From the NCBI RefSeq assembly GCF_002197645.1, contig NZ_CP021874.1, forward strand, positions 1,488,001 to 1,552,000: DNA of 64,000 nucleotides, read 5' to 3'. Positions 1 to 64,000 of the stretch are shown one piece after another (positions within the stretch are counted from its first letter, which is position 1; each line of letters opens with the position of its first letter). The notes under the pieces are model-generated. The model did no database searches, had not been told where the DNA came from, and saw nothing but the letters and a program-made list of their open reading frames with translations. Both the position numbers and the translations under genes were made by a program. Origin of the DNA: Enterococcus wangshanyuanii. GTDB taxonomy: Bacteria > Bacillota > Bacilli > Lactobacillales > Enterococcaceae.

Positions 1-254
1 TAACAGTCTTTTTCTACAGCACCGATATAACTATATTCGCCAGCCACTTGCCTAACCACATCCCCCTCATAAATCTCAACACCGTTCTTGTCTTTTAGTC
101 CGGTGTATTGCATGAGGATGATCTCATCCAAAAACCTCATGTAATTTTGATAATCATCATTGTATAATTGGGCTATAGTACACCCTTGAAACAATCCGTG
201 ACATTTCATCATTCCTCGTTCCTTATCCCACGCCCGAAACTTCGGTTTATTCAT
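1..254 (-). CDS. YopX-family phage protein (3' end outside window)
   Basis: The frame opens with ATG at 254 and reads MNKPKFRAWDKERGMM, the typical start of YopX-domain proteins of Gram-positive phages, followed further on by LMQYTGLKDKNGVEIYEGD, another hallmark of the family. About 84 codons are visible and the gene continues beyond base 1. YopX proteins are common in the early region of phages of Bacillus, Lactococcus and Enterococcus; their function is unknown. The gene is last in the visible leftward early operon, 3 bp after the RuvC-like gene. Family assignment is confident, role unknown. Confidence 0.8.
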   Translation of the reverse strand, partial: MNKPKFRAWDKERGMMKCHGLFQGCTIAQLYNDDYQNYMRFLDEIILMQYTGLKDKNGVEIYEGDVVRQVAGEYSYIGAVEKDC

Positions 255-257
255 TCT

Positions 258-728
258 TCAGTCTCCTTTACTAATATCTAATGCTGAAAATGCTTTGGCA
301 AAAAGGATTGCTTCACATTCGTCTTCTGATGGCTCAATTTTGTATATGTCTTTTACCATATCTAGGGCCTCTTGTTTCACAAGGTCTCTTTTTTTATTTT
401 TAATGCCAACACGTTTTCTCCATTCTGTTGCTTTGACCACATTTACAAAATAGCCTTTTTCCTCTAAGCATATTTCTAGGGTACCTTTTAACTTGGCTAA
501 AACTTCATAGACTACTGGATTCCGTTGTACTTGAATACCTTCGATGTAAACAAACGTTACTTCAAACTTTTTACACAAAGTCATGCACTTTTTTATAATT
601 TCTCGTATCCGCTCATTTGTCGGTCCCAAAGGACGGATAACTCCATAAGCTACAATTTTAGAGCTATCCATTTCCATTACGCACCAACCAGTTGCTGTTG
701 TTGATTGATCAAATGCAATAAGATTCAT
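258..728 (-). CDS. RuvC-like Holliday junction resolvase (phage)
   Basis: The 156-aa protein starts MNLIAFDQSTTATGWCV, the RNase H-fold first strand with catalytic Asp7, and has IEG with Glu63 on a later strand and acidic residues (EPSEDECEA) near residue 135. These match the D..E..D..D layout of phage RuvC-type resolvases, which resolve branched DNA during replication and recombination. Length is normal for the family. The start overlaps the end of the helicase gene by 4 bp (ATGA), so the two are translationally coupled. Resolvase activity is inferred from the motifs. Confidence 0.8.
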   Translation of the reverse strand: MNLIAFDQSTTATGWCVMEMDSSKIVAYGVIRPLGPTNERIREIIKKCMTLCKKFEVTFVYIEGIQVQRNPVVYEVLAKLKGTLEICLEEKGYFVNVVKATEWRKRVGIKNKKRDLVKQEALDMVKDIYKIEPSEDECEAILFAKAFSALDISKGD

Positions 729-2185
729 TCAATATGCCTCCATTCCCGATTAGGCTTATAATTTGTTTTTATTGCATCACCGATGATAATCAGTTTTTTT
801 CTAGCCCGAGTGACAGCAACATACGCCAAGTTTTGATAGTCATTTTCACTTGGTTGATAGGCAACCACATCCCATTCGCTCCCCTGGGATTTGTGAATGG
901 TCAAGCCGTAAGCTAAATCAAAATTATTTTCTAAATCTTTTTGATTCTTAAAAGTGATAATTTCTTCACTATCTTTCTTTTTGGCACTATATGCAGAAAT
1001 GATTTGGAAAATTTGGCCATTGTAAAATCGGTCTTTTTCGTTTGTTTTCGCAACAATCATGTCATTGATACTAAAATTAGGTGATACAGTGACCGAACCA
1101 TGTTTGACTCGTTGCTGTTCATTGATCACTTTGACATTATGATTCGTAAAGGATAATGCTACTTCTGCCCCTCTTTTGAATGCTTCATCTGAATCACTTA
1201 CGACCTCTATATTTGGCATTGGCATATTGGAATTTTGTGGAATACCTAATATTTCTCTTCCCAATGCGATGATGTCTGCAGATTCAGACCGCCAGTTTTC
1301 TTTTAACTCAGCCGTTTTGAAAATTTCTTGCAGACGTTCAAAAGGACGACCGTACTCAATTGGTTCAAGTTGGTTTTTATCCCCAACAAAAATTAGCTGC
1401 TGCTGATCATAGATTCGCATTAATTTAGCAAATAATGGGGTTGATAACATGCCGCTTTCATCGATTACGATTGCATCACAATTTGCGGGATTATAAACAA
1501 AACTGTGGATTGTCTGAACTTTTACTTTACTCCCCTTTATTTTTGACTGTAATGCCTCTCTTGCTTTATGAGTAGGCGCCAGCACAGCCACATGCTTTCC
1601 ATTCAATTCCAACTGCTTGATTATTTCTGCAGTCACAAAGCTCTTTCCAGTTCCGGCTCCACCAACCAAACATGAAAATTGATGTTTTACACAAGTTTCC
1701 AAAGCTTCTCGTTGTTCTTTACTTATATTCAAGTGTTGGTCATATACCTGATTAAATGTTAATTTGTTTCGAGGAAGACTCCGGATCGATTTTGCAACAT
1801 AAAGTGTGTCTTTTGTCGTTAGATAATATGGTTCTTCATATAAGACAACACCAGTTCCTTTCAAATCATCGATGTGAAGGGCTACGATATCACTCCTTGT
1901 TTGTTGCATCTTTGTAGTAACATCAACGAAAACTTTAGCTGCTCTTTCTTGTTCTTCAGTATAATTAATTCCATATCGCACGATTGCATTTTTAGCATTT
2001 TTGAACGCGTACCTGTCAAGTTCCATAAAAACCATGAACGGATTTTCTACTTCCAAGAGCTGATCAAAGAAATCAACCGGGTTGTATCGATCGGCTCGTC
2101 CATTATAATTTTTTGTGTTCTTGACAAAGGCATAAGTATACGTACTTTTAATATTTTCTTGTAATGCTTTTGAATAGTTCTTCAT
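725..2185 (-). CDS. RecD-like superfamily 1 DNA helicase (phage)
   Basis: This 486-aa protein carries Walker A GGAGTGKS at residues 175-182, the Walker B/DEAD-like VIDESGM near 240-246, GDKNQL (motif III type) and a C-terminal UvrD_C_2-like segment with TIHKSQGSEWD and VAVTRARKKL. This is the layout of RecD/Dda-type 5'-3' SF1 helicases used in phage replication. It sits between the primase-like gene and the resolvase, overlapping each by 4 bp, which supports a replication role. Motifs are directly visible; polarity and partners are inferred. Confidence 0.85.
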   Translation of the reverse strand: MKNYSKALQENIKSTYTYAFVKNTKNYNGRADRYNPVDFFDQLLEVENPFMVFMELDRYAFKNAKNAIVRYGINYTEEQERAAKVFVDVTTKMQQTRSDIVALHIDDLKGTGVVLYEEPYYLTTKDTLYVAKSIRSLPRNKLTFNQVYDQHLNISKEQREALETCVKHQFSCLVGGAGTGKSFVTAEIIKQLELNGKHVAVLAPTHKAREALQSKIKGSKVKVQTIHSFVYNPANCDAIVIDESGMLSTPLFAKLMRIYDQQQLIFVGDKNQLEPIEYGRPFERLQEIFKTAELKENWRSESADIIALGREILGIPQNSNMPMPNIEVVSDSDEAFKRGAEVALSFTNHNVKVINEQQRVKHGSVTVSPNFSINDMIVAKTNEKDRFYNGQIFQIISAYSAKKKDSEEIITFKNQKDLENNFDLAYGLTIHKSQGSEWDVVAYQPSENDYQNLAYVAVTRARKKLIIIGDAIKTNYKPNREWRHIE

Positions 2186-4002
2186 CGATATATCACTTCC
2201 ACTTCTTTTTCAGGCAATCCGTCTAAGATTGCTTGAGCTTTTGTTTTCTCTATTAATTCAGTCGCTTCGTCATGCCATTTTTCCATTTCAGGGTTGTCTA
2301 AGGTGTCCTTTAAATACATATATACTTGTCTGTATGTTTCATTTCGGCTACCTTCTGGGACACCGTGATCCAATACCTCTGCTAACAATCTAGCTTGTGC
2401 GTGATTAAACGTTAACAATGACTTAGAACTATTAGAAAAATCGACCACATTACTCATTGTTTTTCGTTTAGCAGGTCTAAACTGTTCCACGTTGACCATT
2501 GTGCCAATAATTGTCGAAACGTCTGAAACTGCCAGTGGATAGCCCATAAGTTGAGCTACTTTTTTACTTGCCTCATCTATTTCTAGTTCCAACATTTTCG
2601 CTACACCAGTAACAACATTTTTATATTCTTCTTTGTTCATTTCACAATCTGCCATCAAGATGATTCTCCAACGGTTAGATCGATCAAAGTAGTATTTTGC
2701 TGTTGGGTAAATTAAACCGAATAATCCTTGACCTTCTAATTTCTCTTCTAATTCTTCTCGTGTATACTCAACATTGTCGATATCTATTGAAATTAAGCGA
2801 CGGCCTCCCATGTAATTGTTATCTGATCGTTCGTTGTTTTTAAAAGTTCCATCAATAAAATACGCGAGCTGATACTTCTTGATATGTTTATATTCTTGTT
2901 CGGTGGTAGCGCCTGATAGTAATTCAATGCCACCAACTTTTTCAGCCTCTATATTGTCGACGTCATCCAGGAATGATTGTAAGGTTTCCGAAGGACTATG
3001 TTGCATATCGCTTCCAACAAATCCTTTTTTTATGTTCAAAGGGATTTCTATTGACAAAATACTTTGCAATAATTGTTCTTGTTGAGAGGCCAAAGCCTCT
3101 TCTTGTTGTTCTTCTGTTCGCAATTCCTCTTCGAATATATCTGTCTCATCTTTATATTCAAAACCAGTAAATTCAAATGCAACATTCGGGATAACGATCC
3201 AGCGAGCATTTTCACGCCCAATTTTTTTATTAGAAGTTAGTTGATAAATCCCTAATTCTTTGATATCTTTCATTGCATTCGCTAAATCATGAGAACCTAC
3301 AATACTTTTATATTCTGTAGGCTTCATGAACCATTCTTGATCGACTTGGCGAAAAACTGTTGCTTGTAATTTAGTAAGAGCGTTCAATATCTCTTCTTCT
3401 GCCACAAGTCCTTTTTGGTAAAGTGCAAACATCATTCTATCTGCCTCTTCCACGTCACCTAACTCGTTAACAATGATTGTTGGATCAGCATTTCTGTTTC
3501 TGATTTGAACGAAACCAATTTCACTTTGATAAAGAAAGCGATGTCCATCATATTGTAGATTGAGTGATTGATCATCCAAGACCACTATAGATGGTTTATT
3601 CCATACCACTCTTCGTTTATCGATAACAAGGGTGCGTTCAGCATTTTTATAGATCATCATGCTTTCTTCAAAAGCATCGGCAATATTCAAATCAAGATTT
3701 TTACTTGAAAATGTGCTTCCCTTGATAACACTAGTCACATAATTTATTTTTTTTACATAAACAACTTTTTTTCTGTGCGTCTCAGTAATAAAGTTTTGCG
3801 ATAAGTTCAAACTGGAAAATGTTGCAATGTCCTCTTTGTCTAAGCCCATTTTAAGGAGCAATTCAAACGTTCTGCTGTATCCTCCAATGGCCACAAATAA
3901 AACCTCGTCCATTCTCGTATGTTTTGTCAAACTAGTAGAATTAATTCTGTTATATATCTTTTTTAGGTTCTTTTTCGATTTGTCGAAAATTATTTCTCCC
4001 AC
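2182..4002 (-). CDS. Phage primase, AEP/PriCT type
   Basis: The C-terminal half has SIDIDN (about residue 424 of the longest reading), a DxD pair typical of archaeo-eukaryotic primases, and RWRIIL about 35 residues later. VPEGSRNETYRQVYMYL follows, which resembles a PriCT-1 helical domain. The N-terminal half has no motif I recognise. Longer readings start at 4053 or 4023 but lack a ribosome site. The GTG at 4002 has AAAGGAG 11 bases upstream, so I prefer it (606 aa). The gene follows the GTAAC-repeat block and precedes the helicase, as expected for a replication initiator/primase. The primase call is by motif only. Confidence 0.6.
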   Translation of the reverse strand: MGEIIFDKSKKNLKKIYNRINSTSLTKHTRMDEVLFVAIGGYSRTFELLLKMGLDKEDIATFSSLNLSQNFITETHRKKVVYVKKINYVTSVIKGSTFSSKNLDLNIADAFEESMMIYKNAERTLVIDKRRVVWNKPSIVVLDDQSLNLQYDGHRFLYQSEIGFVQIRNRNADPTIIVNELGDVEEADRMMFALYQKGLVAEEEILNALTKLQATVFRQVDQEWFMKPTEYKSIVGSHDLANAMKDIKELGIYQLTSNKKIGRENARWIVIPNVAFEFTGFEYKDETDIFEEELRTEEQQEEALASQQEQLLQSILSIEIPLNIKKGFVGSDMQHSPSETLQSFLDDVDNIEAEKVGGIELLSGATTEQEYKHIKKYQLAYFIDGTFKNNERSDNNYMGGRRLISIDIDNVEYTREELEEKLEGQGLFGLIYPTAKYYFDRSNRWRIILMADCEMNKEEYKNVVTGVAKMLELEIDEASKKVAQLMGYPLAVSDVSTIIGTMVNVEQFRPAKRKTMSNVVDFSNSSKSLLTFNHAQARLLAEVLDHGVPEGSRNETYRQVYMYLKDTLDNPEMEKWHDEATELIEKTKAQAILDGLPEKEVEVIYR

Positions 4003-4086
4003 TTGTTTTATCACTCCTTTCATGGTAAACTTAGTTAAACATTCGAATAGCAATTTATCAGATATACCCTTAAAACTTTGTGAAAA

Positions 4087-4390
4087 GTTACAAAAAAGGG
4101 TATATCTTTCTATTTATCTATATTATTAGTATTTAAATATACTAGGTGTAACTTTGTAACCAAATCGCTACATCCTTTGGGAGAGTAAGACTTAGAGTGG
4201 TTACAGAAAAGTTACAAACATGGTTACAGTTACAAAAGTTTTTAGTATTTTTTGAAATCCGAGGTTATTTATTGCTCTGTGTAACCACTTTGTAACTTTT
4301 TTTGTAACCTCGCTCAATCTCATGTGGCTCTAAAGCTCAAATAGGTTTTTGGCACTTTGTGAAAAATACGTTTGTAACCATGTTTGTAAC
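4087..4390. repeat. GTAAC iteron block, candidate phage replication origin
   Basis: This gene-free interval holds twelve copies of GTAAC or its complement GTTAC, at 4087, 4148, 4156, 4200, 4211, 4223, 4229, 4281, 4292, 4304, 4374 and 4386. Within groups the spacing is mostly 11-12 bp, one helical turn, and the middle groups (4200-4233 and 4281-4308) are in opposite orientation. Surrounding sequence is AT-rich. The block lies between the SSB-like and primase genes. Phased iterons in this position are typical of initiator-binding origins. Function is inferred. Confidence 0.6.
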
Positions 4391-4396
4391 CACTTT

Positions 4397-4918
4397 TTAG
4401 AACGGTAAATCATCATCTGAAATGTCAATAGTCGATCCTGTTCCACCGAATGGATCATTGATTTCATCTTCCATTGGTCCAAAATCGTAATTTCGATAAG
4501 GATAATTGGGATTCTTTTTGTTTTCGGTGATTGATAAATTCATCAAGAATTGACTACCAAGTACTTTTTCCAATGCCATTGCCGCCGTATACTCATCTTC
4601 CAAATCTTTCTTTGTAAATTCAATTCCTGCCATTGCTGCTAATTTGAGCAATGTACGTCCATTTTTTTCTAATACAAAAACTGGAAGTCCATCATCAAAT
4701 GAAATATAAATCACTTCTAAGCGATTCTTGTCTTTCCCTGAAACAACCTCCAAAGTAATCGCAAGTTGCGTTTGTTCATGTTTATTTACGTCCGCTTGTG
4801 CTGATTTCAATCGAACAGGGTATGTTCCTGAGTCTAGCTTAGAGTTTGTTGCTACCTTATCTTTCTTTGGATCAAATCCTTCTTTTTTGATGTTGCTTAA
4901 AGTGTCTAATAGTCCCAT
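4397..4918 (-). CDS. DUF669 single-strand DNA-binding-like protein
   Basis: The 173-aa protein starts MGLLDTLSNIKKEGFDPKKD and ends in the acidic tip DISDDDLPF. DDDLPF is the same C-terminal peptide through which bacterial SSB recruits partner proteins. The body fits DUF669, a phage family found beside RecA-like ATPases and replication helicases. A GGAG ribosome site precedes the ATG. It is 2 bp downstream of the ATPase gene and just upstream of the iteron block. The SSB role rests on the tail and gene context. Confidence 0.7.
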   Translation of the reverse strand: MGLLDTLSNIKKEGFDPKKDKVATNSKLDSGTYPVRLKSAQADVNKHEQTQLAITLEVVSGKDKNRLEVIYISFDDGLPVFVLEKNGRTLLKLAAMAGIEFTKKDLEDEYTAAMALEKVLGSQFLMNLSITENKKNPNYPYRNYDFGPMEDEINDPFGGTGSTIDISDDDLPF

Positions 4919-4920
4919 GT

Positions 4921-5625
4921 TTATTTCTCCTTCTCATTTGTATTTTGTAATATTGGAAGCAAATCCATTTGATTAATGGTTTGCAAATTACCGATTAGTT
5001 GATCTTTTGCTCGGGTTGTTTGTGTTGGCTGCAGAACGATTACTCGCTCTTCTTTTTGGGTTTCTTGATTGTTGATAATAACTAAACGACCTACCAAAGG
5101 GACGATCCCCATAATAGCGTCAAGGTTCCTGACGTCTGGTTGAAACTGCGTGTAGACTCTGCCTGATTCCATCGTCACTTCTACTTTCTTTTCGTGAGCG
5201 AAAATCAATATATTTTTACCTAATGATTTTAAACTCGCGATAAAATCAAGCAATACACGATCAATTACACCGTAGTCTTTAATTTCGGGCATTCCGCTTT
5301 TTGATTCAGTTGATTTCTCATTCAACCAAAACTTTTGGAAAGTTGATAAATTGTCAATTACTACATTATCGAACTCAGAACTGTGCTTTAATAAGTAACG
5401 ATAAAAATCGCCTAACTCATCAAATGGCTTCTTATTGTCCATTACATGGATTTCAATATCTTTTAATTTTGCTAAAACGTGATACATTCCATCGACTGAA
5501 AACAGAATCGTTCGACCAGTTAATGATTTAACCATGCTCGTTTTGCCTTTACCAGGTTCTGAGTAAACTAAGGTAGTCCAATGATCAAACCGATTGATGT
5601 TCTCTGATTTGAGTATTTTAGCCAT
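4921..5625 (-). CDS. Phage P-loop NTPase, Sak4/RecA-like
   Basis: Walker A is seen in YSEPGKGKTS near residues 21-30, and a Walker B-like strand FDNVVIDNLS near residue 90. The 234-aa length fits the phage nucleotide-binding family related to Sak4/RecA-core recombinases, which anneal or invade single strands with SSB help. The gene lies directly before the DUF669 SSB-like gene and 11 bp after the PD-(D/E)XK nuclease gene, a usual recombination cassette in siphophages. Exact biochemical role is not proven by sequence. Confidence 0.7.
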   Translation of the reverse strand: MAKILKSENINRFDHWTTLVYSEPGKGKTSMVKSLTGRTILFSVDGMYHVLAKLKDIEIHVMDNKKPFDELGDFYRYLLKHSSEFDNVVIDNLSTFQKFWLNEKSTESKSGMPEIKDYGVIDRVLLDFIASLKSLGKNILIFAHEKKVEVTMESGRVYTQFQPDVRNLDAIMGIVPLVGRLVIINNQETQKEERVIVLQPTQTTRAKDQLIGNLQTINQMDLLPILQNTNEKEK

Positions 5626-5636
5626 TAAATCCCCTC

Positions 5637-6422
5637 CTAACTAATTAATTCTTCTGAAGATACAAACCCAGATAATTCTTTATGCCCCCTGCAATAATCA
5701 CATTTTCCGCACATTCTAGGTTTTATTTCACCATTCTTTACACCTGAAACTCGTTCTAAATTCCCTTTGATGTTATTCAACGATACAACAAGTAACTCTT
5801 CCCTAATTTCGATTGCTTCTAAATCACAAGGGGATTGTTTGCTGACCGCGATAATATATGGTGTGAATTCTTTTTTGTATTTCTGCTCCAAAAGATTCTT
5901 ATAAATGGCCATTTGTTCGTAGTAGCCATAGGCTTCAACAAAAGGTATCCAAACTCTACGATTTTCAGACCAAATTTTCTTATGAATATCTGCAGTAGTT
6001 TTTATATCTACAAAATACCCTTGTTCAATATTTAAGCAGTCGATTTTCCCTTTCCAATGTTCTCCGTGCAATTTTCCAGTGATGATAACTTCTTTCTCAC
6101 CTTGATATAGATTGTTAAAAAAAGTATCTTTTTTCAGTCGTTGCACCATCTCTTCTGCTACAATAAAAGCTGCTCTTAACTTCCCTTGCTTCGTTAACAT
6201 TTCGGGTTCGTGATCTTTTTTAAATTGCTCGTGTGCTTCATCACCTTCAAATGCTGAGTGGACATAGTTACCGACTAAAAAGGCTTCTGTGTTCTCTTTA
6301 GGTATTTCACCAGTCAATTCTGCTAACGCTTTTGCTTCGCACACTGTGAAGCTTTTATACTGTGATGCGGACATGAACTCCCATTGTTTCTCATAATAAT
6401 TTTCATCATTCAAAGTTGTCAT
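5637..6422 (-). CDS. PD-(D/E)XK nuclease-like phage protein
   Basis: The 261-aa protein contains GKIDCLNIEQGYFVDIKTT (around residues 125-145), matching the D...(D/E)XK core of the PD-(D/E)XK exonuclease superfamily. It ends with the cysteine cluster CGKCDYCRGHK, similar to the Cys motifs of AddB/Cas4-like or DUF3799-type phage nucleases. It forms a cassette with the downstream ATPase and SSB-like genes and probably supplies the exonuclease step. Superfamily is likely; substrate unknown. Confidence 0.65.
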   Translation of the reverse strand: MTTLNDENYYEKQWEFMSASQYKSFTVCEAKALAELTGEIPKENTEAFLVGNYVHSAFEGDEAHEQFKKDHEPEMLTKQGKLRAAFIVAEEMVQRLKKDTFFNNLYQGEKEVIITGKLHGEHWKGKIDCLNIEQGYFVDIKTTADIHKKIWSENRRVWIPFVEAYGYYEQMAIYKNLLEQKYKKEFTPYIIAVSKQSPCDLEAIEIREELLVVSLNNIKGNLERVSGVKNGEIKPRMCGKCDYCRGHKELSGFVSSEELIS

Positions 6423-6436
6423 ATTTCCACATCCTC

Positions 6437-6793
6437 TTATAAATTATCTAAAATTCGCAAAATAGAATTACCTAGTTTTAAATGGATGTCGATATCATCT
6501 GTTAAATCAAAGTCATCCATGTAACGATTTAATAATTTTGTATATGCCTCTTTTTTGATCTCAATCTTCTGCGCGGTAGCAGAATTTATATTTTCCGCCT
6601 CATATTCGTCGAGCGTTTCGATTTTACGACCATCTGTATCTTGTTTTACCTTGATAAAGTTATCTCGCTTCAACTGGCTGATGTACGCTTTTACAGAATT
6701 TTCATTAATGTCCAATTCTTGTGCAATTTCTTGATTGGTCGCAGTCGGATTAGCTTGAATGAATTTCGCTACCCGTTTCTTTCTTGTATTCAT
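6437..6793 (-). CDS. Winged-helix/HTH phage protein
   Basis: The N-terminal 50 residues of this 118-aa protein form a helix-turn-helix (TNQEIAQELDINENSVKAY followed by SQLKRDNFIKV), typical of short HTH_24-type regulators or replication accessory proteins. The C-terminal half is helical without a known motif. Its 5' end overlaps the upstream gene by 44 bp. DNA binding is a reasonable inference; the target is unknown. Confidence 0.55.
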   Translation of the reverse strand: MNTRKKRVAKFIQANPTATNQEIAQELDINENSVKAYISQLKRDNFIKVKQDTDGRKIETLDEYEAENINSATAQKIEIKKEAYTKLLNRYMDDFDLTDDIDIHLKLGNSILRILDNL

Positions 6794-7040
6794 TTTTCTT
6801 CCATCCCTCCAATAGGTTTATTTGGCTTTGTAATAAGAAAATGTAATCATCTAACTCGAAATTCACACTTTCATCCATTGCTTCGAATTTGTCTCTCACT
6901 ACTGGGACATCCGAATCCTGATAAACAGAAATGACGTTTCCTGAAAATAGATCCATAATTAGTGAAGAACCTGGACGTCCATTGTTTTCATGCATAATCA
7001 AACGATTAGGTATCGTATCATGCCAGTAAAGTTGTGCCAT
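6750..7040 (-). CDS. Conserved-looking phage protein, unknown function
   Basis: This 96-aa acidic protein starts MAQLYWHDTIPNRL and has no domain I recognise. Its ATG follows the stop codon of the small upstream reading frame directly (TAA then ATG), so the pair would be translationally coupled. It overlaps the HTH gene downstream by 44 bp. Tight packing supports it as real. No function can be given. Confidence 0.5.
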   Translation of the reverse strand: MAQLYWHDTIPNRLIMHENNGRPGSSLIMDLFSGNVISVYQDSDVPVVRDKFEAMDESVNFELDDYIFLLQSQINLLEGWKKNEYKKETGSEIHSS

Positions 7041-7208
7041 TTACCTCTCACGTCCTTTCGAGATTAAATTATTTCTCATCTGTTTCGCCTTTTCTAGGCT
7101 GAATACAATTACATCATCAAAAAATTCGTGATCTACATAAACTACATCAGTTCCTCGCTCCTCTAGTTCCGAAATTATCCAGTCTAAATGTTCAATAGTA
7201 GTCTCTAT
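7041..7208 (-). CDS. Small phage ORF with ATA where a start codon is expected
   Basis: The frame encodes ETTIEHLDWIISELEERG and continues to ISKGRER, 55 codons in total, joined to the next gene. No ATG, GTG or TTG lies at its beginning. The ribosome-site-like AAAGGA is followed 11 bases later by ATA (7208-7206), exactly where ATG would be expected. Either the start has mutated from ATG to ATA, or ATA is used as a weak start. Coding-like composition and tight packing support a real or recently lost gene. Confidence 0.4.
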   Translation of the reverse strand: METTIEHLDWIISELEERGTDVVYVDHEFFDDVIVFSLEKAKQMRNNLISKGRER

Positions 7209-7254
7209 TTCAGATCACGTCCTTTCATGGTATAATTAATAAAATTGATTTATA

Positions 7255-7533
7255 TTATTGGCCTTCTTCGTCTGCAAACGAAGTTGGCTCTTTTTGTAGT
7301 TTAGAAAGTCGATCATAACTAATCACCGTACGATCTCCATTGCTAAATTCCACAGTTGCTGCACAATTACCTTTATTGATAATTTTTACTACCACATCAC
7401 AATCGATTAATGCTTGATCACCAATCTCCAAATCATTAGGTATTTTCTTACGTGCTTTCCTTGTATTATTTACAAAGCCGATTGAATAGATACTACTTGC
7501 TGATCTGTGTAGCTTTCTTTCTGGTGCTGACAT
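7255..7533 (-). CDS. Phage protein, unknown function
   Basis: This 92-aa protein begins MSAPERKLHRSASSIYSIGF. Its middle (EIGDQALIDCDVVVKIINKG, then AATVEFSNGDRTVISYDRLS) reads as a small beta-barrel, which could be nucleic-acid binding, but I recognise no family. A strong ribosome site (GGGAGG) precedes it. It is in the leftward early operon of tiny genes. Confidence 0.5.
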   Translation of the reverse strand: MSAPERKLHRSASSIYSIGFVNNTRKARKKIPNDLEIGDQALIDCDVVVKIINKGNCAATVEFSNGDRTVISYDRLSKLQKEPTSFADEEGQ

Positions 7534-7546
7534 TTGATTTCCTCCC

Positions 7547-7717
7547 TTAATTAATTATTTTTCGTTTTCTGCCATTAACATTGATCATCTTAGGCAGTTC
7601 AAACGTCTTGTTGACCACGTATACAGCGATCATGAGTAAGCCTGCCCATTTAGGCACTGTAACCAATAGCAATGCTAGTGGAACGTCTAGTAGTGCGTTA
7701 ATTAGTTTTGATTTCAT
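7547..7717 (-). CDS. Small membrane protein of the prophage (56 aa)
   Basis: An ATG at 7717 with AAAGGAG upstream opens a 56-codon frame, MKSKLINALLDVPLALLLVT and onward, ending GRKRKIIN. Residues about 8-36 form one or two hydrophobic helices, and the C-terminus is basic. It is too short for usual gene thresholds but has a good ribosome site and sits just upstream of the next leftward gene. Function unknown; a membrane role is inferred. Confidence 0.5.
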   Translation of the reverse strand: MKSKLINALLDVPLALLLVTVPKWAGLLMIAVYVVNKTFELPKMINVNGRKRKIIN

Positions 7718-7743
7718 TTTGGTGCTCCTTTCTTAAATTCATA

Positions 7744-7772
7744 TTGTTGTAAATGTTTCACCTTGGTATACT
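7744..7772 (+). promoter_or_regulatory. Promoter of rightward DUF3892 gene
   Basis: TTGTTG (7744-7749), a 17-bp spacer and TATACT (7767-7772) form a good sigma-A promoter about 40 bp before the rightward gene at 7811. TATACTT recurs at the two other rightward promoters of this prophage. Confidence 0.55.
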
Positions 7773-7810
7773 TAATACGTTGAACTGGTTGTATAGAGAG
7801 GAGTCCTTCT

Positions 7811-8020
7811 ATGCCAAAAAGAATTTCAGTTACTTCAGAAGACAGCAATGGAAGAAATCAAAATTTTCATGACAATTTTAAAGGTACAAATATGACTAGA
7901 AACCAATTCGTTAAAGAGATTAAAAACGGTAATTACGAGAATTATCACGTTAGAAACATTAATGGAATTGATACCCCCGTATCAAACCCAGATAAAGCAA
8001 GAAACAACAACTTAGATTAG
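7811..8020 (+). CDS. DUF3892 small protein
   Basis: The 69-aa protein contains TRNQFVKEIKNGNYENYHV and TPVSNPDKARNNNLD, which match the short DUF3892 family (Arg/Gly-rich turn then SNPD...NNLD). The family is widespread in Firmicute phages and mobile elements; its function is unknown. AGAGGAG precedes the ATG. It is rightward with its own promoter, opposite to the early operon, and its stop codon overlaps that of the convergent 44-aa gene. This suggests a moron-type insertion. Confidence 0.65.
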   Translation: MPKRISVTSEDSNGRNQNFHDNFKGTNMTRNQFVKEIKNGNYENYHVRNINGIDTPVSNPDKARNNNLD

Positions 8021-8151
8021 TTCTTAAACTCGACCAGTTCAACATTTATAGAATCATGAGTTATTAGATTGTCATCATTAAGACTAGCTAATAAGTTGCC
8101 TTCTCTGTCAGTTACGATGATCTCTTTTATGTCTTTATCATTGATTTTCAT
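8017..8151 (-). CDS. Small phage protein (44 aa)
   Basis: ATG at 8151 with the strong site AAAGGAG opens a frame starting MKINDKDIKEIIVTDREGNL and ending NVELVEFKN. It is acidic, with no recognised domain. Its stop overlaps the stop of the convergent DUF3892 gene by 2 bp. The good ribosome site supports it. Confidence 0.45.
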   Translation of the reverse strand: MKINDKDIKEIIVTDREGNLLASLNDDNLITHDSINVELVEFKN

Positions 8152-8177
8152 ATCGGTCACTCCTTTCTAATTTTGGG

Positions 8178-8226
8178 TATACTTTATCTATCAGCAAGTG
8201 GTCCGCTGAAATAAAATAAGCGAGGT
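8178..8226 (+). promoter_or_regulatory. Duplicated leader, copy 1 (-10 box, inverted repeat)
   Basis: This 49-bp stretch starts with TATACT (8178-8183), contains the inverted repeat TCAGC (8191-8195) / GCTGA (8205-8209), and ends GCGAGGT at the ribosome site of the 71-aa gene. It is 47/49 identical to 11199-11247, which precedes another rightward gene. No good -35 is visible for this copy. It may be an operator or an RNA hairpin in the leader. Confidence 0.6.
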
Positions 8227-8440
8227 GTTTAAAATTAAAATTAATCCTGAAAAATTTGCTTTAGCATGTGTCGCAAGTTTTCAAAATGATAATTCTTCTT
8301 TCACAAGTGGAGATGTTATTGATGATAAACTTTCGCATTACCAAAATGCTTATTCAGCAGCTTTAAAGCACAACAAAAGAGAATCTGTAAAACTCGATGA
8401 CTCTCTCAAGCAACTTGATGAAGAGCCATTCTCATACTAA
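8225..8440 (+). CDS. Small rightward prophage protein (71 aa)
   Basis: A GTG at 8225 opens MFKIKINPEKFALACVASF, ending LDEEPFSY. The ribosome site is weak. It shares its 49-bp leader with the gene at 11255, so the two are probably co-regulated. The sequence is helical, acidic at the C-terminus and has no family I recognise. It is followed closely by the larger rightward gene and may form an operon with it. Confidence 0.45.
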   Translation: MFKIKINPEKFALACVASFQNDNSSFTSGDVIDDKLSHYQNAYSAALKHNKRESVKLDDSLKQLDEEPFSY

Positions 8441-8520
8441 ATTCAATTTAAATAATTTAGAGTAGGTGAAATATTATAGTTGATTATATTAGTCCCTTCG
8501 ACGAACAGTTTCTCGAGTAT

Positions 8521-9192
8521 ATGAAGAAGCAACAAGAAATGTTCGCGCCAATAAAAGAACGTTACGAGCTACTTAATGCAGCATTAGAACCAAATAGACA
8601 AATTATTGAAGCTGTATCAGAAAACCTCCGACCTTACATTGAACACTTAAACTCAATAACAAGACTAATCAACATTTCTCCTCCTGTATTACCCAATTTT
8701 ATTTCTGAAGATACGGAAGAGTATGACACTGAACAAGTAAAATCTAATATTATCTCTCTAGAGGATCGTTTGCATGATCTTGCTAAGGAACAAGAATTAT
8801 CTGATCATGATCAAAAATTACTCGAAAAGGCTCTTGTATTCATTAGCAACCAGTCTTCGGAAAACTCTACAGAGCTTAGAGATAACTCTATCGCTACAGC
8901 CGATCCAAACGCAGAAATCAAGGATGCAGACGCAGATAATGGGTGTAACGAACTTAATGAAACGGGTAACCCCGAAAATGAAAAACAGGTTGTAGACAAA
9001 TTTCCAAATAGTAACCCCTCCTTTGTGGAAAAATTATTTTCTAAAGAGACTTTCCAAGAAGAAGCAATTAGCTTCATTCATCAGTCTGTTTATAATTGGG
9101 TCCTGTTAGCTTCTGTCGGTAAATTAGATCCACTGATTTTAGCTATTTCAGTTGTTACATTACTAAGAATTCTGATTCCTAAGAAAGATTAG
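8521..9192 (+). CDS. Putative moron membrane protein with C-terminal anchor
   Basis: The 223-aa reading from ATG 8521 has a helical N-terminal half, a low-complexity Asp/Asn/Glu-rich linker (about residues 110-160) and one or two hydrophobic helices at the C-terminus (YNWVLLASVG..., LILAISVVTLLRILI) ending KKD. Upstream in frame, AGGTGA is followed by ATA at 8476 and VDYISPFDEQFLEY, suggesting that the original start was ATG and is now ATA. The protein is rightward in a leftward region, like a lysogenic-conversion or superinfection-exclusion gene, but no family is recognised. Confidence 0.5.
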   Translation: MKKQQEMFAPIKERYELLNAALEPNRQIIEAVSENLRPYIEHLNSITRLINISPPVLPNFISEDTEEYDTEQVKSNIISLEDRLHDLAKEQELSDHDQKLLEKALVFISNQSSENSTELRDNSIATADPNAEIKDADADNGCNELNETGNPENEKQVVDKFPNSNPSFVEKLFSKETFQEEAISFIHQSVYNWVLLASVGKLDPLILAISVVTLLRILIPKKD

Positions 9193-9331
9193 TTCCTATT
9201 TCAAATTTTATCGAAGCCGATTCGTCCGCCAACGTTTTGGCTTCTTTTAACAATTCAACATATCGTTCAGCTTTTTTAGTCGCTTCATCAATTCCACTTA
9301 CTTCTACTTCAATATTTACTGATTCATTCAT
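9179..9331 (-). CDS. Small phage protein (50 aa)
   Basis: ATG at 9331, preceded by GGAGGAAAAGGA, opens MNESVNIEVEVSGIDEATKK, ending EIGTNLS. It overlaps the upstream 47-aa gene by 4 bp and its 3' end overlaps the convergent rightward gene by 14 bp. The alternating charged beta-strand start followed by a helix resembles other tiny phage early proteins. Function unknown. Confidence 0.5.
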   Translation of the reverse strand: MNESVNIEVEVSGIDEATKKAERYVELLKEAKTLADESASIKFEIGTNLS

Positions 9332-9471
9332 TCCTTTTCCTCCTTCCATAAAATTGATAAGCTACATGCTATCCATATCACTACTAAAAAAGTGATACCC
9401 TGTATAGTCTCGCCTTCATAAAAACTGACAATTGAGATTAAGATGAGTATCAAGTTTCCTAAAATGATCAT
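9328..9471 (-). CDS. Small two-helix membrane protein (47 aa)
   Basis: ATG at 9471 with a perfect AAGGAGG 7 bases upstream opens MIILGNLILILISIVSFYEG, a short loop, then a second hydrophobic stretch TFLVVIWIACSLSIL and a charged KEEKE tail. Two membrane helices are clear. Its TGA overlaps the start of the next gene. Function unknown; such proteins are frequent in early regions of temperate siphophages. Confidence 0.5.
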   Translation of the reverse strand: MIILGNLILILISIVSFYEGETIQGITFLVVIWIACSLSILWKEEKE

Positions 9472-9483
9472 CTTAAAACCTCC

Positions 9484-9741
9484 TTAAAAATTTTCATGAA
9501 TAAATTCTAGAAACTCTGGATGTTTATATATCCACTTTCCTCCGTCTTTTTTAATAAGTTTCTTTTTAATATAAATCGATTTGGTAGTGTATTTCTTAAT
9601 TACCCATTCTTCGGTGTACCCGATTATTTCTGCTACATCGGATGTAAATATCCACGGACGGTAATCTGTTGGCTGCATGTTTGATTCATGTTCTTCAAGC
9701 TTTCTATCAACAATTTTTTCAATCTCGTTTTCTAAGCTCAT
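9484..9741 (-). CDS. DUF771-like phage protein
   Basis: This 85-aa protein starts MSLENEIEKIVDRKLEEHES. It contains an HTH-like segment (FTSDVAEIIGYTEEWVIKKY) and ends GGKWIYKHPEFLEFIHENF, like DUF771 proteins of lactococcal and enterococcal phages, which bind DNA or act in early replication control. Its ribosome site GAGG lies inside the 21-bp repeat discussed at 9750. Family call is moderate. Confidence 0.55.
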   Translation of the reverse strand: MSLENEIEKIVDRKLEEHESNMQPTDYRPWIFTSDVAEIIGYTEEWVIKKYTTKSIYIKKKLIKKDGGKWIYKHPEFLEFIHENF

Positions 9742-9749
9742 ATTCTTTA

Positions 9750-9770
9750 CCTCATAATGTTTTGGCTAAC
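9750..9770. repeat. 21-bp perfect direct repeat, copy 1
   Basis: The 21 bases CCTCATAATG...GGCTAAC recur identically at 14448-14468, just upstream of the integrase. This copy lies between the HNH endonuclease stop and the DUF771 start. Here it forms part of a perfect inverted repeat AATGTT / AACATT with a 6-base centre. It may be a protein-binding site. Confidence 0.55.
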
Positions 9771-9775
9771 ATTTT

Positions 9776-10429
9776 TTATTTGTTCTCATTTAATAATTTG
9801 TTGACAAAGTATTGCTGTCCTTTTGCGTACTCAACAAAATCTTTATCGCTCTTATTCAAATATTTATATGCTGTTCTTTTTGACATTTTTAACAATCTAC
9901 ACCATTCAGCAACATTATGTTTTTCTTCATATATTTCAATAATTCTCATATGACGCTGTTTACGTCGATTCTCTGTTTTAGATATCCACTGACAGTTATC
10001 TGGTTCGTAATTACCGTACCCATCTATTCGGTCAATCTCGTAATTATCTTTATAACCATTAGAAATTGCCCAATTGTGAAAATTTTCAAACCTAAGCCAT
10101 TCATCGCATATTTCAATTCCTTTAGCTCCATAGGTTTTATAAGATGTTGCTTTTTTGTTATAGCAGCGGGCCTTCATACCATTCCAAATTATGAATGTTC
10201 GAGGTTTTCCGCCAGTTGTAATACCGTGTTTTTCAAGTTGCTCTACACGCACATCATGAGCCAAACATCCACAACTTTTACTTTTACCTTGAATTAATTT
10301 TCCTGATGATACAACATGTTCTTTCCCACAATCACATCTGCAAAGCCACAAGCAATTACGCCATTTGTTTACACCTACTTGCTTTATTGCTATGTGTCGC
10401 CCAAAACGTTGATTAGTTAAATCTCTCAT
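9776..10429 (-). CDS. HNH homing-type endonuclease
   Basis: The N-terminus (DLTNQRFGRHIAIKQ, then CRCDCGKEHVV and KSCGC) is the zinc-ribbon-like module seen in phage HNH/AP2 homing endonucleases. The centre has IDRIDGYGNYEPDNCQW, a degenerate HNH core with the N residue and His replaced as in many phage versions. The C-terminus has a short HTH (NVAEWCRLLKMSKRTAYKYL). ATG at 10429 overlaps the stop of the antirepressor gene. A free-standing homing endonuclease inserted in the early operon is the best reading. Confidence 0.75.
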   Translation of the reverse strand: MRDLTNQRFGRHIAIKQVGVNKWRNCLWLCRCDCGKEHVVSSGKLIQGKSKSCGCLAHDVRVEQLEKHGITTGGKPRTFIIWNGMKARCYNKKATSYKTYGAKGIEICDEWLRFENFHNWAISNGYKDNYEIDRIDGYGNYEPDNCQWISKTENRRKQRHMRIIEIYEEKHNVAEWCRLLKMSKRTAYKYLNKSDKDFVEYAKGQQYFVNKLLNENK

Positions 10430-11145
10430 CACTTTCCCCTTGAAAATTTATTTATAAAATAAACTTGTCCACGTCCAGAAACTTTTGAAGTTTTGCTTAT
10501 CGTAATAGTTCCATCTGAATGAGGAATGGCTGTTTCCTTTATTTCGAATAATCCCAGCTCCATAGAATATTGTGTAGGCATATTCCAATCCGCACCTTTT
10601 CTCTTGATCAAGTAACCATTGTCTCTTAACCATTCAAACAACCGATTTGCACCAATATCTACACCATTCTGTTTCAATATCTTCGCAAGTTCTCCAACTA
10701 GAATTGAAGTTTTACTTGTAGCAACAGCATCTGCAAAGATTGCTTTAGGTTTTAACTCTTGATTTTCGAGTTGAAGTGATTCTATTTTCTTTTGTTGAAT
10801 TTGCATGGCACGCTTTACCACCATGTCTGGATTGTTCCAAGCTTTTTCGACTGATATAAAATAGTCTCTCACTTCAAATCCTTTAGATGTGCCAGTCATC
10901 ATTGCAATATGTTTTGCCATTTCAACTGACATTGCATAATCTTGTAATTCCTTTAATCCGCCATACTGATTTTGCTGTGTAGTTACAACTACAGAGCTAA
11001 AATCAACGTTTTCTCTGAATGGCTTGAAATTTTGTGTAACCCATTGACTAAAGCGTGTCTTTATTTCTAGTGCTCGATGTAAATCTCTAGCACTGACAAG
11101 CTGCTCATCATTCTCATTTGTCGTTACTTTGATTAAATTGTTCAC
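10429..11145 (-). CDS. Phage antirepressor (AntA/KilAC)
   Basis: The N-terminal part (LVSARDLHRALEIKTRFSQW) is an AntA/AntB-type domain. The C-terminal part from about residue 130 (AKAILKQNGVDIG-like segment, then NRLFEWLRDNGYLI) is a KilAC/ANT domain. A longer ATG reading begins at 11175, but GTG at 11145 has AAAGGAGG seven bases upstream and is the likely start (238 aa). Antirepressors bind the phage repressor and trigger lytic growth. That would matter here because the repressor lacks a self-cleavage domain. Confidence 0.85.
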   Translation of the reverse strand: MNNLIKVTTNENDEQLVSARDLHRALEIKTRFSQWVTQNFKPFRENVDFSSVVVTTQQNQYGGLKELQDYAMSVEMAKHIAMMTGTSKGFEVRDYFISVEKAWNNPDMVVKRAMQIQQKKIESLQLENQELKPKAIFADAVATSKTSILVGELAKILKQNGVDIGANRLFEWLRDNGYLIKRKGADWNMPTQYSMELGLFEIKETAIPHSDGTITISKTSKVSGRGQVYFINKFSRGK

Positions 11146-11175
11146 TTTCTGCCCTCCTTTATCCTTTTTCTTCAA

Positions 11176-11247
11176 TTGTTAATAATTTCTCACTTTGATA
11201 TACTTTATTTATCAGCAAGTGGTCTGCTGAAATAAAATAAGCGAGGT
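11176..11247 (+). promoter_or_regulatory. Duplicated leader, copy 2, with full promoter
   Basis: TTGTTA (11176-11181), a 17-bp spacer and TATACT (11199-11204) form a strong promoter. The following 43 bp nearly repeat 8184-8226, including TCAGC (11212-11216) / GCTGA (11226-11230), up to the GCGAGGT ribosome site of the gene at 11255. Only two bases differ over 49. Confidence 0.65.
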
Positions 11248-11254
11248 TAAAAAA

Positions 11255-11446
11255 ATGAAAGAAAACACTAACACTCAAGTTGACTTTGAATGGCAAGCTA
11301 TCCAAATTGCAAAAGAACTCACTGTTGCGAAACTAAGTAACGCCTCTGTTGCTAGTAGCACCGAAGAAGTTGGCGAACATATCGGAAAAATGTTCTTAGC
11401 TATTCACAAAGAAGTGAAAAAATCATTTACAAATTCGGATAAATAA
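11255..11446 (+). CDS. Small rightward prophage protein (63 aa)
   Basis: ATG at 11255 follows GAGGT. The product starts MKENTNTQVDFEWQAIQIAK and is a single predicted helical domain ending KSFTNSDK. It has no known family. It shares its promoter/leader with the 8225 gene and is transcribed against the surrounding operon, so it looks like a moron. Its 3' end overlaps a convergent 48-aa gene by 20 bp. Confidence 0.5.
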   Translation: MKENTNTQVDFEWQAIQIAKELTVAKLSNASVASSTEEVGEHIGKMFLAIHKEVKKSFTNSDK

Positions 11447-11573
11447 TATTTATTAAAACTCTTGCCACATCTGGAAGAACGCTTATTTCTTCTCGTGTGG
11501 CACCTTCTTTGCTTGCTCTTTCTACAAATTCAAGTAATGCTTGTTCTAACTTCTCTTGTTTATTTTGTTCCAT
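11427..11573 (-). CDS. Small phage protein (48 aa)
   Basis: ATG at 11573 opens MEQNKQEKLEQALLEFVERA, ending VLINIIYPNL, a helical protein. The ribosome site (AAGGGAA) is fair. It lies between the putative Cro-like gene and the antirepressor and is probably part of the early operon. Function unknown. Confidence 0.4.
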   Translation of the reverse strand: MEQNKQEKLEQALLEFVERASKEGATREEISVLPDVARVLINIIYPNL

Positions 11574-11585
11574 TTCCCTTCACCC

Positions 11586-11768
11586 CTATCGAATTTTGTA
11601 ATATGCGATAATGTCAGTCATTTGCTTTAAATGCTTATCTGGATTTTTCAATATTTTTCTAAGATACTGTTCCGTTATACCTAAAGCACTAGCAACATCT
11701 GGAATATCCCAGCCGTTTTTAGCAAAATGGTTTAAGATTTTCTGTTTCGTTTCTTGAATATTAGCCAT
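11586..11768 (-). CDS. Small HTH protein, possible Cro
   Basis: The 60-aa protein contains a compact HTH (WDIPDVASALGITEQYLRKI) and is first in the leftward early operon, divergent from the repressor gene. In that position a Cro-type early regulator is usual. AAGGAG precedes the ATG. The assignment as Cro rests on position and size. Confidence 0.5.
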   Translation of the reverse strand: MANIQETKQKILNHFAKNGWDIPDVASALGITEQYLRKILKNPDKHLKQMTDIIAYYKIR

Positions 11769-11817
11769 GACCTCAACTCCTTACACTTTTTATTAAACAA
11801 ATTCAGCAACTAGTTTA

Positions 11818-12015
11818 TTAACTACGTTGACTTTTTTTAACCTGAATGTTAAAATCTTTACATAGCGAAATAAGACTAACTAACTTTGATTTATTCACTT
11901 TCTTGGCGGATAGCGTATTTAGATCAATATAGTTTTTGTTGTCTTTTTGGTCGCTGAACTTGTTTACAAGAATTATATTAACATTTATGTTTACCAAAAT
12001 CAAGAATTTTAACAC
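11818..12015 (-). CDS. Doubtful ORF in the repressor/early intergenic region
   Basis: A 65-codon GTG-started frame runs through the divergent control region, but no ribosome site precedes it. Its beginning covers the operator-like palindromes. Its C-terminal part (SAKKVNKSKLVSLISLCKDF) looks weakly coding. It may be a decayed gene or chance; the DNA here more likely serves as promoter and operator region. Confidence 0.2.
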   Translation of the reverse strand: MLKFLILVNINVNIILVNKFSDQKDNKNYIDLNTLSAKKVNKSKLVSLISLCKDFNIQVKKSQRS

Positions 12016-12022
12016 AAATGTT
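11959..12022. promoter_or_regulatory. Three operator-like palindromes before the repressor
   Basis: CTTGTTTACAAG (11959-11970), AACATTTATGTT (11980-11991) and AACACAAATGTT (12011-12022) are short palindromes in the divergent region, each containing a TGTTTA core or overlapping one. Their placement before the repressor start at 12058 fits CI/Cro-type operators. Confidence 0.45.
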
Positions 12023-12057
12023 TATTTCTTCTTGTGAAATTTAAGGAGAATATTGAT

Positions 12058-12429
12058 ATGACAGTATTTGAGAGGATAAAATTTTTATCTAAAAAACGTG
12101 GAAAATCTCTAAATGAAGTTGAGGAGGACCTCGGCTTGTCAAAAAATGTTTTGTATCGTATGAAGCAATCTGATAATCCTACAAAGGAGAGATTAGAGAT
12201 ATTGGCTGATTACTTTGATGTATCCGTAGACTATCTTCTTGGACGTACTAATCAGCCGCAAGACTATTATTTTAGTGATGCTTCTATTAATTCAATAAAA
12301 AAAATATATGAGGGAACAGACACCAACTATTTAACTCTGTTAGAAAAGTTGCAGCAGCTAGATGATGACGAGATTCAAGCTCTAGAGAATATGGCCGATG
12401 TGATGATTGCAAAAAAAAATAAGAGCTAA
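12058..12429 (+). CDS. XRE-family prophage repressor without peptidase domain
   Basis: Residues 1-60 form a Cro/C1-type HTH (VEEDLGLSKNVLYRMKQ, then LADYFDVSVDYLLGRT). The rest is a short helical tail (LLEKLQQLDDDEIQALENM). The ATG at 12058 has AAGGAG nine bases upstream; a GTG at 12034 is a worse start. At 123 aa it lacks the S24 self-cleavage domain, so SOS-driven autocleavage is unlikely. Induction probably needs the antirepressor or another signal. It is the lysogeny repressor by position. Confidence 0.75.
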   Translation: MTVFERIKFLSKKRGKSLNEVEEDLGLSKNVLYRMKQSDNPTKERLEILADYFDVSVDYLLGRTNQPQDYYFSDASINSIKKIYEGTDTNYLTLLEKLQQLDDDEIQALENMADVMIAKKNKS

Positions 12430-12439
12430 AATAGCTCTT
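12421..12439 (-). terminator. Terminator for the leftward 33-aa unit
   Basis: AAGAGCTA (12421-12428) and TAGCTCTT (12432-12439) form an 8-bp hairpin. On the minus strand it is followed by a run of nine T. It lies at the 3' ends of the repressor gene and the 33-aa ORF. Confidence 0.6.
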
Positions 12440-12539
12440 AAGGTAAAACCTCTTTTATTATCTTTATGATAAAACTCAGTGCTTTAGGATCCTGTATCGC
12501 TTTGACCAGTTGATAGATGAGTTCTTTTTGTTCTTCCAT
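12438..12539 (-). CDS. 33-aa peptide ORF with hidden ribosome site
   Basis: ATG at 12539 preceded by AAGGAG opens MEEQKELIYQLVKAIQDPKA, ending IIKIIKEVLP. It is one amphipathic helix without a membrane-type core. The ribosome site lies in the 3' arm of a hairpin (12548-12567), as in mRNAs of type I toxins and other tightly controlled peptides. It is convergent with the repressor and ends in a strong terminator. It might be regulatory, like AimX-position genes, or a small toxin. No family is recognised. Confidence 0.4.
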   Translation of the reverse strand: MEEQKELIYQLVKAIQDPKALSFIIKIIKEVLP

Positions 12540-12546
12540 ATTGATG

Positions 12547-12568
12547 ACACTCCTTTTTTATGGAGTGC
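12547..12568 (-). promoter_or_regulatory. Hairpin masking the 33-aa ORF ribosome site
   Basis: On the minus strand GCACTCC pairs with GGAGTGT (one G-U pair) around an 8-base A-rich loop. GGAG is the ribosome site, so translation would be low unless the hairpin opens. The sequence just before it, GAGCAGTGCACT, recurs with one change in the divergent structured RNA (12691-12702). Confidence 0.5.
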
Positions 12569-12666
12569 ACTGCTCTTTTTTTGTAATAACTAACAATAAT
12601 TAAATATTTCAAATCATATTGATGAAAATAGCTGTTATATTGATTATTGAATGTTATACTATTATT

Positions 12667-12767
12667 GTTGTAGCAAAAGCTACACACAAGGAGCAGTACA
12701 CTAACGCGAATAGTGTATATCGTTAATATGTCGACTTTCCCTCGAATATTAACGGCTCCTATTTTTT
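12667..12767 (+). ncRNA. Structured small RNA antisense to the peptide mRNA
   Basis: An extended -10 promoter (TGTTATACT, 12652-12660) would start an RNA of about 100 nt. It begins with hairpin TGTAGC-AAAA-GCTACA (12669-12684). A closing stem AGGAGC (12689-12694) / GCTCCT (12755-12760) then encloses two hairpins: TACACTA/TAGTGTA (12697-12717) and CGTTAATAT/ATATTAACG (12721-12754). The latter has an inner TCGA/TCGA stem and a loop CTTTCCC. A T-run at 12762-12767 ends it. The 3' end meets the stop codon of the convergent 19-aa ORF, so the RNA is antisense to that mRNA's 3' part. Confidence 0.55.
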
Positions 12768-12825
12768 ATACACCTGTTTGAATAATATAAATTGAGATAG
12801 CTGCAACAATAGCGATAAATGACAT
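12766..12825 (-). CDS. 19-aa short hydrophobic peptide, candidate pheromone precursor
   Basis: ATG at 12825, with the very strong ribosome site GAGGGGGTGG, opens MSFIAIVAAISIYIIQTGV and a stop. It is almost wholly hydrophobic. It is transcribed divergently from the Rgg-like regulator gene, the same arrangement as streptococcal shp/rgg pairs, from its own promoter (TTTACA-17-TACAAT). It lacks the usual N-terminal lysines of SHP peptides. An Ibs-like or Fst-like membrane toxin paired with the antisense RNA is the main alternative. Confidence 0.45.
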   Translation of the reverse strand: MSFIAIVAAISIYIIQTGV

Positions 12826-12849
12826 AAGTACCACCCCCTCAATATGTTT

Positions 12850-12888
12850 TTACAATCTAATTGTAACGAAGAAAATTCCCACTGTAAA
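12850..12888 (-). promoter_or_regulatory. Promoter of the hydrophobic peptide gene
   Basis: On the minus strand TTTACA (12888-12883), a 17-bp spacer and TACAAT (12865-12860) form a strong promoter. A perfect inverted repeat TTACAAT / ATTGTAA (12850-12866) overlaps the -10 and start site and may be an operator. Confidence 0.6.
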
Positions 12889-12904
12889 TAATATATTTTT
12901 TACA

Positions 12905-13005
12905 GTTTCTGAAACGGAAACCATTTAACAGCAATTGTTCATTTTTATTAGAATTGTTTATCAAAAAAATACAATTCACTAGTGGTTTGTTTCTATTTCG
13001 GAAAC
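12905..13005. promoter_or_regulatory. Two 17-bp palindromic operators 84 bp apart
   Basis: GTTTCTGAAACGGAAAC (12905-12921) and GTTTCTATTTCGGAAAC (12989-13005) share arms GTTTC/GAAAC and most of the centre. Their centres are 84 bp apart, eight helical turns. One lies upstream of the peptide promoter -35, the other directly before the regulator gene. They are the natural candidates for Rgg-binding sites with autoregulation and looping. Confidence 0.6.
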
Positions 13006-13018
13006 AGAAAGGCTTAAT

Positions 13019-13927
13019 ATGCTAATAAATGATACTATCAAATTTTTTAGAACAATGAAAAACATTCCTAGTTCTTCAATGTTTCCAGATCATTCAAAAT
13101 CTTATTACTCTAAACTTGAAAATGGAAGATCATCGATAAAAATAAATGAGTTGAATAATGTTCTCAATAGACTAGAATTAACAACATCGGAGTTTTTCTT
13201 TTATTTTGATGATGGATTTGATGGCGAGTTCGTGAACTTATTTAGAGACTGCTCTATTCACCCTGAAGATCATATGCGAAAAGAAAATCTCTTAAAACAC
13301 TATTATTCGATTGAAATGGCATATAGTAAAAATAGTAAGATTTTAGCTCAATATTATTCAATCAAATCACACTTCTTGGGAAAATGGCCTAATATTAAAT
13401 CATTTTCCAATACTGAAAAAGAACACATTATTAACTATCTAACGGAAAAATCATTTTATACATATTATGATTATGTCCTTTTTTCCAATTCTATTGTCTA
13501 TTTTGATAGAAGGCAAACGCTAGATGTGACTACTAGAATGCTACCAATAGCTTGGGAAAGTTTTCGTGATCATGAAACAAAAAAATACGCTTATACCGCT
13601 TATATAAACATTATTACTGCTAGAATATACAATAAAGAATATGATGAAGCCAAACTCTACATCGAAATGGCTGAAAAAGAAGATATAAAATCCTCAAACT
13701 ATTTCTTCAAATTTTCAATACAGTACTTAAAAAATATGATACTATTTATCGAAACTGAAGATTTAGTATATTTAAATAAAATCTACAATTTTATTTCACT
13801 AGTTGAGGATGCTGGAGATAGCTCAATGGCTAATCTTTTAAAAGAAGAAGTATCAAATTTTGCTCTAAAATCTAAAAAAATTTCTGACGGAGAGATATAT
13901 CCCAATACCCTCATGAAAGATCAATGA
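13019..13927 (+). CDS. Rgg/MutR-like (RRNPP) transcriptional regulator
   Basis: The 302-aa protein has an N-terminal XRE-type HTH with SKSYYSKLENGRSSI around residues 27-41 and a long helical repeat domain (for example AYTAYINIITARIYNKEYDE) like the Rgg C-terminal TPR-like domain that binds pheromone peptides. Size and layout fit the Rgg/GadR/MutR family. It sits between repressor and integrase and is divergent from a 19-aa hydrophobic peptide gene, with paired palindromes in between. A phage-borne peptide-responsive regulator is inferred; the peptide link is untested. Its composition is more AT-rich than that of the core genes. Confidence 0.7.
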   Translation: MLINDTIKFFRTMKNIPSSSMFPDHSKSYYSKLENGRSSIKINELNNVLNRLELTTSEFFFYFDDGFDGEFVNLFRDCSIHPEDHMRKENLLKHYYSIEMAYSKNSKILAQYYSIKSHFLGKWPNIKSFSNTEKEHIINYLTEKSFYTYYDYVLFSNSIVYFDRRQTLDVTTRMLPIAWESFRDHETKKYAYTAYINIITARIYNKEYDEAKLYIEMAEKEDIKSSNYFFKFSIQYLKNMILFIETEDLVYLNKIYNFISLVEDAGDSSMANLLKEEVSNFALKSKKISDGEIYPNTLMKDQ

Positions 13928-14022
13928 AAGATGCTACAAACTATGTTGGAGCATAGATAAGAGTTTATCTCTTTGTAATCTACAGATAAATACAAAAATA
14001 TTATAAAGTGAGGAATCAGAAA

Positions 14023-14307
14023 ATGGCTAGATTAAAATGTCCAAGTTGCAAATCATCCAAAGTTCAGTTAATTGATAATGAGGCTAATATTAAGAAAACG
14101 AAAAAGTCCAGTTCCTTGAATTTAAATCCTCTAAAACCTTTTACTGTTTTTAATCACAAAGAGAAAAAAGTTAAGAAAAAATCTAAAGGTAAAATTGCTA
14201 TGGCTATAATGACTGGTGGAACATCCACGATGGTCACTGGATTAGCTGATAATAAGAGTAAGGAGTTCTATTGCACAGAATGTGGTAAAGTATTCAAATC
14301 AAAATAG
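14023..14307 (+). CDS. Zinc-ribbon protein with basic linker
   Basis: The product reads MARLKCPSCKSSKVQLIDN at the start and FYCTECGKVFKSK at the end, giving a split CPxC...CxxC zinc ribbon around a lysine-rich middle and a short glycine/methionine hydrophobic stretch (IAMAIMTGGTSTMVTGL). The ATG at 14023 is preferred over GTG at 14008, which overlaps the GAGG ribosome site. Such proteins occur beside integrases of Gram-positive temperate phages; function unknown. Confidence 0.5.
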   Translation: MARLKCPSCKSSKVQLIDNEANIKKTKKSSSLNLNPLKPFTVFNHKEKKVKKKSKGKIAMAIMTGGTSTMVTGLADNKSKEFYCTECGKVFKSK

Positions 14308-14447
14308 ACTTGTCTTTCAAGTGTTCCCTTGAAATTGACATTCAAAAAATTATTATCATTTTCAATGTTGCCGAAGGATAGTTTTATGAATAAGGAAAAA
14401 TATAATTTGATATTTGAAAGGAGTGATGATTAAAGCCCTATATCTAC

Positions 14448-14468
14448 CCTCATAATGTTTTGGCTAAC
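14448..14468. repeat. 21-bp perfect direct repeat, copy 2
   Basis: Identical to 9750-9770, located 25 bp before the integrase start. The inverted repeat seen in copy 1 is imperfect here. The 14308-14493 gap otherwise holds a ribosome-site-like AAGGAG at 14418 and the integrase leader; I see no gene in it. Confidence 0.55.
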
Positions 14469-14493
14469 GTATTGAAAGGAACGAATAGATATA

Positions 14494-15630
14494 ATGGCTA
14501 AACCAAAGAAGTTAAAAAACGGTATGTATTCTTATAGATATAAAGTAAAAAGTCCTATTAGTGGTAAATGGATTGATAAATACACAACACAATTCACTGC
14601 GCAACAATGTTATGATGCTGAAATAAAAGCAAAAAATGATGCTCTAATGGGCATATCACCTGAGAGAATGCTCTTAATCCCCTTCTTTGATCTTTGGGTT
14701 GACACTTTTAAAAAAGGAATTGTCGGACCAGATCATTTGGGAAAAATTAATGCAACTAGAAAATCCCTTATAGATTTTTTCGGTAAAGATATCACACTGA
14801 AATCCATTGATAGAATTAAGTATCAGCGGTGGATCAATCACATGGGTATTGATCTTAATCATGCTAAAAAGACTGTTTCAGATAAACATAAAATTGCAAA
14901 AGCAATGTTTACAGAAGCAATTGATTCAGGATATCTATATCAAAACCCTGCAAACAAAGCTAAGATTATTGGACGGGATACAACCGGAGAAAGAAAAAAG
15001 ACCTTGTCAATTGAGGAATGGTTGAAACTAAAAGAAGTTATACTTTCTTCAGAAGAAAGTGCTTCAAAATATATCTCGTTGATTATGATGTATTTAGGAA
15101 CTAGATTCCAAGAAACTACCGGGCTTACAAAAAAGGACTTTGATTTCAAGAATCATACTTTGTCAATAAACAAAGCATTTGATTACAAGAGGACCAAAAA
15201 GAACACCACAACAAAGACTGTAAACTCCGTCAGAGTGGTAGACTTACCAACAGACTTAGAAATCATCCTACGCGATTATATCGCCAAATTAGATCAGTCG
15301 AAAAAAGTAATTAAATTACATGCTCCAACTAATGACTATCTATTTACAAATGACTTTGGTGAACCTATTACTAATGCTGCTATTAATAAATATCTAGCTA
15401 AAAAATGTAAGTTGGCCAAAATCCAAAAGATTACTTCTCATGCATTTAGACATGCAAGAGTTGATTTGTTAGTTCTTGCTGGTAGTGATATGATTTACAC
15501 ACAAAAACAGCTTGGTCATAAAGATGCTTCAGTTACTTTGCAATATTACAGTACTTTAAATCAAGATATCAGAGATAAAAATAAACTGATTACTGAGGAA
15601 TTTTTGAAGAGTATTGATGGTGGTTTATAG
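14494..15630 (+). CDS. int: Phage tyrosine integrase
   Basis: The 378-aa protein has an AP2-like N-terminal arm-binding segment (LKNGMYSYRYKVKSP), a SAM-like core-binding domain (residues about 60-155) and a catalytic domain. Visible catalytic residues are Arg204 (LGTRFQET), His316 and Arg319 (SHAFRH), His342 (LGHKD) and Tyr351/352 (TLQYYSTL). It is a typical lactococcal/enterococcal phage integrase of the Tn916-like class. It faces outward at the prophage end, so the attachment site should follow within a few hundred bases. Confidence 0.93.
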   Translation: MAKPKKLKNGMYSYRYKVKSPISGKWIDKYTTQFTAQQCYDAEIKAKNDALMGISPERMLLIPFFDLWVDTFKKGIVGPDHLGKINATRKSLIDFFGKDITLKSIDRIKYQRWINHMGIDLNHAKKTVSDKHKIAKAMFTEAIDSGYLYQNPANKAKIIGRDTTGERKKTLSIEEWLKLKEVILSSEESASKYISLIMMYLGTRFQETTGLTKKDFDFKNHTLSINKAFDYKRTKKNTTTKTVNSVRVVDLPTDLEIILRDYIAKLDQSKKVIKLHAPTNDYLFTNDFGEPITNAAINKYLAKKCKLAKIQKITSHAFRHARVDLLVLAGSDMIYTQKQLGHKDASVTLQYYSTLNQDIRDKNKLITEEFLKSIDGGL

Positions 15631-15654
15631 GTGCGTTTTAGGTGGAAAACAAAA

Positions 15655-15746
15655 TAAGAAAGCTGTATCCCTTACGTGACAAGGGATACAGCTTATAGGT
15701 TATTTGCGCTCAGGGCGCGTCTAGCTAACCAATATTTTCTGCTACA
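15655..15746 (-). ncRNA. Candidate small RNA convergent with integrase
   Basis: On the minus strand an extended -10 TGCTATAAT (15761-15753) could start an RNA of about 90 nt. It contains GGTTA...TAACC (15730-15726, 15702-15698) enclosing GCGC/GCGC. It ends in a perfect 14-bp hairpin (arms 15660-15673 and 15681-15694) followed by a T-rich tail. The hairpin could instead simply terminate integrase transcription. The prophage end (attachment site) is probably between here and 15820, but no second copy is visible in the window. Confidence 0.35.
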
Positions 15747-15820
15747 AATAGCATTATAGCACAGTTTATTCTTAGATGGCGGCTCAGCTTTTCATCTTTT
15801 ATAATATGACTGTATCTAAG

Positions 15821-15846
15821 CATCATCATAAAGATGATGTTTTTTT
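15821..15846 (+). terminator. Rightward intrinsic terminator at the prophage/chromosome junction
   Basis: CATCATC / GATGATG (15821-15839) with a 5-base loop and seven T. No rightward gene ends just before it, so it may belong to a host gene whose 3' end was separated by prophage insertion. Confidence 0.6.
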
Positions 15847-15987
15847 ATCCCCTAAAAATAATTCTACACTATTTCCCCAATAAATTTCTCATATTTCTGA
15901 TAGATATAGCCAAAATTTGATAAAACGCCCGTTTATTTTTATGTTATGATAAATCTTCAAAATATATTTGTTAGGGTAGGGGTTATA

Positions 15988-16194
15988 TTGGGAAGGCTTC
16001 ATACAAGGTTATTCGTTATCTCTCTTTTTTTAGTGTTTATGGAATTTATTACTCATCGTTACTTCGCTCAAAGCACCATTATTGATACAGTATCAGTTTA
16101 TCTGATTATTGCCTTCATTCAAGGTGGCATTTTTTTCTATTTTCTACTTTCATTTCTATTGTTGATTTATTTAAAGTTGACCTCAAAAAAATAA
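15988..16194 (+). CDS. Small membrane protein
   Basis: Two hydrophobic helices are clear (LFVISLFLVFMEFI and VYLIIAFIQGGIFFYFLLSF) before a KLTSKK tail. An ATG at 15946 has no ribosome site. The TTG at 15988 follows GTAGGGG and gives a 68-aa protein (MGRLHTRLFVISL...), so I prefer it. No family is recognised; membrane location only. Confidence 0.5.
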   Translation: MGRLHTRLFVISLFLVFMEFITHRYFAQSTIIDTVSVYLIIAFIQGGIFFYFLLSFLLLIYLKLTSKK

Positions 16195-16205
16195 ATGGTT
16201 TTTTA

Positions 16206-16243
16206 CTAAAAAAAGCGGTCAGGATGGTATTATTCCTGCCGCT
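16206..16243 (-). terminator. Terminator of the TPR gene
   Basis: AGCGG...CCGCT with CAGGA/TCCTG inside (16214-16243) forms a hairpin with one bulge. On the minus strand it is followed by seven T. Confidence 0.75.
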
Positions 16244-16253
16244 CGATCTTTTA

Positions 16254-17222
16254 TCACTGAACCATCGTTTCTAAATCTAAACGAATTTCATGTTGTAATT
16301 TTTGAATTTTTTTGATTTCTTCTTTTTCTTCTTCTATGTGATATTTTTGAGCGATCAAATGATTGTAGGAGATGATATAGCTTACCGCCCACAATCTGGG
16401 ATTTTTGATGATTTGATCTGCTAGCGGGTATAATAATGTAAAATGCAAACGAATTTCTTCGGTAATATCCACTAGTAAGATTGGAGCAACATTGATCAAT
16501 TCTTTTTCTAAAAAGAGCAAAATTCGCTGATATGCTGCACAATCCAGTGGGGTTCCTACCGCTGCTGGAACAACTGTATATGTTTGATTATCTCTCCACA
16601 AAAACTTTACTTCTTCTTTGACATGTAACTTGACAAGTTCCTCTAAAATCCACGACCGAACTAAAATATGTACCCGCCCATCAAGTAATAAGTTTTTCCC
16701 AAGCCTAATAAAATCATCCTGAGGTAAATTCAATGATTTTTTGATCACAGACAACTGCTCATAATAATCATACAAATTCAGCTGATTTAGTTCTTTTTTC
16801 ACTTCCGAGATCTTTACGGATTCAAATTGTTGATACTTTAGCTCAACATGCTTGATCTTCTTTTTCAAAGAAATAAGTTTTCTCATCTCGCCGCTTTGTT
16901 CCATCAAAATCCGCTCATTGATAATACTATGCGCTTGAAGGAATAACTGATTCTTAGTCAGCACCTGAAGATAGATCTCTAAATAGTCCAGATATTCAAA
17001 ATACCTCTCCCTCATTTCTGAAGCGACATACAAAGCTTTTTCATAATTTTCTGTGTCTAAATAGGTTTTCACTAAGATCAGATTCAAAGGAAAATCCTGT
17101 TTAATTGCATAGGCCTTTTCAAAATATAAGAGTGCGGCTTCTTGATTTCCGAGTTGGATCGCTTCTTGTCCCATCTCAATATATCGTTCGTAATTTTTGG
17201 GAAATGGAATCTTATTCGACAA
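16254..17222 (-). CDS. TPR-repeat protein
   Basis: Residues near the start (YIEMGQEAIQLGNQEAALLYFEKA) form a clear tetratricopeptide repeat, with more degenerate repeats following. A middle coiled segment and an all-helical C-terminus complete the protein. It has no signal peptide, so it is probably cytosolic. A longer ATG reading starts at 17249, but TTG at 17222 has GAAGGTGGTG six bases upstream and gives the natural N-terminus (M)SNKIPFPKNYERYI, 322 aa. TPR proteins of this size are common in Lactobacillales; the partner is unknown. Confidence 0.6.
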   Translation of the reverse strand: MSNKIPFPKNYERYIEMGQEAIQLGNQEAALLYFEKAYAIKQDFPLNLILVKTYLDTENYEKALYVASEMRERYFEYLDYLEIYLQVLTKNQLFLQAHSIINERILMEQSGEMRKLISLKKKIKHVELKYQQFESVKISEVKKELNQLNLYDYYEQLSVIKKSLNLPQDDFIRLGKNLLLDGRVHILVRSWILEELVKLHVKEEVKFLWRDNQTYTVVPAAVGTPLDCAAYQRILLFLEKELINVAPILLVDITEEIRLHFTLLYPLADQIIKNPRLWAVSYIISYNHLIAQKYHIEEEKEEIKKIQKLQHEIRLDLETMVQ

Positions 17223-17362
17223 AAATAACACCACCTTCCTAGTGCTCATTCTTCATGTAGCTGTTTCTTTATGTCTAAATAATATCAAAAAATAAATAGT
17301 CTGTACATTTAAAACAAGATATTGTACCTAAAGACATTTATACATGAAAAAAATCGGTGATT

Positions 17363-17653
17363 TTAATATAAATTTCGGATAATGATCGCTGCTTCAGCCT
17401 GCCCTTCAGCATTCATTCGTTCGGCTTTTTCGATCAAAGAATAACCTATATAGAATTCTTTTGTCAATTCATCCTGAACTTTGAATTCTACAACTTCTTC
17501 CACATAAAAAGCATTCGGTTCAACCTCTTGTACACTATCCCAGCCCGTATCGATAAATACCTTGGTATCATCAGTGACCGTTTTATTTTTTTCTAGTTCT
17601 TCCACTAGTTTTTTCAACTGTGAAAAGGTCATTACTTCTACTCTGTTATCCAT
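17363..17653 (-). CDS. Small acidic protein, unknown function
   Basis: The 96-aa product starts MDNRVEVMTFSQLKKLVEEL. It contains VFIDTGWDSVQEVEPNAFYV and is beta-rich and acidic. GTGAGG precedes the ATG. It stands alone between the TPR gene and the ABC operon. I recognise no family. Confidence 0.5.
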   Translation of the reverse strand: MDNRVEVMTFSQLKKLVEELEKNKTVTDDTKVFIDTGWDSVQEVEPNAFYVEEVVEFKVQDELTKEFYIGYSLIEKAERMNAEGQAEAAIIIRNLY

Positions 17654-17760
17654 TATTTTACCTCACTTTCAACTTTTAATTGACTATTTTTCCAAACAAC
17701 ACCTACTTCACTTCTCTCCTCCATCATAACCTAAAATCCAATTTTATTATACTTAAAATT

Positions 17761-17802
17761 AAAAAGAAGGAAAATAAACTTTTGGTTTATTTCCTTCTTT
17801 TT
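17761..17802 (-). terminator. Terminator of the ABC exporter operon
   Basis: An 18-bp hairpin (AAAAAGAAGG... / ...CCTTCTTTTT, one bulged A) with A/T runs on both sides directly follows the ATPase gene; it could act in both directions. Confidence 0.75.
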
Positions 17803-17810
17803 AACATTCC

Positions 17811-18482
17811 TTATTCTTTTGTCAGTTCACCGTCTTCAATCCGGTAAACATTGTCGCTCCATTCGATCATTCTTGGATCGTGAGTTACCATGATCGTAGC
17901 TTTCTTTTTTTCATGTGCTTCTTTTGCTAGAAGTTTAACAACTTCATACGCATGTTCTGTATCCAAACTCGCTGTTGGTTCATCTGCCAAAATCAAACTT
18001 GGCTCATTGAAAAGTGCTCTGGCAATCGCAACACGCTGACGTTCCCCACCAGATAAATCCTTAGGAAATTTCTGCATTAGATCTGCGATGTCCAGTGATG
18101 TCAATAACTCTTTGACACGAGCTTTTTCCGGCTTTTTCTTTTCAATTTTGTCTACCAACGTGAATTGCTTCTCCACAGTTAAAAACGGAATCAAATTAGA
18201 CGCTTGTAAAATGAAACCAATCTCTTCAAAGCGTAATTTAGACCGTTTCTTTTCACTTAGGTGGGTAAAATCTTTGCCATTGATTTGAATAGTACCGGCA
18301 CTTGGTGTTTGCAAACCGCCAGCGATCGTTAAAAAAGTACTTTTACCAGAACCTGAAGGACCAATAATACTAACAAATTCCCCTGATTCAACATTCAGGT
18401 TGACTCCTTTTAATGCTTCTACTGCAGCATGGCCTTTCCCAAAGGTCTTTCTAATATCATTCATCACTAAAATATCAGCCAT
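17811..18482 (-). CDS. ABC transporter ATP-binding protein (MacB/LolD type)
   Basis: The 223-aa protein has Walker A GPSGSGKST (about 41-49), Q-loop FILQASN, signature LSGGERQRV, Walker B LILADEPTASLD and H-loop VTHD. Size and signature match the LolD/MacB class that pairs with FtsX-type permeases. It is 4 bp downstream of the permease gene and the operon is preceded by TetR-type operators. The exporter probably moves a lipophilic or peptide compound; the substrate is not predictable. Confidence 0.9.
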   Translation of the reverse strand: MADILVMNDIRKTFGKGHAAVEALKGVNLNVESGEFVSIIGPSGSGKSTFLTIAGGLQTPSAGTIQINGKDFTHLSEKKRSKLRFEEIGFILQASNLIPFLTVEKQFTLVDKIEKKKPEKARVKELLTSLDIADLMQKFPKDLSGGERQRVAIARALFNEPSLILADEPTASLDTEHAYEVVKLLAKEAHEKKKATIMVTHDPRMIEWSDNVYRIEDGELTKE

Positions 18483-18486
18483 TTTT

Positions 18487-19578
18487 CTATCCTCCTATCG
18501 CCTTCATTGGATCAACTTTCGTAACTGTTCGAATTGAAAAGACGCCGCCAAACACAGCGACAATTACTAATACGACACTGTATATGAGCAAGTTCGTCGT
18601 ATCTAATTCAAAGGGCATTGCTGCTGGCAATATCAAGTTGGTCAACAATGTCAAGATCACGCCAATTGCAACACCGATCACACCCAAAATAAAGGTTTGA
18701 GCAATAATCGATTGAATAATATAACCATTCGAAATCCCCTGTGCTTTCATCACGCCAAACAGACTCGTTTTTTGAAGAGTCATCACATAAATAAAAATAC
18801 CAATAATGGCTGCAGTAATGACAAATAGAAAATAGATCATTGCATTCAATGTCAGATTCTGTTCACTATAACCAGGTAATTTTTCAATAAAATCTTCTAT
18901 TTTATATTTTGCCAAATGATCATCACTTGCGTGTAATTCGATTTTACTCGTAGGCGTTGATTTTACGACAATTCCATTGATCGGCGTCTGCTCTCCTTCA
19001 ATGATTCGGCCAAATTTGATTTCTTGCCATTGGTCGATCGATGTATAAATCAATGGAACAATACTAAAGGTATTTTGTTTCGTTATTCCCACGACTTTTA
19101 GCGGCTTATCCAGCTTTCCTATTTTTACGGTATCACCTAATTTGATCCCTTTGTCTACTAAATTTTGAGGAACGATGATTTCTCCTTCCTTATTAAAATA
19201 GCGACCTTCAGTCAATTCCGGTTTGATTGCACTTTTCTCAGTCACACCAAAAAGAGAAATATTGATTTTATCTGCTTCTTTATTTTGCCCTGTCTTATTA
19301 AGTGCACCAGCATATTGCCCTAAAGGTTCTTTTATTTTTGCATCTACTTGTGCAAGATCAGCAATTACTAAGCTGGACGCATTCAAGCTCTTATTTGCAT
19401 CATCCGACAAGACGATACTCGTAGCACCCCAATTATCCACACCCTTTCTAACTCCTTGAGCTAATCCATTCGCTAAACCGGATAACATAAAAGCAACATA
19501 GGCTACTAGCACAATGACTCCGACAACCAGTGCATAGCGTAATTTAAAATACTTCATTTCTTCTAATCCTAAAAACAT
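18487..19578 (-). CDS. FtsX-family ABC permease
   Basis: One N-terminal membrane helix (ALVVGVIVLVAYVAFML), a large extracellular MacB-PCD-like domain (about residues 45-245), and three C-terminal helices (IYFLFVITAAIIGIFIYV onward to IYSVVLVIVAVFGG) give the single FtsX architecture, as in DevC-like permeases. The GTG at 19587 is less likely than ATG at 19578, which follows GAGGTGG. It partners with the adjacent ATPase. Confidence 0.85.
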   Translation of the reverse strand: MFLGLEEMKYFKLRYALVVGVIVLVAYVAFMLSGLANGLAQGVRKGVDNWGATSIVLSDDANKSLNASSLVIADLAQVDAKIKEPLGQYAGALNKTGQNKEADKINISLFGVTEKSAIKPELTEGRYFNKEGEIIVPQNLVDKGIKLGDTVKIGKLDKPLKVVGITKQNTFSIVPLIYTSIDQWQEIKFGRIIEGEQTPINGIVVKSTPTSKIELHASDDHLAKYKIEDFIEKLPGYSEQNLTLNAMIYFLFVITAAIIGIFIYVMTLQKTSLFGVMKAQGISNGYIIQSIIAQTFILGVIGVAIGVILTLLTNLILPAAMPFELDTTNLLIYSVVLVIVAVFGGVFSIRTVTKVDPMKAIGG

Positions 19579-19594
19579 CTCATCCACCTCTTTT

Positions 19595-19700
19595 TATCAG
19601 CTGATAAAAAATCATCTAAAAAAAATAAACTCATTTTCTATCGGTTGATAAAAATATTATCACAAAAAAAAGAATAGCACAACTTTTTTATCAAACGATA
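19595..19700. promoter_or_regulatory. Three TetR-type operators
   Basis: TATCAGCTGATA (19595-19606), TATCGGTTGATA (19639-19650) and TATCAAACGATA (19689-19700) share TATC-N4-GATA, flanked by A/T runs. The last also forms a terminator-like hairpin after tetR on the minus strand. They lie between the TetR gene and the permease, so repression of the exporter by this TetR is likely. Confidence 0.65.
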
Positions 19701-19715
19701 AAAAAAGGCCATTCC

Positions 19716-20297
19716 TTATACAACAACACCATGTAAGACCATTTGCATCAATTCAGCGATTTGCTCTGATCGTTCATTCTCTGTTCTCAGTTGATGAACG
19801 GTTGAAAATAATAACGACAAGCTCATCAGATAAAACTGCGCTGCCTTTTGAGAAGAAACATGACTATTCAACGGTTCTTTACTTGTTTCAAAAACTTTTT
19901 GAAGTGGTTCTAAGTAATACTCATTCAAAATATGAAACAATTGCTGCTTATTCTCAGGCTCCATCTCTGCAGCACTTTGATGGATAAAAGAAAAAATATC
20001 TCGATGATAAACATTCAACAATGCATGTGTACAATCGATCAATTGATTTTCAAGAGAATCGTTTTTTTGAACGATTTGTTCGATCTCCGTTTTTAGCTGA
20101 CTGCCGATTTGTTTGTTGATCTCAACAAACAAAAGCTCCTTCGTTGAGAAGTGGTAGTAAAGAGCAGGTTGTGTGATATTCGCAGCTTTAGCAATATCAC
20201 GAGTGGATGTATTTTTGTACCCGTTCGTTAAAAAAAGCTCTTTTGCCGTTTCTAGAATCGACTGATGTGTAACATCAAATACTGTCTCTTTTTTCAT
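19716..20297 (-). CDS. TetR-family regulator
   Basis: The 193-aa protein has the TetR HTH (STRDIAKAANITQPALYYHF) at residues about 33-55 and a helical ligand-binding C-terminus. It is directly upstream of, and co-oriented with, the ABC exporter genes, and its likely operators lie in between. Ligand unknown. Confidence 0.88.
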   Translation of the reverse strand: MKKETVFDVTHQSILETAKELFLTNGYKNTSTRDIAKAANITQPALYYHFSTKELLFVEINKQIGSQLKTEIEQIVQKNDSLENQLIDCTHALLNVYHRDIFSFIHQSAAEMEPENKQQLFHILNEYYLEPLQKVFETSKEPLNSHVSSQKAAQFYLMSLSLLFSTVHQLRTENERSEQIAELMQMVLHGVVV

Positions 20298-20665
20298 CCT
20301 CTTCCCTCCATTTCATCCTGCTTTGACCCTTTTTTCTTTCTAAACTATTTTAAATCAATTTGAAGAAAAAAGATAGTAAGGAAAAATGAACCCCTGAGAG
20401 TAACAGTATTTAATAAGCTTTGATTATTTTTTTATGACAATCCATGGTCAAACAATTTAGATAGATTTGTTTTTGACATTTAAGAGCGGTTACATTACAT
20501 AAGAAAGAAAATGTGCAATAAAAGTGCATTTTTTGTAAAAAAAGCAATAAACATTTAACCTCCCTTTTACAGACTATTTTTTTAGAGTGTGTTTAAATAC
20601 TAATGGCCTTTGATTAGGTGATCCATCTACTACATAAGAAAACTTTAAACTAAAGGAGAATTTTT
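20298..20665. other. Intergenic region before the NlpC/P60 gene
   Basis: This 368-bp AT-rich gap holds no gene. A weak hairpin ATGTGC/GTGCAT followed by TTTTTT (about 20510-20536) could be a leader terminator. The ribosome site AAAGGAG near 20653 belongs to the TTG-started hydrolase gene. Confidence 0.35.
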
Positions 20666-21568
20666 TTGAAAAAAACCACTACCTTGACCAAATTATTGAT
20701 TGCAGGCATTGCTTTTTCTACTAGTTTATTTCTCAGCGATCAGGCACATGCTGCCACTCCTGACGACAACAAAACTGCCGTGGAAAAGCTCATTAGTGAA
20801 TCCTCACAAAAGTTGACACAATTAAAAACAGTAAAGCTGAAATCTGTAGAGCAAACAAATGAAACGACAGATCAATTATCATACATAGGAATGAAAATCC
20901 AAAAAACACAAACGGCGATTGAACAATTGGAAGACATTCAAACGGTCGGAACGGTTACTGAATCTGCAAAAGAAAAAGGTACACCTACTTTGACATTGGA
21001 TTTTGCTTCTGTTGTAGTTCCAAAAGGAGAGGTCAGTACTCCACTTGACGAAAAAAAAGAACGTCTTGCTGAATTAAACCAGCAACAAAAAGAATTGCAA
21101 ACAACTATCAAAGAGCTTAGTAAAGAACAGTCAGATCTCACCGATCAGGAAAATCAGCTCTCAAAAAAAATCGATCAAGCAAAACAGCAACAAGCGGAAC
21201 AAAACAAGCAAATCGATACACGATCAGCAGTCATAGCAGCAGCCAAAACACATTTAGGTAAACCATATGTTTATGGCGCAGCCGGCCCTGATGCGTTTGA
21301 TTGTTCCGGTCTAGTCCAAGTTGCTTTTGCTTCGATCGGTCGCTCTTTAGGTCGAACAACTGTTGACCAAGAAACAGCAGGTACTACAATTGCCGTTTCT
21401 GAAGCCCAAGCAGGAGACTTAGTTTTCTGGGGCAGTCATGGCGGAACGTATCATGTTGGTATTTCAACAGGAGACGGTTCCTATATTCATGCACCCGTTC
21501 CTGGAGACGTGGTTCAGATCGCAACTGTTGCTTCTTATTCACCAGATTTTGCTGTACGAGTGCTATAA
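20666..21568 (+). CDS. Secreted NlpC/P60 peptidoglycan hydrolase with coiled coil
   Basis: A TTG start follows AAAGGAG. The 300-aa protein has a signal peptide (about residues 1-29, ending DQAHA), a long coiled coil (35-185, for example LNQQQKELQTTIKELSKEQ) and a C-terminal NlpC/P60 domain with Cys213 (FDCSGL), His263 (HVGIS) and His275 (IHAP). It resembles SagA/PcsB-type cell-wall D,L-endopeptidases that act in division and peptide-stem cleavage. It is monocistronic with its own terminator. Confidence 0.9.
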   Translation: MKKTTTLTKLLIAGIAFSTSLFLSDQAHAATPDDNKTAVEKLISESSQKLTQLKTVKLKSVEQTNETTDQLSYIGMKIQKTQTAIEQLEDIQTVGTVTESAKEKGTPTLTLDFASVVVPKGEVSTPLDEKKERLAELNQQQKELQTTIKELSKEQSDLTDQENQLSKKIDQAKQQQAEQNKQIDTRSAVIAAAKTHLGKPYVYGAAGPDAFDCSGLVQVAFASIGRSLGRTTVDQETAGTTIAVSEAQAGDLVFWGSHGGTYHVGISTGDGSYIHAPVPGDVVQIATVASYSPDFAVRVL

Positions 21569-21570
21569 AA

Positions 21571-21656
21571 AACTGCTCAGTCATTGTAGCGAGCACCAAA
21601 AATTAGACCTGAACATTCTAACTTTTGGTGCTTACGTTCATGATAAGCAGTTTTTT
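21571..21656 (+). terminator. Long terminator after the NlpC/P60 gene
   Basis: AACTGCT (21571) pairs with AGCAGTT (21646) before TTTTTT. Inside, AGCACCAAAA pairs with TTTTGGTGCT (21623-21632), giving a two-part stem. Confidence 0.6.
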
Positions 21657-21747
21657 GTCCTATTTCACTAAAAATTCCTTATTTAAATAATAAAATAAAC
21701 ATTTGAACAGATTGTTCTCTCATTTTTTTAGATAGAATGCTAAATTC

Positions 21748-21838
21748 TTGAGAATTATGAGAAAGTATGCTATTTTATAGTTGTGTGTAATTTGATTTGT
21801 GTTCCCTCCATCGATCCCGATGGGGGAATCTTTTTTTT
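21748..21838 (+). ncRNA. Candidate small RNA with its own promoter and terminator
   Basis: TTGAGA (21748-21753), a 17-bp spacer and TATTTT (21771-21776), with an extended TG, form a good promoter. About 25 bases after the likely start, TTCCC-TCCATCG pairs with CGATGG-GGGAA (21802-21828), followed by eight T. No ORF lies between, so a transcript of about 55 nt is predicted. The rest of 21657-21890 holds no other feature I can support. Confidence 0.4.
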
Positions 21839-21890
21839 ATTCAGCTGACCAGCAAGGATGAGTTGAATATTGTTGCTTTTTTTGCCTCAT

Positions 21891-22103
21891 TTAATCTCTT
21901 CGATCATCCCTTCTCATGTGGGAATCTTGCGTATTTCGTTTCCTTCTCTGCTCACTATTTTCTTGCTGCCACATATGTCTTTCTCTCATTTCAGTTGAAT
22001 ACATAGCTTCATCATCAAAACGTCCAATCGCTTCAACTGTCGGTGTAAAACTGATCGACCCCAAAATCATCATACCAAATAATAATAGACTGCTTTTTTT
22101 CAT
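21891..22103 (-). CDS. Small secreted Met/His/Arg-rich protein
   Basis: A signal peptide (MKKSSLLLFGMMILGSISF, cleaved near PTVEA) precedes a 45-residue mature part rich in Met, His, Asp and Arg (MYSTEMRERHMWQQ, HMRRDDRRD). AGGAGGG precedes the ATG. It is divergent from a two-component system whose sensor loop is also Met/His-rich. A metal-related periplasm-side or envelope role is inferred only. Confidence 0.55.
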   Translation of the reverse strand: MKKSSLLLFGMMILGSISFTPTVEAIGRFDDEAMYSTEMRERHMWQQENSEQRRKRNTQDSHMRRDDRRD

Positions 22104-22144
22104 TGTTTGATCCCTCCTATTTTTATTCAGTCTAACTAGTAATT

Positions 22145-22163
22145 GTGTCGAATATGTGTCGAA
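22145..22163. promoter_or_regulatory. Direct repeat, likely response-regulator box
   Basis: GTGTCGAA occurs twice (22145-22152 and 22156-22163), period 11 bp, as expected for OmpR-type dimers. It lies between the divergent small secreted protein gene and the response regulator gene and may control both. Confidence 0.55.
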
Positions 22164-22225
22164 AAAAACTCCCCTAATTCTTTGTTTATTGACTATAATA
22201 GAAAGAAGAAGCAGGAGGAACCCTT

Positions 22226-22918
22226 ATGAAAAAGATTTTGATCGTCGATGATCATCAGCAAATTACTGAAGTTTTAAAAGCATATGTTTTAAAAGAAGGT
22301 TTCACACCAGTGGTCGTTTCTAATGGACAAGAAGCACTGAATGCCTTTTATGAACATACGATCGAACTGATTTTACTGGATGTGATGCTTCCGATTCTTG
22401 ACGGGTTTGAGGTCTGTAAAAAAATCCGCGAAACATCTAATGTCCCGATCATCATGATCACTGCCAAAGGAGAAGACTATCATCGCATCATGGGTCTAGA
22501 TATCGGTGCAGATGATTACATCGTCAAACCTTTTTCTCCAAGTGAAGTCATGGCCAGGATACGAGCTATTTTACGCCGGATTGAACGGACTGATGAAAAC
22601 CAGCATACAATGGCCTATTTGACTTATGATAACCTCGCTCTTTATCTAGATGAAAAGAAAGTCACTATTGACCAAAAAGAAATTCTATTGACTAAAAGAG
22701 AATTAGAACTGCTCTGGCTGCTTTTATCTCATCGGGAAAAAGTTTTCTCACGGGATAATTTGTTGGATAGCCTTTGGGGCATTGATTATTACGGTGATGC
22801 CAGAACGGTCGATACACATATCAAACGTTTGAGAGCAAAGTTGGATGAAGTTGCTCATCCACAGTGGGAAATTGCGACAGTTTGGGGACAAGGCTATAAA
22901 TTCGAGGGAAAAAGATGA
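22226..22918 (+). CDS. OmpR-family response regulator
   Basis: The receiver domain has acidic Asp8/Asp9, phospho-acceptor Asp52 (LLDVMLP) and Lys101 (VKPF). The C-terminal winged helix includes FSRDNLLDSLWG and DTHIKRLRAKL. It is 230 aa, full length. It overlaps the sensor kinase gene by 4 bp. An 11-bp-period direct repeat upstream suggests autoregulation. Confidence 0.92.
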   Translation: MKKILIVDDHQQITEVLKAYVLKEGFTPVVVSNGQEALNAFYEHTIELILLDVMLPILDGFEVCKKIRETSNVPIIMITAKGEDYHRIMGLDIGADDYIVKPFSPSEVMARIRAILRRIERTDENQHTMAYLTYDNLALYLDEKKVTIDQKEILLTKRELELLWLLLSHREKVFSRDNLLDSLWGIDYYGDARTVDTHIKRLRAKLDEVAHPQWEIATVWGQGYKFEGKR

Positions 22919-24414
22919 AAAATAAACTAACAAAAAAACTCATTTTATACTTTTCTTTGACATTATTACTGTTTTCTCTGGTGATCGGTTTAGCCTTTCG
23001 TTTCTTGTTCTCAAAGCAGACCATTACGATCCATACAGAAGAAATGTCTCGTCGTGCAGCAGTGATCGCAGACAACTTAAGTGACTATCTTTCTGAGCAA
23101 GACTCTGTAGAAAATGATAATAGTTCATCCATGCACGGCATGATGGGCTCTGGTTCTTCTATGAAAATGGATATGCATTACGCTTCGTTTATCAAATTCA
23201 TGGATCAATTAGCCATGGATGATCTTTGGATCGTAGATGAACATGCTCAAACGATTACTGTGGGGCATGGGATGCATCAAAAAGAATACAGTGAACTACC
23301 TGAAGATGCGCAAAAAGTCATCAAACAGGTCTATGCAGGAAAAACAGCAACTAGTAATGCCTTTAGTAACTTTATTGGAGAACCAACCGTAACAGTGGGC
23401 GAACCAATCAAAGATACAAATGGTAATGTACTGGCCGTTGTCTTACTCCATTCTGCTGTATCAAGCGTGCACAAAGAAGAAAGAAAAGGCTATATGCTGC
23501 TTTTAGCTAGTATCTTGATCGCATGGATCATCGGTCTATTGCTTTCTGTCATCCTTTCAAAAAAATTCATCGCACCGATCAATAAGATGAGTACTTTTAC
23601 AGATGACCTAGTGATCGAAAACTATCAAAAGCCATTGCTCATCTCAGAAAAAGATGAAATCGGTCAACTTGGAGAAAAACTGAATATCTTACGAGAGCGC
23701 CTCTTAACTGCTAAAAATCAGCGGGAGAATAGAGAGCAAGCTCAAAAAGATTTTTTATCTACTGTTTCACATGAATTACGCACCCCTGTAACTGTCATTC
23801 GCGGCTCACTTGAATCATTAACTGATGGTCTTGTCACACAACCAGAGAAAGTAAACGAGTACCATCAGCAATTATTGAACGAAGCTATTGTTTTGGAACG
23901 ATTGATCAATGATCTACTTGAGTTATCACGTTTAGAAAATCCCGAATTTTCGATCACAAAAGAACCGGTGCCGATCAACGATGTATTATCAGACAGTTTA
24001 CGCAGCCTACGACTGAAAGCGGCTGAAAAAGAACAGATTCTGACACTAAAAACAACTGTAACTCAACCTGTGATCATTCAGGGCGACTATGGTCGTATTC
24101 GACAGCTCTTGGTTATTTTAATAGAAAATGCCCTTAAATTTGCACCTGTTCAAACAGCGATCACAATTGACACAGAACTGAAAAAAGATTCATTGATCAT
24201 TAGTATTCATAACTTGGGACCAACGATCCCTCAAAAAGAACAAACACAGATTTTCACCCGTTTTCACCGCTCACAATCAAAGCAGCAGTTAGATGGAACT
24301 GGATTAGGTTTAGCTATTGCCAAAGAAATCGCGGACCGTCACCAATTTAAACTAAGTGTTCACAGCTCAACAGAAGCAGGAACAACCTTTTATTTAAAGA
24401 TTCCATTAAAATAA
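22915..24414 (+). CDS. Sensor histidine kinase with Met/His-rich external domain
   Basis: Helix 1 is at about residues 10-33 and helix 2 at 202-218, followed by a HAMP region and HisKA with His286 (STVSHELRTP). The ATPase part has IENALKFAP and GTGLGLAIA. The external domain carries MHGMMGSGSSMKMDMH at about 73-88 and HGMHQ near 120, which could bind copper or silver as in CusS-like sensors. Metal sensing is inferred from composition. It ends in a strong terminator. Confidence 0.88.
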   Translation: MKNKLTKKLILYFSLTLLLFSLVIGLAFRFLFSKQTITIHTEEMSRRAAVIADNLSDYLSEQDSVENDNSSSMHGMMGSGSSMKMDMHYASFIKFMDQLAMDDLWIVDEHAQTITVGHGMHQKEYSELPEDAQKVIKQVYAGKTATSNAFSNFIGEPTVTVGEPIKDTNGNVLAVVLLHSAVSSVHKEERKGYMLLLASILIAWIIGLLLSVILSKKFIAPINKMSTFTDDLVIENYQKPLLISEKDEIGQLGEKLNILRERLLTAKNQRENREQAQKDFLSTVSHELRTPVTVIRGSLESLTDGLVTQPEKVNEYHQQLLNEAIVLERLINDLLELSRLENPEFSITKEPVPINDVLSDSLRSLRLKAAEKEQILTLKTTVTQPVIIQGDYGRIRQLLVILIENALKFAPVQTAITIDTELKKDSLIISIHNLGPTIPQKEQTQIFTRFHRSQSKQQLDGTGLGLAIAKEIADRHQFKLSVHSSTEAGTTFYLKIPLK

Positions 24415-24457
24415 AGAACCCTGAACAAAACGGAGCTTTAGTTTTGTTCAGGGTTCT
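24415..24457 (+). terminator. Terminator of the two-component operon
   Basis: A perfect 17-bp inverted repeat (AGAACCCTGAAC... / ...GTTCAGGGTTCT, arms 24415-24431 and 24441-24457) directly follows the stop codon. Confidence 0.8.
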
Positions 24458-24531
24458 ACTTCTTAATAAGCGATGGTCTAAAATTAGTTTCTTCTTATTT
24501 TTCGGAGCTAAATACTTTTATCTCATCCTCT

Positions 24532-26343
24532 TTATTCCACAGTTACACTTTTCGCCAAATTACGCGGTTTATCCACATCATATCCTCTTTGTAACGTAGC
24601 AAAATAAGCAATCAATTGAGTTGGAACAATGCTGACCAAAGAAGTCAGTAATGGATGAACATCCGGTAAAATCACTTGATCGGTTTCTTTAGCTAAGGAA
24701 GCTAAAGAGATCACAAAATTATGTGCTCCGCGACTTTCGACTTCCTTCAAATTTCCTCTCGTATGAGCAGCTGTTTTTTCATCCGTAATCACACCAAAAA
24801 CTGGCGTCCCTTCTTCGATCAATGCGATCGTACCATGCTTTAATTCACCCGCAGCAAATCCCTCTGCCTGAATATAAGAAATTTCTTTTAATTTTAGTGC
24901 CGCTTCCATTGAAACATAATAGTCAGTACCACGACCAATATAAAAAGCATTTCTTGTAACAGCTAAATAATCTTCTACTAACTGACTGATCGTCATTTTA
25001 TCATCAATGATCGTTTCCATCACTGATGCAATCACACTTAACTCGTGTGCAACATCAAAAGCTTTTGAGGCAGAACTTGCATTCTTATCACCGATTGCTT
25101 TAGCAAGTACCGCTAAAACTGCGATTTGAGCTGTATAAGCTTTAGTAGATGCGACAGCGATTTCAGGACCTGCATGCAGCAGTAAGGTATACATAGCCTC
25201 TCTAGACAGCGTAGACCCTGGAACATTTGTGAGTGTTAAGGATGGAAAACCTAAATCATTGATTTGAACCAATACTTGCCGACTATCAGCTGTTTCTCCA
25301 CTTTGACTTAAAAAGATAAAGAACGGCTTATCTGAAAGCAGTGGCATATTATAACTAAATTCGCTCGACAAATGAACTTCGACTGGGATGCCCGCAACCT
25401 TTTCAATGATCGTTTTCCCGATCCAACCAGCATGATAACTAGTCCCGCAAGCAACGATATAGACACGGTCGCTTTCCCTGATTTTTTCAATGATCGTTTG
25501 ATCGATCGTTGTTCTGCCGACTTGATCAGTATATTCCAGAATGATCCTGCGCATAACAGCCGGTTGATCATCGATTTCTTTTAACATGTAATAAGGATAG
25601 GTTCCTTTTTCAATATCACTCAAATCTAATTGTGCTTCATAAGAATCACGATAAACGAGCATTCCTGTTTCATCTTCGATCTCGATTTTATCTGCTTTGA
25701 CCGTGACTAACTCGCCATCAGCGATTTCTACAAAGCGATTGGTTTGGCTAAGCATTGCCATCGCATCACTACAGATCACGTTAAAATCTTCTCCTAAACC
25801 GATCAATAACGGACTTTTATTTTTTGCGACATAAATCGTCTCTGGATCCTCTTTATTGATCAGCGCAAAAGCATAAGATCCTTTAATAACAGCCAATGCT
25901 TTTTTAAACGCTTCTTTTGTATTTTGTGTTTCTTTCGAAAAATGGGCAATCAAATGGACAACGATTTCGGTATCCGTTTCACCAGCTAGCTGTTCTCCTT
26001 GAAGATATTCCTGTTTGATTTCTTCAAAATTTTCGATCACACCATTATGCACCAAAATAAATTGGCGATTTCCTGCTGTATGAGGATGAGCATTCCGCTC
26101 ACTCGGTTTACCGTGAGTCGCCCAGCGCGTATGTCCGATTCCGACAGTTCCTTGCACTTCTTGACCGATTTGAGCCTGAAGATCGGCGATTCGACCGAGT
26201 GATTTCACTAGATAATCCTGCGTATTTACTCCTGTCACAAAAATCCCAGCTGAATCGTATCCTCTATATTCTAACTTCTCTAGCCCTTGAACTAAAATAT
26301 CCGTTGCATTTTCTTTTCCGACAATTCCTACAATTCCACACAT
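24532..26343 (-). CDS. glmS: Glutamine--fructose-6-phosphate aminotransferase
   Basis: The 603-aa enzyme begins MCGIVGIVG, with the N-terminal nucleophile Cys after Met removal (class II glutamine amidotransferase). It continues with GHTRWATHG, two SIS sugar-isomerase domains (VACGTSYHAGW, SQSGETADS) and the usual end KPRNLAKSVTVE. It makes glucosamine-6-phosphate for peptidoglycan. A glmS ribozyme lies in its leader, so expression should fall when glucosamine-6-phosphate is high. Confidence 0.98.
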   Translation of the reverse strand: MCGIVGIVGKENATDILVQGLEKLEYRGYDSAGIFVTGVNTQDYLVKSLGRIADLQAQIGQEVQGTVGIGHTRWATHGKPSERNAHPHTAGNRQFILVHNGVIENFEEIKQEYLQGEQLAGETDTEIVVHLIAHFSKETQNTKEAFKKALAVIKGSYAFALINKEDPETIYVAKNKSPLLIGLGEDFNVICSDAMAMLSQTNRFVEIADGELVTVKADKIEIEDETGMLVYRDSYEAQLDLSDIEKGTYPYYMLKEIDDQPAVMRRIILEYTDQVGRTTIDQTIIEKIRESDRVYIVACGTSYHAGWIGKTIIEKVAGIPVEVHLSSEFSYNMPLLSDKPFFIFLSQSGETADSRQVLVQINDLGFPSLTLTNVPGSTLSREAMYTLLLHAGPEIAVASTKAYTAQIAVLAVLAKAIGDKNASSASKAFDVAHELSVIASVMETIIDDKMTISQLVEDYLAVTRNAFYIGRGTDYYVSMEAALKLKEISYIQAEGFAAGELKHGTIALIEEGTPVFGVITDEKTAAHTRGNLKEVESRGAHNFVISLASLAKETDQVILPDVHPLLTSLVSIVPTQLIAYFATLQRGYDVDKPRNLAKSVTVE

Positions 26344-26528
26344 AATGTCTATTTCCTACTTTCTTATTTGTCTTAGGTCATGATCAAAAAAACAGTCAAG
26401 AGGACATCAATGAGTTCCTGTTTATCTCATTTTTGTAATCATCAGAGTCTTTTTTGATCGATCATTATATGTTTCTATTCTGCTTAGCTGAATCTTTGTT
26501 ATAATTTTGCAATTATTTTTTATTTCCA

Positions 26529-26625
26529 GCTTGTAGAGTGCAGTCCCTAGAGCTATCCGCCGAATGTTTCGATAAGCTCTTTCCTCGTCACCTGAAACAA
26601 CAGGCCTGGCGCTATCCCTATATTG
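26529..26625 (-). ncRNA. glmS ribozyme/riboswitch
   Basis: The minus strand carries the conserved cleavage region ATAGCGCCAG (cut expected between 26613 and 26612), TGACGAGG, and ATTCGGCGGAT (26565-26555), diagnostic of the glmS self-cleaving riboswitch. About 185 bp separate it from the glmS start; that spacer (26344-26528) shows no gene. Confidence 0.9.
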
Positions 26626-26719
26626 GTCTAACTATCCTCCTTAAATAAATTTCAATAGAAACTGCATTAATAATATAACTAAACTAATATATCTGTCAAC
26701 TTTTAATTATAAAAATAAA

Positions 26720-26768
26720 ATTGGTATACATAGAAACCTCTAAGAAAAAGGAATCTATGTATACCAAT
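26720..26768 (-). terminator. Terminator after the ECF operon region
   Basis: A perfect 15-bp inverted repeat (ATTGGTATACATAGA / TCTATGTATACCAAT) is followed by a T-rich stretch on the minus strand and separates the ECF operon from the glmS leader. Confidence 0.7.
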
Positions 26769-26784
26769 CATATACAAAAATAAT

Positions 26785-26900
26785 GATTTATTCGCCAGCA
26801 CCAACGGTTAAAATATGCTGGATCGGTATCTGCTCAGACTGTTTTTTTAATAATGTTCATAGGCATCTGCTGGCGTCCAGTAGTGGACACTAACACTTTA
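26785..26900 (-). pseudogene. Short frameshifted remnant after the ECF T gene
   Basis: After GGAGG, one frame gives HYWTPADAYEHY and, one base later, another gives LKKQSEQIPIQHILTVGAGE and a stop. A single lost base at the T-run 26842-26848 would join them into one peptide. The parent gene is not recognised. The rest of 26900-26994 holds nothing I can name. Confidence 0.3.
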
Positions 26901-26994
26901 TCCTCCGTATCATCTCGTGTGTTTCAAATATACGTACTTTCCGCTTGATCTTATTAGAAAAAGAAATACGCCCTTTCTCCCGTTAGCCATTCTA

Positions 26995-27825
26995 TTAAAA
27001 AGGGTTATAAAATCTTCCCCCATTCACTTTAAATAAAGCAAAACTTAAAATTGTCAGGATCAGCGCCAAGCCAATTACGACAAGATCAGCTAAATGAAAC
27101 GGTTGTTGTGCGTACCAAGTTCGTTTTTTCTTTTCACCAAAGCGTCGTAATTCCATCGCTGTACTGATTGTTTCAATTCGATCCAAACTAGATAAAATCA
27201 ACGGAAAAACAATTTGAGCAGTCCCCTTCAATCGCTGGTTCAATTTCCCTTTTTTAGACATCTCAAAACCACGAGCCTGTTGCGCCAATGAAATATTGAT
27301 AAAATCTTCTTGGATATCTGGAATGTAGCGAATCGCTAAGGCCACTGCGTAACTAATTTTATAACTAACTCCGATTCGATTTAAACTAGAGGCAAATTCA
27401 CTCGGATTTGTCGTCAAAAGAAAAATCAGAACAAGCGGAATCGTACAAAAATATTTTAAGACTAAATTGAACTCATAAAATAATTGCTCCTGCGTGATCG
27501 TAAAACGTCCAATTCCTTGCCAGATCAATGTTTTCGAGCCATAAAGCGCAACGCCATATTCTGGAGAAAATAGATAGACTGCAATAATATTCATCAATGA
27601 AAAAACAAAAATAAACGTAACGACAAACGAAATTTGGTGCCATTTAATATGCGAGAACTTGAATAAGACGAGTGAAAATACCGTCATCCCAAGTAAAAAG
27701 CGCGTATCATAAGTTGTCATGCACGCTACAGACAACAAAATCAAGAAGATCAATTTTGCCGTACCGTTTATCTTATGAACCACTGTATCATCAGGAATAT
27801 ACCCTAGCATTTGATGTTCATTCAT
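26995..27825 (-). CDS. ecfT: ECF transporter T component
   Basis: This 276-aa protein has five to six membrane helices and the two coupling motifs SLAQQARGFEM and AMELRRFG (Ala-Arg-Gly type) used to contact the ATPases, as in CbiQ/EcfT. It overlaps the ATPase gene by 4 bp. With the A and S components upstream it forms a complete ECF importer. Confidence 0.88.
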   Translation of the reverse strand: MNEHQMLGYIPDDTVVHKINGTAKLIFLILLSVACMTTYDTRFLLGMTVFSLVLFKFSHIKWHQISFVVTFIFVFSLMNIIAVYLFSPEYGVALYGSKTLIWQGIGRFTITQEQLFYEFNLVLKYFCTIPLVLIFLLTTNPSEFASSLNRIGVSYKISYAVALAIRYIPDIQEDFINISLAQQARGFEMSKKGKLNQRLKGTAQIVFPLILSSLDRIETISTAMELRRFGEKKKRTWYAQQPFHLADLVVIGLALILTILSFALFKVNGGRFYNPF

Positions 27826-29531
27826 GTAAAACGGACCTCCTGATCATATGTCATAAAGTTTTTGGTAAATAGAAATGGATCAGCTAAATTCAAATGCTTA
27901 GCAAATGTGAATAAACTCGTTTCTTTCAATGATGCTTGTTCTACTAATTGAACATTTGTCAATACGTTGATAGGGGTCGTATCTGCGAGGATCTTCCCAT
28001 CAGACAACACTAATGTACGCTCAGTATATTCCAGCATCAGGTGCATATCATGCGTAATCATCGCGATAGTCATGCCCATCTTGTTCAACTTTTTCAAGAA
28101 GCTCATCATTTCTGTGTAATGCTTAAAATCTTGTCCAGCTGTTGGTTCATCTAAAATAATCATTTCTGGTTCTAATACTAAAATTGATGCAATTGTTACT
28201 CGTTTTTTCTGACCAAAGCTAAGTGCCGATATTGGCCATTTTCGAAATGAATAAAGGCCGCAGATTTTTAATACTTTTTCAACTTGCTGATTGATTTCAT
28301 CCTCTGGCAGCCCTTTTAATACTAAACCTAAAGCTACTTCTTCAAAAACCATTTTTTTAGAAATCATCTGATTTGGATTTTGCATAACAAAACCAATTTT
28401 ATCTGCCCGTTCTTTGATCGAAAATTGTGTGAAGTCTTCATTCTGCCAGTTCATCTTTCCATTCTGAGGTGTAATAAACCCGCAGATAGCTTTACTCAAT
28501 GTGGATTTCCCGGCACCATTTTTACCAACGATACTAAGCATTTCACCTTTATTGATCGTCACTGACACATCGTTCAGTACTAATCGACCATTTTTTTGAT
28601 ACTGGTACGTAATCTTTTCTAACGTCAACAACGGTTCCATTTTCTTTTGTTCAGATTCCTGTGATTGCTCTTTCATCCAGTTTTCCATTTGTTCCTTTAA
28701 CTGAGGAGCTTGAACCTTTTCACTATCTGATAAATGTTCGACAGTGGTCAGATCCACGCCAGCATATTTCATTGCAGTTACATAAAGCGGCTCACGAATT
28801 CCTTTTTCTATAAGGATATTCGTTTTTAAGAGTTCATCTGCCGGCAAATCAGCGACGATCCGTCCATCATCAAAAACGATGACACGATCTACTGAACGAT
28901 ATAAAACATCTTCTAATCGATGCTCAATGATAACAACCGTGGTCTTCACCTGCTGATGAAGGTCGTCAATCAAAGCAATCGTTTCTTTTCCTGCTTTTGG
29001 ATCGAGATTTGCCAAAGGCTCATCAAATAATAGGATAGGCGCTTCATTGATCAAAACGCCTGCCATGGATACACGTTGCTTTTGTCCTCCTGATAAATCC
29101 TGTGGCCGATGATGTAAAAAATCACTGATTTCGACCACTTCTGTCCATTTTTTGACTTCTTGTTTCATCGTTTCTTGCGCGACCGCATCATTTTCTAGTG
29201 CAAAAGCCACATCTTCTCCCACCGTCAAACCAATAAATTGACCATCTGTATCCTGAAGGACAGTTCCCACGTCAAATGACAAGTCAAATAAACTGGTTTG
29301 AGTCAACTCTTTCTCGTTGATCTTCACGCTTCCAGTAATTTCGCCTTCGTAACAGTATGGAATCAAGCCGTTGATACACTGGGCAAATGTCGATTTCCCA
29401 CTGCCGCTGGGCCCTAAAATCAAGACTTTTTCCCCTTCATAGATTGTTAAATCGATAGTATGTAATGTCGGTTCAGCTTGGCTATGATACTGGAAGCTGA
29501 ATTTATCAAACGTGATCAGTGGTTTTTTCAT
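27822..29531 (-). CDS. ECF transporter fused double ATPase
   Basis: Two ABC domains lie in one 569-aa chain: Walker A GPSGSGKST with LSGGQKQRV and ILLFDEP in the first half, and GKNGAGKST with LSFGQKKRV and MIILDEP in the second. Such CbiO-CbiO fusions (YkoD-like) power ECF vitamin importers. Neighbours give the T (downstream) and S (upstream) components. Confidence 0.92.
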   Translation of the reverse strand: MKKPLITFDKFSFQYHSQAEPTLHTIDLTIYEGEKVLILGPSGSGKSTFAQCINGLIPYCYEGEITGSVKINEKELTQTSLFDLSFDVGTVLQDTDGQFIGLTVGEDVAFALENDAVAQETMKQEVKKWTEVVEISDFLHHRPQDLSGGQKQRVSMAGVLINEAPILLFDEPLANLDPKAGKETIALIDDLHQQVKTTVVIIEHRLEDVLYRSVDRVIVFDDGRIVADLPADELLKTNILIEKGIREPLYVTAMKYAGVDLTTVEHLSDSEKVQAPQLKEQMENWMKEQSQESEQKKMEPLLTLEKITYQYQKNGRLVLNDVSVTINKGEMLSIVGKNGAGKSTLSKAICGFITPQNGKMNWQNEDFTQFSIKERADKIGFVMQNPNQMISKKMVFEEVALGLVLKGLPEDEINQQVEKVLKICGLYSFRKWPISALSFGQKKRVTIASILVLEPEMIILDEPTAGQDFKHYTEMMSFLKKLNKMGMTIAMITHDMHLMLEYTERTLVLSDGKILADTTPINVLTNVQLVEQASLKETSLFTFAKHLNLADPFLFTKNFMTYDQEVRFT

Positions 29532-29553
29532 GGATGCCGCTCCTTTTTTCTAT

Positions 29554-29605
29554 GTAAAAAAGACAAGAAAAGACGATTAGCTAAAACAGCCGTTTTTTCT
29601 TGTCC
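29554..29605 (-). terminator. Internal terminator between ECF S and A genes
   Basis: On the minus strand GGACAAGAAAA... pairs with ...TTTTCTTGTC around a 14-base loop, followed by six T. It lies between co-oriented S and A genes, so it may attenuate rather than end transcription. Confidence 0.55.
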
Positions 29606-29628
29606 TTCATTTCTATTTTACTACATAA

Positions 29629-30189
29629 CTAATCTTTTGTTAAACTCCCTTTTTTCGTTCGAGTTGCAGCATAAGCTGCCATCAATAATGTACCGATAAT
29701 TCCAACAGCAATGATATTTAAGACCACTGCAATAACACCTTGTGTATAAACTTTACTGGCAGGCTCACTGTAAATCAAAACATCTAATGTCGGAGCGATC
29801 AATCCCCAAACTACAGCATTTCCAACTACTTGATATATATTAAAATGAATAATGTCTCTTTTCGTGAATTCGCCATGCTGTAGATCGATCTTTCTTCCTG
29901 CAAAGCCATAGATAACTCCAATGATTCCTGAACAAACGATCCAGCTCCACCAAGCACTGCCGTAAGTTGTGAAATCCTTTAATGTGTGTCCGATCAATCC
30001 GATCAGTCCACCTGCTACTGGTCCAAAAATAGCTGAAATCAATGCTAAAAACGGATACGCTGTCTCAAGGTTCGTATTTGGAAATCCTGTTGGAATCACT
30101 ACAAATCGTCCTAAAATAACAAAAACAGCTGAACCAATGCCAATTGCTACGATCGTTTTTACTGAAAAATCTTTTTTCATTTTCTCCAC
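29629..30189 (-). CDS. ECF transporter S component, UPF0397 family
   Basis: Six membrane helices in 186 aa with [20 protein letters not shown] and [17 protein letters not shown], hallmark segments of UPF0397 S proteins. It gives substrate specificity to the ECF complex, likely a vitamin or precursor, not identified. It lies 2 bp after a SAM hydrolase gene, hinting at a substrate tied to SAM or adenosine. Confidence 0.85.
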
Positions 30190-30191
30190 TC

Positions 30192-31049
30192 CTACTCAAA
30201 AATAATCTTTGGTGCTTTTCTCAATTGGATCGTCCAGTCCGTGCCTGTTCCGATATGATATAATTTTGAGAATGAATCTTGGTTAACAGCCACTCCGATA
30301 TTAACTAATGAGTTGACATACACCAACGGTTCCCCAATATTGACATCTGCAAATGATTTTGCAAATTTCATAATATTTTGATATACTTTTTTCTTTTTAT
30401 GATAGATTGTCACTTGCAGCTGATCTCCATGACTGATTGCTGTTTCCTTTAGAAATGCTAAAGGAATATTCGTCCATAGTGACCCAAAACGAATGTCCAA
30501 TACATCGATACTGCCTTCTAATATATGCTCATTTTGTGTTGCTTCGATCAACGGCAACGTTGTAATCGAAGCTGTATCAACAACACTGCCTAATTCTTCA
30601 AAAGAAATCTCATTACTAGCCAGACGCGCACCATTATACGCATAGATATCTCTACCATGAAACGTATGGCTTTCTTCTGAGTGTGGTAAGCGGCTGGTCA
30701 CTTCATCAATTGCCCGAATTTCTTCGATTCCTTGATAGTGTAAAATGTGTGTTAACGAGCCATTATCCGGTGTGATGATGTAATGCCCTGAGCCTGTTTT
30801 CGCAACGATACTTCTGCGGGCGCTACCGACACCTGGATCGACTACTGAAACAAAAACAGTTCCTTTCGGCCAATATTTGACTGTTTGATACAACCGATAA
30901 GAAGCTGCCCAAATATCATATGGGGGAATCTCGTGGGTCAAGTCTTCAATGGTGATTTCATCGCTGACCATATGTGCCACGCCATACATTGCACTAACTG
31001 CACCATCACCAAGACCAAAATCTGTTTGTAAAACTAAATATTTTCCCAT
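30192..31049 (-). CDS. SAM hydrolase (DUF62 / SAM hydroxide adenosyltransferase)
   Basis: The 285-aa protein starts [20 protein letters not shown], followed by [13 protein letters not shown], typical of the DUF62 family related to fluorinase, which splits S-adenosylmethionine into adenosine and methionine using water. AAGGGG precedes the ATG. It is first in the ECF operon, so product formation and transport are probably linked. Family is certain, physiological role is not. Confidence 0.85.
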
Positions 31050-31214
31050 CTCATTACCCCTTTCATGTCTAAAATCACAAAAAATTGTCGCATTGAAACA
31101 ATAGATCTAACTAGATCTGTCAATTCTCAAATAATACTACCTTTTTATCCCAAATCTGTCAACGAAATTATCGAACGATCCGCCTGAAATATAAATAATC
31201 ATTCGTTTTTAAAT

Positions 31215-31262
31215 CATAAAAAAAGACAAAATAATAACTTGAGTTGTTATCACTTTGCCTCT
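31215..31262 (-). terminator. Terminator of the cdaA-cdaR-glmM operon
   Basis: On the minus strand GGCAAAGTGATAAC pairs (with mismatches) with GTTATTATTTTGTC, followed by seven T. It lies 22 bp past the glmM stop. Confidence 0.65.
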
Positions 31263-31283
31263 TTTTTTGTTGTTTCTATTTAA

Positions 31284-32639
31284 CTATTCTACACCAATTT
31301 CAGCTTTCACGACATCGGCGATTTTATCCACATAATAATCTACTTTTTCTTGTGTTGGTGCCTCAGCCATCACACGTAGTAGCGGTTCAGTTCCAGATGG
31401 TCGAACTAAAATACGTCCATCACCGTTCATTTCTTGTTCCATCTGCTCAACCATTGCTTTGATTGCAGGAACCTCCATCGCACCGTGTTTATCCGTCACG
31501 CGAATATTTACAAGTTTTTGCGGATAAACGGTCACTTCTGCTGCTAACTCTGATAATTTTTTTCCAGTTTGTTTCATGACATTTAGCAATTGAATACCGG
31601 AAAGCATCCCATCGCCTGTTGTATTGTAATCTAAAAAGATCATATGTCCTGATTGTTCGCCACCAAAATTATAGTCGTTTTTACGCATTTCCTCTACGAC
31701 ATAGCGATCACCTACTTGTGTGATGACATCTTTCATTCCAGCTGCTTCAACAGCCTTACGGAAACCTAAATTACTCATCACAGTGGTTACGATCGTATCT
31801 TTTTTCAAACGATTTTTTTCTGCCAAATACTTCGCACAGATAAACATGATTTTATCCCCATCAATGATATTCCCAAGTTCATCTACTGCAATAATGCGGT
31901 CACCATCACCATCAAAGGCTAAACCTGCATCTGCATTTTTTTCGACAACCATTTCTGCTAGTTTTTCGGGATGTGTTGAACCAACACCATCATTGATATT
32001 CAGTCCATTTGGACTAGTACCCATAGTAAAGAACTCTGTTTCTAAATCTGCAAATAAACGGTTAACTGAAGTTGCAGTCGCTCCATTGGCAGCGTCGATA
32101 CAAACAGTGATCCCTGATAAATCGCCTGGAATTGTTTGAACTAGGAATTGTGAATATTTCAATAAGCCTTCCGGAAATTCATCTAATGAACCTAAACCTT
32201 CTGCAGAAGGACGAGGCAATGTATCTTCATTTGCATCAAGTAATGCTTCGATTTCCAACTCTTGATCGTCGACTAATTTAAAGCCATCTGAACCAAAGAA
32301 TTTGATCCCATTATCCTCAGCAGGATTATGAGAAGCAGAAATCATGACCCCAGCAGACGCTTTTTGCAGTCTGGTTAGATAAGCAACACCAGGTGTTGAG
32401 ATAACGCCTAACTGGAATACTTCAATTCCTACTGACAATAATCCGGCAATCAGCGCTTGCTCCAATAATTGTCCGGAAATACGTGTATCCCGACCAACCA
32501 GCACTCTTGGACGACGTGTAGAATCTTCATGTTGACTAAGTACATATCCGCCAAAACGGCCCAATTTAAACGCTAATTCTGGTGTCAATTCCTTATTTGC
32601 AATTCCTCGAACACCATCTGTTCCAAAATATTTACCCAT
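31284..32639 (-). CDS. glmM: Phosphoglucosamine mutase
   Basis: The 451-aa enzyme starts [19 protein letters not shown] after AAGGAG and has the phosphoserine loop [17 protein letters not shown], metal loop FDGDGDRI, sugar loop GGEQSGHM and phosphate loop [10 protein letters not shown]. It converts glucosamine-6-P to glucosamine-1-P, the step after GlmS. A longer reading to 32711 is out of line with the family. It is co-transcribed with cdaA and cdaR, the usual Firmicute order linking c-di-AMP to cell-wall synthesis. Confidence 0.97.
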
Positions 32640-32716
32640 CTTAACTCTCCTTCTACTATATAAAGGTTTGTTTATTCTTTTGATACAAGCCCAAACAAAT
32701 CCTTTAATCACTCAAT

Positions 32717-33865
32717 TTATCTTGTTGATTCAGTAGTATCATTTTCTTTTGGTGCTTCATTCGTTGTTGTTTCTGTGACTGGTCTACTGGATGATGATGA
32801 ACTAGACGACGAACTGACAGAGCCACTTGAAGGGGTAGAAGTCGGGGTTTCCTGACTTGGATCCACTCCCGTCGCTCCTTGGCTACTATTCGTTTCCGAA
32901 TAATTAACACTACTGTCTGTAAAAATCGGATTGATCGTTACTTCTACTTCCTCAGGTGAAACAATATAATCTGAACTCGTTGGTATCTTAACTTTCTTCT
33001 TAGTAGATGATCTTATATTGCTAATATCTACGGGAACTTCAATTGCATCGATCGAATCTAAAATAGAGTTAGATCCTCTGATCTCTGCTTTCAACTTCGA
33101 AAGACTAAATGTATAATTCGCTACCCCTGACGGCGGCGATCCTGTAGGAACTACTGACAATCCTACTTCTTTTGATGGCAATGACAATTCTACTACTACT
33201 TTGACCTGCGGCGCCGGGTTTTCAATACTTAATACTTGCCCTTTATTGTCAAGTGCCTGGACATTCACCGTTTGTTTGATCGTATCCACGGATTGCTTAA
33301 CATTTGATAACGGCGCAACAACTCGTTCGATCGCTTTTGCTGTTTCTTCACCTGTCGTGATATCGACTTTTTTAGGACTGATCGTCGTTTTTTCTACAGT
33401 ATATCCTTCTGCTTCAATGGATTCAGGTAATTGTACCTGCACATCAAAGGCTTGAGTCACTTTGTTCTCGACAGTAACAGTGATTGTTTTAGGCTCGATC
33501 TCAGCAGTGACTGCCGTACTCAATCCTTTGACTCTCAACTGGATCTCAGAAGTGCCAAGTGAGGTCTTGGTTAAATCGGCAACTACTTGAAAATTCCGAG
33601 TATCTTCATTTGATTCGCGGTTTAACTGGATTCTGTTTGCACTACTTAAATGAACATTGACTGTTTCTTCATACCCCGAAACGAAGTATTTATCTTGGTC
33701 ATATTCTAGTTGAACTGGAATATTGTAGAGCATTTCATCATATACTTGATTCGTATTGACTAAAACAGAGGAATTGTTTGACGCATTTGCATTGAAAAAT
33801 AGCAATAATGCAAATAATAATGCGAGTAATGCAGAAAACCAATTGCTTTGAGAGGGTCGTTTCAT
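32717..33865 (-). CDS. cdaR: CdaA regulator, YbbR-domain protein
   Basis: One N-terminal membrane helix (ALLALLFALLLFFNA), then repeated YbbR beta-domains facing outside, and a Ser/Thr-rich low-complexity tail (about residues 325-382) with a serine run. It overlaps cdaA by 4 bp. CdaR binds and modulates the diadenylate cyclase. The long Ser/Thr/Glu tail is a species feature. Confidence 0.92.
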   Translation of the reverse strand: MKRPSQSNWFSALLALLFALLLFFNANASNNSSVLVNTNQVYDEMLYNIPVQLEYDQDKYFVSGYEETVNVHLSSANRIQLNRESNEDTRNFQVVADLTKTSLGTSEIQLRVKGLSTAVTAEIEPKTITVTVENKVTQAFDVQVQLPESIEAEGYTVEKTTISPKKVDITTGEETAKAIERVVAPLSNVKQSVDTIKQTVNVQALDNKGQVLSIENPAPQVKVVVELSLPSKEVGLSVVPTGSPPSGVANYTFSLSKLKAEIRGSNSILDSIDAIEVPVDISNIRSSTKKKVKIPTSSDYIVSPEEVEVTINPIFTDSSVNYSETNSSQGATGVDPSQETPTSTPSSGSVSSSSSSSSSSRPVTETTTNEAPKENDTTESTR

Positions 33866-34752
33866 TTCTTTTTCGCCCCTTTCGTTACACCATCGATAAA
33901 GTGCTGCAAAAGATTCTTTTTATCTTTGTTTCCTTCTTCTGGAACTAGTTCTGCTCGAAGAATTTTAAGATATTCTTCCTGAGTCAAACGCGGAATCAGA
34001 TCATTATTCAAAGTCAAGCTAACATCGCCTGTTTCTTCTGACACGATGATTGTTATCGCATCACTGACTTCGCTGATTCCGACCGCCGCTCTGTGACGGG
34101 TCCCAAATTCCTTAGGGATCAAATTACTTTCTGACAATGGCAAGTAGGCACTTGCAACAGCAATTTTTCCTTGCTTTACGATCACCGCACCATCGTGTAA
34201 AGGTGTATTAGGAATAAAAATGTTGATCAGCAATTCTCCTGATATATCTGCATCTAGATCGATCCCTGTTTCGATATATTCGTCTAATCCTGTATTTCGC
34301 TCGACGGTGATCAGCGCACCGATTTTCCGTTTTGACATATACTGGATCGCTTTATCAAAAGCCAGGATCATCTTCTCATCTTCCTGCTGCTCAGATCTTG
34401 TTGCTCTAAAAAAAGAACTGCGACCTAAATGTTCCAGCCCGCGCCGGACTTCTGGTTGAAAAATAACGACAGCAGCAATCACACCATACATGATTACTTG
34501 ATTCATCAACCATGATAATGTATGTAGTCCAATGATCTCACTCAGTATCCGAATGACTATAAAAACTGCGACTCCTTTAAGCAACTGAACAGCTTTGGTT
34601 CCTCGAACGAGCATAATCAGCTTATAGACCAGATACCAAACAACTAAGATATCAATAATATTGATAATATAATCACGGGATAAGAAATCTGATGATATCA
34701 ATTGCTGCCAATAATTTAAGTCGAATAATCGACTAAGTTGAAAAGACATCAT
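33862..34752 (-). CDS. cdaA: Diadenylate cyclase
   Basis: Three N-terminal membrane helices precede a DisA-N domain with LHDGAVIVKQGKIA (DGA motif) and GTRHRAAVG (RHR motif), the catalytic signature of c-di-AMP synthases. The start is ATG 34752 or 34749, both just after GTGAGG. It is first in the operon with cdaR and glmM and controls potassium and cell-wall homeostasis. Confidence 0.96.
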   Translation of the reverse strand: MMSFQLSRLFDLNYWQQLISSDFLSRDYIINIIDILVVWYLVYKLIMLVRGTKAVQLLKGVAVFIVIRILSEIIGLHTLSWLMNQVIMYGVIAAVVIFQPEVRRGLEHLGRSSFFRATRSEQQEDEKMILAFDKAIQYMSKRKIGALITVERNTGLDEYIETGIDLDADISGELLINIFIPNTPLHDGAVIVKQGKIAVASAYLPLSESNLIPKEFGTRHRAAVGISEVSDAITIIVSEETGDVSLTLNNDLIPRLTQEEYLKILRAELVPEEGNKDKKNLLQHFIDGVTKGAKKK

Positions 34753-34894
34753 AAACCTCACTTCTCTCTGAAGATTTCTTTATTAGTATACCATACTCTT
34801 TTATTCGGTTACAGAAAGGAGAATAAAAGATAGAAAAAATTTATGAAATGAATTGTAAAATAACACATTAATAAATGAACGTACGCTTTTTTGT

Positions 34895-35069
34895 TCAGCG
34901 TTTTTTTAAGTATGCACTGCCAGCTAAATGAATACTTGCTAAAACTGCAAAAATACTGGTAGTCAAAAGATTGCTTACACGAACTAGACAGATCGTGACT
35001 AAAATGAAAATAGCCAGCAACTCCAGAAAGAAAGCGAGCAAAGCATTCATCGCTTGAAAAAATTTCATA
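34895..35069 (-). pseudogene. Small hydrophobic protein with apparent 1-bp frameshift
   Basis: ATG 35069 with GGAGTG reads MKFFQAMNA, then a T-run (TTTT) shifts the frame. The next frame continues LLAFFLELLAIFILVTICLV and ends SAYLKKR at 34895. Removing one T would give a 57-aa two-helix protein resembling the start of YrdB/DUF2568 proteins. Frameshift, sequencing error, or a genuine start at 35047 (50 aa) are all possible. The remainder of 34762-35144 shows no other gene. Confidence 0.35.
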
Positions 35070-35144
35070 TACTCACTCCATTTTTAAAGCAATCACAGCA
35101 ATGGCTGGATAGAACCATAAAGTTACATCCAGCCACTCCATTGA

Positions 35145-38100
35145 TTATTCTTCTGTTTTTGCTCGTTTCGCTGCCCGTTCTGCACGTCTAGCTTCCGCTT
35201 CTGGATCAACCATACGTTCTTTTTTGACACGCGGAGCCTTTTCAGCAACTACGTCTATATCTGTTTTTTCCAGTTTTGCCTTGATTTTTTCTTCTTGGCC
35301 AGCCATTCGCGCATAATTATAGAAACGATTCTTCGCATCATCTACTGTCTTATCGAATAACTTACCAGCAAATTCCGGCTGAGTGGATTCTAAAGAAGAG
35401 AAACGAACTTGTTTACGCATAAAGTCTTTCATTTCAGCAAAATTCGGTTTTTTATAATCCAAAGTCATTGGATTTTTTCCTGCTTCTCTAAGTTCAGGAT
35501 TATAACGATATAGCGACCAATAGCCGGAATTGACTGCTTCTTTCGCTTCCTGTAAGGTCTTGCTCATACCGCCCGCTAAGCCATGAGTGATACAAGGTGT
35601 GTAGGCAATGATGATCGAAGGTCCAGGGAAGCGTTCAGCTTCTTCAAATGCTTTGATCGTTTGCATTTGATTGGCGCCAGATGCAATTTGCGCTACATAG
35701 ACATTGCCGTAGGTCATCGCCATCATTCCCAAATCTTTTTTAGAAACATATTTTCCGCTGGCAGAAAACTTGGCAATTGCAGATGCGGGTGTTGCTTTTG
35801 AGGTTTGTCCGCCAGTATTCGAGTATACCTCATTATCTAAAACCAACATATTTACATCAGCCCCACTGGCAAGTACGTGATCGATCCCGCCGTACCCAAT
35901 ATCATACGCCCAACCGTCACCGCCGATCATCCACTGACTATTTTTCACAAATAAATCATGATCAGCGTATACTGTTTCTAAAGCAGGCTGGTTCGTTTTT
36001 TCATCCAATAATGCTGCTTTCAATTTCGCCGCACGCTGCTGAGTTCCCTCACCAGTATGCATATGCTCGATCCAGTCTTCCATCAATAATTTTAATTCCG
36101 GAGAAGCAAAAGGCATCGCTTGTGTCATCTTCAAGGCTAAATGTTCACGGCGTGTTTGATTCGCCAATAGCATTCCATAGCCAAATTCAGCATTGTCTTC
36201 CAACAAAGAGTTAGACCAAGCAGGTCCTTGACCTTCATCATTTGTCGTATAAGGTGAAACAGGAGCGGCACCGCCCCAAATGGAAGAGCAGCCTGTGGCA
36301 TTTGCAATCATCATACGATCGCCAAACATTTGCGTTAGTAATTTTACGTACGGTGTTTCACCACAGCCGGAACAAGCGCCAGAAAATTCCAGTAATGGTT
36401 TATTGAATTGTGTTCCTAAAACCGTATTTGGTTTAGCAGGGTTTTCTTTTTGTTTCAAGGTCATTGAAAAGGCCCAGTTCATCGCTTGTTCTTTTTGCTC
36501 TTCGTATGGTTTCATCACTAAAGCTTTGCCTTTAGCTGGACATGCATCGACACACAAACCACAGCCTGTACAATCCTCAACGGAAACTTGAATACGATAC
36601 TTCAAGCCGTCTTTGCCGCGCATTTCTCTTACGATATATCCTTCTGGGGCTTCTTCCATCTCCTCATCATCTGCGAGGAACGGACGAATCGCTGCATGGG
36701 GGCATACGAATGCACATTCATTACACATGGTGCAACGGTCGCTGATCCATTCTGGAACTTCAACCGCAATGCCGCGTTTTTCAACAGCCGTTGTTCCAAG
36801 CGGCATCCGACCATCAGTCATATCGTTTTTGATAAACGCTCCAACAGGAAGTTCATTTCCTTCCTGACGATTGATTGGTTCGACAATTTCATGAACATAA
36901 TCCGTTACGTTCGCTTTGCGGACTTTCGGTTTAACTTCTATTGTCTTCCATGCCTCAGGTACTTCTACTTTATGCAGTAGCTCTACTGTACGTTCGATCG
37001 CCTGCACATTTTTTTCTACGACAGCCATCGACTTTCTAGCATAACTTTTGTGGGCTTCTTCTTTTAAGATCGGCAGCACTTCGTCAAATGGCATGATGTC
37101 AGCAAGTTTGAAGAAAGCTGTTTCCATCGCCGTATTGATGCGACCGCCTAAGCCAACTTCGCTCGCTAATTTAACTGCATTGATCGTGTAGAAATTGATT
37201 TCATTTTCAGCAAGGTATTTTTTCAGTTTGTTTGGTAAGAAGCGTTCTAATTGTTCATCATTCCAAACGGTATTCAGTAAAAACGTACCACCTTTTTTCA
37301 AGCCCTTCACTAAATCATACGTATGCAAATAGGCAGCTGTATGACAAGCAACAAAATCAGCATGTTCGATCAAGTAAGTTGAGCGGATCGGTGTCTCACC
37401 AAAACGTAAATGAGAGACAGTTAAACCGCCTGATTTTTTTGAATCATAGTAAAAGAAGCCTTGTGCGTATTTATCTGTATGATCACCAATGATTTTGATT
37501 GCTGATTTATTTGCACCAACTGTACCATCTGAACCGAAGCCCCAGAATTTTGCCTGATAGGTTTTGGGATTCGTTAGATCAAGGGCCTCTCCACAATCAA
37601 GTGAAGTATAAGTGACATCGTCAACGATCCCGATCGTAAAGCGTGATTTTGCTGCTTTCTTTTCTTTTTTTAGTTCGTCATAAATCGCGACGATTTGATT
37701 TGGTAAGACATCTTTTGAACCTAATCCGTAACGTCCGCCGATGATCATTGGACGTAATTCTGATTCATACATCGCACTTTGAACATCTAATAATAACGGT
37801 TCTCCACCGGCACCTGGCTCTTTGGTACGATCCATCACCGCAATGGCCTTAACTGTTTTTGGCATTTTTTCTAAAAAGGTTTCAACTGGAAATGGACGAT
37901 ATAGATGAATATTTAAGAATCCAACTTTTCGTCCTTGCTTTGCCAAATAATCGATCGTCTGCTCGATTGCTTGAGCGGCAGAGCCCATTGAAACGATCAC
38001 TTCTTCAGCATCTTCTGCACCATAATAAGTGACTAAGTCATAGTCTGTTCCTCTTAAAGCATTGATTTCATCCATATAATGTTTCACGATCGTTGGAATT

Positions 38101-38810
38101 TCTTCATAGTAACGGTTGATCGTTTCACGTTGTTGAAAATGGATATCTGGATTTTGATTCGTTCCGCTAACGGAAGGATGATTTGGGTTCATGCTTCTGC
38201 TACGGAATTCTTTGACTTTTTCTTGATTTAATAATGGTGCTAGCTCTTCATATTCAAGTACTTCGATTTTTTGAATTTCATGACTTGTTCTGAAGCCATC
38301 GAAAAAGTTAATAAATGGTACGCTTGATTCGACTGAAGCCAAATGAGCAACGGCCGATAAATCCATCACTTCCTGCACACTGCTCTCACACAACATGGCA
38401 AATCCAGTTTGGCGGGCAGCCATCACATCCCCATGATCGCCAAAAATATTCAGCGCATTTGTGGTTACAGCCCGACTGGCAACGTGGAATACTGATGGCA
38501 GTAATTCCCCAGCGATTTTGTACATATTCGGGATCATCAATAATAAACCTTGTGAAGCTGTATATGTCGTTGTCAAAGCGCCTGTTTTCAATGAGCCGTG
38601 TACGACTCCTGCTGCTCCAGCTTCTGACTGCATTTCAACAATTTTGACCGGTTGACCAAAGATATTTTCTTTGCCTTCTGCTGACCATTGATCAACTAAT
38701 TCAGCCATTGTTGAGCTGGGTGTGATTGGGTAAATAGCTGCTAGTTCTGTAAAAGCATACGATATGTAAGCAGCTGCTGTATTTCCATCCATCGTCTTCA
38801 TTTTTCGCAT
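35145..38810 (-). CDS. nifJ: Pyruvate:ferredoxin (flavodoxin) oxidoreductase
   Basis: A single-chain PFOR of about 1221 aa. It has the N-terminal TPP/pyruvate site (AIYPITPSSTMAE), the gamma domain (FWGFGSDGTVGANKSAIKII), two 4Fe-4S clusters (CTMCNECAFVCP, CTGCGLCVDACP) and the C-terminal TPP-binding domain with a cysteine pair (SGACSGCGETP). It oxidises pyruvate to acetyl-CoA and reduces ferredoxin or flavodoxin. A reading to 38855 exists, but MRKMKTMDGNTAAAY at 38810 matches family N-termini. It is monocistronic. PFOR is unusual among well-known enterococci. Confidence 0.95.
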   Translation of the reverse strand: MRKMKTMDGNTAAAYISYAFTELAAIYPITPSSTMAELVDQWSAEGKENIFGQPVKIVEMQSEAGAAGVVHGSLKTGALTTTYTASQGLLLMIPNMYKIAGELLPSVFHVASRAVTTNALNIFGDHGDVMAARQTGFAMLCESSVQEVMDLSAVAHLASVESSVPFINFFDGFRTSHEIQKIEVLEYEELAPLLNQEKVKEFRSRSMNPNHPSVSGTNQNPDIHFQQRETINRYYEEIPTIVKHYMDEINALRGTDYDLVTYYGAEDAEEVIVSMGSAAQAIEQTIDYLAKQGRKVGFLNIHLYRPFPVETFLEKMPKTVKAIAVMDRTKEPGAGGEPLLLDVQSAMYESELRPMIIGGRYGLGSKDVLPNQIVAIYDELKKEKKAAKSRFTIGIVDDVTYTSLDCGEALDLTNPKTYQAKFWGFGSDGTVGANKSAIKIIGDHTDKYAQGFFYYDSKKSGGLTVSHLRFGETPIRSTYLIEHADFVACHTAAYLHTYDLVKGLKKGGTFLLNTVWNDEQLERFLPNKLKKYLAENEINFYTINAVKLASEVGLGGRINTAMETAFFKLADIMPFDEVLPILKEEAHKSYARKSMAVVEKNVQAIERTVELLHKVEVPEAWKTIEVKPKVRKANVTDYVHEIVEPINRQEGNELPVGAFIKNDMTDGRMPLGTTAVEKRGIAVEVPEWISDRCTMCNECAFVCPHAAIRPFLADDEEMEEAPEGYIVREMRGKDGLKYRIQVSVEDCTGCGLCVDACPAKGKALVMKPYEEQKEQAMNWAFSMTLKQKENPAKPNTVLGTQFNKPLLEFSGACSGCGETPYVKLLTQMFGDRMMIANATGCSSIWGGAAPVSPYTTNDEGQGPAWSNSLLEDNAEFGYGMLLANQTRREHLALKMTQAMPFASPELKLLMEDWIEHMHTGEGTQQRAAKLKAALLDEKTNQPALETVYADHDLFVKNSQWMIGGDGWAYDIGYGGIDHVLASGADVNMLVLDNEVYSNTGGQTSKATPASAIAKFSASGKYVSKKDLGMMAMTYGNVYVAQIASGANQMQTIKAFEEAERFPGPSIIIAYTPCITHGLAGGMSKTLQEAKEAVNSGYWSLYRYNPELREAGKNPMTLDYKKPNFAEMKDFMRKQVRFSSLESTQPEFAGKLFDKTVDDAKNRFYNYARMAGQEEKIKAKLEKTDIDVVAEKAPRVKKERMVDPEAEARRAERAAKRAKTEE

Positions 38811-38902
38811 TATGATCGTCATCATCCTTCTATTATATAAGTAGAATAGTTGCACGCATATTCTTGTTTATTATAACGGAAACGAATTGATTTTGAAACG
38901 GT

Positions 38903-38921
38903 TTGTCGAACTTTTTCACAA
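38903..38921. promoter_or_regulatory. Rex-like site upstream of nifJ
   Basis: On the minus strand TTGTGAAAAAGTTCGACAA resembles the Rex consensus TTGTGAA-N4-TTCACAA with one extra base, followed by GTTATAAT, a likely -10. Redox control of PFOR would fit, but the match is imperfect. Confidence 0.3.
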
Positions 38922-38983
38922 ACTTTTACACATTTCTTACTTTTCACATGGAAAGATTTGACTATATTTAGCTAAAAACAGAA

Positions 38984-39035
38984 AAAGGACTTCACAAACT
39001 CTACTTTTTGCGTAAGTAAAATTTGGGAAGATCCT
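38984..39035 (-). terminator. Terminator after the DUF3114-like gene
   Basis: On the minus strand AAGGATCTTC...CAAA pairs with TTTG...GAAGTCCTT (imperfect), followed by T-rich sequence. It separates this gene from nifJ. Confidence 0.5.
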
Positions 39036-39045
39036 TCAAAAATAA

Positions 39046-40161
39046 TTACTTTACTTTTTTCTTAAATCGACAACCTTTTTCAGCTAAGCGGCGGATCACT
39101 TGATAAAACCAGTCATCTTTTGGCGAAATCCAATTCTTTTTGATCTGCATCCGCTGAGTTGGATCAAAATAATGAGGTGGCGTACCATCTAATCGATTAT
39201 GGCTCTTGGTCGCATCATACCGAGGGCGTTCGCCGTAATTGAAAGATTCACCGTTGGCGATCGGCATTTTCTGGTAGACTGTTTCTTGTGTTTTCGTCGT
39301 CCACTGGCTGATCAGCTCTCCTGCTTCATCAATAATAAATTCACTATGATAATCAGCAGATAAAATTTTTCGATAGAAGCCGCGCTTTCTGATTTTTTTG
39401 AGCAATCCTCTTTTTGTTAACACTCGTTGCCCACTACGAATATCATCTGCAGTCACATCTATACCTAAAAGGGCTCGATTGTGATACTGAGGGTCTGCGT
39501 AAAACCACTTGTTTTTTAGGATCTTTTTGATTGCTGCTTCATCAGTGGGAAGATTATGCTTTGCACGGTATTTTTTTACGTATAATACATTATGTTTGTC
39601 TAATTGATGGCGAAATTGATGCAGCATGGTTTCATCAGGATAATTTTTTTTGAGAGTTGATCGGTCTATCTTTTTATCTGAGTCTTTGATTTCCAATCCA
39701 TTCGGATACGCTCTTTGAACAGTTTTTGCAAAAATATCTAAAAAAGAAGAGCCTGGAGCCATCTCAGGGTCGAAGCAATGATCAGAATGAGCCATTTCCA
39801 GATCGTTCTGTTCATTCAGAAAGCCCCCTAATTGTTGTATGACTAAGTGGATCTTTTCTTTGTCAGGTAAGTTGCTATGAATAAATAATTGTTCATACAA
39901 AGGAGAGCCAATAAGGGAAAGTTTCTTTTTAGAACTGTTGAGAATTTCAGTATAATGATCATCTGCCAAGTCAACCATGCTTTTTATATAAACAATATAT
40001 GCAAAAATAGCTTTACTATCCCAGTTCATTGATTGAAGATTGTTGGTTTGTTTCAATACTTTCTTTTTATAGGTATGAAATTCTTCCTTTGAAAGCTTTT
40101 TCGGTTTCTCCAGCTTAGTTTCAAAGCAATGACTTTGTTCTAACTCTTTCATCGTTCGCAT
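39046..40161 (-). CDS. DUF3114-like protein
   Basis: The 371-aa protein starts MRTMKELEQSHCFETK after GGTGAG. It contains TMLHQFRHQLDKHNVLYVKKY, a SGQRVLTKRGLLKK segment followed by HSEFIIDEAGELISQW, and a basic C-terminus. These resemble DUF3114 proteins of streptococci and enterococci, whose function is unknown. No signal peptide or membrane helix is seen. Family call is from memory of the pattern and is moderate. Confidence 0.5.
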   Translation of the reverse strand: MRTMKELEQSHCFETKLEKPKKLSKEEFHTYKKKVLKQTNNLQSMNWDSKAIFAYIVYIKSMVDLADDHYTEILNSSKKKLSLIGSPLYEQLFIHSNLPDKEKIHLVIQQLGGFLNEQNDLEMAHSDHCFDPEMAPGSSFLDIFAKTVQRAYPNGLEIKDSDKKIDRSTLKKNYPDETMLHQFRHQLDKHNVLYVKKYRAKHNLPTDEAAIKKILKNKWFYADPQYHNRALLGIDVTADDIRSGQRVLTKRGLLKKIRKRGFYRKILSADYHSEFIIDEAGELISQWTTKTQETVYQKMPIANGESFNYGERPRYDATKSHNRLDGTPPHYFDPTQRMQIKKNWISPKDDWFYQVIRRLAEKGCRFKKKVK

Positions 40162-40211
40162 AGAAACTCACCGACTTTCTATTTTTCTTTTTGACACTCC
40201 CATTTTATCAA

Positions 40212-40255
40212 AAAATAGAGTAATCAGAAACATTTCTGACTACTCTACTAATCCA
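40212..40255 (-). terminator. Terminator of the truncated gene
   Basis: AGAGTA-TCAGAAA pairs with TTTCTGA-TACTCT (40222-40251, one mismatch), followed on the minus strand by six T. Confidence 0.65.
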
Positions 40256-40262
40256 GTCTTTT

Positions 40263-40720
40263 TTAAAAAATCCCTGCTTGATTCAAAGAATCCACGTACT
40301 CTTTGATATTTTCTGAATAGACGATACTGAATTCACCTGTTGTCCAATAGTTCAGCCAACGCATGATGTAATTTGCGTCTTTATCTTTCCAAGGGTGCTC
40401 AATACTATCTTGGTAATACTCATTATACTCGGGTTTAACTTCTATTGATTGATTAGGAATATTCGTTCTACCTGACCACCATTCTAATTCATATTCGTTC
40501 TCTCTTTTGTGCAATGCTAATGAACCAGTACTTGCATAGCGGTATTCACCGTTCTTTGTTTTTTCTATGACATAATACTTATTGAACGTATCAAAATAAG
40601 AATACCCATTCATCTTTGGAGGTAGTAGCACGTCTGGGTTATCTTTTCTTTCTTTTGACACCTTCAATCCTGAAACATAGTTCTTGCTTCCATATCTTTC
40701 CTCTTCTTTAGCTTTAGATA
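40263..40720 (-). pseudogene. Gene truncated at its 5' end by the IS3 element
   Basis: The frame reads from about SKAKEEERYGSKNYVSGLK to YVDSLNQAGIF. Upstream codons run into the IS left end and lack a ribosome site. The missing N-terminus is not found on the other side of the IS, where the lipoprotein gene ends, so sequence was deleted as well as interrupted. The remaining part has aromatic-rich YWTTGEFSIVYSEN and EYELEWWSGR segments; no family is recognised. Confidence 0.6.
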
Positions 40721-40782
40721 CGGCTCCTATACTAGAAATACGGACAAGTTGTTCGCTATAATCTATTAAAGGAGTTTTTATT

Positions 40783-41049
40783 ATGCAGACAAAAAACACA
40801 GCTACAAGATATTCAAAAGAGTTTAGAGAATCCATGATTTCATTAAGTCAGACCGGTCGGTCTGCGAACTCACTATCGAAAGAATACAATGTAAGTGTCT
40901 CTACACTTACGAAATGGATACGGCAGGCAGATCCATTGGATCGAAATGTTCTTTCAATAAAAGAGCAAGAATTGCTAAAAGAAAATAAACGCTTGAAAGA
41001 AGAAAATGCTATTTTAAAGCGAGCGGCGGTGCTTTTGGCAAAGAGTTGA
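40783..41049 (+). CDS. IS3 OrfA, HTH protein
   Basis: The 88-aa protein has an HTH (RSANSLSKEYNVSVSTLTKW) and a leucine-zipper-like tail (QELLKENKRLKEENAILKRA), the standard IS3 OrfA. AAAGGAG precedes the ATG. It overlaps OrfB by a few bases. Confidence 0.9.
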   Translation: MQTKNTATRYSKEFRESMISLSQTGRSANSLSKEYNVSVSTLTKWIRQADPLDRNVLSIKEQELLKENKRLKEENAILKRAAVLLAKS

Positions 41050-41867
41050 TGGCCAAAGGACGAGCGACTGTCTTACGAGTCGTTCGTGTCAATTTAGAAG
41101 CAAAGCACCGCATTACTCGTATTTTAAGGGTTCTTAAAATCCCAAGAACCACCTATTATGCGTATTTAAACTGGATGCCTAGCGATCGAATGCGCAGACG
41201 CCAACAGATAAAAGAAAAGGTATTGAAATCCTGGTTAGCCTATCCGATGTATGGATATCCAAGAATGACAAAATATTTTAAAGAAGAACTGAATATCCCT
41301 GTCAGTCGTTACCTAATTTATCGTTTAATGCGTGAATTAGGGATTCACTCTCGGATGATAAAGAAAATGAAAAAACCTAAATCTTATACTGAAGTCGCTC
41401 AATTACCTAATCTAATCAGAAAAAAGAGTGATTGGTCTAAGGTTCTTTTAACGGATATCACGTATATTCCAGTGAGAGGAAAGTGGGCGTATTTAGCCAG
41501 TCTCTATCATCCAGAAACCCGTCGGGTTATTGCTCATAAAGTTGGTGCCCACATGACGAAAGAATTAGCAACAAGCGTGCTAGAAAAAGTAAATTTACAG
41601 GCACAAGGAATAGAAATAGTACACAGCGACATGGGAAGCCAATACACAAGCGACTTATTTAATCAGACATTAACGAATAAAAAAATAAAGCATTCTTATT
41701 CAAGAAAAGGTTGTCCAGGGGACAACGCAAGAATAGAGAGCTTCCACTCTATTTTGAAACGCGAATATGTGAATTTCCAATCCTTTAAAACACTTGAGGA
41801 AGCCATCGTTGGCATTGACAGTTACATTCGTTGGTACAATACAGATCGAATTTCTCTTGTTGCTTAG
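41049..41867 (+). CDS. IS3 OrfB, DDE transposase
   Basis: The integrase-core protein shows the DDE residues in LLTDITYIPV, VHSDMGSQYTS and ARIESFHS, plus the N-terminal HTH_21 (YPMYGYPRMTKYF). It ends WYNTDRISLVA, somewhat short compared with many IS3 OrfBs but like some enterococcal copies. The element looks intact and potentially active. Confidence 0.9.
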   Translation: MAKGRATVLRVVRVNLEAKHRITRILRVLKIPRTTYYAYLNWMPSDRMRRRQQIKEKVLKSWLAYPMYGYPRMTKYFKEELNIPVSRYLIYRLMRELGIHSRMIKKMKKPKSYTEVAQLPNLIRKKSDWSKVLLTDITYIPVRGKWAYLASLYHPETRRVIAHKVGAHMTKELATSVLEKVNLQAQGIEIVHSDMGSQYTSDLFNQTLTNKKIKHSYSRKGCPGDNARIESFHSILKREYVNFQSFKTLEEAIVGIDSYIRWYNTDRISLVA

Positions 41868-41994
41868 TAACGTCCCCTTTTTTCAAAAAAAGACGATTGA
41901 AGGGGTTATTTAAGTGCGTCTTCTTTTGATCAGTAGAGAAATGTGCCGTCTAATTTAGAGGCATTGGTTCACACGTCTCTTTTATTTATTATTT

Positions 41995-43299
41995 TTAATG
42001 AGCATTAAGCAATTCTTTCGCCTTTTTTTGTTCGGAGTATTGACATAGGAGCCCATTCACCGTGGTAGCCAATTTTGGTCCAACTTTAGCAGTAAGTTCA
42101 CCTTTCACATCAAATACTTCCTCTTTATCAAGTACTTTAGCGGATGCCGTATGAACCAAGTTTCCGTCTCTATATCCTGCTTCAGCTTCAAAAGAATTGA
42201 CTAGCTTATATCTTATTTCTAATTTTCCATCTAACTCTGCATGAACATAAATCACAAATTTGATCGTTGTTGGTCCACCTGTTGGTATTTCCAGCGTTCC
42301 CAAAGGAAACTGATTTTTGTCAGTCTCTATCTTCCCCTTAACAACTATTCCCGTACTAATCTCAGTTTTAAGTTTCGGCTTAACAACAATCGTGGAGGCT
42401 TCAAGATTTAAAAAATCGACATCGACATCCGTCTCAACTACACCATCCAGCTTTAACTCAATTTCTCCTTTTATTGGAGATTTTTCAGAACCTATTTTTG
42501 TTTTAACATTCAAAGTAGCATTGCGTGCTTTTTGTTTCACAAGCTCCACGCCTTCTGCCGGGGTAAATTTTCCTTCTGAAACATTGACTGTACCATTGTA
42601 TTGCGTATTTTCCAGCACTTGATTGGCTTGAACCTGATCCACAGTTAAAACTGTTTGCTCTTTTTTTTCTTCTTTTTCAACAACTTCAACACCTAAACCT
42701 CCAAGGTTTTCTGTATCTGGTGATAAAAGAATTTTATCACCAGCTTCGATATTGAGTGTCTCATCTACTATAAGTGTTTTTTTATCCTCTGAAAGTGTGT
42801 AAGAGTCTTTTTTCTTGTCGAAATAAATCGTTGAGCTTAGTAGCTCGATTTCTCCCTGCTTCGACTTTATAGTTCTTCCTAAAAGAAGACTACCTTTTGT
42901 TTCTTTCACTTGAATATCATCATCAGATTTAGCGGTCACTGTTACTTCAAAATCTTTCCCCGACAAACGATACGTTTGATCAACAATTAAATGAGTAAAC
43001 AAATATCCATCTTTATCTGTTTTGAAAGATTCTATTAGCTTATCGCCAATGTGTAGCTCTAATTTTTGATCGTTTAAACTTTCCGTATTCTCTTTGATCG
43101 CCTGTCCAGCAAACGTCAGCTTATTTAATTCTGTCTGTTTTGCAGTATCTTTTTGACTATTCTTTTTACTGTTACTATTCTCTGTCACCTGACTATTTCC
43201 ATCAGTATCGTTGAAATTTGATGTTCGATCTGCTTGAGAACAACCATTCAAAAGAAAAATAAAAAAGACACATCCCAACAATCTAACTATATTTTTCAT
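41995..43299 (-). CDS. Lipoprotein at the end of the type IV pilus operon
   Basis: A lipoprotein signal (FFIFLLNGCSQ, lipobox LNGC) is followed by a Ser/Asn/Lys-rich linker and a long beta-rich region with repeated strands (for example EGELELKLDG-like segments) to residue 434. ATG 43299 with GAGGAG eight bases before is preferred over GTG 43308. It would sit on the outer face of the membrane. Its place after the giant protein suggests a pilus or surface-assembly accessory, but a weak terminator separates the two. Confidence 0.65.
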   Translation of the reverse strand: MKNIVRLLGCVFFIFLLNGCSQADRTSNFNDTDGNSQVTENSNSKKNSQKDTAKQTELNKLTFAGQAIKENTESLNDQKLELHIGDKLIESFKTDKDGYLFTHLIVDQTYRLSGKDFEVTVTAKSDDDIQVKETKGSLLLGRTIKSKQGEIELLSSTIYFDKKKDSYTLSEDKKTLIVDETLNIEAGDKILLSPDTENLGGLGVEVVEKEEKKEQTVLTVDQVQANQVLENTQYNGTVNVSEGKFTPAEGVELVKQKARNATLNVKTKIGSEKSPIKGEIELKLDGVVETDVDVDFLNLEASTIVVKPKLKTEISTGIVVKGKIETDKNQFPLGTLEIPTGGPTTIKFVIYVHAELDGKLEIRYKLVNSFEAEAGYRDGNLVHTASAKVLDKEEVFDVKGELTAKVGPKLATTVNGLLCQYSEQKKAKELLNAH

Positions 43300-43329
43300 T
43301 CCCCACACTCCTCAACTATTTTTAGCTAT

Positions 43330-43378
43330 TAAAAAAATGCCCCACCAACCAAAGGTTCATTCACACTAGTTGGCAGAG
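43330..43378 (-). terminator. Weak terminator between giant protein and lipoprotein genes
   Basis: On the minus strand TGCCAAC pairs with GTTGGTGGGGCA in part, followed by seven T. Read-through to the lipoprotein gene is likely. Confidence 0.4.
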
Positions 43379-43407
43379 CTAAAATCCTTTTTATGTCAAT
43401 CATTTTG

Positions 43408-46400
43408 TTAATCCAACGCATCATTTACTGCATCATTCCACTTATCTTTATTCCAGCTGGCAATTTTTTTAACGACATTCCCTGCATTATTTGGATCAGG
43501 GTAATAATATTCTGCTGTAATGTTTCTACGGTGCTGATCGATCGGAATATCCAATAAAATAGATTTTTCTGCAGTCGCTAGTTGAGGTGTATATGTTTTA
43601 TACTTGTCCCCATCTATTTTGATGATGATTTTATTGACATTGCGGTAGTAAGCGGTCAGTCGTTTGTTCACCACTGAAAGTCGAACATACGCATTGCCGT
43701 CTTCGATAATAGGATCAGGATCTGTCGGCATCGTATTTTCCGGCATCGGGCTGACCATGGTCACTTCTGCGCTTAAAACACGCTGATTTTCAGGAATAAA
43801 GTCTCCTGGTACGAAAGGAATTTCCTCTGGTGAACGGCCTTGTGCTTTGACCGATAAGCTAAACGATGGAGAACCTTCTGGAATCCTGGTGACGATACTG
43901 CTGAATGAAAAAAGAATTTCGTCATCTATCGATAGATTGACTTTATCTGCCTCCGTCGTGAGCATTCTGGTTCCCGGATCATATGCTGCATTGATTTCTA
44001 CTGCTTTCTCTTCTGAATCTGAGATTTTCTTTTTCTTGAAGGTAAAATTTAGTTCCTCCTCAGCTAGATCTTCTGGAATCACTATTTGGGCAAAAACGTT
44101 CTGAACAACCTTTCTGGAATTTGACAGATTGTCTTCACTTCTAATTTTCCCTGTATAAGTCAAACGGCTGCCAACTCTAGTAATATCGATCTCTTGATTG
44201 GTTACAGAATCTTTCACTTTCGTACTTGATTTTACAGAATCAGGCAAAATAAGCAATCCTTCCGGAATAATATCTTCCACAGTCAAAAGTGTCGCCGGCT
44301 TAAAACGTTCATCCTTCTTACTCGTTTTCACTGCATCATGATAGCCTTTATAGCTTTCATATCCGCGTGCTGTCGGCATTAGATTTCCCCACAGATCATT
44401 TGGTTCTTTATCATGAGTCAAAAGCTTATCTTTGTCTTGCAGCTCACCAATGTCACTGTGATCTTTTACATATATTTCAATTTGACTTCCAGCTGTTAAA
44501 TAGCTCGGTAAATTGATCGTCCAGTCAACGATCGAATCACCTTTTTGTTTTCCATTACTCGTTATTTTTGTGATACTTTCTTTTACGAACTGATCATTGA
44601 TTTTAGGAAAAAGATAAACTTCATCCATTATTTTTTCTTCCTGCTCGTCATACAGATCGATCGTGCCTTTGATTTGTTTTGTTGCGTTTGTGATTTTGCT
44701 CGAACTTTCTGCTAATGGATCTTTGGTAACAGTTAATTTTTGAGGTGGAGTTACATCGACTGTCGTGACTGGTTTAACCAAAATCGTCTCTTTTTCTTCA
44801 CTGGCTTCACCGACTTGATTTTTTCTCCCACGATGAGCGCCGATTACTTCAACAGTATCGCCTGTACGTAAAAATTCGTCGCGGTCCATCACAAAAATGC
44901 CGCCTCTCGCTTTATCTTCGTCCCATTGCTTGACCCCTGGTAAATTATTGTTGATTCCTTTCGTAGGCAAAACTTCTTCTGAGATGATCTTTCCATCCCT
45001 TTTCACCTGCACAGTGACCCAAACTTCATTTTCCCAAGCATCGCGCATCTCATCCCCATAACCTACTTTTACACTCACATGTCCATAGATTTTTTTGTCT
45101 GCATTTGTCGGAACTCTAAGTTCATCCACTGTTGGAGCTGAGCCGTTTCCACTCATCCGACTATAGCGATTCGCTCCTTTATAAGTCGATGTATTAAACT
45201 CATTAGGATAATCCGTACTCACGATTCTTTCAAAATGCGAGCCGGTCAATTTATAGGAGATCGGCGCCCAATAGGCATCTGGGTCTTTATCTAAATCAAC
45301 ATTATTTTTGATTTCCCACACTGAAAGATAGGATTTTGTTGCTTCAAAAGTTCCTGAATTTGAGCCGCTGGAAAATACTTGTCCTCCATTTGAACGGTTA
45401 TTCCGTAAATCATAGAAACGTGGCTGATCGATCTCAAAGCTAGCTGTACCTGCTGATTGAACGATTCCGCTCGTTTGACTATTTGTAGTACCTTCTGCTC
45501 TAAAAATCGTATCTTTTCCAATTAAAAAGCGCAAATTTCCATATTGTGTCCAGAGCGCTGGACCTAAATCTGCCTTGATATAGACCTCGCTGCCTTTGCC
45601 CTCTAAAGCAAAAACCGAGGTTCGTCCACTTCCATCTACAGGAAATTGCACGCCTTGTTTCCCTGCTAGATCACCGCCGTTTGTTGGACGGCCGCCATTC
45701 GATTTATCCGCTTGATTATTGATTGTTATATTACCGCCGGCTTGCACCAGAAATTGATTATTCTGTCCATATAATCGAACACCAGAAGCTTCACCATACT
45801 TTTTATCAATAGATACTTTCCCTTTATTCTTGATTAGAAATGTTTGACCGCCAACTAGACGAAAACGTAAAACAGCACCAATGTTGTTCCCTTCACCTTC
45901 TGAAATCAAGTTTAATTCTGAGCCTTCACCATCCACGTGAAAATTACTATTTGTGATTTGATTGATCATTGCTGGCTGTGCTCTTTGTTTGTTATTAGTC
46001 AATCCTAAGCTATGAACATTGATTTTTGCCCCAGCCGTTACTTGTGTAAGTGATTTTGTCGCATCTGAGCTATTGTCAGAACTTCCGCATAAGGAAATGG
46101 TTGCGCCAATCGCACCGGTTTCATTGCCATTAGAAGTCGCATTGATTATAGTATCTTGACCTCGCGCTTCAAAATAGACTCGATTACGGCTGCCCTCTAC
46201 ATTCGCATAGATCGCCTGACGCTTTCTACTATGGATATTCAAGACTGAGCCTTTTTCAGCCACAAAAGTTGTGGTGATGCTATTGTTTTGAGGATAGAGG
46301 CGAATCGTTGTTCGTTCACCTGTAAGATCGACCTTCGCACCATCTGTGATCAAGATTTCTGTTGCATTGATCACATCATCCGTTCTCGTCCCTGATACCC

Positions 46401-47421
46401 AGTTTACGACACCCTTCATAACCAAAGAAGCCCGTGGTATATTGATAAAAGAACCGATTTCTCCTCGATAAGTATTCGAGACATTTTCAATCAAAACTAC
46501 CCATTCATTATCATTTGAGAGCAAATTATCACTTTGTATGAGTCCACTTGAATTTCGAATGTCGACTTTCACATTAACGAAAGCAAACGTTTGTGGTGTT
46601 TTTGTGCGTTCTAAGCGGAAGGTTCTGTTAGCATTTGAAGTCGCTGTAGAAGAAAATGTAAAATTTTTACCATCGATTCGTAATGATCGATTGACTTTAG
46701 GCAGTTCAGCTGTGCCAGATATATTTGCACCAAATTCAATAGCATCGATCGAAGAATCTTTCAGTGCATCGATCAACTGCTGATAATTATAGACGATCTT
46801 TTTTTTACTTGGATTGAAATTTTGCAGCTGTGTCATTAGCGGCAAGTGGAACATATCATAGCTTGAACTAGCTTTTGTAATAGCTCCTGTTGTTGCATAA
46901 AGGGTATCTTTTGATGCCAACGCTGTATTTCGGCTCTTTTCTTGCTTTTCTTTTGGCAAAGAATAGTTGATTTTCGTCGATTTTATTTTACGACCTTCTC
47001 GATAAATTTCAATGGTATCCTGACTATCCTGTGCGATCGGAATCGGAAGTTTAAAGGTTCTTGTTTTATCGGATTTTTCGATCTCGATTTTTACACCATC
47101 AGATGCGGCATTTTCTCCCGAAAGTATCTTTAGCCCCTTGATATCCAGCCCCTCCAGTGATTCTGGTGAAATCACTTGATCCAGTTTTGACTTGAGCACT
47201 ATTGTTTCTTTCTTCGGCTTTTTTATCTCTACTTCCAGCAGTACTCCGATCTGCTCTTTTAGTTCCGGCTGAATGTATTCTTCAACCGTTAAATGATAGT
47301 TATTTTTCCCAAAATCTCTAATAAACCAATAGCCTTGATACACTAAAAAAGAAATAAGCATCAGAAAAATAATACTTCCAATACTCAAAACTAGTTTATT
47401 TTTTCTTGCTCCCTTTTTCAT
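43408..47421 (-). CDS. Giant membrane-anchored beta-helix surface protein of the pilus operon
   Basis: ATG 47421 has AAGGAGG nine bases upstream and gives 1337 aa; the longer reading to 47472 overlaps pilO. After a basic start (MKKGARKNK) one membrane helix (SIGSIIFLMLISFLVYQGYW) anchors the protein with its bulk outside. Residues about 215-700 are a right-handed beta-helix of the pectate-lyase-like adhesive type (IDALKDSSIDAIEFGANISG, then IDGKNFTF), as in WxL-locus giant proteins. Ig-like beta-domains follow. There is no LPxTG motif. A pilus-associated adhesin is inferred. Confidence 0.65.
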   Translation of the reverse strand: MKKGARKNKLVLSIGSIIFLMLISFLVYQGYWFIRDFGKNNYHLTVEEYIQPELKEQIGVLLEVEIKKPKKETIVLKSKLDQVISPESLEGLDIKGLKILSGENAASDGVKIEIEKSDKTRTFKLPIPIAQDSQDTIEIYREGRKIKSTKINYSLPKEKQEKSRNTALASKDTLYATTGAITKASSSYDMFHLPLMTQLQNFNPSKKKIVYNYQQLIDALKDSSIDAIEFGANISGTAELPKVNRSLRIDGKNFTFSSTATSNANRTFRLERTKTPQTFAFVNVKVDIRNSSGLIQSDNLLSNDNEWVVLIENVSNTYRGEIGSFINIPRASLVMKGVVNWVSGTRTDDVINATEILITDGAKVDLTGERTTIRLYPQNNSITTTFVAEKGSVLNIHSRKRQAIYANVEGSRNRVYFEARGQDTIINATSNGNETGAIGATISLCGSSDNSSDATKSLTQVTAGAKINVHSLGLTNNKQRAQPAMINQITNSNFHVDGEGSELNLISEGEGNNIGAVLRFRLVGGQTFLIKNKGKVSIDKKYGEASGVRLYGQNNQFLVQAGGNITINNQADKSNGGRPTNGGDLAGKQGVQFPVDGSGRTSVFALEGKGSEVYIKADLGPALWTQYGNLRFLIGKDTIFRAEGTTNSQTSGIVQSAGTASFEIDQPRFYDLRNNRSNGGQVFSSGSNSGTFEATKSYLSVWEIKNNVDLDKDPDAYWAPISYKLTGSHFERIVSTDYPNEFNTSTYKGANRYSRMSGNGSAPTVDELRVPTNADKKIYGHVSVKVGYGDEMRDAWENEVWVTVQVKRDGKIISEEVLPTKGINNNLPGVKQWDEDKARGGIFVMDRDEFLRTGDTVEVIGAHRGRKNQVGEASEEKETILVKPVTTVDVTPPQKLTVTKDPLAESSSKITNATKQIKGTIDLYDEQEEKIMDEVYLFPKINDQFVKESITKITSNGKQKGDSIVDWTINLPSYLTAGSQIEIYVKDHSDIGELQDKDKLLTHDKEPNDLWGNLMPTARGYESYKGYHDAVKTSKKDERFKPATLLTVEDIIPEGLLILPDSVKSSTKVKDSVTNQEIDITRVGSRLTYTGKIRSEDNLSNSRKVVQNVFAQIVIPEDLAEEELNFTFKKKKISDSEEKAVEINAAYDPGTRMLTTEADKVNLSIDDEILFSFSSIVTRIPEGSPSFSLSVKAQGRSPEEIPFVPGDFIPENQRVLSAEVTMVSPMPENTMPTDPDPIIEDGNAYVRLSVVNKRLTAYYRNVNKIIIKIDGDKYKTYTPQLATAEKSILLDIPIDQHRRNITAEYYYPDPNNAGNVVKKIASWNKDKWNDAVNDALD

Positions 47422-47449
47422 TGATCGAGTCCTCCTTGAACGCTCTAGC

Positions 47450-48037
47450 TCATTCCTGTTCTTCTGCGACATTCAGATAATATAAATTGAACAATAGTGT
47501 TGATTCAAACATACTTTGATCGCCTTCTCCTGAACCAAACGTGTAACTATAATCCGTTACTTTAATGAACCGTTGATCATTCTCCAACGCTTGGATAAAG
47601 GCAAACAACTCATTCTTGCCAGCTGCACTATAATCCAAAACGATTTTACTGGAATAAACTTTTTTCGTGGGATCACTTGGCGAAGAAAACAACAGAGTAT
47701 CTTCTGCAGTGATTTGTTTCAGCTGAATTTTATTCTTTGCCACTTTTTGCTCAAGGCTGCTTAAATATTCTTGAATTTGAATACCTTTAGAAAAACGAGG
47801 AAGCTCATTAACGATTGCTGAATCAAGTAGGTTTTTCTTACCTGACAAGGTTTGACTTGTCTGTCGAAGTTCAGCAACTTCACTTTCCAGCCCATGAATA
47901 TCTTTTTGAATTTTACCTACTTCAGCTTGTTTTGCTGAAATACCAGTAAACCAAACAGTTATGATCATGAGCGCTAGAAGAAAAATCAAAACAATAGTGA
48001 TTACAATATGCTTTTTAGTAAAAATGATTGTTTTCAT
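47450..48037 (-). CDS. pilO: PilO-like inner-membrane pilus assembly protein
   Basis: One N-terminal membrane helix (IVITIVLIFLLALMIITVWF), a coiled coil (KIQKDIHGLESEVAELRQ) and a ferredoxin-like C-terminus in 195 aa match PilO. It overlaps pilN by 4 bp. With PilM and PilN it forms the alignment complex linking the cytoplasmic motor to the growing pilus. Confidence 0.7.
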   Translation of the reverse strand: MKTIIFTKKHIVITIVLIFLLALMIITVWFTGISAKQAEVGKIQKDIHGLESEVAELRQTSQTLSGKKNLLDSAIVNELPRFSKGIQIQEYLSSLEQKVAKNKIQLKQITAEDTLLFSSPSDPTKKVYSSKIVLDYSAAGKNELFAFIQALENDQRFIKVTDYSYTFGSGEGDQSMFESTLLFNLYYLNVAEEQE

Positions 48038-48666
48038 TCCTGCTCTCCTCCACGTTTGATTGCTGGTAACTTTTCTTTCAATGCTTGAATCTGAATCACT
48101 GATTTATATTCTTGAGATGTCTCTTCCTCAGCAGATGAAGAAATAAAAATCGCTTGATACACCCAATCGATCTGATTTAAGGCTTCTGTCAATGCACCAA
48201 TATTCGCTAATTTTTGACCTTTGATCGATAAATCAATTTGAATCACTTCTTGTCCATCATCTGTTTTCATGACATTTGCTTGCGCTGCTTCCTCTTCTTC
48301 CATGCCCTCATTGAGCGGAACAATGATCTGATAGTTTTCGATCACTTGTTGATGCTTGATGACAGTTTCATCCAAGCGTTTGGCCATTTCAGCAAATTGA
48401 ACCTGTGCTCCTTTTAGTTCCGTCAAATACGTCTGTACCTCTTCTGATTGTTCCTTCTTTTGCTTAGAGATCATCCCCGTCAGCTTCGCTTTTTCTACCT
48501 GTTTACTTTGAGCAGCCTGCTGCAGCGTCTTTACTTGCTGTTGAGAAACGAGATATACCGTCGTCAACCCACCTCCTGCAACTAAGAGCAATAAAAGAAA
48601 AACAAAGAGTATCAGTAATGTTGCTTGATTTTTATAAAATTTATCAGGCAATAGATTAATATTCAT
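48034..48666 (-). CDS. pilN: PilN-like pilus assembly protein
   Basis: Starts MNINLLPDKFYKNQATLLIL, matching the conserved cytoplasmic NLLP peptide that binds PilM. A membrane helix, a coiled coil (QQVKTLQQAAQSKQVEKAKL) and a C-terminal alpha/beta domain follow. Length (210 aa) is normal. It lies between pilM and pilO. Confidence 0.85.
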   Translation of the reverse strand: MNINLLPDKFYKNQATLLILFVFLLLLLVAGGGLTTVYLVSQQQVKTLQQAAQSKQVEKAKLTGMISKQKKEQSEEVQTYLTELKGAQVQFAEMAKRLDETVIKHQQVIENYQIIVPLNEGMEEEEAAQANVMKTDDGQEVIQIDLSIKGQKLANIGALTEALNQIDWVYQAIFISSSAEEETSQEYKSVIQIQALKEKLPAIKRGGEQE

Positions 48667-48672
48667 CGCTTC

Positions 48673-49713
48673 TTACACTCCTTTCATCGCAAGTCCGGCA
48701 GCTAATAAATAAGGCGAAGGAATGCTAAATCTTTTTTCTGTGTTGACTGCGATCACAGGAATTTCCACTCTCTTTTCGATAGAGGAAAGTACATTTTTAA
48801 ATAAAAGCGGATTTTCTCCTACTAGGTAAATTTTGTCTAATTTTTTACCGTTGGATAGGGTACTTGTGTAGTAATACAAAATATTTTTTGTGATGTCTGC
48901 CAACTCCCCAAGTTCCTCAATTTCCTTCGGCTTATTAAACTCAGCTTGGTAAGTGTCATCGTCATTTGCAATGTACTTCCAGTTTGCGCTATTGTAATCT
49001 TCATATTGACTATAAATCGGGATATGGTTTTCAAAAATAGTAAATGTTGCCACACCACAATCTACCTCGATCAAAAGTAGAACGTCTGTCCACTTGATAT
49101 TTCGATTGATTGCTCTAGCATAAGCAACAGAATTCAGATCTACAGCACTTGGAATACCGCCAGCACGCTGGATTTCATCACCGACTTCCGTCAAGGTTTT
49201 CTCTGATGTTGCGACAAAATAAATTTCTCCATCAACGACCATGCGATCGCGTTTTACTGTTTTTGTATTCTTTTTGGCAGCCTTTTTTTTGACTTGCTTT
49301 TTTTGTCTGGCATTTTGCTTTTCAAATATCAATAAATCAAAGATGGGCTGTTCAAAAGGGACAGAAATTGATTCACCTAGTTCCAAGAACAAAAATTGTT
49401 TGACCTCTTTTTCATTACGCATCCCATTATCGGGAATACTACGAATCAATAGCTCATGATTGAACGCCGAAAATATCACATGAGGATTTTTGATATGATG
49501 CTCTTTAAATAGCTTCTTCAATCCTTCATATAACAAATTTTTGTTTGTAAACTTTCCATTTTTGAAGATACTGGCTTTTAAAACCAACTCTCCTTTTTTA
49601 TGGATCACGACTGGATTTGTACTTTTTAAAACTACAAAACGGATCACATTCTTCTTAATATCTAAACCGACAATCGTTTTTAACCCTTTTTTTAAAATGA
49701 TCTTTCCCTCCAT
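48673..49713 (-). CDS. pilM: PilM-like actin-fold pilus assembly protein
   Basis: The N-terminus TIVGLDIKKNVIRFVVLK and the later KIYLVGENPLLF and YLLAAGLAMKG strands follow the FtsA/PilM actin-like fold. An extra basic insert (about residues 135-155, Lys-rich) is present. It should be cytoplasmic and bind the PilN NLLP peptide. Length is 346 aa, family-typical. Confidence 0.8.
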   Translation of the reverse strand: MEGKIILKKGLKTIVGLDIKKNVIRFVVLKSTNPVVIHKKGELVLKASIFKNGKFTNKNLLYEGLKKLFKEHHIKNPHVIFSAFNHELLIRSIPDNGMRNEKEVKQFLFLELGESISVPFEQPIFDLLIFEKQNARQKKQVKKKAAKKNTKTVKRDRMVVDGEIYFVATSEKTLTEVGDEIQRAGGIPSAVDLNSVAYARAINRNIKWTDVLLLIEVDCGVATFTIFENHIPIYSQYEDYNSANWKYIANDDDTYQAEFNKPKEIEELGELADITKNILYYYTSTLSNGKKLDKIYLVGENPLLFKNVLSSIEKRVEIPVIAVNTEKRFSIPSPYLLAAGLAMKGV

Positions 49714-49741
49714 TTCAATCTATTTATCCTACTCCTAAAAT

Positions 49742-50536
49742 CTAACCGAAAACTGTTGACCAGAGATATTGAAGCTGCCCCGTTGCATAGGAGTAGACGA
49801 CCCATGTTCCTAAAGCGATAAACGGACCAAACGGGATATGTCTTCTTAATTTTTTTCGAACGATCATCTCACCAATTGCGTAGATCAATGCGAATACACT
49901 TGCTAAAACCAAGGTGATCATGACATAGATCGGACCAATAAATACCCCTAAAACAGCAAACAATTTAATATCTCCACCAGCCATCCCGCCTTTACTAAAA
50001 AGAGCAAGCAGATATAAACAGCCAAAACCAGCAACAAAGCCAGCAATCGGAAACCACCAAGGATTCAACTGCTGCAGAAATACTCGTTCAATAATGGCAA
50101 GAATAAAAAAGGGCAATAACACTTTGTTTGGTATTTTTTGAGCTGTGATATCTGTGACTGTGATGATCAGTAATAATGATAGTAAGGTCCAAGCAACGAA
50201 TGTCTCATTCGTCGTCCGCAGTAAAAAAGCAGCTAAAGAAAATAAGGTTCCTGACAGCAATTCAAAACCAAGATAGACAGCACCGATTTTCTGGTGGCAA
50301 TGACGACATTTTCCTCGTAAAAAAACATAAGAAAAAATGGGAACCAATTCTAGAAAAGTCAACGAATGATCGCAATGCTCACAGTGCGAGCGCTTTTTGA
50401 CAATGTCTTCTCCTCGAGGTATCCGTTGACCGATCAGTAGAAAAAAAGACCCTAGACAAGCCCCTAGGATGAAGATGAATATGTAAAAGAATAGGTATTC
50501 GTATGTGGATGGTGAAGATAGTACTTGATTGTTCAT
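49742..50536 (-). CDS. pilD: Prepilin peptidase
   Basis: ATG 50536 follows AAAGGAG and gives 264 aa. The N-terminal cytoplasmic domain has two zinc-type CxxC pairs (CEHCDHS and CRHCHQK). The aspartyl protease residues lie in VTDITAQKIPN and GGDIKLF. Eight hydrophobic segments are seen. It cleaves and methylates the prepilins of this operon. It lies directly after the major pilin gene. Confidence 0.93.
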   Translation of the reverse strand: MNNQVLSSPSTYEYLFFYIFIFILGACLGSFFLLIGQRIPRGEDIVKKRSHCEHCDHSLTFLELVPIFSYVFLRGKCRHCHQKIGAVYLGFELLSGTLFSLAAFLLRTTNETFVAWTLLSLLLIITVTDITAQKIPNKVLLPFFILAIIERVFLQQLNPWWFPIAGFVAGFGCLYLLALFSKGGMAGGDIKLFAVLGVFIGPIYVMITLVLASVFALIYAIGEMIVRKKLRRHIPFGPFIALGTWVVYSYATGQLQYLWSTVFG

Positions 50537-50600
50537 AAGATCTCCTTTATTAATCAAGCAAAGTACCATATCAATAGTACTTCGCTTGACATGCTTAAAA

Positions 50601-51080
50601 TTATGGGGCTGGTGTATCTGTTCCTGTCGCTCCACTTTCCCAAAGAATTTCTCTAGTCAAATCTGCAACTTCTTTTTCATTATAATATTTTATTTCTTTA
50701 TTTTTTCTTGAGCCAGCGGTTAACATATTTGCTGGTACAGTAATTAGAATTTTACCTGTTGTAGTGGCATCAAACGTTACATTCGCTGGCGTTGCCAGGA
50801 ATCCAGCTTGGGAGATATAATTTTTTGTTACAAGATCTGCGGCAGTTACCGCAGCTGCTCCTCCACCTATAGCCGCATCTCCAGTTTCTGACATTTGATA
50901 TAAATTAGCAGCACTTACTAGTGACTGCACATTTGAAATTCCAGCGTCCTCTCTATTTTTCTGGATAACGCTAGAAATCGCTACCGCGCCAATCCCCGCA
51001 ATAATCGCCATGATTACCACAACTGCAAGTAACTCTACTAACGAAAGTCCTCGCTCATCCTTCATTACATTTTTAAACAT
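50601..51080 (-). CDS. pilA: Major type IV pilin-like protein
   Basis: The class III signal KDERG/LSLVELLAVVVIMAII has Gly at -1 and Glu at +5, followed by a single N-terminal helix and a small Ala/Thr-rich C-terminal domain (159 aa). AGGAG precedes the start. Size and position (after pilC, before pilD) support the major pilin; the gene is set apart by gaps on both sides, which may allow higher expression. Confidence 0.88.
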   Translation of the reverse strand: MFKNVMKDERGLSLVELLAVVVIMAIIAGIGAVAISSVIQKNREDAGISNVQSLVSAANLYQMSETGDAAIGGGAAAVTAADLVTKNYISQAGFLATPANVTFDATTTGKILITVPANMLTAGSRKNKEIKYYNEKEVADLTREILWESGATGTDTPAP

Positions 51081-51174
51081 TTTTAGTGCTCCTTTCTTTG
51101 TACATTCTATATGTACGGTTGTTTTTTATATGATCAACATAGATCACCGGTGTTATCTATGTGTAATCCTTTGA

Positions 51175-52386
51175 TTAGCCTTGAACGGCGTCATACATCG
51201 AGAACATCGGCAGCATGATGGCTGCAACGATCAATCCAACGATCACACAAATAATAATGATCGTGATCGGCTCCATGATCAGCTTGATTCGTTCCCCTAG
51301 CATTTCTACTTCTTCTTCAAACATATTGCTTAGCTTTTTCAGCATGCTTTCTAAAGAACCTGTTGATTCTCCGACAATTGTCATTTGTGTAACTAATGGC
51401 GGAATGATTTTATCTTGGCTGAATACACCACTCATCGAGCCGCCTCGTTCAACTTCTGCCTGACATCTGAAAATCAACTGTTTGATATATAAATTATCCA
51501 CCGCATCCGCTGACATTTCTAATGCTTTAGAGATAGAAACGGAGCTTTCTAATAGGGTCGATAATGTACTGAGCATCACATTCAAATTACTTTTTTGAAC
51601 AAGCTCACCAAAAATCGGCATGCGTAAAAGAAAACTATGCCATTTGAACTTTATTTCATTATTTCTCATCGCCAGCTTAAAACCGACAAAACCTGATACG
51701 ATCATGACTAGTAACAGCCAGCCTTTACTTGTTAAAAACTTACTTAAACCAATCGTTACTTTGGTAATTGCCGGTAGCTCTGCATCCAAGCTTTCAAAAA
51801 CAGTCACAAACATCGGCACGATACTTACGATCAGGAAAATCCCCACACATAAGGAAAGGACCAGCATAATGATTGGATAGATCATCGCTGTGATCACTCC
51901 GCCTCTTGCTTTTGCTTTCTTCTCATAATAAGTACTCATCCGAACGAGTGTTGCATCTAACGTTCCCGACATTTCAGCTGCTCGTACAATGCTGATCAGC
52001 ATAGAAGGAAAGGCATTTGGATGCTTGCTATAACAATTAGAAAGAGAATCTCCGCCACGAATATCTTCACAAATCTGCAGCAAAATCTTTTTCAAGGTTT
52101 TATTTTGTTCTTGCTCTGCTAACATTTCACAAGCAGCAGTGATCGAAATGCCACAATCGATCAGCGTCGCAAATTTTTGCAAATATTCCGCCAGCAACTT
52201 TACGCTGACTCGATTAAATAGCTCAATTTCTTTTGTCGCAAAGGTTTCTTCCTGCTCCACTAAAATCGTAGAACGCAGACCTTTTTTCTTTAAAGCTTGA
52301 CTCGCTTCATAAGAGCTTTCTGCTCTTAAGCGACCTTTTTTGATACCGCCATACATTGTTTGTGCTTCGTAGGAAAAAATCGCCAT
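51175..52386 (-). CDS. pilC: Type IV pilus platform protein (GspF family)
   Basis: This 403-aa protein has two GspF repeats, each with four-helix cytoplasmic parts (TLIDCGISITAACEMLAEQ and LSTLLESSVSISKALEM), and three membrane helices (YPIIMLVLSLCVGIFLIVS and others). It forms the inner-membrane platform on which PilB and PilT act. It is 3 bp downstream of pilT. Confidence 0.93.
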   Translation of the reverse strand: MAIFSYEAQTMYGGIKKGRLRAESSYEASQALKKKGLRSTILVEQEETFATKEIELFNRVSVKLLAEYLQKFATLIDCGISITAACEMLAEQEQNKTLKKILLQICEDIRGGDSLSNCYSKHPNAFPSMLISIVRAAEMSGTLDATLVRMSTYYEKKAKARGGVITAMIYPIIMLVLSLCVGIFLIVSIVPMFVTVFESLDAELPAITKVTIGLSKFLTSKGWLLLVMIVSGFVGFKLAMRNNEIKFKWHSFLLRMPIFGELVQKSNLNVMLSTLSTLLESSVSISKALEMSADAVDNLYIKQLIFRCQAEVERGGSMSGVFSQDKIIPPLVTQMTIVGESTGSLESMLKKLSNMFEEEVEMLGERIKLIMEPITIIIICVIVGLIVAAIMLPMFSMYDAVQG

Positions 52387-52389
52387 TGC

Positions 52390-53520
52390 TTATTCCTCCT
52401 CGCCTAGTAACGCTTCAGCAGCATCAACATCGACTTTGCCGGCAGACACCAGGCGGTTGATACAACTTTCCATCGTATACATACCGTCACTTTTACCGAT
52501 TTGCAGCATATTGCCGATTTGATGAGTTTTATTTCCACGGATCAAATTAGCGATCGATTTATTGTTTACCAGCATTTCTGTTGCCGCTACTCGACCATCG
52601 TTAGCTCGTGTCGGCAACAGTCGTTGTGCTAAGATTCCAACTAAGGCTCCGGCTAACTGTGTCCGAATTTGTGACTGCTGTTCAGGCGAAAATACATCAA
52701 CGATCCGTTCAATGGTTGCTGCGGCACTGGTCGTATGAAGAGTACCTAAAACCAAGTGACCCGTTTCAGCAGCTGTCAGTGCGATCGAGATCGTATCAAA
52801 ATCACGCAACTCACCAACGAGAATAATGTCTGGATCTTGCCGTAAGGAGGCTCTCAATCCGTTTGAAAATGACTCTGTGTCTACACCGACTTCACGTTGA
52901 TCGATGACACTCATATTGTGATTGTGTACATACTCGATCGGATCTTCTAACGTGATGATGTGGGTCTTCTTCGTTCGATTCAGATAGTCGATCATTGAAG
53001 CAAGAGTTGTTGATTTTCCCGAACCAGTCGGACCTGTTACTAAGAATAGCCCTTGCTTTTTTTGGATCATACTTTTTAAAACGGAGGGAACACCTAAAGA
53101 ACTTAATTCTGGGATCTTTGTAGCAATGATCCGTAAAGCAATCGAAACATTCCCTTTTTGCTTGAAGATATTGACACGAAAACGACTGGCATTTTTCACC
53201 TCATAAGCTAAATCGACTTCTCCATTTTCTTTAAATTCAGCCCATTGATCTGAATTGCACATCACACGTCCATACATAGAAATTGTTTTATTCGTTAAAA
53301 CTTCCTCTGAAGCTACTTCATTCAATTCACCATTCAATCTAAAAATCGGAGGTAGCCCAACCGTTAAATGAACATCAGATACTTTCTGGCGAACAGATTC
53401 ACGTAACAACTCATCAAACTGTTCTTTGAATGGTCTCAACTTAGGATTTATTCCTCGTCCGCCTTTTTCTTTTTTCATCGCTGAATGCAGCGGCAATTCT
53501 ATTTCCACTTCCTGACTCAT
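52390..53520 (-). CDS. pilT: Pilus retraction ATPase
   Basis: Walker A GPTGSGKST, Walker B IILVGELRD, the His box LVLGTLHTTSA and the PilT-type signature SIANLIRGNK (AIRNLIRE-like) with a long C-terminal region identify PilT rather than a second PilB. It is 376 aa. Its presence means the pili should retract, allowing twitching or DNA uptake. Confidence 0.92.
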   Translation of the reverse strand: MSQEVEIELPLHSAMKKEKGGRGINPKLRPFKEQFDELLRESVRQKVSDVHLTVGLPPIFRLNGELNEVASEEVLTNKTISMYGRVMCNSDQWAEFKENGEVDLAYEVKNASRFRVNIFKQKGNVSIALRIIATKIPELSSLGVPSVLKSMIQKKQGLFLVTGPTGSGKSTTLASMIDYLNRTKKTHIITLEDPIEYVHNHNMSVIDQREVGVDTESFSNGLRASLRQDPDIILVGELRDFDTISIALTAAETGHLVLGTLHTTSAAATIERIVDVFSPEQQSQIRTQLAGALVGILAQRLLPTRANDGRVAATEMLVNNKSIANLIRGNKTHQIGNMLQIGKSDGMYTMESCINRLVSAGKVDVDAAEALLGEEE

Positions 53521-53543
53521 TATTTCCTCCTTATTCCAGTATT

Positions 53544-55289
53544 TTACTCACTGGATGTTGCTTTCAAGACTTCTGCAATCGTCGTATATCCTCTAACAAC
53601 TTTATCCAGCCCATCATCTAAAAGCTTTTTCATGCCATTTTTCTTTGCTACTTTTTCTAACTCATTGGCTTCTCCATTTCTAGAAATCACCAGTCGAGCA
53701 TCCGGCGTTACAATAAATAATTCCTGAATAGCCATACGGCCTTTAAATCCTGTCATGTTACACTTTTTACATCCTGTACTACTGTAAAGTGTATCTGTGT
53801 ACAGATGGTGCTTCTCTAAAAATTCGATTTCCTCTAGACTGGCTGGTTCAGCTACTTTACAGCTTGAGCAAAGTGTTCGTACAAGTCGCTGAGACAAAAC
53901 ACCTGTCAAAGCATTCGCTACTAAAAAAGAATCAACTCCCATGTCGATTAGACGACTAACTGTAGCGATCGAGTCATTCGTATGCAATGTACTTAAAACT
54001 AGGTGTCCTGTCATCGATGCTCGGATGGCGATTTCTGCTGTTTCACCATCCCGAATTTCTCCAACCATGACGACATTTGGATCTTGACGTAAAATCGAAC
54101 GTAAGCCAGCTGCAAAATCTAATCCGATATCGCTGTTGACTAAAACTTGGTTCACGCCGTCCAGCTGATACTCCACTGGATCTTCCACAGTAATAATGTT
54201 GACATTCGGCGTATTCAGTTCATTCAAGGCAGCGTACAATGTAGAGGATTTCCCAGAACCAGTTGGACCTGTCACTAAAAAAATCCCATGAGGCTGTTTC
54301 AGTAACTGTTTGATTCCTTTTAAAACATCTGGATCGAAATTAAACTCATCCAATCCCCTTAGCCCCGAAGACATATCAATAATCCGAATAACAATTTTTT
54401 CACCATAGATCGTTGGTAAAACAGATACACGCAAATCGACCATCCGTCTGCCATTTGGAATACGTGCTCGTCCATCTTGAGGCAGCCTCGTCTCCGTGAT
54501 ATCTAAAGAAGACATGATCTTTATTCTAGAAGTCACTGCTGACTGAACATTCTTCGGTAATTGATTTAGATCCAATAATTCTCCATCTACGCGAATCCGA
54601 ACATTCAAGCTTTTTTTCTGAGGATCAAAATGAATATCACTAGCCTTTTTATCAACAGCCGTTTGCAGCAAAGAATTGACCAGCTTTATAATGGGAGAAT
54701 CATCCTCTAGAACTGAATTCGCTTGGGCTACTTCTCCAGGCAAATCGTCTGACGCATCCTGCAGCCACTCTTCCAGCATCATATCTTCTGGATAATGCTC
54801 GGTGATCATCTGATCGATATCTGCACTTAAAGAAAAATAAGGTAAAATCGACAATCCCGTCAGCAAACGTAATTCATTGATCACGTCATAATCCATGGGA
54901 TTGACCATAGCAACTACTAAGCGGCCTTTTTTCTTTTTAACTGGAAATAACTGATTTTTTTGAGCAAATTTTTTCGATACTAAATCAAGTACAGCAGAAT
55001 CTCGTTCCACACTAAACAAGTCCATGATGCGAATCCCAGTTTGTCGACTTTTCAATGTCATCAACTGCTCTTCGCTCAAATAATGTCCCTCGATCAAAAG
55101 ACGTTCTACTGTCATTTTGGGAGATAGTTGTGCTGAGACTTCATTGGCTTGCTTTTTTGTCAGCATTTTATATTGGACTGCTAGGACTAAAAGTTCAGCT
55201 TTATCAAGACTGCTTACTGCTGCATTAGAATGGCGATCAGCTTGTTCTACTGTTCGAACTTTTCTTCTACGTTTCTTTCGTTCGTCCAT
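53544..55289 (-). CDS. pilB: Pilus extension ATPase
   Basis: The N-terminal MshEN/GspE-N domain (about residues 25-170), ASDIHFDP, Walker A GPTGSGKSS, VMVGEIRDGETAE, LVLSTLHTND and the tetracysteine zinc site (CSSC...CKKC near residue 470-515) define a PilB/GspE extension motor, 581 aa. It lies between the modular pilin and pilT. Confidence 0.95.
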   Translation of the reverse strand: MDERKKRRRKVRTVEQADRHSNAAVSSLDKAELLVLAVQYKMLTKKQANEVSAQLSPKMTVERLLIEGHYLSEEQLMTLKSRQTGIRIMDLFSVERDSAVLDLVSKKFAQKNQLFPVKKKKGRLVVAMVNPMDYDVINELRLLTGLSILPYFSLSADIDQMITEHYPEDMMLEEWLQDASDDLPGEVAQANSVLEDDSPIIKLVNSLLQTAVDKKASDIHFDPQKKSLNVRIRVDGELLDLNQLPKNVQSAVTSRIKIMSSLDITETRLPQDGRARIPNGRRMVDLRVSVLPTIYGEKIVIRIIDMSSGLRGLDEFNFDPDVLKGIKQLLKQPHGIFLVTGPTGSGKSSTLYAALNELNTPNVNIITVEDPVEYQLDGVNQVLVNSDIGLDFAAGLRSILRQDPNVVMVGEIRDGETAEIAIRASMTGHLVLSTLHTNDSIATVSRLIDMGVDSFLVANALTGVLSQRLVRTLCSSCKVAEPASLEEIEFLEKHHLYTDTLYSSTGCKKCNMTGFKGRMAIQELFIVTPDARLVISRNGEANELEKVAKKNGMKKLLDDGLDKVVRGYTTIAEVLKATSSE

Positions 55290-55317
55290 TTTCCTAGCCT
55301 CCTTTTGATTCGTTCGT

Positions 55318-57354
55318 TTATTTTAGTTCACTATAGTCAAACACACGTTGTGCGACCCAATCCGCGTCGGAATTCTTAGGTACAGTCGGCGAAATAATCG
55401 TGACTTCTCCGTTGGCAGCATCTTGTTCATCTGATTTTACATTCAACAGAATATCTCCAAGCCCTTCCAACAAGCTTTTTAACTTGGTTGTATCATCCGC
55501 TGTAGCTGTTTTTAAAATCAATTTTCCCTTGATCGAGGGTTTTGTTTTATCAAACCCTTTTTCAATAAACGTCGGATCAAAAAGGGTTAAATCCGGTAAT
55601 AGTTCCATCGTCACCACCGTATCTTCGTCCATCTCTAAATTGAACGGCTCTACACCCACTGTTCCAAGATCCAGTCTGCTTTTATCGTTTAAACGAATCG
55701 TATTCCACCACTTTTTATCGTTATAATAGGAGCCTTTTTTCTGTCCATCAGACCTTCGTCTCATCTTAGGCGCATCAATGAAACTTACCCCATTTTCAAC
55801 GGTTAGCGCTGTTTTGCTTCCAGACAATTCCAATAACGCAGGCTGACGTGGCTTAGATGTGTAATCTCCCTGGTCAGCGTAAGCAAAATCAGATTCCCCT
55901 CCGTCTTTCATCGCAGCACTGGTCAGCATGAAGTGACCATTTTTCACTTGGATTTTTCTTGTATCATTTGATCCGGAGTTTACAGACACACCATCTATTT
56001 TTATCGTGTTATTAGTAGGCGTTAAGTGTACCTGTGAACCAGCAATCACTAGTCCACCGTTCATAAATTCTGACCAATATTTATCTTGCGGATTGTTTTT
56101 TTTCGAGTCTCCAGCGTATTCAGCAAAGTTACTGTTCGTTGTACTTTTATCTAATAGAATGGTTCCCTTCGTCAAAAAGAACCCATTCGTTTTTTCATTT
56201 TTCCCTGTATGATTGATCAAGAGGTTTGGTGTTTTGATTTCCTGACGATCATTATCTATGTAAAGCCCTGCTTCCTCATTTTCCACCGGCATGTGAATAT
56301 AAATACCTGTATCAGCGGTAATATCGAGCTCTTTGATCAAATTTTTTCCAGCAGAGGGATCAGTTTCGCTTCCTAGATACAGTAAGTTATTTGTGCTAAG
56401 TTGAGCATTCGATTTGCCCCGTAAGAGCACTCCTTGATTTAAGAAGAATGAGCCATCAAAAGTGACTTCATTAGAGACCGGCTTTGCATTTAAAAAATCC
56501 AGTAGCTGATGATCCTGATAATCCACCAGAAAATTATTTGCGCGTCCAAAAGTCGAAGCTGTTCTATGATTAAAATCATCATAGGGAAAATCCAACGGTT
56601 GTTTTTGGTAACGATAGATCCGATCCATCTTACGAATCCAAGTATCTGCTGAAAGGTATTTATCGCCACTTGTCAACGGAGCTTCATAATAAACATACCG
56701 CCATGAATCTAATCGTTGCTCTTCATCAACTTGACGTTTTTTCTCCCACTGAAACTCATAAACGTAATCAGCGCTTGATACTGCCGTTTTTTCCTGGCCA
56801 TTCTTCCCCGCCTGTTTCACTTTTACTTCCAAAGAAAAAGTGGTTTTAGTATTCGTGATCTCCTTTGTATCAGTAGAAGCTTGAGTTTTTACCCAGCCAT
56901 TTTCACCAGTATCGTCATCAGAGATAAATTGATATACCTCATTTGTTGCCGTCACAGTTGGCCTCTTATCAACTATTACTTCATAAGAAAAATCCTGATT
57001 TTTACCAATGTTTTCTTGTTTTATCTGATTTTCCAACGCATCAGCGACATCCAACATCGTCACCCTTAAATTCGCCGCATCTTCTTGTTTACTAAGACCT
57101 TTTCCAAGATTTGCATTTTCAGAAACCTTGGCTTGGATCAACTGATTTACTTTAAATGAAGCTTCCTGTAGCGCATACTCTTTAATATCCTTCGTTTTTG
57201 TCAATTGATCGACGGCATTGATTTGCAAAAAATTGTTCCGCGCATGAACAAAAATCCCCATCATCACGAGGCTGACCAAAATGATCGCTCCCAATGTATA
57301 AAGCAACGCATATCCTGTTTCATCATGTTTTATTTGTTTACCAGCGTCCTTCAC
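55318..57354 (-). CDS. Large modular pilin-like protein (PilX/GspK-type start)
   Basis: The N-terminus ETG/YALLYTLGAIILVSLVMMG is a prepilin-like leader with a helix but no Glu at +5, as in GspK/PilX tip proteins. After a helical linker, residues about 260-600 are beta-rich and repetitive (VLLRGKSNAQLSTNNLLYLG, TADTGIYIHMPVENEEAG), like a beta-solenoid. At 678 aa it is much larger than an ordinary minor pilin and could sit at the pilus tip as an adhesin. It overlaps the preceding prepilin gene by 17 bp. Confidence 0.6.
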   Translation of the reverse strand: MKDAGKQIKHDETGYALLYTLGAIILVSLVMMGIFVHARNNFLQINAVDQLTKTKDIKEYALQEASFKVNQLIQAKVSENANLGKGLSKQEDAANLRVTMLDVADALENQIKQENIGKNQDFSYEVIVDKRPTVTATNEVYQFISDDDTGENGWVKTQASTDTKEITNTKTTFSLEVKVKQAGKNGQEKTAVSSADYVYEFQWEKKRQVDEEQRLDSWRYVYYEAPLTSGDKYLSADTWIRKMDRIYRYQKQPLDFPYDDFNHRTASTFGRANNFLVDYQDHQLLDFLNAKPVSNEVTFDGSFFLNQGVLLRGKSNAQLSTNNLLYLGSETDPSAGKNLIKELDITADTGIYIHMPVENEEAGLYIDNDRQEIKTPNLLINHTGKNEKTNGFFLTKGTILLDKSTTNSNFAEYAGDSKKNNPQDKYWSEFMNGGLVIAGSQVHLTPTNNTIKIDGVSVNSGSNDTRKIQVKNGHFMLTSAAMKDGGESDFAYADQGDYTSKPRQPALLELSGSKTALTVENGVSFIDAPKMRRRSDGQKKGSYYNDKKWWNTIRLNDKSRLDLGTVGVEPFNLEMDEDTVVTMELLPDLTLFDPTFIEKGFDKTKPSIKGKLILKTATADDTTKLKSLLEGLGDILLNVKSDEQDAANGEVTIISPTVPKNSDADWVAQRVFDYSELK

Positions 57355-58081
57355 CAGGAATCTCTCCTCTCGCTTTCATCTCATCTCGATAGGTCAACTC
57401 TGCTTTTCTTACATACAAAATCTTAGAAGCCTCTTTTTCCTCGATCCCATGTTCTCCTGAAAGATCGATATCCTCTCCATCTGCATCAAGATAATCACCA
57501 AAATCGATCTGTCCTTTATAAAAAAGAATCGTCACACTCGTTTGAATCGTAAATGTATCACGATAATTTGGTGTTTCAAATTGCGTTTTTAATGATTCGT
57601 TTTTATTCTTTTTTTGAAACACTTTGATTTTGTAGTCTTTATTTTTTAGTTGATAGGTTTTGCCCAAACTTTTTTCAGCATCTAAAACATCAGTGATTCC
57701 TATTCTATTTTTTCCATCATCTATCCAATCGATCGTTTTTAAATCAGCTCGTTCAGGATCAAATACAGTAATGACTTGCTGATCCAGCCAAGAGCTTTTC
57801 CCAGTCGTGCCATTTGTAGTAAACTTACCAAGATAACCAGCTTTTTCGTAAAGCCCTTTTTTATTTATGATTCCATTCATTTGTACGACCATATCGTTAG
57901 CCATTTGTTGAAATTCAACTTGCTGTCCTTGTATCGTGAAGGCTTTGCCGAGACTACTGATGATCATACCGAAAAAAAGAATCACGAGCGAAAAGATCGC
58001 CAATGTTGCAATCATCTCAACCAAGCTCAACCCTTTTTCATCTTTGAGAAGCTCTTTCATGCACATGTCATCTCCCATCAA
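57338..58081 (-). CDS. Minor prepilin
   Basis: KDEKG/LSLVEMIATLAIFSLVIL is a classic type IV prepilin leader with Glu+5, followed by a 220-residue domain. Several Mets near the start (58081, 58066, 58060) are possible; those giving MKELLKDEKG are most likely for a short leader. It forms part of the pilus-priming set with the 58078 and 55318 genes. Confidence 0.8.
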   Translation of the reverse strand: MMGDDMCMKELLKDEKGLSLVEMIATLAIFSLVILFFGMIISSLGKAFTIQGQQVEFQQMANDMVVQMNGIINKKGLYEKAGYLGKFTTNGTTGKSSWLDQQVITVFDPERADLKTIDWIDDGKNRIGITDVLDAEKSLGKTYQLKNKDYKIKVFQKKNKNESLKTQFETPNYRDTFTIQTSVTILFYKGQIDFGDYLDADGEDIDLSGEHGIEEKEASKILYVRKAELTYRDEMKARGEIPGEGRW

Positions 58082-58749
58082 TAATCAACGACCCAATTAA
58101 AAACAGTATCTGTCATAAACGCCCCTGTTTTTTCATCATAAATCTCTAAATTCAACTCGATCCCCTCTTTACGAAAATCCTTTGTCCCTTCCTTGTAATT
58201 TACTCTGCAAAGGACTACAAAAAAATGTTTCGTCTGATCTCCTATGTACTTGCCCAAATAAAGTGCTTCTTCTTTGATCGACCCATCAGAATTTTTCCAA
58301 CGGTCAGGCAGCTCTGCTTCCTTTTTAGAATATTGATACTCTATTTTTCTTTCTATATTTTCTTTTCCATCTTTAACTCTCCCCGTATAATCGATTTTTT
58401 CTTCACCATATAATGGTATCTGTTCACTTCCAGTATTTTTCATTTGAATGCCTGAATTATCGAGAATCAAATACGCTCTCCTTGATTTTTGTTGATCGGT
58501 CAAACGACTATCCTCTCTTATACTGAAAACATAGGGATTCAAGCCAGCTAAATCTTGTGTTTGACCACGATACCCCATCCATTCTTTTATCTCATCCCGA
58601 ACATACTGAGCTTCTTTCTTTTTTTCATTCAGCTCTATCAATTGCTGATTTCTGATGAGCATTGATGCCAACAGCATAAAAGTCGTTCCTAATATGACTA
58701 CTGAGACTAGAACTTCCGCAAGAGTCAGCCCTTCTTCATTTTCCAGCAT
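58078..58749 (-). CDS. Minor prepilin, first gene of the pilus operon
   Basis: ATG 58749 is eight bases after AAAGGAGG. ENEEG/LTLAEVLVSVVILGTTF is a prepilin leader with Glu+5, then a 195-residue domain. It overlaps the next gene by 4 bp. As operon leader it probably belongs to the minor-pilin initiation complex. Confidence 0.8.
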   Translation of the reverse strand: MLENEEGLTLAEVLVSVVILGTTFMLLASMLIRNQQLIELNEKKKEAQYVRDEIKEWMGYRGQTQDLAGLNPYVFSIREDSRLTDQQKSRRAYLILDNSGIQMKNTGSEQIPLYGEEKIDYTGRVKDGKENIERKIEYQYSKKEAELPDRWKNSDGSIKEEALYLGKYIGDQTKHFFVVLCRVNYKEGTKDFRKEGIELNLEIYDEKTGAFMTDTVFNWVVDY

Positions 58750-58824
58750 CAATTACTCCTCCTTTATCAAAAATTTTTCGCTAAATTATTTAGATTTCAT
58801 CCAAAATAAGAAATGCTCGAAGTT

Positions 58825-58909
58825 ACTATACTACAAAAATAACGACGTTTCAATATAAAATAACGTTGCGTAAAAATATAAACTGTATTGAAAACCTTTT
58901 AAAATAACT
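58825..58909 (-). promoter_or_regulatory. Promoter of the type IV pilus operon with direct repeats
   Basis: On the minus strand TTGAAA (58853-58848), 17 bp, TATAGT (58830-58825). The 9-mer AAAATAACG (plus strand) occurs at 58836-58844 and 58857-58865, period 21 bp, astride the -35, and AAAATAACT follows at 58901. This layout fits an activator binding two turns apart. Confidence 0.6.
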
Positions 58910-59226
58910 ATAACCGAAACGGATTTTCCCAAGACCTCCAAAACCATAACTATATACACTCTACAAAAATAGCATTAAATATTGAATCAAATGGTTTTTA
59001 TCTAAAAAACATACATAGAAATTCTACGTAAATAATATTTATATTATATAATTATAAATCTACCCTCTTTTTTAAGAAAACTAAATATCTATATTAAATA
59101 ACAACTAATTTAAATTAGATATCGAAGTTATTTTGAAAATAAAAGTGTGATTTCAGACTTTCATTTTTAGCTATCTCGCAAAATCCCAGATCCATCTCCA
59201 TAAATTCTTTTCAAAAACAAAAAAAT
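58910..59226. other. Long AT-rich intergenic region upstream of the pilus operon
   Basis: About 320 bp of very AT-rich DNA with no gene. It may hold upstream regulatory DNA for the pilus promoter; I see no other defined element. Confidence 0.4.
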
Positions 59227-59269
59227 AAGAGTACAGACAAAACTGAAAATCAGTTTTGTCTGTACTCTT
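59227..59269 (-). terminator. Terminator of glnRA
   Basis: A perfect 20-bp inverted repeat (arms 59227-59246 and 59250-59269, beginning AAGAGTACAG) is followed on the minus strand by seven T. A second, imperfect repeat GATGTG-TCGAA / TTCGA-CACATC lies between it and the glnA stop. Confidence 0.85.
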
Positions 59270-59425
59270 AAACGCAACAAATGATGTGATCGAAACAAAT
59301 CCTTCGCTTCGACCACATCAAAATCTGAGTATCAAAAATAATACTAGAACTTGAAGGACTTGGTTCTCAGAATTAAGCATTTTTGACCTAACTACTCAAT
59401 CTGTTAAAAAGTATCCATCTCCACA

Positions 59426-60766
59426 TTAATATAGCTCTAAATATTGCTCTCTTTCCCATTCAGAGACCGTTTGACGAAACGCAGCCCACTCCATACGTTT
59501 GGCTTCAACAAAATTCGCATAAATGTGATTGCCTAAAGCATTGATCATCACTTCATCTTTACGCAATTCTTTGATTGCATTATGCAAGGTTGACGGTAAA
59601 TCATGAATTTGTGCTTCATTACGCTCTTCCTCATTCATCACGTAGATGTTACGATCGACGGCTTCAGGCGGCGTAATTTCATTTTTGATTCCATTTAATC
59701 CAGCTTGCAAAAGAACGGCCATTGATAGGTACGGATTTGCAGAAGGATCAACCGAACGCAATTCTAAACGAGTAGATAGGCCGCGCGATTCCGGTACACG
59801 CACAAGTGGCGAGCGATTTCTACCACTCCAAGCGACATACACAGGCGCTTCGTAACCAGGTACAAGACGTTTATATGAATTAACAGTCGGATTGCAGACT
59901 GCCGTGTATGCACGTGCATGTTTCAGCAATCCACCAAGAAAGTGATAGGCTGTTTGACTAAGCTGCATCGGTCCATTTTCATCATAAAAGACATTCTCAT
60001 CGCCTTTAAACAATGACATATTGCAATGCATCCCCGAACCGCTGATTCCATAAAGTGGTTTTGGCATAAACGTCGCATGCAGCCCATGCTTGCGGGCAAT
60101 TGTTTTTACGACTAATTTGAACGTTTGAATATTATCACACGCTTCGATCACGTCTGCATATTTAAAATCGATCTCATGTTGCCCCGGCGCCACCTCATGA
60201 TGAGATGCCTCCACTTCAAAACCTAGGCTTTCCAGCTCGAGAACAATATCTCTACGGCAATTTTCGCCTAAATCAGTCGGAGCAAAATCAAAATAGCCTC
60301 CGCGATCATTTAAATCTGTCGTGATTTTCCCTTCTTCGTCCAATTTGAATAAGAAGAATTCCGGTTCAGGTCCTAAGTTGAATGAAGTAAATCCAAGTTC
60401 CTTCATGTCTTCCAGCGCACGCTTCAAATTCCCGCGAGGATCTCCTGCAAATGGTTGACCATCCGGGTTATAAATATCACAAATCAAACGAGCAACCTTC
60501 CCATGATTGCTTTCCCATGGAAAAATCAGCCATGTAGATAAATCCGGATATAAATACATATCACTTTCTTCAATTCGTACAAAACCTTCAATAGAAGAGC
60601 CATCAAACATCATTTTATTACTTAATACTTTGTCTAACTGACTCACTGGAACTTCCACATTTTTGATCGTTCCCATAATGTCTGTGAACATTAATCGTAA
60701 AAATCGAACATTTTCTTCATCGGCGATACGTTTGATATCTTCTACTGTGTTTTGTTTTTTCGTCAT
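59426..60766 (-). CDS. glnA: Glutamine synthetase
   Basis: The 446-aa length and motifs [46 protein letters not shown] and [20 protein letters not shown] define a type I-alpha glutamine synthetase (no adenylylation loop), feedback-linked to GlnR in Firmicutes. It lies 43 bp after glnR under a GlnR-box promoter. Confidence 0.98.
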
Positions 60767-60809
60767 TGTCTTCCTTCACGTCCTTCATTTTTTTATAGCC
60801 TACTTGCAA

Positions 60810-61193
60810 TTATAACTTTGGTCCTCTGGATTGGAATGGATTTTGTTGAGTAAGCCCTCCTTGAGAAATAAGCTCATCGTATAAAATCTTCCGAACATCC
60901 TCATCTGTCAAAGGTCTGTTCGACTCTTGAGCGTGCATTTGCTCTTCCAGCTTCATTTCATAGACACGTTTGATCCCTGCCATATTTAGACCGTCAGACA
61001 AGTAATCTTTGATTTCAAGCAAAACATCAATATCATTCAGTGAATACATACGGCGATTTCCTTCGCTTCTTTCTGGATGAATCAAATCTTGCTCTTCATA
61101 ATAACGGATTTGACGTGCTGATAAATCGGTCAGCTTCATAACTGTACCAATTGGAAAAACCGACATCGATCTTCTCAGTTCCTTCTCTCTCAT
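60810..61193 (-). CDS. glnR: MerR-family nitrogen regulator GlnR
   Basis: MerR-type HTH and wing (FPIGTVMKLTDLSARQIRYYEE, EGNRRMYSLNDIDVLLEIK) with a short C-terminal tail, 127 aa, matching GlnR. GGGGGGTGG precedes ATG 61193. Bound by feedback-inhibited glutamine synthetase, GlnR represses glnRA; a consensus box lies upstream. Confidence 0.95.
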   Translation of the reverse strand: MREKELRRSMSVFPIGTVMKLTDLSARQIRYYEEQDLIHPERSEGNRRMYSLNDIDVLLEIKDYLSDGLNMAGIKRVYEMKLEEQMHAQESNRPLTDEDVRKILYDELISQGGLTQQNPFQSRGPKL

Positions 61194-61220
61194 ATCCACC
61201 CCCCTCTCTTAGATAGGTAT

Positions 61221-61273
61221 AGAATATCAATACTTTTTTCTCTTGTCAATGATTTATGTAAGGTTTTCTGACA
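61221..61273 (-). promoter_or_regulatory. glnRA promoter with GlnR box
   Basis: On the minus strand TTGACA (61249-61244), 17 bp, TATTCT (61226-61221). Upstream at 61257-61273 is TGTAAGGTTTTCTGACA, an exact fit to TGTNA-N7-TNACA, the GlnR/TnrA consensus. Confidence 0.85.
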
Positions 61274-61283
61274 TAAAATAAAA

Positions 61284-61306
61284 AAAGGCTCCGCGAGGAT
61301 ACCTTT
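61284..61306 (-). terminator. Terminator of the polytopic membrane protein gene
   Basis: On the minus strand AAAGG-TATCCTC pairs imperfectly with GCGGAGCCTTT, followed by T-rich sequence. Confidence 0.55.
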
Positions 61307-61328
61307 CTTGCATCGATCATGGTTGAAA

Positions 61329-62654
61329 CTAGGGTAAATAAAGAACAAAAAGAAGGTTAATAGCTGGCAAAAACCACACATAAGCAGATATCTTCCATTC
61401 AGCTTCATTGTTTTTCGTTTTTACAAGCTGTTGATATAGTAAATATAAATTGATGATCAAAAAAATAGATGCACACATAAAGACTCTAGCACCAGACGCA
61501 TACATCGTGGGCGAAAACCACATGATCATTGAAGAAAAAACTGCCGCACAATAACTTAACCCAAGAAAAATTTTTTGCTCGGATACGGCAATTGAGCACC
61601 CCATAACCAACAGGAAAAACAGCCCCCATAAAACAAAGGGCGCTATAGCCCCTAATACAGCTCCATGCCCCAAGTGACCTTGCTTTATCTCTAAAAGCAA
61701 ATCGATTTTGGTTATCGCTTGAAAATTCGTAAATCGATTAGGAAACGTATATATTAACAATAATAAAAATGCTGTATATGCTCCTGTAACTTTAGTTAAC
61801 ATCTTTGTAAAATCAATAAGAGCAGAAAGAATAAACAGAACAATAAATAGCAATAACAACTTGGTTTGCCAGCCCTCAAACAGCCATGAACTTCCTCTGA
61901 GAACTTTTGTAAAAATAGATAAGTCATGATAATCCGGCATCCACATTTTCACTTCTTGCTGCAAACGTAATTCATTTCCTGGTGCAGAAAGCATGAAAAT
62001 GGCACCACCAATAAAAAACGATGTTGGAATCAAAAGAAAGTGATTCTCTCGTTGTTTCCGTAAAAAAATCGCTACATGATAAATCAGAACCACACCAATA
62101 ACACAGGCAATCAGCTGTTCATTCGATAAAGAAAACAGAAAAGCTGGTAGTAAATAAGGCCACACAGCTGTTTGTTTCTTTCTAAAGAAGTTATCTGCAT
62201 AAGGAATCAATGCAAATAAGCCTAGAGACAACGGCCATAAATAATTAGTCGCACCAGTGAGCCAAAATAATGCATCCTTTAACACAAAAACATTCATAAA
62301 TCCCAAGGAAAAGAACGCTACTAAAAAGTTCTGTTGCGAGATTTTCTCACTGAACAACCGAACGAGTGAATAACTGTATAAGAACCAGGCACAAGCACTA
62401 ATGAAATGGTGCACAAATAGCGGCACTAAGAAAATAAAGTAGAGGGATGTTTCCGGAAATAATCGTGCCGACCACTCTTCATATCGCCACTGAAGATAGC
62501 TGGACAAACTATACTCTCTAGGAGCAGTCATAAACCAACCATCATCCGTTTTTACATCGATCTTAAAATTTGTGAGGTACAAAAAAACCAAAAGGAACAA
62601 GCCACCATAAAAAAATAGATTCTTTTTATTTTTCTTGATAAAATCAACCAACAT
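61329..62654 (-). CDS. Polytopic membrane protein, DUF6056/GT-C-like
   Basis: The 441-aa protein has about eleven membrane helices and an early external loop with KIDVKTDDGWFMTAPREYSL, an acidic pair as in GT-C glycosyltransferases, and LFWLTGATNYLWPLSLGL, typical of DUF6056 proteins. AAGGTGG precedes the ATG. A lipid-linked sugar transferase role is possible, not proven. Confidence 0.55.
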   Translation of the reverse strand: MLVDFIKKNKKNLFFYGGLFLLVFLYLTNFKIDVKTDDGWFMTAPREYSLSSYLQWRYEEWSARLFPETSLYFIFLVPLFVHHFISACAWFLYSYSLVRLFSEKISQQNFLVAFFSLGFMNVFVLKDALFWLTGATNYLWPLSLGLFALIPYADNFFRKKQTAVWPYLLPAFLFSLSNEQLIACVIGVVLIYHVAIFLRKQRENHFLLIPTSFFIGGAIFMLSAPGNELRLQQEVKMWMPDYHDLSIFTKVLRGSSWLFEGWQTKLLLLFIVLFILSALIDFTKMLTKVTGAYTAFLLLLIYTFPNRFTNFQAITKIDLLLEIKQGHLGHGAVLGAIAPFVLWGLFFLLVMGCSIAVSEQKIFLGLSYCAAVFSSMIMWFSPTMYASGARVFMCASIFLIINLYLLYQQLVKTKNNEAEWKISAYVWFLPAINLLFVLYLP

Positions 62655-62725
62655 ACTATACCACCTTAACCAAAACTTTTAACTAGTATATCATTTCACT
62701 TCCAAAATAACTATACCAGTTCAAA

Positions 62726-62768
62726 AAAAGTTACATACAAAACAGAAAGCGTTTTGTATGTAACTTTT
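62726..62768. terminator. Bidirectional terminator
   Basis: A perfect 18-bp inverted repeat (AAAAGTTACATACAAAAC / GTTTTGTATGTAACTTTT) follows the hflX stop and has A/T runs on both sides. Confidence 0.8.
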
Positions 62769-62773
62769 CCCAT

Positions 62774-64000
62774 TTATTCCTCTTCAGCCCTTAGCCACTT
62801 TGAAGCCTTTTTAGCAAAACCTTTGACATGATAGACATTTTTTTCTTCATCAAAATTCTCTGATAGCAACAATGTATGTCGTGTCACTTCACTTAATTGC
62901 TGTCCTTGATCAGAGCGTATGTCAAACTCATAAGGTACCAATAATTCCATCATTTTTTCTCTGACAACACGTGTTAAATCTTCTTTGCCGCGTGTACTTT
63001 TAGCAGAAATCAGTACGTTAGGAAATAAGGTCGGCGTGAAGTCATTCGGATCGATTTGGTCACTTTTATTATAGACCGTCAAAACAGGAATTTGTTCCAG
63101 GTCAAGATCATTTAATAATTCAACAACCGTTTGTTCATGCTGCAGACGATCTTCTGCACTCGCGTCAACTACGTGTAGCAAAAGATCCATGGTACGGCTT
63201 TCTTCTAGTGTTGATTGAAACGCTTCGATCAACTGTGTGGGCAAATCTTGAATGAACCCTACCGTATCAGTCATTGTCACGATCATCCCTTGCGGAAGCT
63301 GCCATTTTTTAGTCAATGGATCCAGCGTTGCAAATAATTGATCTTCTGAGTAAGTACCAGCTGTCGTTAATAAGTTCAAAATCGTCGACTTGCCAGCATT
63401 CGTATAGCCGATCAAACCAATTTGAAACAAATCTGAAGATTGACGCTTTTGCCTACTTCTTTCACGATGAGCGGTCACTTCTTTCAACTCACGCTTGATT
63501 GCAGTGATCTTGTTACGGATATGTCGTCGATCTGATTCTAATTTGGTTTCTCCAGGTCCTCTTGTTCCGATTCCTCCGCCTAAACGAGATAACTGTTTTC
63601 CTTGACCAATCAACCTTGGCAGCAAGTAGTTTAATTGAGCAAGCTCAACTTGCAACTTGCCTTCTTTTGAACGGGCCCGCATCGCAAAGATGTCAAGAAT
63701 CAGCTGTACACGATCGATCACTTTTACACCAAGCGCTTCAACAATCAGTTGATTCTGTCTCGGCGTTAATTCATGGTTGAAAATAACCAAATCAGCTTCA
63801 TAAGCATCAACCAGCTGAAGTAATTCTTCTATTTTCCCCTTTCCAATGACTGTCTTTTGATCGATTTTAGGGCGTTTTTGGGTCAAAGAAAAGACAACTT
63901 CACCTTCTGCCGTTTTTGTTAAGTTTTTCAATTCCTGCATTGAACCTTCAAAACGAGTATAATTTTCTTCGGTTTCTACACCAACTAATATAACTTTTTC
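62774..64000 (-). CDS. hflX: GTPase HflX (start outside window)
   Basis: The N-terminal HflX domain (ADLVIFNHELTPRQNQLI; GGIGTRGPGETKLESDRR) precedes the GTPase with G1 GYTNAGKST, G3 DTVGF and G4 NKSD, and a short C-terminal domain. Codons continue upstream of Met at 63940 (KVILVGVETEENYTRFEGS) to the window edge, so the true start is beyond base 64000. HflX splits stalled or hibernating ribosomes under stress. Confidence 0.95.
   Translation of the reverse strand, partial: EKVILVGVETEENYTRFEGSMQELKNLTKTAEGEVVFSLTQKRPKIDQKTVIGKGKIEELLQLVDAYEADLVIFNHELTPRQNQLIVEALGVKVIDRVQLILDIFAMRARSKEGKLQVELAQLNYLLPRLIGQGKQLSRLGGGIGTRGPGETKLESDRRHIRNKITAIKRELKEVTAHRERSRQKRQSSDLFQIGLIGYTNAGKSTILNLLTTAGTYSEDQLFATLDPLTKKWQLPQGMIVTMTDTVGFIQDLPTQLIEAFQSTLEESRTMDLLLHVVDASAEDRLQHEQTVVELLNDLDLEQIPVLTVYNKSDQIDPNDFTPTLFPNVLISAKSTRGKEDLTRVVREKMMELLVPYEFDIRSDQGQQLSEVTRHTLLLSENFDEEKNVYHVKGFAKKASKWLRAEEE

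What the first reader, a model, noticed from the sequence alone, without database searches (positions are those of the whole stretch)
12438..13927. Candidate arbitrium-like switch: prophage Rgg-type regulator with divergent 19-aa peptide next to the repressor
An RRNPP-type (Rgg-like) regulator at 13019 sits between a phage repressor and the integrase. It is divergent from a 19-aa hydrophobic peptide gene (MSFIAIVAAISIYIIQTGV) with a strong promoter and ribosome site, the arrangement of streptococcal shp/rgg pairs. Leftward transcription from the peptide promoter runs toward the 33-aa ORF and the 3' end of the repressor on the opposite strand. This parallels the arbitrium order of receptor, peptide and a downstream effector that acts against lysogeny. 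The repressor has no self-cleavage domain, so another induction input is needed. If true, it is a phage communication system built from an Rgg/SHP pair.
Basis: partly seen in the sequence, partly recalled or inferred. Interest (0 to 1): 0.88.

Follow-up and report, generated by a model that had tools for sequence, protein, structure and literature searches.

The report
Plasmid-type pheromone switch in prophage
A prophage of an Enterococcus bacterium carries, beside its repressor gene, a small peptide-signal switch (receptor, peptide and antisense RNA) related to the one that controls conjugation of the plasmid pCF10, which suggests that phages outside Bacillus may also borrow peptide signals to decide when to stay dormant.

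Summary
In detail: a 302-aa RRNPP receptor gene (13019-13927) lies divergent from a 19-aa hydrophobic peptide gene (12766-12825) in a prophage immunity region. The pair is not chance: 57 of 74 homologous loci have such a peptide ORF, 1 of 74 on the control strand. A covariance model of its relatives, pCF10 excluded, finds pCF10 Anti-Q at its exact place (28.2 bits, E 3.4e-5; next best 16.7). PrgX is the receptor family's best PDB match, two like dyads lie between the promoters, and a terminator follows ORF33. So this is a PrgX/PrgQ/Anti-Q-type switch, not arbitrium, and nearer PrgX than Rgg/SHP. In 13 of 13 such loci a small ORF lies tail-to-tail with a repressor-type gene, and where receptor and repressor histories part most clearly the ORF goes with the repressor. 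I infer that the receptor-peptide-RNA cassette gates ORF33, which acts on the repressor. Binding, signalling and any effect on lysogeny are untested.

The parts
12058..12429 (+). phage-type HTH repressor (123 aa from ATG; GTG start at 12034 possible); only HTH domains found
   Evidence: HTH_3 1.4e-7; phrog_8 1.7e-23
12420..12440 (-). intrinsic terminator of the peptide-ORF33 transcript, at the repressor stop
   Evidence: 9-pair stem then nine T
12438..12539 (-). ORF33, candidate effector, tail-to-tail with the repressor
   Evidence: 24 of 33 residues identical in L071, with 12 silent and 9 changing codons; a small ORF in this place in 13 of 13 loci (no chance control for the ORF itself)
12548..12567 (-). 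hairpin CACTCC/GGAGTG covering the ribosome site of ORF33; also in L061
   Evidence: read by eye
12652..12660 (+). extended -10 TGTTATACT of the antisense RNA; same letters in pCF10 and several relatives
   Evidence: read by eye; the promoter scan does not list it
12667..12770 (+). Anti-Q-type structured antisense RNA: 5' hairpin, three-way junction, U-run; complementary to the peptide transcript after its stop codon (3' end approximate)
   Evidence: R1 43.4 bits, E 1.8e-8 at 12667-12765, not in its training set; fold z -7.2
12766..12825 (-). 19-aa hydrophobic peptide gene, candidate signal precursor (PrgQ-like place)
   Evidence: 57 of 74 homologous loci have one
12860..12888 (-). promoter of the peptide operon, -10 12860-12865, -35 12883-12888
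   Evidence: 10 of 12 consensus
12905..12921 (.). operator-like dyad GTTTCTGAAACGGAAAC upstream of the peptide promoter
12989..13005 (.). second dyad GTTTCTATTTCGGAAAC just before the receptor start; centres 84 bp apart; these two are the only exact GTTTCTNNNNCGGAAAC in the genome
13019..13927 (+). PrgX/Rgg-type peptide receptor and regulator, 302 aa
14494..15630 (+). tyrosine integrase (context)
   Evidence: phrog_1 4.7e-54; PF00589
10429..11175 (-). Ant-type anti-repressor (context: another induction input)
   Evidence: phrog_63 3.6e-70

Best explanation
A PrgX/PrgQ/Anti-Q-type peptide switch sits in the immunity region of a temperate Enterococcus phage. SHOWN by sequence: receptor of the PrgX-Rgg clade; divergent conserved peptide gene; on the other strand an RNA of the Anti-Q family, complementary to the peptide transcript; two operator-like dyads between the two promoters; ORF33 downstream of the peptide on its strand and then a terminator; ORF33 tail-to-tail with the repressor. 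INFERRED mechanism: the receptor binds both dyads, probably with a DNA loop as PrgX does, and controls the peptide promoter and its own. The peptide is exported, trimmed and re-imported, and reports how many lysogens are near. I think it more likely, as for iCF10, that the peptide strengthens repression (many lysogens: operon off) than that it activates. The antisense RNA is a second lock which lowers expression of ORF33 until the peptide operon is strongly transcribed. ORF33 then acts on the adjacent repressor, most likely against it, favouring induction. The sensor cassette and the output pair (ORF33 plus repressor) recombine between phages.
Against: No expression, binding or peptide data. 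The receptors form a group apart from the plasmid PrgX rows (95/92, long branches). R1 alone did not single out Anti-Q in pCF10: 14.1 bits, second to a chance hit of 15.1. Five of 13 prophage-type loci (L064, L073, L077, L097, L111) are not found by R1 at E 1 or better. In A5 the count of further pair types does not exceed shuffles (18 against 17.1). The dyad pattern was drawn from its two sites; the looser GTTTC-N7-GAAAC is not enriched in the window (3 with up to 1 mismatch, 3.7 expected), and near matches in the genome are fewer than for the reversed pattern (9 against 15). A shared second dyad is not a general rule by my test (own 7.6 of 12, cross 7.4). Convergent terminators over 56 peptide loci: 47 on the + strand but 43 on the control strand. 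The ORF-repressor correlation rests on three close pairs and vanishes when one member of each is dropped (r 0.01); L077-L097 go against it (repressor 46%, ORF 28%). The window dyad ends 16 bp short of the -35, where an activator could also sit. The window lacks the IRS1-like terminator seen in L072 and L007.
Confidence: 0.6

Rival explanations
1. Rgg/SHP-type positive loop: the receptor with peptide activates the peptide operon, so ORF33 comes on at high lysogen density.
For: Rgg_C domain above both cut-offs; divergent peptide as in shp/rgg; dyad centred about 60 bp upstream of the inferred start; predicted structure nearly ties with Rgg2.
Against: PrgX clearly ahead by sequence profile; Anti-Q-type RNA, which I do not recall from shp/rgg loci; the peptide promoter is near consensus and seems not to need an activator; no basic N-terminus in the peptide.
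Confidence: 0.25
2. The cassette is cargo: it steers host or other-element genes and has nothing to do with lysogeny.
For: Most homologues lie in other, varied contexts.
Against: The full dyad is found exactly only at the two local places; an integrase follows in 10 of 13 loci and a repressor-type gene precedes in 13 of 13; in the sharpest cases the small ORF goes with the repressor.
Confidence: 0.2
3. Type I toxin-antitoxin: the 19-aa hydrophobic peptide is a toxin, the convergent RNA its antitoxin (as in Fst/par).
For: Short hydrophobic peptide, strong ribosome site, convergent RNA.
Against: The peptide was found as partner of a peptide receptor in 57 of 74 loci; the RNA matches Anti-Q; no Rfam match at gathering score other than glmS in the window and none convincing in 12400-13100; pairing of the RNA with the peptide's ribosome site is hardly better for the own locus than for others (-13.6 against -12.8 kcal/mol).
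Confidence: 0.08

Closest known systems
PrgX / PrgQ (iCF10) / Anti-Q of pCF10
   Same: receptor fold and sequence clade, peptide gene on the other strand, antisense RNA of one covariance family with a branched fold and U-run, two sites between the genes
   Different: in a prophage beside a repressor; downstream gene is a 33-aa ORF instead of conjugation genes; a dyad directly before the receptor start; peptide without a basic leader; receptor 25% identical to PrgX
Rgg/SHP of streptococci
   Same: Rgg_C domain, divergent short hydrophobic peptide
   Different: antisense RNA, peptide N-terminus, PrgX closer by profile
Arbitrium (AimR/AimP/aimX)
   Same: RRNPP receptor and peptide in a temperate phage near the repressor, small candidate effector; perhaps the same logic
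   Different: another clan of the receptor family (five-TPR against nine-TPR folds, PMC12700828 passages), peptide divergent rather than downstream, antisense RNA present

Membership tests
PrgX/PrgQ/Anti-Q module | receptor of PrgX kind | tested here: inconclusive
PrgX/PrgQ/Anti-Q module | Anti-Q RNA antisense to the peptide transcript | tested here: met
   transcription itself not tested
PrgX/PrgQ/Anti-Q module | peptide gene on the other strand beside the receptor | tested here: met
PrgX/PrgQ/Anti-Q module | two receptor sites between the promoters, DNA loop | tested here: inconclusive
   two dyads, centres 84 bp apart; pCF10 sites 91 bp centre to centre (PMC5552905 passages), 70 bp apart in PMC7117660 (passages); binding not testable here
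PrgX/PrgQ/Anti-Q module | conjugation operon downstream | tested here: not met
   terminator after ORF33; so filed as PrgX-type, not as a member of the pheromone plasmid systems
Rgg/SHP | Rgg_C domain | tested here: met
Rgg/SHP | propeptide with basic N-terminus then hydrophobic stretch (PMC10075063 passages) | tested here: not met
   MSFIAIVAAISIYIIQTGV has no K or R
Arbitrium | peptide gene immediately downstream of the receptor (PMC9765709 passages) | tested here: not met
   peptide divergent
Arbitrium | AimR fold | tested here: inconclusive
   AimR not among the rows shown, which does not exclude it
Fst/par type I toxin-antitoxin | antitoxin RNA of that family | tested here: inconclusive
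   no such Rfam match at gathering score; the RNA matches Anti-Q instead

The most novel reading that the evidence does not exclude
Temperate phages of Enterococcus use a modular peptide communication switch akin to that of pheromone plasmids: an exchangeable sensor cassette (PrgX-type receptor, own peptide dialect, Anti-Q-type RNA) is plugged by recombination into exchangeable output pairs (small effector ORF plus repressor), a second, independent origin of phage-to-phage signalling besides arbitrium, with an RNA lock.
Probability: 0.45. Interest if true: 0.9.

Novelty: new variant of a known kind. Interest (0 to 1): 0.75.

Why it matters
PrgX systems were reported as found only on plasmids, and Rgg only occasionally in prophages (PMC9765709 passages). 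Here a PrgX-type receptor, a peptide and a homologue of Anti-Q lie next to phage repressors. If the inference holds, it gives a second lineage of phage communication in another bacterial order, a direct test of whether arbitrium logic arose twice, and a natural experiment on swapping of signal and output modules. The same strain carries related RNA-receptor loci on small contigs that look like plasmids by size, so phage and plasmid could in principle overhear each other.

Tried and rejected
Close relatives of the receptor: none in phages or plasmids by DNA, none by single-sequence scans of genome contigs and viral contigs, only itself in the protein search; relatives came from the genome search, distant tblastn hits and alignment scans (16 and 1 loci). 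Upstream DNA against plasmids and phages gave only short chance-like pieces.

RNA pairing to the peptide's ribosome site as mechanism: own -13.6, cross -12.8 kcal/mol, dropped. Convergent terminators in all peptide loci: 47 against 43 of 56, not shown. General two-operator rule: not shown, though by eye many loci of the chromosomal clade show ATGC-N7-GCAT-like pairs about 72 bp apart. RNA alignments A1, A4 and A6 were out of register for the short RNAs (RNAalifold on A1 gave only 11 pairs); A5 and the model-fitted A7 were used. A7 was fitted to R1's structure, so its counts lean towards it; the structure on A5 was drawn by me on the same sequences. R2 hits in three genomes of another genus (39-45 bits) have no receptor in the stretch held; two weak R1 hits (G006:C6, G015:C33) look like chance from their surroundings. 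The window/L061 comparison of ORF33 used a shifted range and is void. L101 was dropped from the prophage loci after the table because no like small ORF was recognised. Six of 80 loci (partial, repeated or cut-off) were dropped before the 74 count. In some searches the receptor of L061, interrupted by an insertion, entered as its first open piece only; without L061 and L097 r is 0.61. The repressor-type gene was picked as the longest + ORF of 60 aa or more ending near the small ORF's end; PHROGs supports it in 6 loci, clustering or similarity in the other 7. Start codons of the small ORF are TTG in L004 and L085 and the ribosome site is weak in L111. AimR does not appear in the fold rows shown.

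Not in print, as far as searched: searches listed no paper that by title or shown abstract describes a PrgX- or Rgg/peptide module in Enterococcus prophage immunity regions. Subscription papers and supplementary tables were not searched; RRNPP_detector (PMC10075063) may list such loci as candidates.

Full report
What is there. The window is G000:C1:1488001-1552000 of a 4.16-Mb genome. The left part of the window is prophage: leftward replication and recombination genes and an HNH nuclease, an Ant anti-repressor, then the repressor (+, 12058-12429), the module, and an integrase (14494-15630). A phrog_2 match (recalled as large terminase) lies about 19 kb to the left of the receptor. The prophage ends were not mapped.

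The pair. The 302-aa protein has Rgg_C above both curated cut-offs. It has no close relative: in the protein database only itself passed, and its best relatives share 38%. 43 of 98 genomes searched have a homologue, among them 22 of 22 of the genus. Of 74 homologous loci examined, 57 have a divergent hydrophobic ORF of 15-24 aa with ATG and ribosome site within 320 nt of the receptor, against 1 of 74 on the receptor's strand and a shuffle mean of 2.6 (maximum 6 of 30). Fifteen loci of the chromosomal clade encode 21-aa peptides such as MISLIAVVASVISVYVVTGGV, with pN/pS 0.42, and 1.08 when read one base out of frame. So the peptide gene is real in the family, and the window's copy is one of its members.

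The antisense RNA. Between peptide and ORF33 the + strand carries TGTTATACT, then from 12667 a hairpin, a three-way junction and a U-run reaching the peptide's stop codon. It folds at -35.2 kcal/mol, z -7.2; the complementary strand z -5.0. Six related loci gave a 35-pair model with 11 pairs changed on both sides, 0 of 500 shuffles as high, while the number of pair types did not exceed shuffles; several G-U pairs there would be mismatches on the other strand. That model found the window RNA unaided, 43.4 bits, E 1.8e-8, at 12667-12765, a second copy in the same genome (39.8 bits), and RNAs on three small contigs (30, 206 and 64 kb; 46.5, 46.5 and 27.5 bits), each within 500 bases of a receptor match. 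With this first model the pCF10 Anti-Q place scored only 14.1 bits, second to a chance hit. The enlarged model R2, built from eleven RNAs without pCF10, hit exactly the Anti-Q place (8399-8291, minus strand of the record), 28.2 bits, E 3.4e-5, next best 16.7. Single-sequence folds of pCF10 Anti-Q, of a small-contig RNA and of the window show one topology. PMC7117660 (passages) describes Anti-Q as branched, with a polyuridine tract, transcribed against prgQ and favouring termination at IRS1. I therefore take the window RNA to be of the Anti-Q family. Of 105 genomes of the bacterial family, 10 have an R2 match at E 1e-4 or better; the three from another genus are weak and lack a receptor in the stretch held. 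Of the 13 prophage-type loci, 8 are found by R1 and 5 are not.

Control DNA. GTTTCTNNNNCGGAAAC occurs at 12905 and 12989, centres 84 bp apart, and nowhere else exactly in the genome. The pattern was drawn from these two sites; with up to 2 mismatches the window has 6 matches against 1.7 expected (1 of 100 shuffles as many), but the looser GTTTC-N7-GAAAC is not enriched and has 16 places in the genome. One copy lies upstream of the peptide promoter, one just before the receptor start. pCF10 PrgX uses two sites with a loop (PMC5552905 passages). By a crude test I could not show that two like sites are a general rule. The peptide transcript should run through ORF33 and end at 12440-12420. L072 and L007 have a long hairpin with a T-rich tail between antisense promoter and small ORF, L071 one by eye, in the place of IRS1; window and L061 instead have a hairpin over the ribosome site of ORF33.

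The output. I examined 13 loci of the prophage type. In 13 of 13 a small ORF of 32-61 aa on the peptide's strand ends within 36 bases of the stop of a repressor-type gene. In 10 of 13 an integrase follows (8 by clustering with the tyrosine integrase of the window; 2 with serine-type invertase matches); in L004, L085 and L063 none was seen in the stretch held. Identities part company: window and L071 share repressor 66%, ORF 73%, receptor 35%; L004 and L063 receptor 80%, repressor 25%, ORF 27%; L085 and L063 receptor 66%, repressor 19%, ORF 20%; L007 and L072 receptor 64%, repressor 25%, ORF 19%. L077 and L097 do not fit (repressor 46%, ORF 28%, receptor 30%). ORF identity follows repressor identity given the receptor (r 0.69, 0 of 5000 permutations), not receptor given repressor (r 0.03, p 0.38); the figure depends on three close pairs and is gone without them. 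Physical closeness of ORF and repressor may explain part of it. I read it as a cognate pair.

Mechanism, with steps marked. Shown: genes, promoter-like sequence, terminator, RNA family, dyads, conservation, modular exchange. Inferred: the receptor binds the dyads; the peptide is exported and re-imported (EcsB-like and RseP/Eep-like genes are present; their role in peptide traffic is recalled and partly in the passages); the peptide strengthens repression as iCF10 does; the RNA limits ORF33 output; ORF33 counters the repressor. The sign at each inferred step could be reversed.

Novelty. [quoted passage not shown] PMC10075063 (passages) reports many candidate phage and prophage systems; I could not see its tables. 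My searches of the open library, listed under Tried and rejected, found no description of this module. I call it a new variant of a known kind.

Noticed in passing
G000:C1:3531668-3534335 (L061, L162): A second copy of the module in the same genome, 82% identical over 238 bases of the RNA region; its receptor gene is apparently split by an insertion of about 1.3 kb holding two ORFs.
   Followed up: partly
G000:C2:13518-14932, C3:21647-23061, C5:22775-24152: Anti-Q-type RNAs beside receptor homologues on small contigs of the same strain, with basic-leader peptides read by eye (MNFNKKEKIKALLSLAVAFSLTLVA on C2; MKKHKNILGTVIICVLTMAPIFPNLLG on C5, where receptor and peptide share a strand).
   Followed up: partly
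L156, L157, L158: R2 matches (39-45 bits) in three genomes of another genus of the family, beside an ORF that looks to me like a plasmid replication protein (not tested) and with no receptor in the stretch held.
   Followed up: partly
L003 and 14 further loci of its clade: A chromosomal receptor-peptide pair in the genus with recurring neighbours; three neighbours of L003 have no Pfam match.
   Followed up: partly
L074, L075, L076: Two receptor genes back to back; in L074 beside an Abi_2 protein (PF07751), a possible abortive-infection link.
   Followed up: no
L121 (OR846600): A record filed as a phage holds ORFs that I recall as E. faecalis chromosomal genes, with a receptor homologue (28.8%) and a divergent 15-aa peptide.
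   Followed up: partly
window 14023-14307 and the same slot in L071, L073, L007: A slot between receptor and integrase with a different gene in each phage (zinc-ribbon-like in the window; others look lipoprotein- or membrane-like from their first residues).
   Followed up: no
window 26476-26624: glmS ribozyme (RF00234, 87.8 bits), ordinary.
   Followed up: no
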